Origin: Branchiostoma floridae
Lineage: Eukaryota; Chordata; Leptocardii; Amphioxiformes; Branchiostomatidae
Length of the DNA: 64,000 nt
Assembly: GCF_000003815.2 (NCBI RefSeq)
Contig: NC_049996.1
Location: 10,682,476 to 10,746,475, forward strand
Direction: 5' to 3'
The translations under genes and the position numbers were made by a program. Positions 1-64,000 of this stretch are shown in pieces (the first letter of the stretch is position 1; each line of letters opens with the position of its first letter). The notes under the pieces were generated by a model, which worked only from the letters and a program-made list of their open reading frames with translations, ran no database searches and was not told where the DNA came from.

Positions 1-1500
1 CTCCTTCAAGGAGACCTTCCATTTCTCACAGCATCTTAAGACTTACCAGGGATAGACTGACGCAGGGTGTGCAAGCCTGATATAAGTGCACTTAGTAGTT
101 AGCTGAGGGAAACAGTGATGTCTTAGAAGCTATTTCTCATCTTGGGCTTTGCCCTGGCACAGGTTTGTGTCATCAATCATCCAAGGGCATCCCATCTTCT
201 TCCAATTTCAACTGTACAAAGTACAGTCATTTCACTTCAAATAATTTAACTTTCACTTAAGCCGAGCCTGTCTTTTGATTTACCTTTTCCTTGCGGTCTC
301 ATTTATCTGCATTTATCACTTCCTGAGTAACACCAGTCTGTACCAGGGTCTGACCACAAGACAAGCTGGTCACATTTACTACGATTTCCTCTCTGCTTCC
401 CCACAACCCTCAAAACCTCTTACCAGGGATGACTAGAGAGCAGGCAAAGTTGGAAGACGTCCAGGTCATGATAAGAAGATTATGATTTAGCAATCTTACA
501 AGCTACGCCTTATAGACAAGACCCACACCTGCATACGGCATTCCCTTTATTGCCAATTTTACAAACACACCTTTCCCGGATGTTCTACAGAATTCAGGAA
601 GTTAAAAATAACTTTTTCCGTGACAACGACAGGAAAGAACAGTAGCAGAACAATACTGGTGCAGACACGGAGGCTGTGCATGTCGTGTTGAGCTAATTTT
701 ACAAACTCAAGAACAAGATGTTTCCTGACGGCCAGCGCTCTGTCAGGAAGTTCCATAGAAGTGAGGATATGCTTCTTGCACGAGCAGACACACACAATGG
801 CAAGACAAGAGGGGATTCTGATAAGCAACATGATATTTCCTTCTGAAGAAATAGATTTAGGAGATTACCTGAAGCAATAACTTGGGATTAAACCGAGTAA
901 CCTACTGGGAGGAAAAAAACGTTACCTTTGCCATCAAGCTGGGAACAGAATGAACAAAAACTGCACCAGCAATTATTCACAAGGCTGTGTTCCTGCTAAT
1001 ATGTATTCTCATCTTTCTTGCACCTGTAAAATACTTTTTAACAACTATAGATACAAACTTTTATTCCCATTTGCCACTATATATAGGATGTCGTAACATT
1101 TTATGTCATGTTTCTTCTCCACAAATGTATATCTTTAGACTAAAAATATAACATCTATTTTGGCTTATGATTTAGGAACATTATGATCAATGATATTGTA
1201 AGGTGAACATCCAATCATGCTTGGCTGGTTTTACTTTTGGGATCTGCATTTATTAGTATGAAGAAGCTTATGGGTTTTCTTTTATACATCAAAGTTCTCT
1301 AGCAAAAGTTTTTAAGTTCCCTGAAAACCAGAAAAACTGGAACGTGTGTTTTATTCTCTGTAAAACTACTGCTTGCCCATATTTCTTGATATCTTTTTCA
1401 ATCAAGTGAAACTGTAAGCTCAAAACATGTATCCACATTTGCTATGTTTACAGCCTCCATATCCCCAAGGCTCCCCATACTTTACCATGATTGCACCAGG
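1..1500. other. Non-coding AT-rich stretch, nothing recognised
   Basis: No exon with convincing splice sites, RNA gene or inverted repeat was found here. The only longer open frames are under 100 codons and have no coding-like composition. Confidence 0.5.
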
Positions 1501-1800
1501 AGTGGTAAGATCACCATTTATGACCTCTGGGGAGTCTGGTATTACTACCATGACCTCCAAATGGACACGAAGGTCAGACTTGCAGATCTACCTGGCATCA
1601 TTCTATAAAACACCTTCAGTCCGAGTTGTCTGGTGGCCATTATGACCCCCAAAGGGACGCCAAGGTCAGATTTGGAGTTCTACTTGGGATTACATGTATT
1701 CCATAATGTAGCTCACCTAGAATTATATGGTGATCATTATGACCTCTAGGGGCTTGTGAAGGTCAAATATTGAGTTCTTCTTGGATAGCCTGCATCCTGA
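1501..1800. repeat. Three diverged tandem units of about 95 bp
   Basis: A pattern of the form 'cca(t)tatgacc(t/c)cc...gaaggtcaga...tctacttgg' occurs three times, centred near 1550, 1640 and 1735, about 95 bp apart and considerably diverged. It reads as an old tandem repeat. Small open frames across it are not convincing genes. Confidence 0.55.
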
Positions 1801-1925
1801 GTTGCCTGAAACATTCAACTCCCATAACATTCTATAACTTTGCAGATATGATTGTGAGTATATGTATAGTGATAATATAACATGACAAATGTACATTCTT
1901 CTGGAGGTCATGGTAAGAAGTTTAA

Positions 1926-3029
1926 CCCTTCGAGCCCGATCAGCCACCCCTGGTGACTTCCTGTGTTGAGCCCGATCAGCCACCCCTACTGACTCCCCCA
2001 CTAACTCATCGGCATTCCTCGGTATTCCCCGGGTGGAATCGGGAAACAGCCTCGTTTTCATGTGCAGGGGATTCCCCTTTGATGGGGGAGGGTTGAAGCT
2101 GTAGTTTCGGAGTTTTTGCCTTGTTTTTTTTGCTCAAAATCACAATTTATTGATTGCCAATTATGCTGAAGAACGTAGAAGGGGCTGTGGCACCACTGAG
2201 GAAGAGATTGACGATGTTTCTAGCACTGGAAGTTGATAAAAACTTCGGCATTTTGACGGTCATTTGCCGGTCCTGTACCATGTGGTAGTATTTACAAGCC
2301 TTTGTTTGGTTTCTTTGCCGTGAAAAAGGAGTAGGTGGGTGTTTTTGGTGTTTATTATAAAGGAGTGAGGGCCATGAGTTTCTGAAATTGTTTTCAAATT
2401 ATTGATCCAGCCAAATTTCTGCTTTGTATTTGTTTTTATTCACTTATGGGGGAGGGCAGCATGTTCAGACATGTATTTACACTTTGAGATAGCAATGTCT
2501 GTTTTGGTTTTCCTCCAACTCATAATTTTGGTGAAATTTTCCTGGTCAAATATTAGGGGAACACTGATAAGGCCCATCTTTTTACAACTGGTCAAGGCTT
2601 TCGGTACTATCTTTGCTAGCAAGAATAAAACAGTTACAGTAACTTACATACATTGTTTGATGTTTTTATTGATTCAGGAATAATAACAAGGCAGTCTAGG
2701 ATAGTTTTCACTTTTTCAGTGACTTGTTGAAATATTATGAGACTTTGTGGGTGATGTTATATACATTTCAAATATTTTTCGAGACTTCAACAAGAATTTT
2801 TTCTGCCCTTTTTGCAGTATTATTCCTTACAAACTAGATACAGTCTTTATCTTGATATATTCATATTCTACAGGTTCTTAGCTTTTCAAAAATGTATAGT
2901 TTTACCTACCTAGCATTAATATAAGTATCTTAACATGCCACAAACAGTTCGTAGGTTGGCGCGCTGAGGACCGACAATTTTAGCAACGATTCCTGTATGC
3001 GCCGAAAATTTTACCCCGTCCTCTAAGGG
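1926..3029. mobile_element. piggyBac-like non-autonomous element with TTAA ends
   Basis: The element is flanked by TTAA on both sides (1922-1925 and 3030-3033). Its ends are inverted: CCCTTCGAG at the left and, read on the other strand, CCCTTAGAG at the right. A TTAA target duplication with CCC-starting ends is the hallmark of piggyBac elements. The 1.1-kb interior is AT-rich, and I found no intact transposase; the open frame at 2402-2683 does not resemble one. A short Glu/Asp-rich frame near 2165-2230 could be a remnant, but this is a guess. The terminal repeat is short and imperfect, so the exact family is uncertain. Confidence 0.55.
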
Positions 3030-3263
3030 TTAACAACTACACATATGTACTGTTTCATCAATTAAATAATCAGAATATCAATGATGGACAGTGAGCAAAG
3101 GATTTATATTTCAAATCAAATTTCCACAGTATCCCCTATAAAGGAAATGAAAGGTAGGTTCCTAGAAACTCCAGCAGTGCCCTGGTGCATTCATTGAAAT
3201 TGTCTTGTCACTTTACTTTGGCACAGTCCCAACACAGTGGTCATATTAACTGCCCACCTATTC

Positions 3264-3520
3264 CTACAGACACAAGCAGAATCCCCAATTACTAGTTATC
3301 ACCCCTAGCCAGTAAATCCCAAGTCCCAACTTGGGCAAAACCCGTCTGTCAACCTCACGTTCACCACAAATCTGCGATGTCCCCACGCGCCCAGCTGTCC
3401 CTGTTGTGTCTGGCAAGGACTCAAAGACAAGGTGAAAGTTCAAGTTAGGCTCCAACTGTCTCACTAATGACTCAACTTTCACACCTTCAATGATATCCAC
3501 TTCTTTTCTTGGACACCAGA
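3264..3520 (-). CDS. Possible exon of unknown minus-strand gene
   Basis: One minus-strand frame is open for about 80 codons and includes the segments VDIIEGVKVESLVRQLEPN and LNFHLVFESLPDTTGTAG. Its mixed polar and aliphatic composition looks more protein-like than the surrounding frames, and GC is locally raised. A possible splice acceptor (...caaactaag) precedes it near 3524, and a weak donor (GAG/gttgac) may end it near 3352. I recognise no domain. It could be an exon of the minus-strand gene whose signal peptide exon is at 41432-41510, or a chance open frame. Confidence 0.25.
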
Positions 3521-3831
3521 ATGCTTAGTTTGAAAAGTTCTCCATGTGTTAAGTTTTATACAACCAAGGCAGTCTTCAGGACCCATCCCTCTGTCCCAGG
3601 ATGGAAATTCGCTTTCTGGGACAGAAAAAATATCACCCCATCCATCCCAAATGGCTGAACTTCATGACAGGAAACTGTTTCAAATCTATTTTCATGAGCT
3701 TAACACACGTTTAGCAAGGAAAATCAACAAACATGGGCTCCCAAACAATGTGTGAGACAGGAAAAATTAAAGCTGGAGACAGCCCTGTATACAACCCAAA
3801 ATACTGCTTTCTTCTTGACTACCCACCAATA

Positions 3832-4520
3832 CAGTGAAACCTGTCCGAGCAACCACCTGGCGCAGGCAACCACCTGCCATCAGAGGACACATTGAAACAG
3901 TCCCGTCCATTTTTACATAGTTAAGACCCCCTCCCAAGCAACCACCTGTCTTCCCCAACCAGCAACCACTTTTTACAGTCCCTAAGGCGGGTTCAACCTG
4001 CCCCCACCAACCAAAATTGATTGACAGCAGCTGGCAGCCAAATTTTATATGCAAAATTATGTGGGCACAGTTACCCTGGACTTTGAGACTTCTTTTCTTT
4101 ATGTCAGTCTTTTCTTTATATCAGTCAAGCTGACTCAAGCATATTAACAATGTGCACAGTGCAAATGATTATCATTGAGAATTTTGACATACTGGTAGAG
4201 AAATTGAAAGCACTTGCTTGGGCTGTTCAAGGAAACAGACAACTACAAAACAAACCATGTTTGATTGCTAGACAAACTCAGCTCTGATTGTTAAACAATG
4301 GTTTCTTGAAGTTTGTTTACATAACAGTATTGAGATTAAAATCTGTGTGCATCTCTTATAGAAATGTTTCCTGGGAACTAACTGAAAGGTGTATATCATG
4401 CAAACCGTATCATTTATTATTTTTTTCCGCCAACCAACCAACTTGTCGGGAGCAACCACCTGTCATCAGCAACCATTTTTGCTCGGTCCCTTGAGTGGTT
4501 GCTCAGGACAGGTTTGACTG
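3832..4520. mobile_element. TA-flanked element with CAGTCAAACCTGTC-type ends
   Basis: Both ends carry inverted copies of an approximately 25-bp sequence (left CAGTGAAACCTGTCCGAGCA, right end on the opposite strand CAGTCAAACCTGTCCTGAGC), bordered by TA at 3830-3831 and 4521-4522. TA duplication and CAGT-starting ends suggest a Tc1/mariner-like non-autonomous element. The interior holds subterminal repeats of 'gcaaccacctg', for example near 3850, 3870, 3955 and 4451. No transposase frame was seen. A related fragment lies at 61575-61651. Confidence 0.7.
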
Positions 4521-4758
4521 TAATAGGTAATTAGACATGACAGGTGGGCGTGTGCAGCGAAGTAGTAAAGCTTATCATAATTCTTAACAAACCAACCAAC
4601 GTTGTATACTGAGGACAAGATAGTTAGTGTCAGGTCCTGATTTGACAACTGGTGAACAAAGCAATGAAATATGACGAAAACCAATTATCCTTTTTCTATT
4701 GTGTAAAATGGCTGAATGAAGCTGGCATAACTTCATCAACATTACAATAAAGGGTTAA

Positions 4759-5012
4759 TGCCCCGGCCCGAGGTGTATATGGTGAGAGAATAATCCCCTG
4801 GTCAGGTGCGATAACCACCGAATAAACCACCGAGTGAGCGTAGCGAACGAGGTGGTTNNNNNNNNNNNNNNNNNNNNNNNNNNNNNNNNNNNNNNNNNNN
4901 NNNNNNNNNNNNNNNNNNNNNNNNNNNNNNNNNNNNNNNNNNNNNNNNNNNNNNNNNTATCGCACCTGACCAGGGCTTATCTCACCATATACACCGAGGA
5001 TAAGGCGGGGCA
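4759..5012. mobile_element. TTAA-flanked palindromic MITE, centre lost in assembly gap
   Basis: TTAA (4755-4758 and 5013-5016) flanks long inverted arms that share the segments gtgtatatggtgaga and cctggtcaggtgcgata. The centre is a 100-N gap (4858-4957), probably because the palindrome was hard to assemble. Target site and structure fit a piggyBac-like or other TTAA-inserting MITE. Open frames across the gap are artefacts. Confidence 0.75.
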
Positions 5013-5016
5013 TTAA

Positions 5017-7365
5017 CGTTATTATCATATAGCCTATCCAACTGACAGTTATTTCACACAAATTCATTTATAACAAATAAACACTTTAATACATTACATA
5101 AAAATACATTTGCAATATATATATTGTACAATAGTGTCTATATATAATACAAACATTAAACTATTTCATCATTATCATTTAAGTAATAATTTTAACTAAT
5201 CATCTGTTTGTGAGATAGCATATCAGCATCAACATGTGGCTTATTTGCAATACAAACTACATGTATTAAGTGGAGTCCTGGTACCCCCCATGCAGAGCCT
5301 TTTCACTTGGGCACGACAAAGTACGTATATATGAAGTGATTTAGGAAGGTACCGGCTTAATCACGTTAGAAAGCCATAATGAAAATGTGTAAAATCGGCA
5401 TAATTCCTTTTCAAGTATCCCTATATTCCCCATGTGGAGCCCTAATTAACATAACCAATCAATCATAATATTTTTGACAGTTATGCATGGTTTACACACA
5501 AACAACAGTACAAAAAAAATTCGTGACTGTCCCCTGTATAATGGTGCGGTCCAAAAAGTGGTCGGTTATTAGAATAACCGACCACTTTTGAGGTTACTGC
5601 CTGATAACCCATGGGAAATGGGGGCCTCTGATTGGCCAACTCCATCTGGCTATATGATAATTGATGTTAATCACTGTTATCAGCATATTTCATAGAAAAC
5701 GGGAAACAATTCTTTTCAACTTCCTCCAGTTTGCCCGGCTTTCAGGCTCATCACAGAGATCTCGGTACCCTGAGGCTTGTATACAGTCAGGACTGTGTGT
5801 TATTTGTCTATTTTCATTTCTTGACGGTTAAATCTGACAGCAAACATTTCAGCTACACTGCCCACTTCTGGGAAGGATCACACATTCCTTTCTGCTTCCA
5901 GTTCTAGGAACTTCTTTCACTTTCTTTGTGTAGCCGTGGCTAGCTGTAGGTTACATAAACAAGAGTCTACTAGTAGATAAAATTTGACCCAGTGGTCAAG
6001 GACATTCAGCTTTGGCAAGAGCTTGCTTGTTTGTCAGTTGGTAGATTGATTGTCTTGTCAGTTTGTTTGTTTGTTTATTTGGTTGTTTGGTTAGTTGGTT
6101 GGTTGCTTGGTTAACGTATTGGTTACTTGGTTGTGAATCCACTATTAACATTTTTAGAAAGGGTTTCAGCTTTTAGTACATACACCACATATTGCACATT
6201 ATTCATATTTTACAGAGATGAACATTTGCCCAAAACAAGTTATAAAATTTGCCTGGCCCTAAGTTTCATACAAAGTTTTGGCAAGACTTCTCTTTTCCTC
6301 ATTAGCAAAATCCCACATGACTGAGACAAGGTGGGTGTTACGTACTCAGGAGAGTGGGGCTGCCAAGGTCATTGTCACAGTTCCCTGGAGACTCACTGGT
6401 CCTTCATGGAGGAACCAGGAAACAGGCAGTGTTGAATATTTAACAAGCCTCCCTCAGACTCATCAAGATAACAGCTGATGACTTTTGCTTTTCCTCACAG
6501 ACTAAATGTCAAACGACTGTTTGCAGAAGTGAGGCATTAGAAGGCAGTGAAAGTTTCTGCAACCTGATAAAGCTATTAAGGCGAGACTATCCATCATCTT
6601 GACGTATTAAGTAAAGAAGCTTTCGCTTTCTAAGTCTCAGTCTACTTAAGTCCCAAATCTTAAAGTGCTAAGGATCATGTTATGGTGTTCTCATATATGA
6701 AATGATATTGAGATCATTTTTTTGGGGGGGGGGGATTGTAGCTTAGGTAAAGTTTCAAATAAGGTTCTCTGCACTCATCTGAGAGATTTGTATCTTGCCA
6801 ATGTCTCAGAATTCCTTCTGCTATCTTCTCAAGACAATGCTTACTGGTTCTACTTAATAAGACTACTAGGTGACTTACATTAGCTTGAAGTTGTGCCCCC
6901 AACAATGTCATTGTATCCCATCCAAGATTGCATGCGTAAAGAACACTTTTACCCTGCTTGAAATCACCCCTGCTACTATTTGAAAATGGACCGGCCCTGT
7001 AGGGCATAATTTGTCAGTCACATTTCAAAGAAGATCGCAAAAATCAGAAACAAATCCTTTCATCTTCGCCCAATGACATCACTGCATCCTAGTTGGGAAC
7101 TGGAGTTGACGTCTGTTTAAGCTTTATTGCCATGGATTCTACACATAGATAGATCAACTATTCGAAATAGGGTCAATCCCTTTTATTTGATGTCTACAAA
7201 ATTCTGCAACAGCGCAAATACTAATTTTCTGGGCTAGAACTCAACATGTACTTAGACTGTAGGGAGGTAAGGTAGCAACTAAGAGAAATACATGTGCAAA
7301 ACTGTAAGTAAGGGATGTCTGACAATTTCGAATGGAAAGTAAGGTTGAATGTATATAATATAAGC
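5017..7365. other. Non-coding stretch with one hairpin and a GTTT-rich tract
   Basis: No gene is supported. There is a near-perfect hairpin at 5554-5589, where both arms contain aaaagtggtcggttatt. A GTTT/GGTT-rich low-complexity tract lies at 6055-6135. Poly-G after poly-T sits at 6717-6735. Short open frames at 6127-6478 and 6714-7007 have no recognisable features. Confidence 0.5.
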
Positions 7366-7574
7366 ATAGTTCACCTTTATCCGTGTCGTAACCTTTATCC
7401 GTTGTTTTAAATACAGGGTTTTTAGGGATTCTTAGTCGAAATAAAGCTTTATTTTGAAATATTTTGAAAAATGTTGCAGTTTGAAAGCACCATACGTGGC
7501 CTTGATATCCCTTAATACCCTGTTTTTAAAAACAACGGATATAGGTTACCCCGTGGATAAAGGTAAACCGGTGA
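7366..7574. mobile_element. Foldback MITE of about 210 bp
   Basis: Inverted arms pair 'cctttatccgttgtttt...acagggttttta' at 7409-7440 with 'taccctgtttttaaaaacaacggatataggtt' at 7517-7548. The outer arms both contain ttcacc and acctttatcc. The centre is about 75 bp of AT-rich sequence. The outer edges and target duplication could not be fixed. Confidence 0.65.
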
Positions 7575-8194
7575 ATTCGTAAATAAAAGAAAAACTCATG
7601 AGAAAACCACCATCTTCCTGTGATTTCCTTAAGATCTGTAATAAGGTACTTTATCTATTATACTTTACAACTGTACTTTCATTAAGGTAGAAGAGTTACC
7701 GATGTATCATTATGTATTTCTTTATGTAACATCAATATAACTCCACCAGATGCCATAATGCTGCCACATCAAAACAGCATTCTTTGTGTTTGTTGCTTCG
7801 GGACAAGTACCTTTTACAAATACGGAACCAGAATTATCCAGATTTTAGATAATCTAAATTTTCCACTTTTTGCGCTGCAAACACATGCTCTCCGTTTGCA
7901 TTACTGGCAGCGTTTTAACCATGGACCAAATGATGATGAATCTGAGTGCTACAAACTAAAATGAATTTACAGTAAGTTTGATTCAACATGTACAATGTAG
8001 GTCTAGAGGCCCGCACAAGACTAAACAGATTAGTCCATCAGATGACAAACAAAGAGATACAAAGCAAAGAAAGCCAGCTGTTCACTTCATTACATAAAGC
8101 ACTTGCATCAGAGCAAATCTTCTTAAGTAAAGACGAAGGAAGAAAAGAGTTCATTGAAACATAATTGTGTTTTGAAAACCCTTGAGTGGAACGA

Positions 8195-8659
8195 TTATGT
8201 ACTCATTAAGCCATAAATAGTATTAAATCGACGCCATATGCATTCTACACACATGTTTGCAGATGGCTGATGATATCTGATCACAGAAGAAAACTGGAGA
8301 CACGACTTTTGATTGGGTGACTGCACAGGGCAGTACAGTCGTGAGGAAATGAAACTAACACGTGTAACTACATCAAAGTGCATATCATGACTTTTATGTC
8401 TGTTTCCTGTTCCAAACAATATTCTGAAACTGGTTGGACATAGTATCCATCCTTGTATTTTGAGGTATATCCAAAATTTAAAAAGGTGATATTTTAGCCT
8501 CCAAGTTCCAACATGAAACTTGTCAGCATCAAAAATATAAATGTCAGGATTGCAATGTGTCAGGGTTGCCAGTTTGGTACCGCCAGTTCTACAAGTCAAG
8601 TGGAGATTAGGATGTGTGGAATATGGTCTCCTGTTCATAAATCCTAATTTCAAGTCCAT
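8195..8659 (-). other. 154-codon open frame, probably not a gene
   Basis: This is the longest ATG-started frame in the first 40 kb. The product is rich in His, Cys, Phe, Tyr and Ser, with no domain, signal peptide or repeat pattern that I recognise. Surrounding DNA is AT-rich, with no clear promoter or splice context. Its length is near what chance allows for a window this size. It is kept as a low-confidence candidate because it could be part of an unknown exon or an old transposon. Confidence 0.15.
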
Positions 8660-8967
8660 CCATTGATCTTAAATGATATGCATTGAAGTTCAAAAGTTCC
8701 TTGAAGAGAAAAACTTAAAAATGACAAACTCAGATGGAATCTTCACTGGTTCTGATTGCAATCACCGTCTCAGCCACATTATCATGTATACCCTGACAAG
8801 TATGTTCATCAACAGCACAGAACTGCAGTCTAGCAGTAGTAGGTAAATTGGCAATCCTGTTTCTGGGATTGCCTATTGTTTCAAACTTTTCCATGCCAAT
8901 TCTTTCCATGTTTAATCTGTACTCCTTGCAATCATTCTTGGTCTATTCACTTCCTAGCATGCTGGAC

Positions 8968-9145
8968 TACACGGTAAAGGGAAAAAGGACTTTTCGTGGT
9001 GGTTTTAAGTTCGCGGTAGCACCATGCACTGTAGTCTCTTACTGGCATGGAAAATGTCCACGGTGGTTTTGAATTAGGGTGAAGCGGCCACCGCGAAAAC
9101 GGCTAACATAAAACCACCATGAAAGTTTCTGCTTTAACAGTATCT
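8968..9145 (+). mobile_element. Dispersed 'cgcggt' repeat, copy 1
   Basis: A block containing 'ggacttttcgtggtggtttt', 'agttcgcggtagcaccatg' and 'ggccaccgcgaaaacggcta' matches, in opposite orientation, a block at 18735-18947. Both copies run between 'aaagggaaaaagg' or 'gaaaagggac' and 'ttctgc(a/t)tt(t)a(a)cagta'. Two diverged copies in reverse orientation indicate a dispersed non-autonomous element. The open frame over it is not a gene. Confidence 0.65.
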
Positions 9146-12100
9146 ACATGTACACATGTAAACCCCTGATTCTTAGACAAATAGGTCTCCCATTGGAGTT
9201 CTAAGCCCTCTCTCTTTAGAAGTCAGAGGAACTAATGGTCAATTTGTTGTAAGTCTCTCCCGGTTTCCCCACAAGCCAATCGAAGCAGCAGTTACGTTGG
9301 GTAGACCTTCTCTGCCCACTGAGAGGTATACATTTCACACATAGTTTGTCTATGTGGTTCACGCACAAAAGGATGACAGGGACAGGGATACTCAGCTAAA
9401 AGGCTTTTGCAGCTGATTCCCTATTGCAAGACAAAGTACATAGCCCGTTACCAAGACACAAATGGTTGTTTGAGTCATTGGTTCAGCTGGTATAAAGCTA
9501 TTAAGACCAGCGGGATATATCATAAAAGCTTTTAACTTGAGTATGTAGCCATCAGTATTTATCATATGTCATATGATGGACAAATATTCATGATATACCG
9601 TAAGGATAAGGTATTTGAACCAGAGACTGAGGACAAAGCATGACTGTTTTTCATTAACTAGTAGTGCAATGCAGCTTTGCTACGTATCATTTATTTTGCC
9701 AAGCACCCCAGGTCATGATCAACCACCCTACTCTTTCTGCTTCTTGACAAGTGTGTTGAGTTCTTTAAGTTTTACATGCATATCTTACACAGCATGTTCC
9801 TTGTATGTGTACCTGGGCCCAGATGAAAATCAGTTTGTCAAAACTGAATCGGGCTACCTAGGAGTCTAAAAATTTCAATAAACAATAAACAATAGCTGGT
9901 TTTCATATTTTTACATGGCCTAGGATGCTAGTTTTGTGCCTTAATGACATTGAGTTAAAAGGGTACAAGACAGACAAAGAACAAATCAGTTTGATTCTCT
10001 TCATCTACCATTATATGATAGCATGCACTGTACTTAAAGTGTTACACAAAATAAAAATGCTCTGTAACATACCTGTTGTTTGTTGAATAATCAGGACAGG
10101 GCAGCACATGAAACAAAAGGAGACATTCATTAGTTATTATGCAAAAACACCATCAACATTTCAGCAACAAATCCATAATCATCTATTATGTAACACATTG
10201 CTAAAAGCTTACTTGAGTCTAATTCAAGTTTAACAACTTTCTCTTTCAAGTCCTAGATTCATTGGTATAGAGCCTGAGTCATCAACCCTTAAAAATCAAA
10301 TGTAAAAAGGTTATTTAGAATCAAAAGTATTGCACTTGTCAAGAAGTTGTCATTAAAAGTGATATAAGATATAAATTTAATTATCTATTCTTTTTTGTGC
10401 TAACACTTTGTTCTGATAATTGTAATACACTGGCTTATTTGTTTCTTTGCACCAAGTTGTACTATGGGCCAAAGTTTGCACTGCACTGTTCCATGATTAC
10501 ATTAAAAGTTTGTTTTTTTACTCAAGGCAGTGACCTATGGTCCCGAAAGTTGGTCCAAAGGTTAGGGGTCACCTGGAGAATGGGGTCACAGGTGTGTTTA
10601 CAGGTAAGACTGACAGAACAACACACCTGTAGCTAGTATTTGCAAACCTGAATGGAAGACTTTTTGGTTGACTTGTGGCTCAGGAAGAGTGACATAAGTT
10701 TGGGTCTTCTAACAGCTTTCTTTGGAACTAAAGCAAAGGTTTCAGTTCAAGGAAGTTTAGAGACTTCTGTCCTGAAAGTCATCTACATTTTTCAAGTTTG
10801 CAGCCAACAACCTTATTTGCATGTTATCCACAGTGGCCTCAGTTGATATTTGTTTTACACCTATCTCAACCTTACCAACCCTATCCTACCTGGAATCTTT
10901 TACCATCAAAAACAGATACCGATACAAAACTATCATGTAACACAAACATTTACATAGCTGCCATAGCAGCATACAGCAAGACTGTCAAAATATGACTGAA
11001 GGAAAACAGTGGAACCGCCCTTGACTGTTCATCTCCATAATACTGCAGATTAAGAGCATTGATAAATCGTTCCTCAGTGGCCCAGAATGCCCTGTGACTT
11101 GTCAGCGCGGCTAATCTGCCCATTAACAGGGCGCTACGAAGGGACGGGTTACGACACGAATTCACAATGACAACCCTCCAGCCACCAGTTAATCCCCAAG
11201 GTCGCCCAATAAATATTTATTAACCATTAATGTGACGACGTTTTGATGCTAGCATTTGAGCAGAAGGTCATGATAATCTCCAAGCAGATGCTAAAAGGGG
11301 TGTGACTGTCCTGTTATGATTCGTCAGCCCTCCCGACATCTGTTTGAAGATGAGTTATTTCATTACCATACCAAAGATGCTATACAGTGTTTGATCATGC
11401 ATATGTATATTATACTATTATAGGTATGTTTGTAAATAAGCAGCATAACTCAAGAAGCTACATATGGAATGCCATTTTTGGTATGTGATTGGTCTTGTCC
11501 TTTCAAAGAAAAGATTAGAATTGGGGCTCCCTAGCCTGGTGGCTTTCTTTGGCTCAGCAGAGCTTCTGGTTTTCCTGTCTTGTGCTCTGGTCAAGTTCTT
11601 GTCACGATTTTTTGGATCATAGATAGCTCTTGAGTTCAGAAAGAAGAGACATAAGTTTGGACTCTCTAGCAGATTTCATTGGAACTACAGGCGGCATTTC
11701 AGTTGGAGACTTTGCTACAAGATACATGTAAGTCAATAATTTCAACAGTATAGTGTCTTTCAACAGTATAAGTTAGCGTCTAAAAATCATTCAAATTCAA
11801 AGGATGAATGACTTATAGTGTCTTTCAACCATCTATGTGGCAAGGTCATAGCACTTCATAACAACAACAAACCCTTCCCTAATACACACACACATGACAG
11901 AGCACCTTTCAAAGCACTCAATTTCAAGTCCCGCCAGTCAGACAGGCATGTAACAACAGACTGTGTAATTATGACTTAACTACACAATACATCACTGATC
12001 CTGAGTAGGGGGATGGCCTTGGATAGGTCCTTAAGTTAACCACTGTCGGAATGATGTCATTTCCAAAAGTTACAGCCTTGACAATAGGGAAGTACATTTG

Positions 12101-13598
12101 TAGCCAAAGTACAACTTGATCATACACCTTGGATCAATGTTCAGTTTGGTGTAAAGATATGGGGATGAAAATGGAAATCTGTGTTCAGTAGTTAGTTGAG
12201 AGAGTGAGAGTTAGTTGTGCAACTTCCAATCAGTAATTGCAGGGTAAGCCAGGAAGATCTAGGAACACTGTCATCTTTATCCATAAATCTGTTTGTTTAC
12301 CACATTGGGCTTAGTCTTACGACCTTCCACCATTTATCACGAAAACTAGTTGAGTCACAACATGCTATCTTAGACAAGGAAAAGTATACTATCTGTCAAT
12401 TTTCCGGTACTTGCTGTTTTATGTAAAATTGTATAGTCTACAGAAAGATACACTGTACATTTAACTTCAAACAAATAACAAATTTTTTTTTCAAATACTG
12501 CTGAGTCAAGGAAAGTTTTTTTGCTCTATTGACAGTCTAAGCTTTCTTTAGAATCAAAAGTGAGTGAAAAGCTTCTAACTCCTCATTCATATTCACAAAA
12601 ATAGCACAGTGTTCCATTTCAATAGATCTACATCTCAAAAACCAGCAGAGCACTGAGGTGACACCAACACAAACATTAACAGTCCAACAGGTTTTTCAAG
12701 TCCGTTAATACACACTGTAAGGGATAAGTCATCACCTAGCCAGGATATACAGACAGCTGTATCTGGTGTTTGTGCCAGCAGCTTCTACAAATTGTACTGC
12801 TGTTTTCAATACTTGTCCCTCCAGGGCTGGCAGCTACATGGCAATATTAATGGCTTTGGTGACAGACACAACACAATCTGATGCACAGTTTCATTGCTAT
12901 CTACATGTACAAAGCTCCACTGACCTCTGTATCTGATACAGAGCTTCGATATATACAAATCAAAGAATGAACTACCAGAAAACCTAAATCCTAAAAGAGC
13001 TGCTCTTTGACTTGAAGGGAAACAAAATAAGAGAGGAAGATTTGGCAACCACTTTGACCCATACTTTGTATCTCAAACATCTGTTGTTTAAAATGGAGAG
13101 AGACCATACATTCTTGTTTTAACTGTGGAAAAAGTACTTATCCGAGTTCAAAGGATGAAGAAGTAAAAAAACATAGACTTTGGCCAAAAAAGTCATTTCC
13201 ATTTGACCTGAGATAAAGTTTTCAGCTGTAAACAATGCCTGAAGCGAACAACACAAGCGTCATTGGAACTTCATTCTAGTGTGCTCAAAGGACAAAGAAA
13301 TGAGCAAGACTTGAAGACTATCTCTAAAATCTACTAACAGCTAAGCCTTTTATCTACAGTCCTTATCTTCCAATTAGAATTGGACATCTTGGCAAAAATC
13401 CTGCCTGGAACTGTGTGACTGAGCAGTTCAAACTTTGGGGAGGAGTCACTTGATTAGCCTCATTGCTAAATAGACTGAAGAGAGTCAATAGAGGAGTGAG
13501 AGTACACAAGGGAGCTGACATGTATATTGGTCCAATTATCACATCAGTCACACCCGCTGCCACTCCACTGGCATTCCTTTGTTCAGATAACAATAGCA
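9146..13598. other. Non-coding stretch with a possible regulatory island
   Basis: No gene is supported. A GC-richer, repeat-free island at about 11070-11250 contains TAAT-type motifs (taatctgcccatta, ttaaccattaatg) and may be regulatory, by inference only. A single MITE end 'taatctccaagcagatgc' at about 11272-11290 matches the 9-bp-duplication family at 48.9-53.6 kb; a degenerate opposite end may lie near 11330-11350. The rest is AT-rich. Confidence 0.45.
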
Positions 13599-13606
13599 AG
13601 GTCATT

Positions 13607-13808
13607 GACTTGAATTAGTACCCTGGTGAAAAGTTTTGTGATGTGACAACACTTGACTATATACTTCTACTAGCTGTCACCTTTTCTGGTGAAGAATTGG
13701 ATGTTAATGACTTGAATTAGTACCTTGGTGAAAAGTTTTCTGATGTAACAATACTTGACTATCTTTCTACTAGATTCTACTAGCTGTCACTTTTTCTGCT
13801 GAAGAAAG
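13607..13808. repeat. Tandem duplication of a ~100-bp unit
   Basis: Two adjacent copies both start with 'gacttgaattagtacc' (13607 and 13709) and run through 'aaaagtttt(g/c)tgatgt' and 'ctactagctgtcac'. They differ by scattered substitutions and a small insertion in the second copy. Confidence 0.8.
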
Positions 13809-14042
13809 GGGCTCACAGTCACACAACATTAGCAAGAAGTTGATGAACCTGAAGATAACATTCAAAAATATTCAAAGGATGGTTTTGTGAAGGAAAATTT
13901 TATTTAAAATCTTATAAAATGACACATTTTATAAAATTTTATAAAATGTGTCTCTAAGTGTGAACTTGAACATATGAAAACTAGCTTTGTCCAAAAATAG
14001 TCACAGTAGATTTTAAAATTTAATATCATTTCATCATTCGTT

Positions 14043-14149
14043 AGGTGGGCCGACTACTCTTTCTTTGCAACCATGGGCTGAATTGCGAGGAGCTTACATG
14101 GATTGGGCTGAATCACAAGGGCCTGGAGCGGCTGCCATTGAAGCTTTAG
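14043..14149 (+). CDS. Coding-like island, possible lone exon
   Basis: A locally GC-rich block of about 107 bp stands out from AT-rich flanks. It begins after an AG (cgttag) and ends before 'gtactc', a poor donor. One plus-strand frame is open throughout and includes TTLSLQPWAELRGAYMDW and AESQGPGAAAIEAL. A second frame is open only as far as the end of the block. The segments 'tgggctgaattgcgagg' and 'tgggctgaatcacaaggg' are imperfect internal repeats. I recognise no family. It may be an exon, a transposon fragment or chance. Confidence 0.2.
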
Positions 14150-14664
14150 GTACTCATTTTTACTTGAGTGAAGTGAGGAAAGTCATTTATACATACAAAG
14201 TCTTATAACATGTAAATTTTTAAGTTCAGAAAACCCTGACACTCATGAACAGAGGACTCCCCCAAAATAACTGCCCATCCATATCTTGATAGGGTGAATA
14301 ATACCTGGAAGACTCTTATTATTCACTAGAACAGGGAGTGGAGTCAACAGCCCAGTGACACCTCCCATGAGAGTCCTGGAGTGTTAGCGCAGGGATTAGG
14401 GGAAAGCAGCAAAGCACAACAGGGTTATCTCCAAATCCTCTTCCACTGGTCAGCAAAACACAGGATGAAATCAAGTCATCCATGCAGCCAAGGGATGGAG
14501 ATATGGTAGCCTATTTTCTGAATTGGGAGAGTCTGGATTTGAAAGGTTTGTCAACACCACAGATCTTTAAAATGAAAGTTTCAGTGACAATATCTACAAA
14601 GGTCTATGCTCTGTGGAGAAACAAATGCAGAGAGAACAGATTTATGACAGTAGTGTTAGCTTCA

Positions 14665-14830
14665 TCCATAAGGCCCGATCTAGACACATTTTTTCCCGAT
14701 GTAGCCCCATCCGCCGATATCGGCGGGGCCGCATCTAAACACATTTTGCAAATGGTAGCGCGGGACATCCGCTCGTAGCGCCGGACACCCGCGGCGCGGA
14801 ACATTCGTGACCCCTTTTGACCTCTGGTGA
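14665..14830. repeat. GC-rich repeat-like island with perfect 16-bp palindrome
   Basis: The block contains the perfect palindrome CCGCCGATATCGGCGG (14711-14726). Two copies of 'atcta(g/a)acacatttt', one either side of it, and repeated 'gcgcgggacatccgc'/'gcgccggacacccgc' segments follow. GC content is far above the flanks, which suggests an inserted repeat, perhaps a truncated MITE. Confidence 0.45.
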
Positions 14831-17800
14831 CACAAAAGTCAGTGGTAGGGAGAAGTACTTTATTGATCTCAATAGGAATATATAGCAATTAGAAATATAT
14901 TTTGTTTTCTGCAATCAAACCCCAGTTATCAGATATATAATTTCTTCAATCTCTTCTGTTTATTTACCAAGGCTACAAAGGATAAAGTAATAACATAGTT
15001 CCTGAATCTGTAAGCTAACTGGGATCCAAAGCAATATCCTGGCTTATGGGAGCTATCAAATAGCTATCAACATGGCAGGCTTATCACCCTGCTCTTAAGT
15101 GGCATACCTTTCTAGTGCTGAGGGTATAAACATAAACAGTGAAACATGCCAACATGATAGAGTGACAAGTTAAGTCTGTTTGTAGAACAAGGTATGAATA
15201 TGTTGTTCAAAGCCATCACACTATCTCACCTCTATATAAAGGATACTGTACAATATTTAATGGGAAACTTGTAACCAGGGACTGTATGATCATTACATTA
15301 AGTACCTCATAAACCATGCTAAAAGATGAACCTCAATGCTGAATACTTCAAATTCTTAAACTACTTATTGAATTCATCTGGCCTACACTGATTTACTGTT
15401 TTTATGGATGCATTATGCTTGTCTTTATTCAAATAGAGTGTAGAAATACTAACTTAAAGTCTTTCATCTTATACTGGGGCAATAAATTAGGCACCACGAG
15501 CCACCCTGAAATGACAAGGAGCTTTCATTAACAACTGATGAAACCTCCTTTCATCAACTGATGAAAGCTCCTTGCCTGAAAAATGACAACAAAGAACATC
15601 CTCTTTAGATGGGACTGCTATATGAAAATCAAACAAGATGGTAGCCTAAAGAGGGGGAGAATAATTACGTAACTCTTTCAAGCCTCAAAATGAGATGTTA
15701 CGCACATGTAGTTGGCAGATCACAGTCATACATGTAATATCTTACATATACAACTAGAAACGTACAATAATGTAATGATAATATGGTACTATCTAATGAG
15801 TTATGTATTGACTAAAGTGAATACACCATGTAGCTACAGAAACTCTTTTACAGACCGCACGTGAGCCGAACAGGTGTCTCCTTTTTGTAAAACTAATATT
15901 AGCACAAATGTCATCCCTTAAGTGATCAAATATAACCTTTGTTGTTAACAAAACAATATTACATTGACGTTCGTAAATGCATTTTCTAATTGGTAACACT
16001 CGGGTATTCTTGGAAAGGCAATCTAATTATCATAACTACCATTTGCTACTGATTCTTCCATTAATATTTCATATGCTGATGACCTATTTGCACATTGCTG
16101 ACGGTGCTTGCCTTGATCTGGGGATTCAAACAACGCGGTGGGGGCTTGTCAATATTTGTCCTATGGAAATGGACTGTAATAAAATAAGGTCAAACAAAGT
16201 GTGTGCATTTCAAAATTGGCAGGCTATGGATAAAAACTGCTCTTGTGATGTTGCTGAAATTACAAAGGGTCCAAAGTGCTAACAGTACACCAAACAGAAC
16301 ACTGCATAGCCTTCTTATATTTTGCGATAAGATGTGCGATGGAATTGAACTATGCGGATTTATCAAAACATATTTTACTCAAGTAAAGGGCTCTTTAGTT
16401 TCATACAAACTATACCACAAGTTATTAATCTACAATATGTTGTCAATTGGTAAGAGCATAGACATAAAATATAGCAATGTACACTATTTAAATAACAGTT
16501 TGCCATATGGTAAGAGTTAAGACTATTGCATGAAGTGCCCCATAAATTGTGCCAAACTGTTAGCTCTCTGTCAAGCCATACTTGAGCAAGTATTTGCTGA
16601 AGTGAAAAACACTGAAAAGCTTTTGTGCATCCGAGTGCTAGCAGCATACCACTGTTGCATCTTGTAAGAAATAATTACACCCCAGGCAGCTGCCAAAACA
16701 AGGCCAATAGACCGTTACACATGTCTCGCACTGGTCTGGCATGAGCTGGTGATGACAACACTTCCACCTGATGCACAGCCAAAGGTACCGTAAAATGGGG
16801 AATTTTCACGAAGGTTGCACATGTATGTTTGCAGCTTTTGCCTCTTCACTGTGAGCATAAAACCACCACAAACAGTTTACATTTTTACGGTAAAACTCTG
16901 AATGGAAGTTTCTACTGAAAAGCCATGATTGTAAACTCTCCATTTTCTTCCTACAGCGAAATAAAATGCCCACAAACATTTGCCTCTTTACAGTACTCCC
17001 TGGTAGTCTTCTAAATTTATCTATTACATAATATCTTCTAACTGCTGCTGTGTTCTGTTGGGGGAACCTGGCAACCATCAGTGCAAAGCAGTGTTCAGAA
17101 AACAGTCTGTATCAATTTCAACAAATATAGAATCAAGTACCAAGGCCTAATTTGGAGGCTACATTAGCAACACAAACTATAGAGGATGTTGCTATCATGT
17201 TATCCAAATATATATGCTTCAGTGTAAATAAGGGTGCCTTATGGACAGTTGACGATGACATGAAGCAGGGTGCAGCCTTGAAGCACCCAAACAGACACTT
17301 TACTTACATGACAGGACAAGGGCAAAACAAGGAAATATTGAGGCCAGAATGTGCAAGCTTAAGAAATGTCTTCCAAATAGATGTATAACAATTCAAAACA
17401 AACATAACTGTGGGTAAAAAAAAACAAATAGTGTAGACATTACAGAAAGACATAAGAAATTGCTAGAAATGTTGTAAACATGCATTCTTCTTTTAGGCTC
17501 GCCCCTCAGGCATTGCCAAAAAATCATCTCTGGGTGCTAGTATGTACATTTGTACATTTTAGCCATAAATGTATATTTAAGAGATGCAACTGTTAGGCAC
17601 TAACTTACTTTAGAATTTTTTGGATTTTCCCTTTTTTACCAACCAAATGATGGAGCAATGTGTGTGTGTTGTGTTGGAGCTATAATTGCCTAAATAGAAC
17701 CTACTAAAAGTGCTGATTGCCAGCAAGATATTGCCATATATCACTGTTTGCTTTCGTGGGTTTTAGGCCTCTCTGCACATACTTATTGCCACTGGGGCAT

Positions 17801-18734
17801 CCACAGTTCGTTTACTATGGTCGTTTACTTTCTGCACAACAGACCAAACACAACGAAGGACGAGCTAAAAATGGGGTCAAGAGAAAACAACTGTTTGACT
17901 TGAGTCTTCTTAGAAAAGACCAGGACTTAAAACAGGGTCTTTTTTAACCTCCTTGCTTAGATCTCAACAAAATAACTCTCTACATGATTGCACAGATTAA
18001 AATATCTGAAAGGGACATTGGAGACAGGGAATGCAACGTCCATTGACTAAAACATTGCCTTACATGTACACTTCCAATAGACTGTTTTTTTAAGAATAAA
18101 TGGGCAATACAGTACACTCTTTTTTTTTTTTGAAGTTCATTACTTTGTACTTCAGCAAAGTATAAAGTATAGGGTATTGTCCACTTGTACACAGAAAAAT
18201 TCACCAGTAAAATTGAGTAACGTCAACAGTATGTATCCAGACATTGTATCCAGACATGGCCTACTTCCATCAAAATTCCTTTAAAATTCCAGAAGTCTTC
18301 TAAGGTCTATAGAGTGTTTTGCTTCCAAGAATGCTTCCTTGTTTTCTTCCTTACCACAAAACTTATCACAACCATTGATTTCAACCCATATTGCATGCAA
18401 TAGTTTAAGGCACAACACAGACTACAACTGTCAATACCTGCATTCTGAGCAATCAATCATTCATGTCTTATTGCTTTAACACACTCTTTGTTACTTGTTT
18501 ATTAGTGCCACATAGGATAATGTATTTCACTGCCTGGAACCATTTTTCAGAGTCAGTTAACCTCCAATGACCCTGGGTAGGCTATAATCACTTTGACCTA
18601 CTTCTGTCAACTTCACTATCAACCCATAATGTAAGCTGTGAGTTCCTCATCACTAAAACAAAAGAGAAGACTGTAAATTAATTTTTTCCCCAGGGACAAG
18701 ATTTCCCTATGGAAGGAGAGAAGAGGTTTGTACT
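14831..18734. other. Non-coding stretch, nothing firm
   Basis: No supported gene. The 16787-16915 part begins 'taccgtaaaa' and ends 'tttttacggtaa', and includes 'ataaaaccaccac'; it may be a degenerate relative of the cgcggt-type repeat. Small open frames (15793-16520, 16806-17388) lack recognisable features. Confidence 0.45.
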
Positions 18735-18947
18735 GTAAATGCAGAAATGTTCTCGGTGGATTAATGTTTGCGGTTTTCGCGGTGACCACTTCACCGCGAA
18801 TTTAAAACCATCGCGAACATTTTTCTATTATGGTACTAGCTTGTAGTCTATGGTGTTACCGCGAAATTAAAAGCACCGCGAAAAGTCCCTTTTCCGCTGC
18901 CGTGAAATTAAATCCCCGCGAACTTAAACGCATTGACAGTATTTGGT
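18735..18947 (-). mobile_element. Dispersed 'cgcggt' repeat, copy 2
   Basis: This is the reverse-orientation partner of the block at 8968-9145. On the minus strand it reads ...ggacttttcgcggtgctttt, atttcgcggtaacaccatag, and caccgcgaaaaccgcaaaca. Many of its differences from copy 1 are at CpG sites, as expected for a methylated, decaying repeat. Confidence 0.65.
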
Positions 18948-19825
18948 TCAGGTTTGAAGTTTGCAGTTGAAATAACCCTGTAGTACAGTAGCAACACATT
19001 TGCGATGCATATTTATGGTGTAAAGACTTGAAGGTGGAGAGGTCATTGTTAAAATGGGAAAATAAAAGCACAGCAATTGCTTTAAGATCACTAGTAGTAC
19101 AAAACTGATGAAAGTGACCCTGATTGATCTTACTACAGGAAAGTACAAATATGTATAACAATGATTAACAAGACATGGGCAGGTACAGGTATTTGCATGA
19201 CATACTAGCACATAAATAAATGTCCAATTTCAAGGGTTTAAAAGTGGATAGCCTTCCGATAGACAGTGGAATGATTTACACCAAGTCAGGATTTTCATCA
19301 TTGAGAATCGTACCTTTGGGAGGTTTATGTTCTCCTAGTTGGTACCAGTATATCACTGATAAAATTGACCAACTTTTCAATCAGGGAAGGAAACCTGACC
19401 TCTGAACTCATTTCAACAATAGCTGGACCTATAATACACCCAGGAGAATATAGATTACAGTAATGGTACAAAACTGGGTCACTACAGACCTTTGGACTTC
19501 AACTTTCTGGCAGAAATATTTGCGGGGTCAGCATCCTGAGGGTAAGTTTACACCCCATACTGTGCAAATAGATGTGAAGTTTGACCCTAGTGCAATTTGT
19601 TGTTTATTTGGAGAGTAAAGCATGGATTTTTCTAGGAAAAGGGAGCAAGAGGGCAACAGTGACAGTCACAAATAAGAGCTGTTGCAAGCAGGAGGGGGAT
19701 GAGGGAAACGGAGTAACATCAGGCAGTTATAAATGTACTACAAGACATTCGCAGTATGTCACGTATACTTGTGAAAACATATTTTTGGGGTCAATGCTGG
19801 GACTGGGAAAAGTGCTACTGATTTG

Positions 19826-20449
19826 TACCGTATATTCTCAAATAAAGTACGCACTTTTTAAATTTTTCAAAACTGAAAAGGTGCTACAAGTTGTTGCCAA
19901 AGTCTGGGTGCGTACTTTATTTGAGGTTATTGCATGGATGAATGGTAAAAGAGCCTAAAATAAAGCCAGTTGTAGCTACACTTCCAGGAAGGTTTCAAAA
20001 CATACACATTGGAGTTGTCTTGGTTTGTTTGTTTGTTGTCTTACCAAAGAATTCTCTAAACATATTTAACATAAGACTGGCATTTGCATACAATCCTTTT
20101 GAGTTAGTGACTTTGACAGTTGTACAACTGGTTTTCCCAGTTAGATGTACTAGCTGATTTCTTCTGCCAGTACATTCTCAGTGATTTTTACAAGTTGCAG
20201 TTAGGCAATCCACAAGTTTAAAGAGACAACGACAGTGTAACCCCAGGTTATTTCATGCAAAATAACCTGAGGAAAACATCATAAATTTAACCAGTTCAAG
20301 GTCTGTCCAAAATTGGTGGAGAAGGGGTGCGTACTTTATTTGAGTTTTTCCATTTTACCTTTCAGTCCCACAAATCTGTCTAAGATTTGCCCCAAATCAG
20401 GGGTGCGTACTTCAATTGGGGTGCGTACTTTATTCGAGAATATACGGTA
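19826..20449. mobile_element. TACCGTATATTCTC-ended inverted-repeat element
   Basis: The ends are near-perfect inverted repeats of about 29 bp: TACCGTATATTCTCAAATAA at the left and TACCGTATATTCTCGAATAA read from the right, both continuing into AGTACGCAC. The trinucleotide ttg flanks both ends and may be a 3-bp target duplication. Further copies of gtgcgtactttattt occur inside, near 19908 and 20327, so each half is itself a small foldback. No transposase frame was found. Confidence 0.75.
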
Positions 20450-20816
20450 TTGGATAATGACAAAGAATCTATGTCTAAAATTGAAATATGTTGGCATACC
20501 AAAAAAGTTAACAGTGCAAATCTTTAAAAAGAAGATGCCCACTTCCGTCTGGCATTATTTCGTGACCCAGAAAATGTATTGAACAAGTTATTAATTTTAC
20601 ATAGCCTTCAGACAAAACAGCCTGATAACAAAAATAGCCGTCATGATAAAAATCGATAGATGGGGATCATAAAGACACATATGCCTCCCGAGGGAAATAC
20701 AATAATAAAATCCATACTGGTTCTGAATATGACGTACATTGAGGCCAAAGAAAATCTTATTGAAGATGTTTCATGTAATATAACCAGACACTGCTGCATG
20801 CCTGCAAAGCTGGTAT

Positions 20817-21047
20817 CTATAAATCTATAAGTTTATAATTCCACTGACTTGGGCTATACCAATTTGATTTCTTGTCATGGTTCTCGGGATTTTTAAAAGT
20901 GAAAGCATAGCAAGAGGATATCATATAGGTCATGTCTTCCGGTTTCTTGTGGTACTGCTCTCGGTGTTTCACAGTACCACGGAAGTTTCCAAAGGTCATC
21001 TTGACAGGCAGAGGTTCGGCCGGAATATCAATTAAAATATCATATAG
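20817..21047 (-). CDS. Candidate terminal exon of unknown minus-strand gene
   Basis: After a pyrimidine-rich acceptor (ccctacccagtccctttag, ending at 21048) a minus-strand frame is open in phase 0 for 76 codons to a TAG at 20817-20819. The peptide includes IPAEPLPVKMTFGNFRGTVK and HREQYHKKPEDMTYMISSCY and ends NYKLIDL. Its balanced composition looks like real protein. I do not recognise the family. No AATAAA was noticed downstream, and alternative donors (gtatag, gtcagt) exist near its end. It could be the last exon of the gene that starts at 41510, though at least one exon in between would be needed to correct phase (phase 1 out, phase 0 in). Confidence 0.35.
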   Translation of the reverse strand, partial: LYDILIDIPAEPLPVKMTFGNFRGTVKHREQYHKKPEDMTYMISSCYAFTFKNPENHDKKSNWYSPSQWNYKLIDL

Positions 21048-21637
21048 CTAAAGGGACTGGGTAGGGAGGAAAACTTGAATATGACTGTGTTCACCCCATA
21101 AAACTGAGTGCACCAAGGCACAAACCTGGTCCTCAGGATTCATTATCAATATGTTTTCCAGTTGAATTTTTATTTTTTTATTCGAGAACCAACAAATTAA
21201 ATTTGTGGGGCCTTGCTGTGAAAGTTTAAAGCAAAACGAGATGGACAAAACAATAAAAAAAATTCGATAAAGATCGCCTTGTTAATCTTTTAAAAGGAAG
21301 TCACAGGCCCAACAAAGTCATCTGTATGTTGTAACTATCAATATAGACTTATAACAATTCACCCACTGGTATCTAGGCAACTGTAACTAAGCAACAGTGA
21401 CTTCAACAGGAAGTACAACGGACAGTCTTGCACGACAGGTTAAACATAAAAGTCATTGTTTTCCTTACGTCACACTTCTGAGAACAAGGTCAACTTTTAG
21501 TGATTCCTACAATACAACCGAGGTCATCTTTTGGAAGGACAACTTGAGGTCATTACCCTCAAGTCAAAATGGAACTACAGCTGTGACATTCTAAGAAAAA
21601 AAGATGTTCATTACAATTCCTGTATACACACAAAGAA

Positions 21638-21639
<2 letters not shown>

Positions 21640-21677
<38 letters not shown>

Positions 21678-21700
21678 ACAGATACACACACACGCACACA
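21640..21700. repeat. (CA)n microsatellite
   Basis: About 60 bp of CA repeats with a few interruptions (ga, gata, cg). Open frames through it on both strands are artefacts. Confidence 0.95.
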
Positions 21701-23262
21701 GGTATTTTTGTTCACTGCCACAGGCAAGAGCAGACCCACAACCTACAAGATGAAATATGAGCAAGATTCGTGCAAGGAGGGTTAAAAAAGGATCTTCAAA
21801 CAGTATAAATCTTTCAATTCTGTTTGAAGATCTACAATGGCGGCTCAGCTGCATTCATTTCTTGTCTGCCTACTTTGAAGACTGATGTATAAAAGGTCAA
21901 AGGTCTGTTGGCAGTGGGTAGCTTGTATACAAACTGTCCACATGCCATCAAAGGCAGGTGTTGTCCTTGGCATTGACACCTTGCCACCATACCTGGATGT
22001 AAGCAGATAATTGGTTCCTATAAAGAGTGTTTTAAACAGGCTTGGTTTGAAGGTTGATTCAGTAGTAACAACAAAAGCAGCCTTCAAACAAGATCACATC
22101 CTGGCTTTTGATTTGGTTCTTTCTCTTAGTGAACTTGAGTAATTATTATAAATGGGTTTCATTAAAGGCCAGGGAGTAAGTGATTGAAAGCCAAATTCAG
22201 AGGAGCTTGTAGATCATAAGTTTTCCTTCTTTCATTTAAAGAAAAAAATACAGTAAATCAATGCTTAATACTGGTAGACAGTTTGATATAATCTGCTTTT
22301 GCTCAAACCTTTCCTACAACATGGAACATCCCAGCTGTCTATCAAAAGACTGACGCTAAAGGTGACAGTGACTACAGTAGACATACATACAATATTGTCT
22401 TCATACACTAAGTCTTGCATTTAAACATTTTGCCCGAGGTATCTGTAAGATGGGTGTGGCTATAGAATCAGTTGATTACGTGACATAAAACACAAAGTTT
22501 CAACTTCAGTATTATAAACTAACAATAGCCAGATATGATACAGTATGTAAAATGCAAGCTGTCATGGGAAAGAATGATACGGCTAACTTCCGGCCAACGA
22601 GCTGAGGATGCGCTATTACGCATGCCCCACCTTACGCAGGACGCTGACCCGTTTCATCATTTTGTTTTGACGGGTGGATGATTATGGTTCACCTGAGTTC
22701 AAACAGCTTCTGAAAAGTTCACTCTGAGAAACAACAAAGACATCTTTTATTGATAACATCAGCTCTGAATTCCCCACAGAATAACTGTAGGGAAAAACTA
22801 CAATTATAAAGCATAGAAAGAAAGTTTTAATTGATTTTATTTAGAGAGGCCTTTTTTTCAACTGAACTGATTTCAAGCTGCGTAATACATGTATGAAATT
22901 TAGCCCTATTTAGATGCTAGACTGACAGAGAAAAAGGTACAGACCATACAAAAAATAGCTGATATTTTTCCTATGTTTAAACATCTGGCTCTTTCTTCAC
23001 GTCTTTAAAATTTAAGGAAAATGGCCTTTTTAAAAGGATGACATTGGGTAGTGTTACGTTATGAAGTTGTCACAAAAGTGTAAAAATCTAAACTACCCGG
23101 AGTTACTTCAGTTCTGAGTTATACATCTTTGGATTACCTCCAGGTTCTTCAGAAATTAACGGCTAAATACTCTAGTGTAACCACTTTTAACAGTCCCAGT
23201 CTAAGCCAAGTTCACCATAGTCAGTTATACGATACATAACAACTGAAAACAGCATCTGTCTA

Positions 23263-23372
23263 GCCTAGTATCCAGCCGTATTAAAGCTCCCGAGTCTCTT
23301 CTGTCCTCATATTTGCGAAGAGGACAGAAGAGACTCTGTAGCTACTTAGTATAATACGGCTAGATACCAGGC
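23263..23372. mobile_element. 110-bp foldback MITE with long direct flanking repeat
   Basis: The arms are imperfect inverted repeats: 'gcctagtatccagccgtatt' at the left and 'aatacggctagataccaggc' at the right. The inner arms carry 'gagtctcttctgtcctc' and its complement. The identical 13 bases cagcatctgtcta flank both sides (23250-23262 and 23373-23385). Depending on where the ends are drawn, the target duplication is 9 to 13 bp, which is suggestive of Mutator-type insertion. Confidence 0.8.
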
Positions 23373-23814
23373 CAGCATCTGTCTACACCTGTTAGTCTTC
23401 ACTTGCCAAATCAGTGTTTTAATTGGCACATCTTTAGACTTTGAAGTACAGGTGCAAGTTGTTTGACAAGCTTGTTTGGGGCAAAACAAAACACGGCCTA
23501 CTGCAGGTATTGATTCGGGATGTGTGTACAGTTCGGGTTAGGTAGCAACACCAACAACTGCATGTGTCTGCGTGTGCCCCTTCTTTGAAAGTACACAATA
23601 AAGAAATATGTCATACAAAATCTCTTCCAACAAAGAGGAAAAAATAACAATAAATCTGACAAACTGAAACTTATAAACAATCAATTAAAACAAAATTTAT
23701 TTGTACTTTCCTTATCACAGAGAAGAATGCAGTTAGAAAAGTTTTCACTTTCTCTTTTGGCAGGAGGAAAAACAAACACTTTCACTTCATGGCCCATTGG
23801 TCAGCCTTGTCAAA

Positions 23815-24334
23815 ACAAGGCGGCAGGCGGCGATTTTAGCCGCCTACTTACATTTTTCCAGCCGGCTACTTTGGGGTAGAATTTCAAAAAATAAAAGTTT
23901 AAGTCCAGTGCTCCCCGTTAAAAAATCCCCCAGCAATTTGTTTTGATAAACCTCTGGCAGTTTTCTGATAGTTGGCTCCCGGTTAGGGGTCATAGCGGGG
24001 AACCTATGCCGAATTTTTTTGAAATTCAGCATTTTTTTGTCAATTCAAAGTTTAAAGATAACAATAAAAGTTACCCAAAATACACCCCCAAACCATATTT
24101 GGGGGTCTAAATTTAAAAATTTTCCCAGGGGGAGGCCCCCCCGACCCCCCCTACGGGACGGGGGGAAACCCCCCTCCCGTACCTACCCCCCGCTTGCCAC
24201 TTCGCGGCTCGCCGCAAGCCGCTACGCGCCTTGCNNNNNNNNNNNNNNNNNNNNNNNNNNNNNNNNNNNNNNNNNNNNNNNNNNNNNNNNNNNNNNNNNN
24301 NNNNNNNNNNNNNNNNNNNNNNNNNNNNNNNNNN
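23815..24334. mobile_element. G/C-rich repeat fragment running into assembly gap
   Basis: The sequence 'gggggaggcccccccgaccc' and the neighbouring C-rich blocks are typical of degenerate multi-copy repeats in invertebrate genomes. They run into a 100-N gap at 24235-24334, as expected where repeats collapse. One frame reads GGRPPRPPL-like peptides but has no start or domain. Family not identified. Confidence 0.4.
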
Positions 24335-24770
24335 CTAGCCCATTAAAATATGTGTTCTGTGCATTTCTTCACTGTATCACGCCTAATCAAAACATCTCAT
24401 GCTGACATAGACAAATAGTATGATATAACAAAAGTACTGTACCATTGTCAACTGCCATGGGGCCTATATGTGTGTGTTTGTTTAAACTAGAAAAGCTTCA
24501 AGCAGTGCACATTGTGACAATTCAGGCATGGTCAGCAAATATAGCAAAACTAACATGGTCCATAGAAGTGATTCTTTCAAAACAAAGCCTCTTTTGTGAT
24601 AGTACATTGCTTTGTCTTCAATAACTGTGGCAAAGATCATCTGACCTGAAATGAAGCACACAAAATAGTATACACAAACTTTTGAAACTAAAGCCGCAAG
24701 GAAAAGGAGAATTATTTTTCTGTAGTCTTCCTGAATCAAGTCAGCCAATGCTTTGAATTGCTGCTCGCAA

Positions 24771-25022
24771 AGAGTCTAGTGCTATTTTAAGAAGCTCCTG
24801 CACTGTTCTGCATATACTAGTTCTACTTTCATTGGTACATACATCTAACATAGAACAGCACAACTCAAAAGCTTCAACAGAATCAACACAACACTGCTAA
24901 AAGAGTCTGAGCTATTTTAAGAAGCTCCTGCACTGCATATACTAGTCCTCCTTTCATTGGAACATACATGTACATCTAACATAGAACAGCACAGCTCAAA
25001 AGCTTCAACACAACATTGCACT
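24771..25022. repeat. Tandem duplication of ~125 bp
   Basis: Copy 1 (24771-24900) and copy 2 (24902-25022) share 'ctattttaagaagctcctgc', 'catatactagt' and 'atctaacatagaacagcaca', with small indels. Confidence 0.85.
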
Positions 25023-28000
25023 ATTTTTTTAAAGACATAACACATGAATCAGCAAGAGAAGCCTGTATAATTCCCACTCAACCTGCACAGCTCCTCTGAT
25101 CCGTCTGTCAATAAATAATTCAACACCACACCTGCGCCAAACCTTCTTTGCACTTGGTGAAGAGCATATTGGCTAAATTGTCGTTGAGCCTGTCTACCAC
25201 TAGTACCAGTATCAGCTGTCAGTACCTGATGTTAGAACTGGCTTTGAGTCTGAGTTTTCAACAGAGGAGACCAGAAGATTTCAAATATCTCAAGGGTGAC
25301 AATTTTGCAATACTGTAACAGACAGAATGAAATATAGGGGACATAACATTATATGAATGCAGGGTAATAAAACTAAAACACCAGTGAAAATGTAGCTGAT
25401 TCACATGGGGGATTGTCTACAGGGGACTACAACATTGTCAGGCTGCACAAATTTTAAAAAAAGGACTGATAACATATCAGGGAAAAGGATATTTTTGTTC
25501 AAATTTCAACTTTTAAATAAACCCTGTCATAGTTGTACCAAAGTGACCAATGGTATCTAAATTTGCAACATGAAAATGCCTTCCTCACAGCTAAATTGGC
25601 CTGTGATTTTGGTATTAAACTTATTATCTAAGATTCAGAATTTATGCAATGAAATAGTTACGGTATTAAAGAGTATTTATTGAATTTTGCTGTAATGACC
25701 ATTTTATTTTGTAATTGGGCAATTTTTATGAAGCCAATAATTACTAGATTGACTGTGATGATTCATATCATTGCAGATGTTCAACTGAGAGAAGAAAAAG
25801 ATCTGTGAATCCTGTTATTTCAAGACATGCTCTTCACTGCATGGTATTGGTAGCATGCGTACGTTATTGTTTTCTGAAAACTTTGGCGCTTTCAATCACT
25901 GTTGATCCCGCAACTGTCTCATGGTACTCACATCGCTCCGAGCCGGAATATTCCCTCACAAAAGATCACAAAAACAACTAAATATCTCCACAATACCTAT
26001 TGTACAAGACCTCCCACGTACTTCCTCTCTATTATCCAATATTCAATATAATCCAGACCCCATTAGTCGATATACAATATATAGTTCTGGGACTATGAGA
26101 TTTCATAAACTTTAATACAAGCTTTATATGCAGGAAAGACTAGCTAAATGTTTCCCATGGAGGGTATTTGTGGCTGCTTTTAACAGTTGTAAAGGCATTT
26201 CTCTAGTCATTGTTTCCATCACAGGGCTGACAATGGCGTCCTGTTATGGGGGGAAAGCCATAACAGAAGGTGCTCCTGACAAATGGATTCATCACCTATG
26301 GAATAGACTGGTGTTATGACAATAGTGGCGGGAGGGCGGATGATGTCTGAAGGAAAGAAAGGTGAAGGGAGGTTCTCCAGACAGTATAGATGGGACTTTG
26401 AATCGGTTCAGCATGGGGGGTCTGCATGGTGATTCAGAGGTTGAAACTTTTGTCTCCTTTAAGTCCTTATCCGAGAGGGACACCGATGCCCCCTAGATCT
26501 CTCGTGCCTGTGACGGCAGTGACGCTATTTTGGTTTCCGACTATACGATAAACAGTCTACAGCAGAGTCTGATGGATATCTGAATTTTTCTCTGTTGTCC
26601 TTTACAAATTTGCACTGTTGTTCAATTTCCAAGCCAATGTGTTGGTGCAAGGACGTTATATAATGTCCTTGGTTGGCGTGGTCAACTAAAATTTGGCCAT
26701 TTCTATCTATATCTTTACCCATCAATTTTTGTCTGCCAAGCTAGACACAATGGTCTTAAAATTTTTTTCCTTCATACGCGTTAAATTTCCATTAAATGAT
26801 TTAATGACCAGTGCTGGCGAGAGCTCTGCCTTGTACATGTATACGACTGAATGAACTTTATTGCTTAACAATCGTACATGGTACATGATATATACAATTG
26901 TTCAGAGCTCACTTGTATGGATAAGAATGGACAGATTTCTATACTGATTTATATCTTACTATCTAGTAAAAGAATATTCTGTAGTAAAGCGCACAGTATT
27001 GCATGCTTCTTCCTAATACTGTAGTTAGCAATTGGATATATCCAGCCCTAGCATAGAAGTACAGCTTGCAAAACTGCCAGACTGCTCATTTTCACCTGTA
27101 GTTTGGCTTTTGCAGGCTGGTACATGTATTTTGAGCCCCGGCACATAAATTCCTTTTCCTTTCTCAATTTCTATCCCTGTCACGACCGCAGTGGCATCAG
27201 AATCACAGTTCCCCATCCGTGAATTATACATGCGGCACGTATTTGTCTAATTACGGCCAGTAAATTATTCATATTGACCCCCATGGCGAGACGTGTGCGA
27301 ACAATGGCCAAGCCTCAGATTTATTGTGTTCTGATGACTTTGGCAATGAACAAAGGGAAGCAAAAATGCCAGCTTGCACTTGATGAATGAGTGTGTCAGA
27401 AAAGTCTAGGAAAATAAAGTGTTGTTATGAAACCTTTGCCTTGCAAAACTCACAAACTTGTCAATTCAACAAGGCTGTCAATTCAGCAAGGCTGTCAAAA
27501 GTGTAATATTTAGCCATTTCAAGGCAATAAAATTCAACAAATTTTCTAAAAATGTCACAAAATAATAAATTATTTGCCTCCATACTTCAATGTTATGGAA
27601 AAATAAAATCGAACACTATTAAAAAATATATGGGAAGAACGGAAGTCCACAGTACAGCTTATAAAGAATCATCATCATAGAGAATATAAAGAATGGGGAG
27701 ATTTAATATAATAATCCTTTACTGAGAAGCTTGGACTTGCATCATGCATATGGCATATAAAGCAGAAAATTTACGACTTGTCTAGGTACTAAAGTCTGGT
27801 GGGGATAGGTCTGGGTGTAGACAAGTGAAAGGCAATTAGACGATTGCAGTTAAATGTGATGTACAACGTAGGGTTATACCTTAGGTTACTTTTAGTGCTA
27901 GGAAGTGTGATTTCAACTAAAAGACAGTGGCAGTCTTTTAACACTGACCATTCATTTTTTTTACATTGCCCACAAGTGTATAGGACACTTTTGACTGAAC

Positions 28001-29678
28001 CTACTTTGGCAATCTTATAACTTATATAACCCAGCTTGCAATACTAGTGCACTATTGCTTTCTTGATGGATGGTAAGCATCCAGTAAAAGCTGAACAGCT
28101 TTTTTGAGACTAATGTTTCATAAACCAACATGCAACAAGATCTGCTTCTATAAGTTTTCAAAGTTGCTTTTCTTCCACATTTCTTCTACAGTCTTGCGAG
28201 TACAAATTTTCAACATCCAGTTATGGAAAACCATCACCCACCATTCTAGTCACATCTCTGACACAGGGGCTTCATGCACAATTTGCTCCACATTTATACA
28301 ATCTATGTAAACAGGCTGGGGTAAAGTGCCTGCATGAGGACCTGATTGCCCCACCAAAGAGACGCATACATCATTTCAGACATCAAGGCCTTAGACTCAG
28401 ATCTTTCGCTCTAGGAGTTAGAGCAGTACTAAAGCTGGGTAGGATGATCATGATGTATGTGTAGCAACTTTGGGCAACCTGTAATAAGAAATGTCTAGAG
28501 CTTGGAACTTATGTAAGCTTAGATGGAGATTCAAAAGGCAGACAGAATTTCATTTTTACATTTATTGTTGGAACTATATAGAATTTCAGCATACTTCTTG
28601 CATTCTTTAATACAGCCTGTGGTTGTGATTCAAGTCTTTTGCAAAACTAAAAACTTAAAACAAATATGAAATAGTGTTCAAGAGCAAACTTGGACAGAAG
28701 AATGGTAAAAATAGATTAGCCCATGGCTACTTCCCCTCAACCAATGAGAGGCTCCCATTTTCTGTAGATATATCCAAATAGTTTGGGGCTATGAAAAAAA
28801 GTGTGAGGCTATTTCATGCAAATGAGGAAAAAAGTGTGGTGTTATTAGACATTCACACCCCTTGGCCATCTCCACCTGTTAGATCTATCATTAGTAGTGT
28901 ACATTACCATCTTATTGAAACCAGGTTGCCTCCTTCTTCCCTTACCATTCAAACATTGATCCAATTAGACTCCTCCCATCCTTCAGTCAAACTGACAGCC
29001 ACTTCCTACTTTGATTTTTCACTCATTACAAAAATGTCTTCATGTGGTGGTTTGGAATTCTGAATATTCAGTAATGCATACATCTACAGTCTGCAACCAA
29101 CAAGTGGTTGGCCAATTACTTAAGCTGATCTAATTTTGAAAATTCAAGTTACAAGTCGACTAACTTAAATTTGCTCAAATACACCTGGTCCACAAAAGTG
29201 ATATTAATGAATGTCAGTCTGCATTTTTTGCAGACTCTGAATCTAGTACAGCTAGCTGGGAAAAGAATGTGGTCATGCCAAAATAAAATATCAAGCTACG
29301 AACTTGAGTAAATGTTTCACAACAAGTTGAAAGACTACTAATTGTTACCAATGTCAAACATACTCCTCCACTCAAAATGTAACCGTGGAGTAAGAAAGGC
29401 AGCCTGATTCAATTAGAGTGATCCAATTCTGAGCTGGCTATGTCCACAATTTGTGTGGGAATATTTGTAACAGAGGGGGGTGAGGACCTGGCATGTATCC
29501 ATCCCAAACAGCATAGGTAGAATTCCAGGGGGATTGTTCACATATTTCTTTGGTACCTTTCACCAATATAAGTCAAGAAATCCCAAGCTATGTCAATCAG
29601 GATATCCATAATCCGTGTTGTCTTTGGATTCGTTCTAACAAACTATGGCTAGATTGTCAAGCTCTGTCTTTCAAGTTC
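25023..29678. other. Non-coding stretch with weak open frames
   Basis: No supported gene. A minus-strand frame at 26525-26740 is rich in Lys, Asp, Gln and His, and looks mildly coding-like, but no domain is recognised. Unique GC-richer sequence at 27220-27380 contains taattac- and aacaatgg-type motifs and may be regulatory, by inference only. The rest is AT-rich. Confidence 0.4.
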
Positions 29679-29784
29679 AGCCTGAGTAACATCCTCAGTA
29701 GTGACCGCTGGCTCAATCCTTTCACTTGCTAAACGTGGTTAGAGCCAGTGGTCACTACGGAGGATGGTACTCTGGGCTCAGGCT
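29679..29784. mobile_element. 106-bp foldback MITE
   Basis: Inverted arms: 'agcctgagtaacatcctc' and 'gtagtgaccgctggctc' at the left pair with 'gagccagtggtcactac' and 'gaggatggtactctgggctc' with 'aggct' at the right. There is a small insertion between blocks in one arm. No clear target duplication. A predicted peptide across it is not a gene. Confidence 0.7.
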
Positions 29785-30028
29785 ATTCCAAGTTATTGTA
29801 TTTGCCAGCCCGCGATCCCTTTCCTGCAATTTAGTGGCCCTGTTTGTGACAATCATTCCCAAAGGTTAAACCACACAGGAAATATTTAACATACTAAGTT
29901 AACAATGTTGTTCTGAGCTTGTTAGGGATGGGAAGAAGGCACATCTGTTGACTCTGTGATGTTTTACCTTTGAATCATATCAAGACATTTATTGCTTACA
30001 AGCCATTTGGCTTTAACTTCAAGTTGAA

Positions 30029-30103
30029 GTGGATACACTAAAATGTCATCTATTTCAAGCAACTAAGGTGGATACACTAAAATGCCATCTATTTCCAACA
30101 ACT
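30029..30103. repeat. Short tandem duplication
   Basis: Two adjacent copies of about 38 bp share 'gtggatacactaaaatg' and 'catctatttc', the second with minor changes. Confidence 0.7.
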
Positions 30104-30839
30104 TCCTAATAAAAATGATTGATGAATTTGACGCTAAACTCCTATATTGTCTGACCCCTTCCACCCCTCCAACTTTCTTCAATGGTACAGTCCTATCAAA
30201 CCAATGTGTCCAGTTTTATAACCAAAGGCAGAGTTCTGTCCTGCCTAGTTAGAAACAGATAGAGTTTCCAAAGGGTCAAACAGACACATAAAACTTGTCA
30301 TCAATCCCTGTCCTCAGAGGGTCATCATTGGTACCAACCTATTTTCTTATATGGTACAAATAAACTTCAGACATCACCTACTGCATAACCTCTATCAGTA
30401 TATCAGAGAAAGCAATTTTGCTTGAGAATGTAAAAATCATGAAATACAATCTATCAACTGCCTCCGCTGTTTAGCACCTAATATATCAGCCTTTGAGTAG
30501 ATGTACAGGGAGGATATAAGATATGTAATCTTACACACTTTTACAAGTATTAGAAAATAGTTCTCGTCATATTCAATCAAAGTAAAGCATCGGTAAGATG
30601 TTCGAGGGCAAAGAGATAGTTGAATACAGATGGAAGAAAGTCATTTACCCAATTTACTAAAGAATGGCTTCTAGCAAGCAATGATTTCTATTCAAACCTG
30701 GTTTAATTTGAACCTTGACATCTGTACACTTTTTTTTCGTCATACATACGGGTACAGTGGACATTAGATATACAACCATACCTACAACATGGCAAAAAAA
30801 GTATGATACACGGATTAGAAAATAAGTTTATGGGCAAGT

Positions 30840-31145
30840 TTGCTTGCAAAATCATCTTACCGCTATGGTTAACAACCGGACGCCGCAAGATTCGCCGGAA
30901 CATGTGCACCGGTTCTTTCCAAAAATCGGCAGTGTGGCAGAAGACCAACTGGTTAATTTTGGCAATATTGCCCATGAAAATAACATGTATGGTTTCGTTT
31001 CTCTCCTGTTGTTGGAGCCAATGTCCCAACACCACCAAAAAAGCAAATATTCTACGAGAAAAACAGTCGGAAGCGTGTCTAAACAGAAATTTCGAGCTTG
31101 GGTCACTTCACTGCATGCAAGCATGGGCGAGCAGTTTTTTTAAAC
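30840..31145. other. Stop-poor segment with open frames on both strands
   Basis: Two plus-strand and two minus-strand frames stay open over about 90-120 codons here. One minus frame ends at 'accatagcg/gtaaga', a plausible donor. The plus frame carries HVHRFFPKIGSVAEDQLVNF. I recognise no family on either strand, so direction and function are undecided. Confidence 0.25.
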
Positions 31146-31439
31146 GAAACACAGACTTTTATTTCAGATAAATACGTGATGAAGTCAAATGTTTTGGTAG
31201 CAGTTTGCCTTATTTATGCAATTTCTGCAACAGATACATTTTATATAGTTAAATGTAGAGTATAATCACACCACGCGTAACATTTCCACCCCCAGTCTAA
31301 TAGACTATCCCAATGACCCCGTATGACCCAGAGGCCGCCACTTTCGTCAGTGTGTGTTGCGGACCATCGACGCGTCAAAATCTGACCAAAGCCGGCCGAT
31401 TTCTCAAGTTATAATCAATTATATCGATGTCGCTACATC

Positions 31440-31685
31440 CTTCAAAATTATGAGGTAGTCTGGCAACATTTTGGAAAAACTACGCGTGCCCGCGGTGGTC
31501 GTTGGAAACACGACGCGTGCCGCGGTAAAGAGTTTAATCCGATTGTGTGGTCGCGGTCGCAAGTTTGAGTTTAATCCGATTGTATAAAACTCATGTGAAC
31601 ACATTTTTTTTAATCCGATAGAAAATTTCAATCGGATTCCTTGTTTAACTCACTTGCAATTTTTTCATGTGAACAGGGTCTTAAA
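31440..31685. repeat. Repeat-like block with 'aatccgatt' subrepeats
   Basis: The 9-mer aatccgatt, with inverted aatcggatt, recurs near 31538, 31573, 31610 and 31630. The block ends with 'catgtgaacagggtctt', resembling the right end of the element at 34682-34856 (tatgaacagagtctt). It is probably the remains of a related inverted-repeat transposon; the opposite end was not found. Confidence 0.4.
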
Positions 31686-32254
31686 CCCACCATCCTAGAC
31701 CTTGACAATGTGTTGCATTAAACTAAATTATCTTTAACTCATAAACATTGGCTCAAGTCAAGATATCACACTCACAGTTCTACTTTTTCTAATGAAAAAA
31801 AAGTCTGCAAAAGAACCAAACAACATTGTGTATCATTCTTCTGTGACTTTCTGTTTGCATGATGGACAGGAAAGATTGAGATCAGGGCCAGTGGAACAAG
31901 ACTGCCAATCACATAGCTACTTTTCCAGTCCAGTGCACAAGATGCAAAGAACTAGATATATTATATGAGACAGGTTTGCCATTACTTAAAACACACATGA
32001 GGGCTGTAGCAACCTTTTGGCATACTTTTTAATATCTGAATCCGTTTCAATCGCTCATTTGAAGTATGACTAGCCCTAGGCATAACATACCAAGCTATGC
32101 AGGTATGTTGTGGTTAGCAACCGATCTTTATACAGGACAACATGTCATACGCTAGCTCTGTGGATCTAGTCTTTAGGCCAAGAAAAATATTACCTCCAAA
32201 TGACATATTGCCATGTTTACCACCTTTATGAAGAATGTTATGTTGTAATGTGTG

Positions 32255-32312
32255 TCTGTATGTTTGTGTGTTAGTCTTTGTATGTGTGTGTCACTGTGTG
32301 TGTGTGTGTGTC

Positions 32313-32360
<48 letters not shown>
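32255..32360. repeat. (TG)n microsatellite
   Basis: TG repeats interrupted twice by 'tcac', ending in a run of more than 25 pure TG units. Confidence 0.95.
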
Positions 32361-32364
<4 letters not shown>

Positions 32365-34288
32365 ATTGTGAACAAGCGTAAGTCGTGATGTTGAGGATGG
32401 ATTTTTATGATATTTGGTAGTTGTATGCTGTAGATCTACATCAAATACCAGATTGACCTACAAAGTTGGCAGTTCAATTCTGGCAAAGAAACTTCTACTT
32501 TTTTATAGACAAACTCAAGAGACCTGGCCTGTAAACTCCTTGGCAGAGGTAACTCCCCCCACATGTGGACCACAAATGTCCCCCTCTGGCTCTCCTGCCA
32601 TGTCCTACGCCCACTTGTTGTACCCCAGAGGTGTCTAGCAGACAGGATTGACAGGACAGGGCAGACAGTTGTTTTTCATTCCCTCCACAAACAAACAGCA
32701 GAACAGACTTCTCTTTTATAAGTCAGGCACTTTAGCTGGGGATTGGTTCTTGCCCAGCCAAGACTTTGGATACAGTATCTAAAAAATATCAGCAACTCTA
32801 AATTTGAAGGCATAATTCAACAATGCTGGGGAAGCAAGTCAGCAAAAATTTATCATATTAAAACAACTATTTGCTGACTTGTCAATTTTCTGCTCTTTTT
32901 AACGCTGCAAATATTTTTTTTTTCACTTTGAAAAGGATACTTGGTTAATGTTGAAATAAAGGGGTCAGGGTGAATGCCATTAGCAGTTTATCAGCATTTC
33001 AGCTGGACTGGAAAAACTACCAATGGGCATGAATGCTAATAAGATTGTGTTGACAAGAACTGAGGGCATAAGGTTCCAAATCAAACAGTTGAAAACTTTC
33101 TTATCTTATCAGAAATGGAAAAGGGAACTTCCTGAATCAGCCCACTACTTGTCCGTTGGGACCTGCCCTGAAAGCTGTGGGTAGAAACTCCATCTTTCAC
33201 CTGACCAGACTTGCAGACAGCCACAACAGAAGTGGTAGACCAAAAATTGTCACCATGCCTTCCTAGAATGGTGGAGCAAAGTCTCACAGGAATAGACCTG
33301 GAGTGGTGACCAGTGGATAACTGCACCCACCAGCAAGGTAAAAATGAGGCAAGCAAAACTGAGTACAAAACAAAAAAGGGAACATTTACGTTATGATGGT
33401 TACATCAACAGTTTTTGACCTGCAACAAGAAATATTTAGATTCTATACATCTTCAATTCTCCCCCCCCCCCATCTTTCCTGCTCTGTCTGACAGTCCATA
33501 AAGTAATAGACAGTAAACAAATATCACCCATCCAGAATATGCAACTTTGTTAAAGTCCATCATGAAATAAGACAAGATGATGTATTGTTCAATATAGCAA
33601 GCTATATTTGTAAGTTCTGAAGACTAGAGCCTAGTAGAGGACCTTCAAGTTACCTGAATCCTATGTAATTCAACTACCAAACTTTCTCGACTACTATTGG
33701 CGACTATCCATCCACCCAACCTGTTTCTTCTATAGCCTATAAATAATAGGGAAAACGGAGCAAAAGCAAGAACTGCTTCTTGGGGAGCTCTTCTCACTCA
33801 AGACAACTAACAGAATCAAGTTGATAATAATCTAACAATACAATAAAGTGTAGTGACAGAACCTAAAGCTAAAGGTGTCTAATGTGTCACTCTGACACAA
33901 TCTGCTAACTGGTTTACAACTGGAGTGAATCCAGTAAGGTTTATTGTGGCTTACTTAGGAAATAAAAGGCGCAAGTTTTTACACATTAGCTGTCGACAAC
34001 GGGAATTCAATAGACTACTAACGCGCCGAATTCCCTGCAACGACCTCTGCTATTCACAAACTATTTGACCTTCATGAATTTTCATTCCCCTTCTGTTTGG
34101 TATAAATTGCAGCAGTTTTGTTCCGCGGTGTTTGAGAAAGAACTCTATTACCCTGTAGTCCTGCCGTTAACAATACACGATACACAACCACGCAGGATCA
34201 AAAGTCTGACATGTATATTACTTTCTTTTCAGCTCTTTACTGTAGGGGGTGGCATTGTGAAAAATTCTTCTGATGTTGTGTCACTGCG

Positions 34289-34621
34289 ATGGCGTCTCGG
34301 GAACTTTCATTCAAAAACATTGGACAGAGTTTCTATCGGTCTTTTGCTCCTGTATGTGTTGCGACCATTTTCATGGAAATTGCTTTCTTCTCTACTTCCT
34401 TTGATGGCTCAACAATGGGCAATTCCGACGGGAGGCATGGGTGGATTGCACACAAAAGGAAAAACTCATCGGAGGACGAAAACAAGGAATCACAGGCCAT
34501 AGTCAAAATTAATGTTCCATGCAACATTGCAGGAGGTCCAGCTATTTCATTCATCCAGCGAGGCCCAGGATTTGTTAAGGCTACTGCACATTATAAAGCA
34601 ACAAATGCTAATGAGTCATGA
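34289..34621 (+). CDS. Candidate 110-residue open frame
   Basis: The ATG at 34289 has a favourable context (ctgcgATGG) and is preceded by an acceptor-like 'ttactttcttttcag' ending at 34231. The product starts MASRELSFKNIGQSFYRSF and is polar in its second half. No signal peptide, membrane segment or family is recognised. A diverged copy of the middle of this frame (about 34395-34500) lies at about 35085-35190, where the frame is broken. That suggests a repeat or a decayed duplicate rather than a stable gene. Confidence 0.25.
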   Translation: MASRELSFKNIGQSFYRSFAPVCVATIFMEIAFFSTSFDGSTMGNSDGRHGWIAHKRKNSSEDENKESQAIVKINVPCNIAGGPAISFIQRGPGFVKATAHYKATNANES

Positions 34622-35190
34622 AAGCAACAACCACAACGATTTCATCGCATGCAAATTGACCTCATTTTCAACTAGAGTAAGGACCCGGTCATACCGGGAT
34701 TTGCAACTCGATTTTCACCCAGCCTTGGGATCGATGCTGACTAACGAAAGCCGGTATGAACGGTCTAAATCTGGCTGTAGGTTTAACCGATTGTAACAGG
34801 ATTAATCACGTACCGGTGTGAATCCAAATTTCCAAATCCTGGTATGAACAGAGTCTTGGGAGGTGTTACCAAGGTGATTTTTTAACCTCCTTGGTGTTAT
34901 AACAGATCCTTTAGATTCATACAGAAACTTATGTATGTTGCAATATCATTCTATAATGTTAAAAGTTTCAGCCTAACAAAATGGCATGAAAATCGCAAAG
35001 TTCATTGCAGGTCAAGTTTACCGGATCCACCTGACCAGACTTGAGAAAACTATTTGTGCTATGACTATGAGGACGACTTGTGTACACTTCGATGACTCAA
35101 CATTGGACAATTCCAGCACCAGACATGGGAGAATTAAGCACAAATGAAAATCACTGTGGAGAATGACAACAATGTCCTTCACGAACCACA
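34395..35190. repeat. Diverged direct duplication flanking a MITE
   Basis: The segments at 34395-34500 and 35085-35190 align over about 100 bp. They share 'gatgactcaacattgg'/'gatggctcaacaatgg', 'caattcc', 'catgg' and 'gcacaaatgaaaa'/'cacaaaaggaaaaa'. The MITE at 34682-34856 lies between them. Confidence 0.5.
34682..34856. mobile_element. MITE with 'tcatacc(g/a)ggatttg' ends
   Basis: Left end aaggacccggtcataccggg and right end, read inverted, aagactctgttcataccagg, both followed by atttg, are imperfect terminal inverted repeats (about 20 of 25 match). The interior repeats 'ccggtatgaacggtc' and 'ccggtgtgaatcc'. No clean target duplication. Confidence 0.6.
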
Positions 35191-36319
35191 AAAAATATAC
35201 CAATTTTTAAAGAAAACAGTGCACAGCAAGAAAAAAAATAGAAAAATAGACACAGGTAGAAAGATTTGTTTATACAAGTTCAGTCAGCACCTTGATTTAT
35301 AAGTTAATATTTAAACATTCTCTGATTGTATGGCCAAAAATGTTAACCATCTTATGTATGATTTCTAGATCCAATAAAAGCTTTATGGCAAGCTGTGTCG
35401 TGAGTGGTGCAGAGTCTGTTATGTACACTTTACTGGGAAATTTCTGTATGAATAGGTGGTCAAAGGTCCATTGATTTATTGACTAACACACCGCACCACA
35501 CAGTGCACTGTAACCTTGTTTTAGTTGTTAGCATTTCTCAAATAGTTGCCTGTGGTTACACAATCTGGAGCGCCTTGTATTGGTATCGATTCAACCTTGG
35601 CTTGTCCTGTTCCTTTCACACAATTCTTCAGAAACAAAGTCTTAGTAGAAATCTTCCCTTGTTTCCATCAAAACAAGCCTCCTTGAATGTTGGTACAGGT
35701 GCCTAAACTTTGACCTCAAACAGTTCAGTCAGCATTTTCTTCAATCTTGACACTAACAATGTAGAGACTTACATTAAGAGCATCTTAACTTAATATACCT
35801 TTCCAAAGAGAAAATAGTACAATGTATTAGAGTGTCTTATCATTACATGTATATGTCCAAGATGTCCGACTTTATATAACCCCGCTTGTATAACTCTCAC
35901 CTAACAGCTTGGAATGGTGACACGTTTTATAACAACTAGGTCAGCCTCTGCCCACATATTGGTCATAAACAGGCAACCTGTTGCGCAGCCTATTGGGCCT
36001 TGGGTGAGGAAAGATTAAAAGATTATGATGTTGGCAAAGCTGGGTCCTAGAGACAGCTTAGGACGTCCTAGGTACAAGATAAACAAAACCTACAAAACGT
36101 TTCTGGAGTTTGATAATGTGGAAAATTTCTAATTGAAATGCAGTATGATTTTACAATGTCAAGCTTGCTAATTGTAAATGAATATCAAACAATAACAATA
36201 TCTTGTCATCAAAGTAGACCTAAAAAACACTAAAGTATGCTTGTATAAATGCATTGCTGTTGCCTTAATTTATCATTTTATTATGAAGTGATATACCAAT
36301 GTACATTGTTTGAATAATC

Positions 36320-36346
36320 CAGTCATCATCATCATCATCATCATAC
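36320..36346. repeat. (ATC)n microsatellite
   Basis: Seven consecutive 'atc' units. Confidence 0.9.
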
Positions 36347-38013
36347 TACTACATATATGCTTGGCCAAACATGTCCTAAAATTACCTTTAAAAAATACAG
36401 ACCAACCATTGGTCTACCTAGGTTTTAGTTATTTCAAAACCACAATGACTCTGATTTCAAAGAGTGACCACGACAGTCACAAACTGGGACTTAGTCATTC
36501 CTCGGAACTACTGTACTCACTTCCTGTGTGGTTACATACCCAACCAACACTGCTACTGAAGAATGTCTCTGCCCTGTATTACTTTTCCAAATGGAGCACA
36601 GGCAAGGTCACAGTTTGCATACACGTTTCTCTGTTTTCTTAACCAGTGACACTGTTTTCTTTTGGTATTTCATGCCTATCATTGTTTGCATATTTCTTTG
36701 TAATATGCTCAGGAAAAATTTTACAACTGAAGGAAAATCTGAATGATTTAGAATTACATGGTTTAGAAGGAAATGTCCTTCAAATTTCATGAATTATTTA
36801 GCATAAACTTTTTGTCGTGGTATTCCATATATTTCTCTGACATATCATTACTTATAGGTGCAGAACATAATAGCAAGAAATAGAAAGCAGGAAACAACTT
36901 TTTTAAAGATATGAAATAGAAGACGACCAAAATGTGTCTCTCAAACATCATGAATTAATCATGAAGGACAAAGCATAGCCAAGGGCGTTGAAACCTTTTG
37001 CTTGGACTTGGATTTGTCTGGCTGTATTATTGCCCTGTCTGATTCCCTTCCTTTGTCTGTCAACTTTTAGTTATTTGTCTCCGCCAAAAGTCCCACCCAA
37101 AACCCACAGAAAACAAGCGGTGCTTCATATGAAAGGAGAGAAGTATTACCGTAAACCCTCTCACTTCCTGATTGGTTGCTGAATGAAAGGTTTAACAGAA
37201 ACAACAAGATATATTACAGTAGATAGTAGTGACACCTAGAGGGCTTAATCCCCAAACTCTTCAGAATGTCTGAAGCATTTAACTGCCTCCCCCCTCCCAC
37301 ACTCAGTCTTTGTTTACCAAAATGTTACTTTCTTTCAACCCAAAAATGCAAAATTACAGCTTTTTTCCCTATCTGATCCCCATCCTACGTACTATACAAA
37401 ATCTATCATAAAGGGTCTGTTTCTGTCAATAGGAATCAAACTCCCACACAGTCTCTGTTTCATAGTGTATGGGTATAATTTTAGCATTTTTATGTGGGCT
37501 TTTTTTCTGTAACATATAATTTCTGAGCCAGAGCAATGACTAATGTGACAGCTATGTGCAAGACTGTAATCTTTAACCAGTGTATCATCTAAAATTCTGC
37601 ACCCATTGAAAACTTTAATATATACAAGGGCACTCTTGGTGCTTGAAATACACCATCAACATGTACAATTAAAACCAATTACCCTGAAGTTTACTCGTAT
37701 ACCTATGTGAAAATAAATGTTAATTCGGATTTCCTGAATCGTTCCTACATTTTGATTTTTCCATAAAAATCTGCTACCATACAATGACTAGGACACTTGA
37801 GCTAACAGAACATACATGTACACAAATGTTAGCAAATTTCTAGTAGTATCCTACTAGTAACGTTACAGGCTTCCAGCACAAGACATAACCTCACCTGGCA
37901 GATTAAAAGGTGAGAAATATTGAAGGTTAGCATCAGGGGTTAATGGAAATATTCCTCTGATGTTGGTATGACTTTGACAGTGAAGGTCGAAGCAATGATT
38001 CTATATAACAGAG

Positions 38014-38353
38014 CAGGGCTTTAGCCAGCTCGAATTTTTTTTCCGTCAGCCAATTACAATGGTCGCGAAAACCGCGAAAATTAATTAGAAGGACTGAACT
38101 GAGACCTTGAAAAACGGGTTTTAATGAGATTATCGTATGCGAAAGGGCGCCGACACACATTGTCAACAATCATAACAATAGCAAAACAAACAGTGTGTGG
38201 CTTTTACGGCCGTGGACGGCGTCCCCAAGCCGCCTGTAGCTTCCACCAAGGATTTTTGTCCGTCAAGGTCGACGGATTGGTTTTAAAATTTTTCCGTCAG
38301 ACGCAGCAAATTTCCGTCAATTGACGGAAAAACGGACGCTGGCTAGACCCCTG
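38014..38353. mobile_element. hAT-type MITE with 8-bp target duplication
   Basis: Ends are inverted: CAGGGCTTTAGCCAGC at 38014 and, read from the right end, CAGGGGTCTAGCCAGC at 38353. The flanking octamers taacagag (38006-38013) and caacagag (38354-38361) match at 7 of 8 positions. CAGGG-starting ends with 8-bp duplications are the signature of hAT transposons. The interior carries several 'ccgtca' motifs near the right end and no transposase. Confidence 0.85.
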
Positions 38354-41300
38354 CAACAGAGTACCCGTCAACCTTAATGACAACCTATCCATCACTTGTC
38401 ACAGTCAATGGGTGTCCCCTAAATATCAAAACAAAATGTATGAAACATAAGCCATAATGACTGAATATAGATATGTTGACAAATGCATTATATCCTAATA
38501 TTCCTATCATCACTTCTGGTTCTGGTATATAATTCAACTACATATCAGGCTGGCCGTAACAATTTTGCTATAGTATATAGTGTAACACACTAGCTTTGCA
38601 GCCACATGACGTGACGTTGCAGCAACTGGTTATAAAACGCTAAACAATCTGATTGCTTACAAACTCCAAAATCACAAATGAAAGAAATGGTTATCAAAAT
38701 AAAGGAGTGGGAAAAGCGTGTACAGAAAATTTCAGCCATATCATTGTCCTAGCCATCCTGCATCACATGTATCCTGGTTGACTTTGACTTTGAGTGACTC
38801 CTTCAAAGTCCTTGATTGTAAAGTTCGTCACCTTGCGGTTTCAATTTTTCATTTTGTTTGAGCAATTTTGCCGCTGTCAAATACAGGTAGCATTCCATCT
38901 GTTTATTCCTATTCCTCACACATCCACATAATGAAATTAGGTGACCTCCGGACATTACAAATCTACAGAACGGCATTAGGTAATTGAAATTCTGCCTGCT
39001 CACTTCAGGTAGTTGAATACCCTTGCCTGTTCCATGCTTCAATAGCCATAATCACAGCAGAATTTCCAATCGGAAGGCACCATGCTACGCCAGAACTCAA
39101 ACACTAACACAGACAAGGAAAGGGAAACCCACCAGAAAGTCAACAAGAAAAGTAAAGCTTTAAACTAATAACAGGAAAAACAGCTTGAACTGAAACAAAA
39201 AACCTTTGTGAGCTTTTTTTCTGTTCATATTTGTCTTCAGATTTTAATTGTATGACGAAGCCTAGCACAATACTCTTATCAATTTTTCTATCAATGGATT
39301 GGTAATAATACTAATGTCATTATCCATGACCCTAAAATTATGATTATTCCAGAATTTACATGCGGCTGTTGTGCAAGCTGAATACCGGTATATTCAAAAC
39401 ACAGTATCCAGTATACTATAATATACTGTTATTATTATTCCTTGCCTTCGCAACAACAATATGACGTAACATTGTACCATCTTCTTGAAGCCACACAGTT
39501 GTCTACCTGTTGTATCCTATTGATCCTATCATAAATGAGATCATTTACAGTGTTGTTGTTAAAAACTTACGACCTGACTAACAAGCCCTGGCAGGTTTAA
39601 CCCCCTCAAAAGCTTGCAATTTTTCTGTTACAACATGTTTTGTGCATGAATCGTCCACACCCGCTTCGGACCAGTGAATTTCAATAAAGATCCCGCCGCC
39701 AGTTGAGCTTGGCTCGTTTTGTTTTTTACACACCATCACCTGCGTACTATGCTACAGAAATTCCAATGATATTCTCCACTTTTCATTCCCTTGCACTGCA
39801 CCCACCCACTTGTAAAGCCCCATACAGGCTCCCAGTGAACACTATGGAACACTGCTTGTAGAAATGACTGGTTGTTGGGTACCTGGGGAGAGTGGGAGAG
39901 TGGGATGGGAGCCTGACGCCACCAGAACTAATCGGGAATGCTGCTACAGCTGTAAGCTTGGTGAAAGGGACTCCTGTATCAACCTCAGCACTGGAAACAT
40001 GTGCTGAACACACCAGCGCCCAAGGATGGCAGAGCCTTTTAGTGCTGACATACTCCTTCATCCAGCACTGGTAGACTTTACCTGTTCTGTAATTCATTGA
40101 CCAAATCCTGCCACATGTCAAACCACACAAATCTAACTTAAGAGAACTGCCACCAATTATTTCATAATACGTAATACCTGATGATACCTGATGATTTCTA
40201 ATAGGTTATATCCTTACTGCATGAACCAGCATTCAGGAATGACAAATTATACCATAAACCAAAGATCTATATTTGAGTACAATATTTATCCTTTAATGCC
40301 TACATATGCCATATCAAACTAGGTTAAATTCTAATTGTTAATGTTATCATTTCCAGAACAGGCATACCATAAATCTATAAAATAAGTTTGATATAATTCC
40401 TCCATCCATTCACATGAATGACACACAACGGAATAATTTTCCTTGCCAAGTATGAAATGCCAGATGTGCTGTATTGGAGAAACATTTGCCATCCTGCCAA
40501 TTACAACAACAAGGTATGCACCAATTTAAACACCAACGTTGCATAATGATAATCATCCAGGTATTTTTCAACAGCAAAAGCAATAATAATACACCCCCAC
40601 TGCACTCAATATATCATCTGAATGGCTTTAAACAGATGTGAAACTATTTCGACAAGGAAATTCTTGAAAAGATCGTGTAATCGAAAATAACAATCAAGTT
40701 TCCATCTATTCTGAAGATTGCGCTGAATAAGTGTGTTTGAATTGGTGGGTGTAGCAACAGTAACTTCCTGTTTCAGTCGGGCCGTATTTTCGATAAGTAA
40801 AGTACCACACAACCCATGCTTTCCGTCAACTGTTCCCCAAATGTCTGTCTAAGATGTCTTGCAACTGTTCCTTTAGTTATTCTCAACCACAGCTGGAAGA
40901 ATTGCGAGTTTTGTTGTCTGCAAAAAGCGAGTCAGTGTAGCTCGGGGCGGCCCATGGTCATGTAAACAACTTTGCGGAAGAGAAATCGTCTCCGGACCGG
41001 CCTGCTTCGGTTCTGAGGCGTCAGACTGGGAAAACTTCCTTTTTCCCGACCACAAGACTCTCTTGTGGCGTCTTTGAGACTTTAAACTTGAGACTGGAAA
41101 CCGGTGTTTTGACTGTGTTGATTTCATTTTGAGATTTGGGTAGAGTTTACAGGGTATGCCCCTGAGGACCGAGCCTGACACACTTCGCTACACCACCGGT
41201 GCAGGGGCCACACTGTGGCGTTTTCTGCATGAATTCCACCACGATCTAACCTATGCCACATACAGCACACTATTTCCTACAACTGAGCAGAGAATCTGCT

Positions 41301-41431
41301 AAATCCTAGCTAAAACCCTAAAGTGATCGCCCGGTAAAGTTTATGAAACCTCCAGCAGTCCTGGGGCGGATCAGGACAAACGTACGCTTGTTGTCACGAT
41401 TCTCGATCCTAAAGTAAGGCGGGTTTCTTAC
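38354..41431. other. Probable intron of the minus-strand gene starting at 41510
   Basis: No convincing exon was found. Open frames exist on both strands at 39783-40130 and on the minus strand at 40873-41181; the latter is Lys/Arg/Ser-rich. None has a recognisable domain. GC rises from about 40.9 kb toward the signal-peptide exon, as expected near a promoter. Confidence 0.4.
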
Positions 41432-41510
41432 CTTTTCCCTCGGTCAAACGGCAGTGAAACAGCGCCAAAAGTAGCACCACGGCTCGGAGAACCCCCGACG
41501 TCCTCCCCAT
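41432..41510 (-). CDS. First coding exon (signal peptide) of unknown secreted/membrane protein
   Basis: On the minus strand an ATG at 41508-41510 opens 26 codons: MGRTSGVLRAVVLLLALFHC followed by RLTEGK. The exon ends phase 1 at a strong donor (AAAAG/gtaaga). The basic N-region, hydrophobic core (VLRAVVLLLALF) and small/polar end are a classic secretory signal peptide, so the mature protein enters the ER. A start exon ending shortly after the signal peptide is common in animal secreted and cell-surface genes. The rest of the gene lies leftward. No following exon was identified with confidence; a possible terminal exon is at 20817-21047. Upstream sequence (41511-41620) is GC-rich and may hold the promoter and 5' leader. 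The identity of the protein is unknown. Confidence 0.6.
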
Positions 41511-41962
41511 GTTAGATCTGCTCGCTGGTACGGGTAAAAACTTGAGATCGGGAAGTTTTTAGAGAGGAGGCACGGCGCTAGAGTTGGACGTCCCGGGCAT
41601 GGCTGGGTGAACTAATTACGTTTACCCGTCAGGCAGCGCATGTTGATGAGTTTATCACTCAGGGGAGATGTGACGTCACGTGTCAGGATGGGGTCAGCAA
41701 CACCGACACTTTTTCCCGCCACTTTTGCCGGTAAATTATTGATGTGGACGGACTTTGCACGCGTTTGGACTGATCAGCTGAGAATGCCGCGAAACGACAG
41801 CTATCTAACATTACTTCTTACAAGTCATGACCATAGCTTGTTCAGAGCACGAGATATCAAACCCTGCAAGTTGCAGTATCATGGGAAGTCGCAAGAGGAC
41901 CAACCGTTTCTTTATTTTACCAGCACGTGCCAACATACCAAATATGATAAACACGATGTCCG

Positions 41963-42005
<43 letters not shown>

Positions 42006-45000
42006 CGCGCGCGCATGTGTTCGTGTGTGTGTGTGTGTGTGTGTGTCCTACAATTAACGTTAGAATTCACAGTGCAAATCATAATTCTTCCCCACGTACC
42101 ATCTTTTGGGTGCACTGGCCTTGTCCTATATTTCCCGCCAACGCACGTACCTTGGGGCTCAGTGCCTTGTACGTAACTACGCCCACACGAGCCTTTCAAG
42201 ATGGTAACGGTGTTTCCCTCCAGGAATCATTAGATAAGTCCTGAATCAGTATCGATTGAAGGTCCTTTCTCCAAGGACCGAGATAGCCTGTGCGCACAAA
42301 CGACCGGCTGATACAGTCAAATACTTCATTTAACGTCCTCCATTCAATCTCTAGCCGCGTGCATTATTCCAGCTTTATCTGTATTCATGTCTTTTCTGGT
42401 ATGCCTTTCAATCTCAGTATTAAAGATACAAAACGTGCCAAGCTCACATTTGAAACCAAACATCTGCTCGGTGATTACGTTATCTCGCCATGAGAATTGA
42501 TGACGTTACTAGCTGCTAGGCTCAACATTTCATCAACTTTACGTCATGGCGCTCCTCAGATATTACGCAGTGATCCGACTGTGTTCCATACTAGATGATA
42601 ACACGGTGTTGACAGATGTAACGCTAAGCCTGGGGATTTCACTTTTCCTTTCATTATTATATGGAACAGCGCTCTGACATTTGAGCACCACAGGGAAAGT
42701 AAAAGAGAGTCCCATATTTCTTAATACATGTAATACAGAACGTCGACGTGAAGTCTATACACCACCCTCTAGACGTAATAACTTCACATGTGAGGTATTG
42801 CACGTACACGCATAATAAATTTAAAACGCATGACGCCATATGAAATCCATGGCTCTTACACCAGTTGTCATCACATGGATGAACACTCACGTTGTCATGA
42901 CAACGGTTGGGAAGCGGTTCATAGATCATTGTCAAGACTAGTTAGGCAATACTTGAGCTGAATGTCAAAGCGTATTTGCGATCGATTTTTATACAACTTT
43001 CGGATGATACATATTTTTCTAGATGTCTCACTATGGCCATTAACGGCATTAATAAGCATCTGAAAATTGTATGCGACTGCATACTTTTGAGATGTTTTGT
43101 TGGATTTCCCTTTAAGCTATCATTTCGCGGGCTGCCTTTTAATAAGTTAGACTAAAAAAAAGCAGTTTCTATGTAGCAACACATCCCGACCTTAACCTTT
43201 TCAACGAGCCGACATCAAACTGCAAATCTTCAGATTAAGACTTCTAAATAGGATGATAAGGATAGGATCACAGAGGCGTGTCGGTGTTAGTATTACTGGC
43301 ATGGCAGCAGTAATATTTTTGCCGTTCGATGTGCTCCTGTTTTCTAAAAATTTCCTTGATCGATTCGTTTTATATAAACTGAGCAAGCATTAAAGATAAA
43401 GATTTTTTGGCAGGATTTTTCCATCTCTTATGACTTTTAGCAATTTTATAAAATTCGCATTATTGATTATGCACCACTGACCCTTAGTTGGTAACCCAAC
43501 CCAACCTACGGGTAAAAATGTATAGTCTAAACTTTCTTACACTCTCAGTGGGGCGCAAAGGTGAACATAAATCAAAATGCAAAGTAAAACAAAAATCAAT
43601 ACGCAATGTCTGTGAGGAATTCAAGCGTTCGTTTTTAATAAGAATCACTTTCTTTGATATCTATTAATGTCTTGAATCGCAGCCAAGCAGGTAATGGCAT
43701 GGAAATGTCCTAATTGAGCAGGGAGCCTGGGATGTTGTCGAACAGAATTACTCCAACCGTACAACATGTTTTTGATAGCAACTTCTATAAATAGTCTGCG
43801 GTTATTCATGCTTCTCTGTTTAGCAAACTAGAAATTAAGTTTTAACGTGATGGACCGATTATCCAGGACGTCACGAGAGGAGTATACGAGGTATGGCACA
43901 ACAGGTGGGAGAGAGAATCTTTTAAGACAGAAAAAAACCGGCAACAGGAAACAACTGCCAGCACTATCAGTGTATAGCTATCAACCACCTATCATGGGCA
44001 TAGCAGAATACGAGATAAGCAAACCGACAGTCCTGCTGCTGTACCATCGGAAGCCGCTAGAGGCCGACCTTAAATCTAATTCTTTGCTTTTTGACAACGT
44101 CTACCAAACTACCGAATATCGATAAGTAAGGAGACGGTCGCAAATTCTCTAGCCAGGGTTCAACAACCGTCGCACATATATAGTGTACCATACATGCCAT
44201 ATGCACCATGCACTTTGAGTGCCGCGAATACAGCCAAAACACACAGATACAGAAACAGTTTCGGCCGAAACTATTGCTCATTTCCAATGCCTCCCCATGC
44301 CTCGAATCACTCCTGAAAGTTATCTTTATCATCCCTTGCGTTCTAACGCTCAGTAGGAGCGGCGGAGATTGTCAAAAGACGATCGTGTGTGTCACCGCCT
44401 GTGTGTGCTGACTCTCATCCGTGTATTTAGAGTCAGCGTAATACGATTAGAAGATCAACAGACAGCAATCCAATTTTTCACAGCGCACCCTAGAGGCCTA
44501 TACTATAGCATTGCTTGCACATCCGACTGAATCAGCGTTATTTGAATGAATGGTCACGTAATGCAGGAAACGAAGGAAGGTCGGGAGTGCAAATGTAATA
44601 TGTATACCGTACACGGAGTAGCTACAGGTTTGTATGTTTGCACTGGATCGATTTTTACGACTCAGCGAATGACGCACTCGAGCGCGTCAAGGAGCGAGAC
44701 AAGTTGATTGGTCGTTTCACATCAACAGTCTCTCCGAGCCACTCCAGCAATCCATCATTATCAAGAGCTTTGCCTTCTAACTATATCTTATTACAGTGTC
44801 AGGGTGGGGACCAATGTAAGATACTCTTTCTTGTCACTGGCCACACTTCTACTTCACACTATACTAGCTTGAATTTAACGTTATTAGTTATGGGTATTTG
44901 GAGCTCCGGAGATAGATGAAAATGTTCGCATTACATTTATACAAATTATAGAGAATACCAAGTACGAAGTCTTTCACGGTTGCGCTAAATGTTATCATGG

Positions 45001-45600
45001 TACATTGAATAACCGGGGTTCTGAACACGCGCTTAGTCTATCTATATCCTCAGCGACGACGATATTCTATATCAACTTTGATATGGCTTTCTATATTCCA
45101 TTTAAATGCATAGCGTTATGTAACGTTAAATGTAGTAACACTGTATTAAGCTGCAGATTACAGATGGAGATGGTGACTTTACTTGCACGATGTCGTCACT
45201 CTCTCTAGTCTACCTCAGCTACTATAGCAGCCATCGAAACCGCTCAGTAATGACACTAATTGTCGTTAACGTCGTTATCAAATTACTGAAACATGACGCA
45301 TACCCTGCAACTGCGTATCTTGTTGTTCAAATAAAAGTCGCTAAGTGTCGCTGCAGTGCGACTGATCGTCCCTTATTTCCCATGGTGCTTTTCGTGACTC
45401 TATCACGCCGTATTGAATTTGCCTACATCCGCCAAGAGAAAAATAGAAAAGGATACCCGAAAACTCCATTTCGTCACACAATAATGTTTTTGTGAATATC
45501 ATAATTACTCATATCACACGCCCATAATCAGTAATAGTTTTAAGTGGTTGTCGTCTCCAAATATTAGATATTTCAGCTTTTACTCAGTTTTGCGTTGTGA
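41511..45600. other. Intergenic region between divergent genes
   Basis: This separates the minus-strand gene starting at 41510 from rps26 on the plus strand. Apart from the TG/CG tract at 41963-42046, I see no repeats of note. Plus-strand frames at 43847-44125 and 44638-44919 are open for about 90 codons but are not recognisable proteins. Confidence 0.4.
41963..42046. repeat. (TG)n(CG)n(TG)n tract, Z-DNA-prone
   Basis: Strict purine-pyrimidine alternation runs from 41963 to 42020: TG repeats, then 8 to 9 CG steps, then ATGTGT. After one break, CG(TG)n continues to 42046. CG cores flanked by TG runs are the most favourable natural sequence for left-handed Z-DNA. It lies about 450 bp upstream of the minus-strand start codon at 41510. 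Cys/Val- or Ala/Arg-rich frames over it are artefacts. Confidence 0.9.
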
Positions 45601-45651
45601 TTTTTGCGCATCCTGACGGTGATTCGGCCTCTTCCCCTGCCTGCAGTCAAA
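45600..45651 (+). promoter_or_regulatory. rps26 core promoter and 5'TOP leader
   Basis: Just before the start codon is the pyrimidine run cctcttcccctgcctgc (45628-45644). Vertebrate and invertebrate ribosomal protein mRNAs begin with such a 5' terminal oligopyrimidine tract, which puts translation under mTOR/LARP1 control. Transcription probably starts at one of the C residues near 45628, giving a leader of only about 24 bases. No TATA box is evident close by, which is usual for this gene class. Confidence 0.6.
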
Positions 45652-47897
45652 ATGGTGGGTAATCTTTTCACGTGGTGCCAGAAAATGGGAAAATTTTCGT
45701 AGATTCTGAATGATTACGGATGTTTAAAGGTATAAGATATGTAGCAACAAGCACCTAGAAGGTTCTATGATACATTCTCTGGGGACATTTTGCCCTACGA
45801 TGAGGAAAAATGTGAAAATGAAACCTGTCGAAATCATGAAAAATATGTCTGAAGTGAAATCGTCAGAGTGGGGAGGGGGGCGATAACCACATGTCCCCAA
45901 ACTTGGAAGTTGGAGTCTGTGCCCTGTTGTGTGAAAGATAAAGATGCTATGTCCTGGAGAGATTGTTATGATAGTTATGTACAAGAAGAGTAATTATACA
46001 TCTACGTGTATTTCCATAGACGATAATCAGGAAATGATTACATCGCAGTCAAATCTCAAGTCGAAGATGGTAAAAAAAAAGAAATCATTATTTCATCCAA
46101 TTTGCACTTACTTTACTTGGACAAGAAGATATGCCCTGATACAATCAGGTATTAATTAGACAGTATAACATCGGTATCAACATGTCACTCCGCAGTGATC
46201 AGTTTCTTGACTGCATACAGTCTTTCTGATCATAGTATGCTCTTAAAATTACATGATGTTACTTGTGATGGGCCCTTGTACATTTTTACATGATTTTTCT
46301 ACATTAAAACATATTGTTCACACTTTTTATTAGAGATTGAAATATACAATAGTCTCCCTGCTGACTATTATTGTGTACTCCTACAGACCAAGAAGAGGCG
46401 TAATAACGGACGTTCCAAGAAAGGGCGCGGCCACGTCAGGCCGATCCGCTGCACCAACTGCGGACGTTGCTGCCCCAAGGACAAGGCCATCAAGAAGTTC
46501 GTCATCCGCAACATCGTGGAGGCTGCGGCCGTTAGGGATATCTCCGAGGCCAGCGTGTATGAAGGTGAGGCAACGGTTTTTATCTTGTGGTAAAGCTTGA
46601 GAAGTACAGCTGGTGTATGATTACTAATTTTTGTACAATGTAAAAGGTATCTCTGAGATGTAACTAGAGTCTCCGGACATGAAGCATATGTTTTTGGATA
46701 AAGACTTTTCCATTCTATGAATAGTATCATAGAATAGTATGAATCAGGTCTGTAAGTCCCTGAATAAATCACTGGAAATAAAGCAATGGTCTTCAAAAAC
46801 AAGTCTCTATATTCAAACTTACCTAGGATTTATTCTTCCCAAGTAGAACAATGAAATATTGATTTTTTTGGGGGGGTGCAATTTTGTTTTGTGAAATGTC
46901 ATGTTTTGACTGATGGTTGATGTTCCACCCTTCCCCAGTGTACGCCCTTCCCAAGCTGTATGCCAAGCTTCACTACTGTGTGAGCTGCGCCATCCATAGC
47001 AAGGTGGTGAGGAACCGGTCTCGCGAGGCTCGTAAGGACCGCACCCCTCCGCCCAGGTTCCGCCCACCAGGAGTGAGTAAACCACTAATCAGTCCAAAGT
47101 CTAAATTTCATACTACAGTAGAAGATAGTTAATTGCACCATGGATTACCACACACTTTTATAAATTGCAGGACATCCTAAAATCCCAAACCGGTGTGGTC
47201 TAGCTAGATAACTTGGCAGTGTTGCACCACCCGGACAATTGCACGAACTATGCTGGCACATGGGGTGTGCAATTTAACGGCTTCTATAGTAATTGAAAAG
47301 TTTATAGCAAATACAGGACTGAGCACTAATTACAAAGTACAAGCATGTAATGATACAAAATACAAAGATATTAGAAACTACATCCAATGTTATACAACAT
47401 TCTAGTACATTATAGTGCTAGTATTGTTGGGTTTGATGTTTTTTTATAGGTAGAGGAAGACAAATTTAACCACTTTTTCTATAATATTAGACTATTTCTA
47501 TAATTCTTAGACTTTATGAACTTACATAAAAGATACTTCTGAAATATAGCTATGAGTCTCAGTGCATGAAGCATATGTTTTTGGATAGAGACTCCATGAA
47601 TAATATTGTCATAGTTTTGTTGCATTTGACTTCTTTTGAGGCTGTGGAAGGCAAGTTTTCCCACTATGATATGTGGGTTTTTAGACTCTATGAATTTACA
47701 TTGATAAACAAGTGCTAGTAAAACCTGCATAACATTACCATTGAAGCCCCAAACAACTTGTGATTGAAATTTGTACCCTCCCACTCATTGCCTTTCTCTG
47801 TTCACAGATGGGCCAGAGAGGGCCTGGAGGCCAAGGTGGCCAGGGAGGTGGTCCAGGCGGTGGTGGTGGTGGTCCAGGAGGGCCGCCCAGGACTTAG
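45652..47897 (+). CDS. rps26: Small ribosomal subunit protein eS26 (four coding exons)
   Basis: Exons: 45652-45654 (ATG only), 46387-46564, 46939-47072, 47808-47897; all junctions are GT/AG and phases fit (0, 1, 0), giving 134 residues. The protein begins [20 protein letters not shown] and includes [19 protein letters not shown] and [18 protein letters not shown], which are near-identical to animal eS26. The zinc-ribbon cysteines C23/C26 and C74/C77 are present. eS26 sits at the mRNA exit channel of the 40S subunit and contacts mRNA upstream of the start codon. Residues 106-134 form a Gly/Pro/Gln-rich tail encoded by exon 4, longer than the short Pro-rich end of mammalian eS26 (115 residues). 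An exon holding only the start codon fits ribosomal protein gene structure. The TOP leader lies directly upstream and a poly(A) signal 33 bases downstream. Confidence 0.97.
46645..46731 (+). ncRNA. Candidate intronic structured RNA, copy in rps26 intron 2
   Basis: This segment matches the one at 47531-47613 in intron 3, while the sequence around both is unrelated. Shared core: catgaagcatatgtttttgg. Around the core, AGAGTCT (46666-46672) can pair with AGACTTT (46701-46707). Introns of ribosomal protein genes often host snoRNAs, and snoRNA copies in neighbouring introns of one host are common. I could not place firm C/D or H/ACA boxes, so the class is open; an intron-to-intron sequence duplication is the alternative. 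Confidence 0.35.
47531..47613 (+). ncRNA. Candidate intronic structured RNA, copy in rps26 intron 3
   Basis: This is the second copy of the segment described at 46645-46731. Here GAGTCTC (47554-47560) pairs perfectly with GAGACTC (47588-47594) around the shared core catgaagcatatgtttttgg. The stem is preserved although bases differ between copies, which favours a structural role over a plain repeat. Confidence 0.35.
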
Positions 47898-47929
47898 AGG
47901 CTGTCTACATACATGGAGGCTAAACATGG

Positions 47930-47935
47930 AATAAA
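47930..47935 (+). promoter_or_regulatory. rps26 poly(A) signal
   Basis: AATAAA 33 bases after the rps26 stop codon, giving the very short 3' UTR usual for ribosomal protein mRNAs. Cleavage is expected about 15-25 bases further on. Confidence 0.9.
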
Positions 47936-47959
47936 CATGTAACATCAGCTCAAATGGAG

Positions 47960-48564
47960 TGTCTGTGTTTTCCTGAAGATAACGTATGCTGTCAATGTTA
48001 TTGATTCATGTAGCAAAACTTCTTGAAGATAAGCACTCACACATTTAGTCATCAGTTTTATTTCTGCTCAAGACATACAAACACTTCCCCTTCACATAGG
48101 TTTATTGTACAACTCAAAACTAAAGATACAAAAATGGTATACTAATTCAACTCCATTTCATGTCAGCATTGATGTCGTTTGTTTGCCAGAATATCTTGAA
48201 ACCCTGGTCTTTTAGGCAGTTAAGCAATACACAAGTTGATGATCAGAGATGGATCCTACATCATACATTGTTCTTCATGTTTGTCCTTGGAATATCACAA
48301 TTGTGCCTCTTGGATTCAGACTAAGACACCATGGACCCTCTTACATGTACCATTGCTTATTTTTAAGTTATTATGAGACATGGGGCACTGTAGCCCGATT
48401 AAATCTTTCTCAAGGCAGCCCACCCAACTTCTATCTTCTACAGGGAGGGTCCAGTTACAACTCTGTACAGTGGAATTTATGTTAGACAAGTGGCACTGCA
48501 GGTCTCTCTTGGAAATCAAAGTCATTACCATGAAAACAGACTGGACTAGACACAATGCACTACA
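47960..48564. other. Intergenic stretch after rps26, nothing recognised
   Basis: Short overlapping frames at 48249-48619 on both strands have no recognisable content and partly overlap the following MITE. Confidence 0.5.
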
Positions 48565-48695
48565 TATTTTCCAAGCAGAGGTTGGGTCAGTAGATGGTAG
48601 TGGTCATGATGTTTACTGACTCCTTCGTGAGGCAAGCGAGCCAGTAAAAATCCCGACCACTTCTATCTACTGACCCAACCTCTGCTTGGAGAATA
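48565..48695. mobile_element. 131-bp foldback MITE (gaggttgggtcag type)
   Basis: Long inverted arms: ccaagcagaggttgggtcag and tagatggtagtggtc at the left pair with gaccacttctatcta and ctgacccaacctctgcttgg at the right. The outer ends 'tattttcc' and 'ggagaata' share the tccaagcag core with the family at 48928-49305, but the interior differs, so it is a related subfamily. Flanks cactaca/cactgca resemble a decayed target duplication. Confidence 0.8.
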
Positions 48696-48927
48696 CACTG
48701 CACATGCTAATGATGTTTGAGACACTCTAGGTGCCCTGCATTTTCTAAATTTCCAGCATGCAAACAGAATGAACAAAAAGGGCTATGGACAAATTACAAT
48801 GTACAGATCCTGTAGCAATGTCCACGGTCAAAATGTAGAAATGCAAAACAGAAATGCAGGTAATTGACTGACATGCAGCCACTCGCTCATTAGTTTGAAA
48901 TGCTAATTGTGATAGGATGATCTGTAG

Positions 48928-49093
48928 TAATCTCCAAGCAGATCCTACGGTAGCATAAGATAGTATCAAAAGCTGGCAGAGGAGTGAAGCCGGCAGAGGA
49001 GTGTGTTTGGCAAATGGACACCTCTTAACTGACTACACTCCTTGGCGCAGTTTGGTACTATTTTATGCCATTGTAGGATCTGCTTGGAGATTA
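48928..49093. mobile_element. Foldback MITE with exact 9-bp target duplication, copy 1
   Basis: Ends TAATCTCCAAGCAGATCCTA and, inverted, TAATCTCCAAGCAGATCCTA. Arms continue through 'agtatcaaa' and 'ctggc' toward a small centre. The 9 bases gatctgtag directly flank both sides (48919-48927 and 49094-49102). A 9-bp duplication with long inverted arms points to Mutator-like (MULE) non-autonomous elements. There is no coding capacity. Confidence 0.92.
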
Positions 49094-49153
49094 GATCTGT
49101 AGGCATGTTGAAACAGGTGTTGGAAAGATAAACTGACTCCACTATCTACCTGC

Positions 49154-49305
49154 TAGTCTCCAAGCAGACCCTACGGTGCCTACAGATAGTATCAAAGCTG
49201 GCAACTGAGTATAGCCGGCACGGTGCCCGTTTGACTCCCTTTGGCCGGCCATACTCCTTTGCCAGCTTTGATACTATCTTTAGGCACTTATCTGCTTGGA
49301 GACTA
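49154..49305. mobile_element. Foldback MITE with exact 9-bp target duplication, copy 2
   Basis: Ends TAGTCTCCAAGCAGA at both sides, inverted. The arms share 'agatagtatcaaagctggca' and its complement near the right end. The target duplication tctacctgc is exact (49145-49153 and 49306-49314). This copy is only 60 bp from copy 1 but has its own duplication, so it was a separate insertion. Confidence 0.92.
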
Positions 49306-50432
49306 TCTACCTGCCTCCACACATACTAGTACATGCACCAGCATGTTTTAAACGTGGGCATGTCTACATTGATAAGATGTTCCACCTCGAGGGTATGATT
49401 GGTACTAGAAGTAGTAGAGTCATACGGTGTGTTACAGCACTGTTAGTTTATATGCCCTTTCCTCTAGCTGAATACAAGACTTGGATGAGCCAGGTCTCCC
49501 ATATGATTGGTCCAATGTTCTATAATTGAGCTGAATATGTCTGTTACAGTCTATAATAAGTACCTTTGTCAGTAGCTTAAGGAGCCCAGGTTTGAGGCTA
49601 TGAGGAAATATGTCACTTGCCAAATGCTTCAGGAACACACATCTATATATATGCTCAAGAGACCAAAGTCCTGTTTGTTGTCTTGGACTCTGCACAGTAC
49701 AGTGTTGTGAACCTGTACCCATTAACACATGAACAATGTTGTATAAATGGGACGCTAAATCAGTGAATAATAGTGTTTTGTGTCAGAATTTATGAATTAG
49801 CGATGAAACGTAGTAACGCACAAGTTGTATACATGTGTTAAAAAGCAGGATTGCTATGTTGGATAGTCAGTGGCACAATATCATAGCCATAACATGCCTC
49901 GGAGACGCTTTGCGAGTGTTTAATACAACAATCGAAAATCCATAATAGCTTTTGTATAGATTTGCTTTGGCTACGATATGGCTAGTATGTGCACGTTCAC
50001 CCAACGTCCCTTGCATAACAAGTACTAGTACATGTAGTTCCGTTCAAATTGTTTCTTTGATTTCAGAACTTCCCCCTGCTTCTAAATTTGTTGAGTGACG
50101 AGCAGAAATTGGGTACTGACCCGCGTCCTAGTTTATGCCCTCAGAAAAGTTGTCCGACAAGACATTTGCCTGGAGTGACTTTGGTCGTGTCACTCTTATG
50201 TTACTGGGTTTTGTTGTCAGAGTTAAACATTACAACGCATCGTTTTCACGTGTGTACGTGTGGTCCAAGGTTCGGTCCAGCATCTACAAATAGATTCAGG
50301 ACAACAACGTATTGCTAGGCGGGGGCTCAGAATTACATGGGTGCCGAAACACTTGCTCAGACGGAGGTCAAATCTTACTTGCGGACAGGGAACAGTTGAA
50401 CAGGATTTTGTTGTCAAGTGGAACATTTCGTC
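49306..50432. other. Upstream region of the plus-strand mucin-like gene
   Basis: No repeat or gene recognised. The promoter and 5' leader of the gene starting at 50433 should lie here, but I see no defining element. Small frames at 50088-50519 on both strands are not supported. Confidence 0.4.
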
Positions 50433-53400
50433 ATGCAGACTGTAAAAGTGTGGATAGTGTTTGGGCTGTTGTATCTGGTCGCATATGTCGTTGAAGGTAA
50501 GTGTTTGTTCTCTTATCAAGTTTTACTGCCCAACGTTTCCTGTACTAGGGGACAGTGTTTTCTGACATGGCACGTACATAAGTTTTGATAATTAATACGC
50601 AGAACTTGCACGTACAAGTGTTTGGGTAGTAGATATGCAGGTCGTCCAGTTTTGGCATTGCTCAACGCCCCCTCAATTCACTAACCTACTCGTTGACAAT
50701 CACAGATAAAACTCTCAAAAGATGATGATGCACTTATTTGTATAGGACATCGCTATCAGTTATAAGTACATAACGTTGTGTTATGTTGTCGAAACTACAA
50801 CAAGAGTGAATTTTGAGGAACAAGCGTCAAGACCGAACCCGGAAATGAAATCCGAGACAAATGTTACCTTATATGATGTTGACATAAGAGTATACAGGTG
50901 GTTGACACGGCAAGAAAGATTTGTTTCTTGAGGCAACAAAAACTATTAACGTGTCTTATAACAAAAGTATCGAGATACAAGTCCAATAGGAAATGGATGA
51001 ATTTAGAATTCAACAAACACCATCTTGCAGCGCAGTGGCCAAGTTCTTGCCCCGCGTTCTATTCAAACAATATTGTTCAAAGGTGTAACAATCACCATGT
51101 GATCATTCATGATAGGGATATTATACTGGCGGTCCTAGGACTGAAGATTCAGCTAGGACCAAGCTGTTGACTTGAAACTCGTTTGAATGTTTTGACCAAA
51201 TATGTGTTTAGTTCCACCGAGAATTAAATTCTACTTCCGCCGTGACCCGTCCTGCATTCAACCTTTGGTCAGACTGGGAATGGTTGGAAACCAACGACAT
51301 TTGGCTTTCGCAATACACTTCCTGAACAATTAAATATGTTCACGTCTTTAAAACACTTGATCGTCTAATTGCTAGAAGGAGAGAAAAGCCAGAGAAGCAC
51401 AGAGGTAAATGTGGCAAACGAGCATTACTTGTATGTGATATGTTATCTGTGGTCTGACATTTTAGTTTATGGCCATTTTGGTTTATGGTTTATTTGCATC
51501 TATAGTTCAATGTAAGTTATAAGTTATAAGTTCAATGTTGGACTTCTATAGTTCCATAGTTCCACACTTCTATAGTTCCACCCTTGGCTAGGTCGACACA
51601 AAAAATGAAGATGAAACGTTCCAAAACACTTCATATCCAATGTTGAATCAGAGAAAAAATGCTGTATCTTGTTTTTAATTGACTACAGGGAAGGAAGTGT
51701 AGTTCCCCTACACATAATAATCTATAATTATCCTTGTACTTGACCTCCTTGGGAATTCCCAATCTTTTCTTGACTTTTGTACACGTCATGTATGTCCCGA
51801 GGCTACGCAGCTAACTTGCCTAACATACATACCCATTTGCTATAGTCAAAAGTGCCGAGTGGTTACTGGTCACCTGCTCAGCGGTGTTAAGTTTTAGGCA
51901 AGAGTGTGGTCCCAAACATGATTGAAAGATCTCGTGTAACTATATAGGCACAATAAGGAATGCAAATGATAACGATACTTTGCCTCTTGTACTCCTTTGT
52001 CCCTTCCATTCTCTAAATCACCTGTTGTACCTTTCCCAGACTCTTGTGCCCAGAATACGACCGCCCAAACGGCAACCAATGGTAGCAGTACTCCAGCTCC
52101 CGTTACCATGACGATACAGATGATGAACATGACAGTGGCACTTTCTACATCTGACGTCACGAATGCCACGACAGGAGGCACAACCAAGTCAACATCGACG
52201 AACACGACACAGCAGTTTTTGGTAAGCGCGGGTGCAACTCCGCCAAACACAGTAACCCCCGGTTTTGCCGATGTCACCAACATAACCAACGACGTCACTA
52301 CCAGCAAGGCTTACGCAACCACGTCACCGGTCCTTGTTAATGTCACGACAACCGGAATGGGTGATACAGCGACAAATTCCTCAACGTCAGAGAAACCACC
52401 ATCTTTGCTTACCACCACACCTGGGAGTTCTACTGTTGCCGTGATACCTGCGAGTTCCGCGGTTGCCATGACAACTGAAAGTTCCACAGCCCGCAGTTCT
52501 ACCGTTGCCATGACACCCGGGAGGTCTTCGGTTGCCATGACGCCCGGTAGTTCTTCTGTTGCCGTGCCACCCGGACGTTCAACGGCGCCCATGATCTCGA
52601 CTAGCGCAATGGCACCTGATAGTAACTCCTCTGTGACGTCACAGGCCATGAGCACCCCGACCAATGAAATGGACCCGTCATTACCATTAGGGCTTCCGAT
52701 CGGAGCATGGATCGGGATCGGGGTTGGAGGCGCATGCGCTCTCCTGATGTTGATTGTCGTGCCTATCGTCTTGTGGAGAAGAAAGCAACAGCAGGAAGAC
52801 ATATCGTCTCATGTGTAAGTTTTAGGTATTTCGTTCATTAACATACATAGTACAATCAACAACGATGTCCGGACGTGCTTTTTATTTCTTTCTCCTTTCA
52901 CACATTATTATATATGATTAACGAATTTTAGGAAAGGTGGGGCTTTTCGTCTCCCTCTGCTTCAAAATAAAGAAGTCAAACTCAACCTGTTAGGAAATAG
53001 CCAACACTAGTATTAGAGTAGAATATTGTTCATAACTGTCCATTGTCACTTGTATATCTACTATGTTTATACCATGTACTTGCAATTAGCCCTCGAGCAC
53101 GAACTTGCAAATAAACTTCTTCTATCATTATCAGCAATGTGTTCTTGTTTGTCTTGCCTACAGAGCCAGCACTCCAGACCTGTGGATGAATGACGTCATG
53201 CATGGCCGGCCGTCCACCGGCCTGGGACCGTCCGTCCGGCTGAGCAGGATCGAGATTGACGGGAACTTGTACACTTTCACGGTAGGATTTACTTCTGTAG
53301 TTTTACCGCATTTGCGGAAGGATTGCTATAACAGGTGACTTTCACCTTTTCAAGATGTTAACCCGGAGACCAGACTGTAAAGTTTGATCCACTCACATCG

Positions 53401-54130
53401 GGAAGGACCTTAATCTCCAAGCAGATCCTATAAAATGGCATAAGATATTACCAAACTGGCTAACGGAGTGTAGTCAGCCAAGAGGTGTCCCCATTTTACG
53501 CCGGTAGCGAAACACACTCCTTAGCCGGCTTCACTTCTCTGTCAGCTTTTGATACTGTCTTATGGTACCGTAGGATCTGCTTGGAGATTAGAAGGACCTC
53601 TATTATTTTCGATAAGTGTTGCGGGTTCTTTAACGTGCTTGAGGTGTGGTTCTCCCAAACACGGGACCTCTATTTAACCTCCTATCCGAGCGACGGCCCT
53701 CAGAACTAGGTACTTTCACGGTAGTGTTACAGGGTAATTTCACGGTAGTATTTAAGGGAAATCTCCAACCTGAACATGTACTTCTTTTCATGCTCACAGT
53801 ATATCATGTATCATTTGCTATGACCGTGCATTCATGGGTCGAGCAAGAAGACTACATACTTAATATGTAAGTGGGTCGCAAAAAGGGTGTCGAAATAAAT
53901 CGGCACCGAAAGTGATAAATCGTGCCTGACGTGCGTAGTTCCTCATATTTCATGCGTTATGTTCTCAGCCACTCGGGAAAGAAGCAGATCCGGCCGGAGC
54001 AAACGAGTCAAAGAACAGCGATGATGGGTCAGCGACCGACAGGTCAACATTCCGACCGAGCCGCACTACAGTTTCCACCACGAACGAGACCAATCGACCA
54101 TCTGTTATTGAAGAGGCAGCCAATGAATGA
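50433..54130 (+). CDS. Mucin-like single-pass membrane protein, four coding exons
   Basis: Exons: 50433-50496, 52040-52814, 53164-53281, 53969-54130; all are GT/AG with matching phases (1, 2, 0), giving 372 residues. Exon 1 encodes a signal peptide (MQTVKVWIVFGLLYLVAYVV). Exon 2 begins EDSCAQNTTAQTATNG and is Thr/Ser/Pro-rich with many N-X-S/T sites, predicting a heavily glycosylated stalk. It includes about six 9-residue repeats of the type TPGRSSVAM (roughly 52420-52600). It then has a membrane segment (IGIGVGGACALLMLIVVPIV) followed by the stop-transfer WRRKQQQ. Exons 3 and 4 give a cytoplasmic tail of about 95 residues with one Tyr motif (NLYTF) and an acidic end. No SEA or EGF module is seen. 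If intron 2 is retained, translation stops at 52816-52818 with a tail ending SSHV. The gene faces the related mucin gene on the other strand. Function is unknown; a mucosal or cell-surface role is inference. Confidence 0.8.
52421..52600 (+). repeat. 27-bp coding repeats in the mucin stalk
   Basis: Imperfect units encode variants of (T/P)PG(R/S)SSVAM: near IPASSAVAM, TARSSTVAM, TPGRSSVAM, TPGSSSVAV and PPGRSTAPM. Short units rich in Ser/Thr/Pro are typical of mucin stalks and prone to length variation. Confidence 0.8.
53340..53705. repeat. Dispersed repeat, split by a MITE
   Basis: The left part (about 53360-53401, containing acccggagaccagactgtaa and gtttgatccactcac) and the right part (53600-53705, containing gttgcgggttctttaacgtg and caaacacgggacctct) form one unit interrupted by the 53411-53590 MITE. 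A second, truncated copy lies at 57685-57793. I recall similar text as a common repeat in invertebrate genomes, but cannot name it. Confidence 0.6.
53411..53590. mobile_element. Foldback MITE with exact 9-bp target duplication, copy 3
   Basis: Ends TAATCTCCAAGCAGATCCTA at both sides, inverted. Exact target duplication gaaggacct (53402-53410 and 53591-53599). It lies in intron 3 of the plus-strand mucin gene and inside an older dispersed repeat, so it is the younger of the two. Confidence 0.92.
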
Positions 54131-54197
54131 ATCAAAGTGCACTATTAAAACTTCCCCTGTCATGAATCAAAGTGCACTATTAAAACTTCCCCTGTCA
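54128..54197 (+). repeat. Perfect 35-bp tandem duplication starting at the mucin stop codon
   Basis: Two identical copies (54128-54162 and 54163-54197) of a unit starting tgaatcaaagtgcactatta. The first three bases of copy 1 are the TGA stop. Each copy carries ATTAAA, a common variant poly(A) signal, so the duplication may provide two polyadenylation signals right after the coding region. Confidence 0.9.
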
Positions 54198-54339
54198 CAA
54201 AGTATGCATAAGTACGTAATTGTTTACCAAACTGCTTTTACTGTACATACGGCTGTCACTGTTCTGTTGAAAGGAAACGCACCGTTCTTGAGGCGTCGCC
54301 AAAAAAAGACATGGACGATTCATTGACTTACATATTAGA

Positions 54340-54400
54340 CATATTAATCCCCACGCAGATCCTACGGTGGTTTGTGAATGAGGATCTGATTGGAGATTAT
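54340..54400. mobile_element. Degenerate, internally deleted MITE of the 9-bp family
   Basis: Left end 'taatccccacgcagatccta' and right end 'gatctgattggagatta' match the TAATCTCCAAGCAGATC ends with a few changes, but only about 20 bp lie between them. No target duplication is recognisable. The 140-codon open frame running over it is not supported as a gene. Confidence 0.55.
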
Positions 54401-55399
54401 CGCCATGTGACCTGCTTTATTTTAACACCAAATCCGTACAAGGTATTGGCTAATATCGGGTCCTACTTGAACACTCACTTCTGTATTGATAAAGTGAGGT
54501 TTGTACGTGTGTACGCCCGTCGTATTCATACAAATATTTATATTCATAGCTACCTTTGCAGCTTTCGAGTAGCGGTGTTTATCTTAGGGAGAGCACTGAT
54601 TCGCGATTTTCAATATATGGGCCAGGTTCTCATTCTTCTAGAGCGGCAAATACCACATACCCGATATACTCATAGGCCTGGTCCATGTGTTGAGAATCGA
54701 GAATCAGCGCTCCTCGTTTGTGAGAGAGTCTAAATGTACAACGCTTAGTGAGGTCTTAATCAGCTTACACAAAAATACTGAACATTGTGGAATTTTTGAT
54801 AAAAATTGTTATATTTGCAGGGTTGAACAAAAAGAAGAGTATCTAGGTTTTACTATAATTCTATCTCATGCATAACGCTGTAACGTAAATGAGTAAATCT
54901 GGTCTTACTTAATATATTCTCCATATAAACTGTGTAGAACAAACAGTACAGACTACAGTGAGGTGATACTGAGTGGTAAAATGTACATTTCACAGAGGTG
55001 AAAGAAACGTCGACGTAGTAAATACAAAGACAACACATGTACACATGTAAAGGTATAACGCTATATAACAAAGACATTATCAACATATCTCTGTATATAG
55101 GTCTAACGGTACAATACATCATACTCAACAATTACAGTCGGAATTCTACGTATGGGCTATGAAAGAATAACAAGCACGCTGTGGACACTGTTTTGGTAGT
55201 GGTACACAGAAAAGTTACTAGTGACAAATGTTCATACTATATAAGGTCACTGCATATTGATAATAAAAGGCCTAAAAGTCATTAGAGTGATAGTAGATAA
55301 GCCAATTCAATATATACACATATCTGAATATATTTCATATGTCTTTAAACTCTATATGCTCTAGATTTCATGATGATATAACAAGGCAAGTTTACATTA
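54401..55399. other. Intergenic stretch between the convergent mucin genes
   Basis: No gene or repeat recognised; AT-rich. Confidence 0.45.
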
Positions 55400-56262
55400 G
55401 GCCATGTTGATTTGATTATATGGATGACATCCTCTGGGAACTCCAAAACTGATGCGAGCGAGCGAATAAAAAAAAAGTTTGGCCAAAAAAAAAAGTTGAC
55501 TTCAGTATGAAATCTAAGTGGTCAGGAAGGCTGAACATAGGACTAAACACACATAGTATGGTATACCAACAGTTAGGTGTAGGGACCAGTACATCGTACA
55601 GGTGCAAAACATTTTTTTCTTCTTATTGGACCGATCCGAAAAAAAAGACCTGAAATAAAATCAGTGGAACCGGTTTCGCCAATTAGAAAATGGACACACT
55701 ATGTCGGCAAGCGTTTGGGGTCTTACCGGGCTAAGAAGACAACAAGAGCGAAGTCGAGTAGAGTTTATAGTCATTTGCACCAAGTTTCTACAGTCAAAGG
55801 TACAGAAACTTGATTACTTGGAGATGGGATTTTAAAACGCCAGTGGGAGTCAGATAATCCACCAAACAGATTCCTTTGTAGCAAAATTGACCAATTATCA
55901 TTGTTTTGAGTATAGCAAATTATCAAGTTTCCACAGACAATCAAGTTCAGGTCCGGATCTGGAAATGATCCTCCGGACCTGAACGGAACCTGTACCTAAA
56001 TTTTCTGTACTAGTACCTACCCCTACCAACAATAGATTTTTTTTCACATCTTATTCTTTGACTTTAGATTTATTTTGGCATTCTATGGCATTAGTTATCT
56101 GTTTTTTTAATACTTTTTTTTTCAAATTTACGGCATGTATGTGCTCATTTTACAGCTACTTTGCACAATTTACTGTGTGGTCAAAAACTTTTTTTTTTTT
56201 TGGAAATGGCCGAAAATTGGTGCGAGCGCGGATGTCATCCATATAATCAAATCAACATGGCC
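55400..56262. mobile_element. 863-bp element with perfect 33-bp terminal inverted repeats
   Basis: The 33 bases at 55400-55432, starting ggccatgttgatttgattat, recur as an exact reverse complement at 56230-56262. Inside both ends lie 'gcgagcg' and a poly-A/T run with 'ggccaaa' or 'ggtcaaa'. The interior has no transposase. Arms this perfect imply recent activity or gene conversion. The target duplication is unclear, so the superfamily is not assigned. Confidence 0.85.
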
Positions 56263-57305
56263 CTTATAAAAATAAAATTTGAGCTATCAATAGTAAGACG
56301 TTGTAGGTTGGGTAACCGGGACATGTAGTCATCAGAACCGCATCTCGATGGTCTGTAAAAAGTGAAAATGTTAATGATAATGATGATAACTAGCTGATAA
56401 CATTGTGCCTCTCTTTACCGAGACGGGGGGCGATACGGACATCCAACATTTTTTTTATCCATTGCTGACGTCACATTTGTTGGGTCAGATTGCTGGAGAT
56501 CATTGAGCGATTCAGGCGAAAATTCTGGCGAGTTTTTTTTTTAGTTGGAGAACAGTTCCATAATTCAACAAACTCAGATAAAATTTCCGGCTTATACCTT
56601 TCTCGTCGTTATTGCCTTAAAACCTATTGAATTACACACAAGACAACATTGCGCGATCGTTTTGATGAAAGTACTAAATAGACGGTACCTGTGCGTATAT
56701 CCGCTCTTGTTTCGGGAACACCTTTCCAGGCGCGTGCACTCGTGGGATCTTTATCTGCAAAGGTATACAAACAGATTTAAGCTAAGGCAGAGCTGTTAGT
56801 GAACAATGATAGAGAAAGCATTTTTCCGAGATAAAATCTTTGTGTAACCATAATCATTATGTTTGATGACACCATTTCCAAATGCTGGAATTCTATTATG
56901 CTCAAGTATATGCGTCATATTACACACTCAAGGCAGTGTATGATTGCGTTTTGTGTCTCTCTCAGAGTATATCTTATATAGGTCCCAATTGGAAGAAGGG
57001 GCCCTTCCAGGCAGTTCACGGGCTGTTTATAGCACTTTCTAGCATCACCCCTACGTGTCCCAGTGGGGCACATTGCGGCTCCTGCGGTATTTTTGGACCA
57101 GTCGGGCACCGGGTTGACTTAAAATGAACCCGGGACCCGGTAACAAATAGACACAGTGACCTACCCGTGGGGAACACCGAGGGGTACCCGCGGTATCCGG
57201 CAGTCCACTAGGACAAATTTGTGGCTTCGGAGCCCGGCCGGGCACCGGTGCAATTGGAACTAAGCTAAGCCTAAGGATATGAGCCATTACCTCTCCACCC
57301 GGTAC
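56263..57305. other. Stretch downstream of the minus-strand mucin gene
   Basis: A GC-rich block at 57050-57270 (for example ccccactgggacacgtaggg on the minus strand, with repeated cccgg motifs) may be a repeat. Any 3' exon or 3' UTR of the minus-strand gene should be here, but I could not define it. Confidence 0.35.
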
Positions 57306-57434
57306 GTTCTTCACAGTAGGGTTCCATGTGTAGAGGCGGCTGGACGCCGTGCTGTCTGTGTGCGGGATGCTGTACCTTCCCGTCCGGTGGAAGAAGCCTG
57401 TGTCTGCGAGCTGGTGGAGGTAGAGAGGAATCAA
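57306..57434 (-). CDS. Candidate cytoplasmic-tail exon of the minus-strand mucin gene
   Basis: The minus frame LIPLYLHQLADTGFFHRTGR followed by YSIPHTDSTASSRLYTWNP has strongly C/G-biased third codon positions, unlike its flanks. It starts after an acceptor (gtgacctacagag) and may end at AAC/gtaccg in phase 0. Tyr-, Ser- and Thr-rich content suits a signalling tail. How it joins the membrane exon is unsettled: a 70-base exon at 57747-57816 would give matching phases. If this exon is not used, the protein ends at the TAA at 58215. Confidence 0.45.
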
Positions 57435-57746
57435 CTCTGTAGGTCACACATGACCTTGTATCTTCCTTAAAGTTTATATTTCAAATGTTTAAAGCAATTC
57501 ATGAAAAAGTGTTCAATGTCAGCGATATGAAGAATGCCTTTAGAACGGTTTTAATAGATCTATTGTGTTCGTCTAATGGCCATTGAAGAGGGAGAAAATG
57601 GTCATTGCTTCTTTGCATTTCCTATTTAGGTTTACCATATCTGTGGACGGATTGACATAACTGATGACTTTTAATTCGCCTTCTAGACATGTTAAACCGG
57701 AGACCTGGCTGTAAGGTTTGATCCACTCACACCGCCGAACACTCAC

Positions 57747-57816
57747 TTTATCTGATGTTGTACTGGTGTGTGTATCGTCAAACACGGGACCTCCAGCTTT
57801 ATAATGGGGCATGCAG
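57747..57816 (-). CDS. Possible small tail exon derived from a dispersed repeat
   Basis: Acceptor cagtcag precedes 57816 and a strong donor AAA/gtgagt follows 57747. The 70 bases convert phase 2 to phase 0, exactly what is needed between the membrane exon (alternative donor CG/gtgggc at 58234) and the exon at 57434. The peptide is CMPHYKAGGPVFDDTHTSTT then SDK. Part of it overlaps the dispersed repeat also seen near 53650, so this would be an exonised repeat. The acceptor has a weak pyrimidine tract. Confidence 0.3.
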
Positions 57817-58214
57817 CTGACTGTTTGTGCAGCTTTAGAAGCGCCAATAGAGATAATAGGCTAAAACTACGACTAATATATTTTACAATGTGTGTTAATG
57901 ACTTAGAATTAGAACCAGACTCCCTTACCGGATGTGCACTGTAGCGATTTCCCATTACAAAACCACCCATGTCGTATCTATACCTGTAAATATACAAGTA
58001 GACCAAAGATATAAAATGGTTAATGTGATAAACATAAAACAATTGTGATATGAATAACGAGTTTATCAGCCATTAAACAACCTTATGAAATAATTCACAA
58101 TACATTTACATCTGTTTGCAAAAGTTGAATGTTGTAAGACGTTCTATAGATAATATCATTCAGAATCATCTGTAACAGTTTTATTGCACACTACCTGGTG
58201 ACCCAACAGACATG

Positions 58215-61200
58215 TTATATATGGAAGGCCCACCGTCTGGCTTTCTGTGCCCTCAGCATGTTCCTAGCCCGTTTGGCCATACAGACCACCAGCAGGATGA
58301 TGAGCACCAGCACAGCGGCCGTACAGCCCACGGCAAACCCGATGATCTGTGCCTGGGTGAAGGTGACTTCACACCGGTCCCCTCGGTACCAGGACAGCGT
58401 GTCTGCTGGGCAACTGTAAGAATAATCTATGCCTTAGTGCTTTTAGCATGGAATGTTTAAATACTGTTAAGAGTCATTTGGATTTATTATCCTTTGTTTG
58501 ATGCTTTTATGACGAACATTAACCGTTTTAATTGTAATTTAAAAGAACGATATCGAAGAAATGTGAGCATTTTCCCTTGTAATGCATCACATACACAATG
58601 CAGCCCTAAGGCTGCTACGTTTTACAAATAGATAATGATTCTCATTCTCTATAACCTCAGCTTTGCGTTGAGATGGGGTACGCCACGGATTATCTGCAGC
58701 ATTCGATCCAATACACACCGAGTCACGTGTCTAATTCGCATAAAGTGACATAATTGGAGAAAAGACGTGCGAGGAGCGGAAGCGGAGGAGTGTAGCGATG
58801 ACACTAGAAGAAGAAGAAGATTGGAGGATTGATGAAGAAAGTGAGCCAGAAATTGATCATCGAAGAAGTAGGACTGACCTGCATTTTGGGCCCTGATCCA
58901 CAATGACAGTACATGTGCCAGCGAAGCAGTAGTTTTCCACACAGACGCACTCCGCTATCACCACCCCGGGGAACTTCTCACCCAGCTGGCACACGCCCCC
59001 CTCCCCACACGTTAGCGTACAGAAGGACGGGTCTGTGGACACCAGCTCCAACTCTGCAACAAATTATTTAAACTCATCTCTTGAAAGACGCAAAGTTACC
59101 GTGGCCGATATCAACAATGTCCAACACACTTACTTTTCTGCTCAAGACACTTACTTTTCTGCTCAAGACACTTACTTTTCTGCTCAACACACTTACTTTT
59201 CTGCTCAACACACTTACTTTTTTCTGCGTGAGACACTTACTTTTTTCTGCGCGAGCCACTTTCTCTTCTGCGCGAGCCACTTACTCTTCTGCGCTGCACT
59301 TACTCTTCTGCGCTGCACTTACTTACTTTTCCTGTGGTGCGCACCCCTCCCTTTATCAATGGATGGTCCCTGATTCAGGCCAAAGGTCACAAAGACCGCA
59401 TAAAATGTAGTATTGACCGCATGTCAATCCTAAATTATCCTCCTTCGGATGACCCTATGAAATGACCCTTACCCTAGCGCGTTTTTGTGGATTCAATTTA
59501 ATTCTTTTTGGTCTTTAGTATAGCATTTTGACAATGCAGATCGATAACGACAAGTCTCGATTTGATCATCACAACATCGCGTTTTGTTGCCATCACAACG
59601 TATTGTCAACTTTGAAAACAAATTCTGCGCGCGTTTCTGGCGCGCAGCTTTAAACTTTTATTTACCAGGGTTTACATAAACTACCAAGGAGCTACCAAGG
59701 CCTACCTGCCTTCTTACTCCTATCTACAGAGGAGTTAAGAGCCTCTGCCTAGATCCTNNNNNNNNNNNNNNNNNNNNNNNNNNNNNNNNNNNNNNNNNNN
59801 NNNNNNNNNNNNNNNNNNNNNNNNNNNNNNNNNNNNNNNNNNNNNNNNNNNNNNNNNNNNNNNNNNNNNNNNNNNNNNNNNNNNNNNNNNNNNNNNNNNN
59901 NNNNNNNNNNNNNNNNNNNNNNNNNNNNNNNNNNNNNNNNNNNNNNNNNNNNNNNNNNNNNNNNNNNNNNNNNNNNNNNNNNNNNNNNNNNNNNCTACAG
60001 AGGAGTTAAGAGCATCTTCCTGGCTCACGTAAGCCCTGATAAAGAAAATTTTATAGCTGTGCGCCAGCAACGCGCGCAGAATTTGTTTTCAAAGTTGACA
60101 ATACGTTGTGATGGCAACAAAACGCGATGTTGTGATGATCAAATCGAGACTTGTCGTTATCGATCTGCATTGTCAAAATGCTATACTAAAGACCAAAAAG
60201 AATTAAATTGAATCCACAAAAACGCGCTAGGGTAAGGGTCATTTCATAGGGTCATCCGAAGGAGGATAATTTAGGATTGACATGCGGTCAATACTACATT
60301 TTATGCGGTCTTTGTGACCTTTGGCCTGATTCAGGGACCATCCATTGATAAAGGGAGGGGTGCGCACCACAGGAAAAGTAAGTAAGTGCAGCGCAGAAGA
60401 GTAAGTGCAGGCAAAGAGTAAGTGGCTCGCGCAGAAGAGTAAGTGGCTCGCGCAGAAAAAAGTAAGTGTCTCACGCAAAAAAAGTAAGTGTGTTGAGACA
60501 GAAAAGTAAGTGTGTTGAGCAGAAAAGTAAGTGTGTTGAGCAGAAAAGTAAGTGTCTTGAGCAGAAAAGTAAGTGTCTTGAGCAGAAAAGTAAGTGTCTT
60601 GAGCAGAAAAGTAAGTGTCTCGAGCAGAAAAGTAAGTGTGTTGAGCAGAAGAGTAAGTGTCTTGAGCAGAAAAGTAAGTGTGTTGCACATTGTTGATATC
60701 GGCCACGGTACAAAGTACTGAGGAGATTGTAAATACATCCACTTATTCATCAGTCTCTTTATCTGTCTATAGCTATCTACCTGTTATCTACATGTCAATC
60801 CCACCATTCATCTATCCATCCATTCAATCAATCAATCAATCAATTAATTAATCAATCAATCAATCCGTCCTTCCTTCCATCCATCCATCCATCCGTCCAT
60901 TTATCCATCGGTTGATCCATCCAGCCAGCCACCCATCCATCCATGCATTTAATAAACTAAGTATCTATCTATTCCATGTCCTCAAACCATTCATCTTTAT
61001 GATTTATCTATCTATCTATCCATCACCCATCCATCCATACACATGTACATACGTACATAGATACATGCATCCACCGTCCATACATCTATCTATTTATCCA
61101 TACATTGTAGTCTTAAGCTTTAACACTGTCCGTAGCTTCACCTACCGTCCGTTGTAAGCGCTATAGGCTGTACTGCCTGGCTGTCTGTGACGTTCAGTGT

Positions 61201-64000
61201 ACCGTTGAAGGTGCCGTTGTTAATGGCCACCTGCAGGTTAGTCTGTACCTGCTGCTGGATCGCGCTGTCAGACTCCGCCTGGTCCGAGGCGAACACAGCC
61301 GCGTACCTGGCAACTACACTGCCTGGGCTGGGGATAGGAGGAGTTTCTCATGTAAGTACTTTCGTCAAGAATCTTCAATGGTACGTTAATGGTACCTATA
61401 CACTGTACAAAGAAGTGTCACAATCATTGCAGTATTACATGTGTTTAGAATCATTTGAACAGTAAATCTAAACGTGCGTGGCTTACCTCTGTAATGTTTA
61501 TGTGAATAAAGAATAGTGGGTACTGTAATAATGTGTGCATTGAATAGTATTTTCTCTGTACAAGAGGTCACCCATCCATAGTGGCCACCTGTCTATAGTG
61601 GCCATATTTGGCCAGTCTCTTGAGTGGCCACTATAGACAGATTTGACTGGCTTTGTGTATAACGTTTTTTCCTTTTTCACTTGCTTGTAACGGTGTTTGT
61701 AATTAAATGGCATAATGATAAATCATAGATGGATTGTTATAAATTTGATATGTGTGGACAGTTGTGTTATCAATAAAAAAAAGTATTGGTGCCCTGGAGC
61801 TGTCCTTGGTGCTGAAGCAGAACTTCCGGCTATTGCATCTGAGGTTCTGTAGACATGATGATCACGATTTTGGATGGCAGATAACTTTTCTGATCAAAAA
61901 CAGATTGGCTCAGGTTTAGCTTACCTTGAAATTAGTCTAGTGTGGCGTGTTTGTCGGAGACTTTGAAAAATGTTATAGCTCAAGAACGTATGAATGGATT
62001 TTCATTATTCTTGTGATGCATTCATCAGCATTGACTTGCAAGAGTCCCCAAAAGATCTCCGGATCAAAATAAGGCACAAAGAATAAGAAGACACTGATAA
62101 CAATAGTGATAAAAAGATAGAACAATACTAAACTTTCAAGTGATAAAAAGAGATTTACTTACACGAATTTGATTATAATTANNNNNNNNNNNNNNNNNNN
62201 NNNNNNNNNNNNNNNNNNNNNNNNNNNNNNNNNNNNNNNNNNNNNNNNNNNNNNNNNNNNNNNNNNNNNNNNNNNNNNNNNTGTAAGCTGTGGGAACAAA
62301 AACATGTCTATATGTCAAGATGAGTACGTATGTTGCCCTTCATTGGTTTATAGCCAAGTATACAACATATAACAACACTTCAATTTATCAACTTTAATTT
62401 GGTACTGGGCACACAACAAACAATGCGTATGTCACAACAAATACATTGACTTACCGATTCCACCACCTGTGTGGCGAGGGTTGTGAACTCCACAGAATTC
62501 CTGTCATCGTAGTTTGAGTTGAAGTCCAGTTGCATGGTGAGGCCTGCTGGTACCACTTTCCGCGGACCCTCTGCCGTGACACGAAAGTACAAATAATGGC
62601 AATTCTTAGAAAACAACGTCCTAGTGATACCTCTCAGAGAAAATTAACCTTGCTATCGTTTCGTTAAGTTAGCCACCTTCCTCCGATAGAGCCCTATTTG
62701 AATCTTAATGGTGTCACCCATACATTCCTCTTACCTAATCACAGAACTAAGGGCAGTTGATTGAAAAGGAACTTACTACAGACTATCTATCTGACGTATA
62801 CGAACTTTTCTGAAACAAGAAATAGCAACGAAGTTGTACCTGGCCTAGCGGGAGTTGTAGGAAGCGCAGTCGGGACGACTGTTGTTGCGGTGGTTGGTGC
62901 TGGTGTGGTTCCATTGGTGGCCGCCTGTGTTGTAACGTTTTCTGTTATGTTTACCACTATAGTTGTTGTAACTGCTGCTGTCGTGTTGAATGTCGTAGAT
63001 GTTTTTGATGTTGAACTTGCAGTCGTTGGTGCCACTGATGTTGTTAGATCTTCTGGGGTAGCAAAGAGTGCTGTCGGTGTTGTCAGCGCCGAAGCAGTCG
63101 TATTTGCCTCTGCAGTAGCATTCATTGTCGATGTTGCAGTTAACGTTGATGCAGTAGCGTTTAACTGTGTTGTTGTGATGCTTGCTATCTCTGTCACCAC
63201 TTCTTCTGTGGAGAAGACTGTTTCAAACGTAACTTCTGCGGTTACTGTTGTAGACATGTATTCTGTTGTGGAAATGTTCGGAGCCTGCGTCGTAGGGCTT
63301 GCAGTTACAACAGCCGCACTTGGTGTGTTGGTTGTAATGTTAGTTGTCGCGGATGTACTCTTTGTAGCTGTTGTTGTTTCCATTGGAGTTGTAACAGCAA
63401 TGGAACTAAAGGAGGTTGTAGCAGGGTCAGTCGGAAAGGAAACAATTGTGCTGGGAGTATCACTAGAGGTCTCTGGGATAGGAGAAATAGCTAGAGAGGG
63501 GGAGACTTCTTCGAGAGCGCTTACTGTTGGAGTCACAGACGCTAGCTCAAGTGTGGAAGAAACAGCTTCTATGGTAAATGTGTCGGTGTTTGTTTCCGAC
63601 AATGGGGACGTAATGGACGTTGAAGCAGGTAGAGTTGAAGAGTCAATCCTGGTAGAAACCAAGTCTGTGAATGTAATGAATGTCGAGGTGAAGAGCTCAG
63701 ACGACATGACAGAAGCTGGTGACAAAATGGTAGCTGAGGAAAACGCGTCCACGAAATTAGTACTCATAGTTTCAGCAGGCAAAAGCTCGGATACAGAACT
63801 CGTAAAAGCGCCCTCTATTGTCGACGTCACAAAGAGAAAAGTGGATAGCGGTGTGGCATCTAATGTTTGCATGAAAGTGGACGAAATAGTATCTGAAACG
63901 TCGACGGTCTGCGTAAGAGAAATCGTCTCTGGAGTTTCAGTCATGGGAGTTGTTTTGAGAGTGGATTCCTCCAGTCCAAAAGTGAGTGTAGAGAGGTCTA
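58215..64000 (-). CDS. SEA/EGF-like membrane mucin, 5' part beyond window
   Basis: Exons on the minus strand: >64000-62840 (Thr/Ser-rich, at least 387 residues), 62570-62455, 62287-62163 (mostly assembly gap), 61327-61146, 59053-58879, 58413-58215 (to TAA) or to 58234 if spliced on. Phases are consistent (1, 0, 2, 1, 2). After the mucin stalk comes a SEA domain (from about [16 protein letters not shown]) with the self-cleavage motif PG/SVVARY. A Cys-rich EGF-like region with 11 Cys in about 60 residues follows ([11 protein letters not shown]...[13 protein letters not shown]...CSC...C). Then come a membrane segment ([20 protein letters not shown]) and a basic tail ([16 protein letters not shown]). 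In such proteins SEA cleavage leaves two non-covalently held subunits at the surface. The signal peptide and start lie outside the window. The frame is still open at the edge, so the ATG at 63944 is not the real start. The intron between the SEA and EGF exons holds a 1.6-kb foldback transposon. Confidence 0.85.
59097..60710. mobile_element. Foldback-like element, long arms of ~21-bp subrepeats
   Basis: Left arm 59097-59675 and right arm 60029-60710 are near-perfect inverted copies, ending TACCGTGGCCGATATCAACA and its complement. CAAAGT flanks both ends (59091-59096 and 60711-60716), a 6-bp target duplication. The outer part of each arm is a tandem array of about 21-bp units (cttgagcagaaaagtaagtg type): about 10 on the left, 15 on the right. 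The centre carries a repeat (ctacagaggagttaagagc) collapsed into an N gap (59758-59994). Long arms with tandem subrepeats are the defining structure of Foldback (FB) elements; whether this is truly FB-related is unknown. The Leu/Thr/Phe- and Lys/Ser/Val-rich open frames are translations of the array, not genes. Confidence 0.9.
60784..61096. repeat. (ATCC)n / (CAAT)n low-complexity region
   Basis: Degenerate tetranucleotide repeats: runs of ccatccatccatc, caatcaatcaat, and tctatctatctatc. They lie in the intron of the minus-strand mucin gene. Confidence 0.9.
61575..61651. mobile_element. Fragment of a TA/CAGT-type element
   Basis: 'agtggccacctgtctatagt' and, inverted, 'gtggccactatagacag' with 'atttgactgg' at the end resemble the right part of the 3832-4520 element (caggtttgactg). 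It is an internally deleted relative in an intron of the mucin gene. Confidence 0.5.
62182..62281. other. Assembly gap (100 N) inside the SEA domain exon
   Basis: On the minus strand an acceptor (tgttcccacag) is followed by CTTACA and then the gap. After the gap, a short coding stretch (taattataatcaaattcgt) ends at a strong donor (gtaagt). The gap therefore hides most of one exon; 100 N is a default gap length. Confidence 0.75.

Follow-up and report, generated by a model that had tools for sequence, protein, structure and literature searches.

The window, by which we mean the whole stretch of 64,000 nucleotides of Branchiostoma floridae DNA that was analysed, holds a mucin-type gene on its minus strand, and one intron of this gene is occupied for the most part by an inverted-repeat element (1,614 of the 2,092 intron bases as assembled). 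The gene comprises a Ser/Thr-rich open stretch (62842-64000, minus strand), a SEA domain that is recognised when its two pieces are joined (Pfam score 27.6 vs. a cut-off of 26.4; the second piece by itself scores 15.7, under that cut-off), and an EGF-like exon, whose Pfam score stayed under the cut-off in both searches. Together these features confirm the location in a mucin pre-mRNA that had been proposed earlier by a reading of the letters without database searches (the sequence-only reading). Removal of the intron (61145-59054) leaves a reading frame that stays open across the exon junction. The element is separated from the downstream EGF-like exon by 43 intron bases, which may be enough space for a branch site. 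The splice sites lie outside the element, so this copy did not create the intron; intron gain of the introner type, an idea taken from an excerpt of PMC9860276, was rejected, as a larger intron encloses the duplication. The coordinates of the features are collected in Table 1.

Two further observations concern the surroundings of the gene. A degenerate tetranucleotide tract (consensus CCAT) lies in the same intron, not far from where the element ends on the right (60804-60948). On the strand opposite to the SEA/EGF gene, a plus-strand open frame of 281 amino acids (51973-52818) is Ser/Thr-rich, has a hydrophobic segment near its end and resembles a membrane mucin; its transmembrane matches in Pfam are under the cut-off.

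Table 1. Features of the element and of the adjoining parts of the host gene (positions in the window)
Feature	Position	Strand	Remarks
Host exon, EGF-like	58879..59053	-	Cysteine-rich; 3' limit inferred from GTCAGT donor
Host intron	59054..61145	-	GTAGGT...TTGCAG; 2,092 nt including N
Left CAAAGT copy of target duplication	59091..59096	.	Direct reading
Left tip	59097..59121	+	TACCGTGGCCGATATCAACAATGTC; outside array; first 24 bases same in right arm
Left array	59122..59330	+	About 10 units, mostly 19-23 bp; on minus strand GTAAGTG plus variable part
Left arm core	59331..59675	+	Without tandem repeats; near-identical to right core until about 59636, then decaying
Inner left sequence	59676..59757	+	Small imperfect palindrome at 59712-59740; stops at gap
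Assembly gap	59758..59994	.	237 N; possibly unmerged contig overlap
Right arm core	60029..60372	-	
Right array	60373..60685	-	About 15 units, five more than left
Right tip	60686..60710	-	Terminating ...GGCCACGGTA
Right CAAAGT copy of duplication	60711..60716	.	
Host exon, second part of SEA domain	61146..61346	-	5' limit approximate

Outline of the element and its unequal arrays

The element spans positions 59097-60710, exactly as the sequence-only reading had it, and begins with TACCGTGGCC on the left. Its left arm extends from 59097 to about 59675 and its right arm, inverted, from about 60029 to 60710; the arm lengths of 579 and 682 bp given earlier match the limits of the main BLAST piece. 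When positions 59097-59757 were compared with the reverse complement of 59995-60710, the arms were identical at 591 of the 610 aligned positions, and their outermost 24 bases did not differ at all. The hexamer CAAAGT abuts the element at either end as a perfect 6-bp direct duplication; direct reading and alignment both uphold this earlier claim. The two copies adjoin the very ends of the repeat, the place expected of a target-site duplication. Since identical 6-mers were rare among random position pairs of the window (66 of 198,588, or about 3 in 10,000), the duplication is unlikely to be accidental.

A scan of the window for paired TA(C/T)(C/G)G ends, 80-8000 apart, with 10 or more of 14 end bases in agreement and the same 6 bp on either outer side, hit this element alone. 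BLAST with a word size of 7 and E values up to 1 detected no second copy in the window: its hits were parts of the element and stretches of 14-21 nt that look like chance. No part of the window matched Rfam at gathering scores. Exact matches were absent for a 23-nt piece of the end in viral and prokaryotic contigs, and for a 27-nt piece of the core in viral contigs; these collections are not expected to contain an animal element, and the negatives are therefore uninformative. In bases 1-59000 there are 11 other inverted pairs of at least 30 nt within 6 kb, the longest arm being 84 nt.

Other inverted repeats of the window deserve a separate mention. A cluster at 48565-49290 and 53431-53595 has arms of 43-84 nt that are 71-92% complementary; some of its pairs lie inside 48.5-49.3 kb, others pair with 53.4-53.6 kb, and the cluster may represent a family of short inverted-repeat elements of greater age. 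A perfect 33-nt inverted repeat (55400-55432 and 56230-56262, 797 nt apart) is possibly the terminal inverted repeat (TIR) pair of a second element.

The arms of the element differ mainly in the number of tandem units. Counted by the GTAAGTG motif (at most one mismatch) outward from the core, after a first step of 4 nt and with the final unit of either arm, which runs into the tip, included, the collinear units of about 21 bp number 15 on the right and 10 on the left, as the sequence-only reading had estimated. Tandem Repeats Finder gave 9.7 copies of a 21-bp unit on the left and 12.6 copies in a part of the right array. The surplus appears in the alignment of the arms as two large gaps, one of 84 nt (four units) and one of 21 nt (one unit). 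Individual inner units, 17-23 bp long, can be told apart, and their order is common to both arms: collinear pairing of five inner units per arm requires 4 edits, and 2 of the 120 possible orders reach this value, the collinear one included, the tie being due to two identical units on the left. These five were chosen by us out of the 10 and 15, the outer units being too alike for ordering. The surplus of the right arm is located among the more uniform outer units. The common order and the position of the surplus indicate that the arms are copies of each other, and a natural reading is that the unit number changed where the units are alike, through slippage or unequal exchange. Tandem repeats of other kinds are also present in the window, namely a 35-bp unit in two perfect copies (54127-54197) and a 131-bp repeat in nearly two copies (24769-25010).

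Long inverted arms, short tandem arrays, an unequal number of units and a target-site duplication directly flanking the arms are among the marks of a foldback, and these are present at this locus. The earlier observation of a foldback-like element, with inverted arms of 10 and 15 units, therefore holds.

The central gap and the identity of the arm cores

The middle of the element is interrupted by the assembly gap, the borders of which are alike: 28 of 34 bases are identical between 59724-59757 and 59995-60028 (z = 7.7). Of 19,536 pairs of random points in the window, one scored above the gap borders (8.2; the next pair 5.8), and the borders of the three other gaps in the window reached similarity scores of at most 3.5. 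Because the borders resemble each other and the left one contains a small palindrome, we think that the two contigs may adjoin here unmerged. The element would then be about 1.34 kb long rather than 1.61 kb, and if the gap is such an overlap, it would be palindromic nearly to its middle. On the other hand, 6 of the 34 border bases differ, and the scaffold assigns this gap an individual size (237, as opposed to 100 for the three others).

Identity of the arms is not spread evenly along the cores. In a comparison of 59294-59693 with 60011-60410, mismatches occur at 2 of 346 positions up to 59639, at 6 of 36 in 59640-59675, and at 8 of 18 beyond. The best split among the first 382 columns falls at 59636, and none of 5000 permutations reaches it; we fixed the limits of the mismatch counts, as well as where the tested stretch ends, after viewing the alignment. 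Sequences that are near-identical on the outside, and diverged yet alike on the inside, form the pattern expected from conversion or templated repair between the arms. The break near 59636 suggests arm-to-arm homogenisation by one of these processes. A differing constraint on the inner core is an alternative cause of the break.

The predicted hairpin and the GTAAGT motifs

The sequence-only reading had expected a very long double-stranded hairpin in the pre-mRNA, and folding predictions agree with it. For minus-strand RNA of the element, the predicted fold has an energy of -1103.9 kcal/mol, vs. -327.7 to -393.8 kcal/mol in 8 other stretches of the window (1,377 nt each, equal to the sequenced bases of the element, and chosen without composition matching). 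In the predicted structure, 591 of the 621 pairs link the two arms, and the longest unbroken helix measures 261 bp. RNA editing of such a hairpin, or production of small RNAs from it, is plausible on this model. With some 590 predicted pairs at a distance of 43 nt from an exon, the hairpin would also offer a natural test of how duplex RNA is tolerated in an intron.

A separate matter is the GTAAGT motif, which corresponds to the intronic half of a 5' splice site. Read in the direction of the gene, nearly all left-arm units carry it, giving ten such motifs (59133-59326), 79-272 nt upstream of the acceptor, and one left-arm unit has GAAAGT in place of GTAAGT; the units of the right arm present the complement of GTAAGT on the gene strand. 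On both strands together, the motif occurs 26 times in the element, vs. 25 times in bases 1-59000, and its tandem multiplication is to be counted as one event, not ten. In the modelled transcript, the left-arm motifs could act as splice decoys, or could be concealed within the duplex.

Assignment of the element and comparison with known foldbacks

On balance, we lean towards the view that the element is a non-autonomous, foldback-shaped cut-and-paste DNA transposon, probably mobilised in trans by a transposase of the IS3EU/GingerRoot type. This placement is proposed from a few end bases and represents the best match among the groups compared. The ends are of the TA..TA type (TACCGTGG..CCACGGTA, i.e. 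TAC..GTA), and both they and the 6-bp duplication agree with the IS3EU/GingerRoot signature. According to an excerpt of the paper describing IS481EU (PMC10045372), TA..TA ends are invariable in complete IS3EU families, whose duplications are usually 6 bp long, and GingerRoot elements combine 6-bp duplications with ends that are mostly TA..TA. For IS3EU families of rust fungi, an excerpt of PMC12730594 gives 6 bp and the ends TAYGG..CCRTA; the end of our element, TACCG, matches TAYGG at bases 1-3 and 5 and differs at base 4, the motif being stated for fungi only. Judged by the published TIR lengths compared, namely 36 bp for the IS3EU-related Styx (PMC10853768) and "longer than 30" for the rust-fungus families (PMC12730594), an IS3EU element with arms as long as about 600 bp would be out of the ordinary.

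Points against the placement are the single copy known and the absence of a transposase match. In the four long open frames that overlap the element, every Pfam match stayed under its cut-off, and none was to a transposase, whether a DDD/E enzyme of the IS3/IS481 kind or another; a non-autonomous copy would be expected to look like this. One match below the threshold (E 0.077), to a cysteine cluster described as associated with KDZ transposases, comes from a frame that crosses the repeat array and is taken as chance. Among the papers listed, the titles and abstract openings described no IS3EU foldback, which is far from proof of absence, and the listed papers on foldbacks did not contain the 16-base end of the element. 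The copy is a well-formed foldback transposon, probably ordinary in mechanism and unusual in its end signature.

A foldback of the Mutator superfamily (FB/NOF, Tetris or Tm1 type) with an atypically short duplication is unlikely, if worth serious consideration. We know of no Mutator mark in the form of TAC..GTA ends. The anatomy is very close to that of Tetris and Tm1 in having a tip, tandem units of unequal number and an inner domain, and Mutator seems to be the home of most foldbacks, with exceptions, according to PMC4079207; an excerpt of PMC10045372 ascribes duplications of 4-10 bp to IS256/MuDR at large. The duplications of two published Mutator foldbacks, however, are 8-10 bp long, in Tetris (PMC4079207) and in 45 of 53 complete Tm1 elements (PMC3169594), and the 6 bp observed here do not match them.

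We are more doubtful still of a foldback derived from one of the other groups that make 6-bp duplications, namely Polinton/Maverick, hAT6 or Dada. Polintons have long TIRs, and Dada elements produce duplications of 6-7 bp; the ends of Polinton/Maverick are AG..CT, and those of hAT are CA-like. The TAC..GTA ends of the element are unlike either of these, although for Polinton the 6 bp agree, and Pfam found no match to an integrase or polymerase in the four long open frames. Duplications of 6 bp are ascribed to Polinton in the excerpt of PMC10045372 and to hAT6 in that of PMC12730594.

It is very improbable that the structure is a one-off inverted duplication without mobility, flanked by an accidental hexamer: a single copy is known in the window and the abrupt change of identity could be a duplication boundary, but the perfect duplication at the exact repeat ends, the identical 24-base tip beyond the arrays on both sides and the absence of a source copy from the window all speak against it. 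Equally hard to credit is an assembly artefact, in which one real arm would have been assembled twice, in opposite orientations, around the gap with its mutually similar edges, as one arm has five units more than the other and there are point changes between them, the flanks diverge beyond CAAAGT, and the exons on either side give one open frame when joined.

For the preferred foldback of IS3EU/GingerRoot type, the most likely mechanism would be the following. A transposase supplied from elsewhere would bind the tips and the repeated units and join the arms; it would recognise the TACCGTGG ends and cut the target with a 6-bp stagger. By analogy with Galileo, the 21-bp units might each be bound by the transposase or by a partner. 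Insertion would have been into the intron that separates the SEA exon from the EGF-like exon in the minus-strand mucin-type gene. Copying from arm to arm would then keep the arms alike, which would explain a near-perfect identity that stops abruptly near 59636, and the unit number could drift via slippage or unequal exchange among the similar outer units. In the pre-mRNA, the modelled pairing of the arms into a long duplex would be spliced out with the intron.

Foldback is a shape, not a clade. A foldback with IS3EU-type ends, if true, would mean that transposase lineages unrelated to each other came to this shape separately, in favour of long arms with arrays of transposase sites as a convergent solution. 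The copy also seems to preserve a sharp-edged record of arm-to-arm homogenisation. It is a rather speculative thought that an IS3EU/GingerRoot-derived foldback marks a further independent origin of long minisatellite-bearing arms, in addition to those in Mutator and in Galileo of the P superfamily, and that its left-arm GTAAGT units, set at regular intervals in the duplexed intron shortly before the mucin exon, could by their number tune the splicing of this exon.

The sequence-only reading had likened the element to the FB elements of Drosophila. This likeness stands for the shape, as FB elements also have foldback arms with unequal subrepeat arrays; membership in the family is unproven, and the 6-bp duplication and the TAC..GTA ends fit IS3EU/GingerRoot. 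FB elements have 9-bp duplications and units of 10, 20 or 31 bp, in contrast to the 6 bp and the units of about 21 bp found here, and Galileo differs from the element in its ends and in a duplication of 7 bp. Published descriptions allow further comparisons. Tm1 of root-knot nematodes (Mutator/Foldback), many members of which are MITE-like, resembles our element in composite TIRs that combine short tandem units, variable in number, with an inner domain, but its commonest duplication is 9 bp, its units are 13-15 bp long and its 7-bp tips are asymmetric (PMC3169594). Tetris of Drosophila virilis similarly combines a TIR made of a tandem array and an inner domain with a non-coding middle, and is unlike the element in its 8-10 bp duplications and its units of about 220 bp (PMC4079207). 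Galileo, of the P superfamily, is a case outside Mutator in which long TIRs likewise contain tandem repeats, and binding sites for the THAP domain of its transposase were identified in these repeats (PMC3688188). Related to IS3EU but different from the element are the repeat TCAST10 of Tribolium, one half of which is hAT-like and the other IS3EU-like and which at times forms inverted dimers (PMC5844308), and two oyster satellites listed as IS3EU-like (PMC8268682). With IS3EU/GingerRoot itself, the element has in common the TA..TA ends and the 6-bp duplication (excerpts of PMC10045372 and PMC12730594), and it differs from them in arms of about 580 and 680 bp that carry unit arrays, with no recognised coding part.
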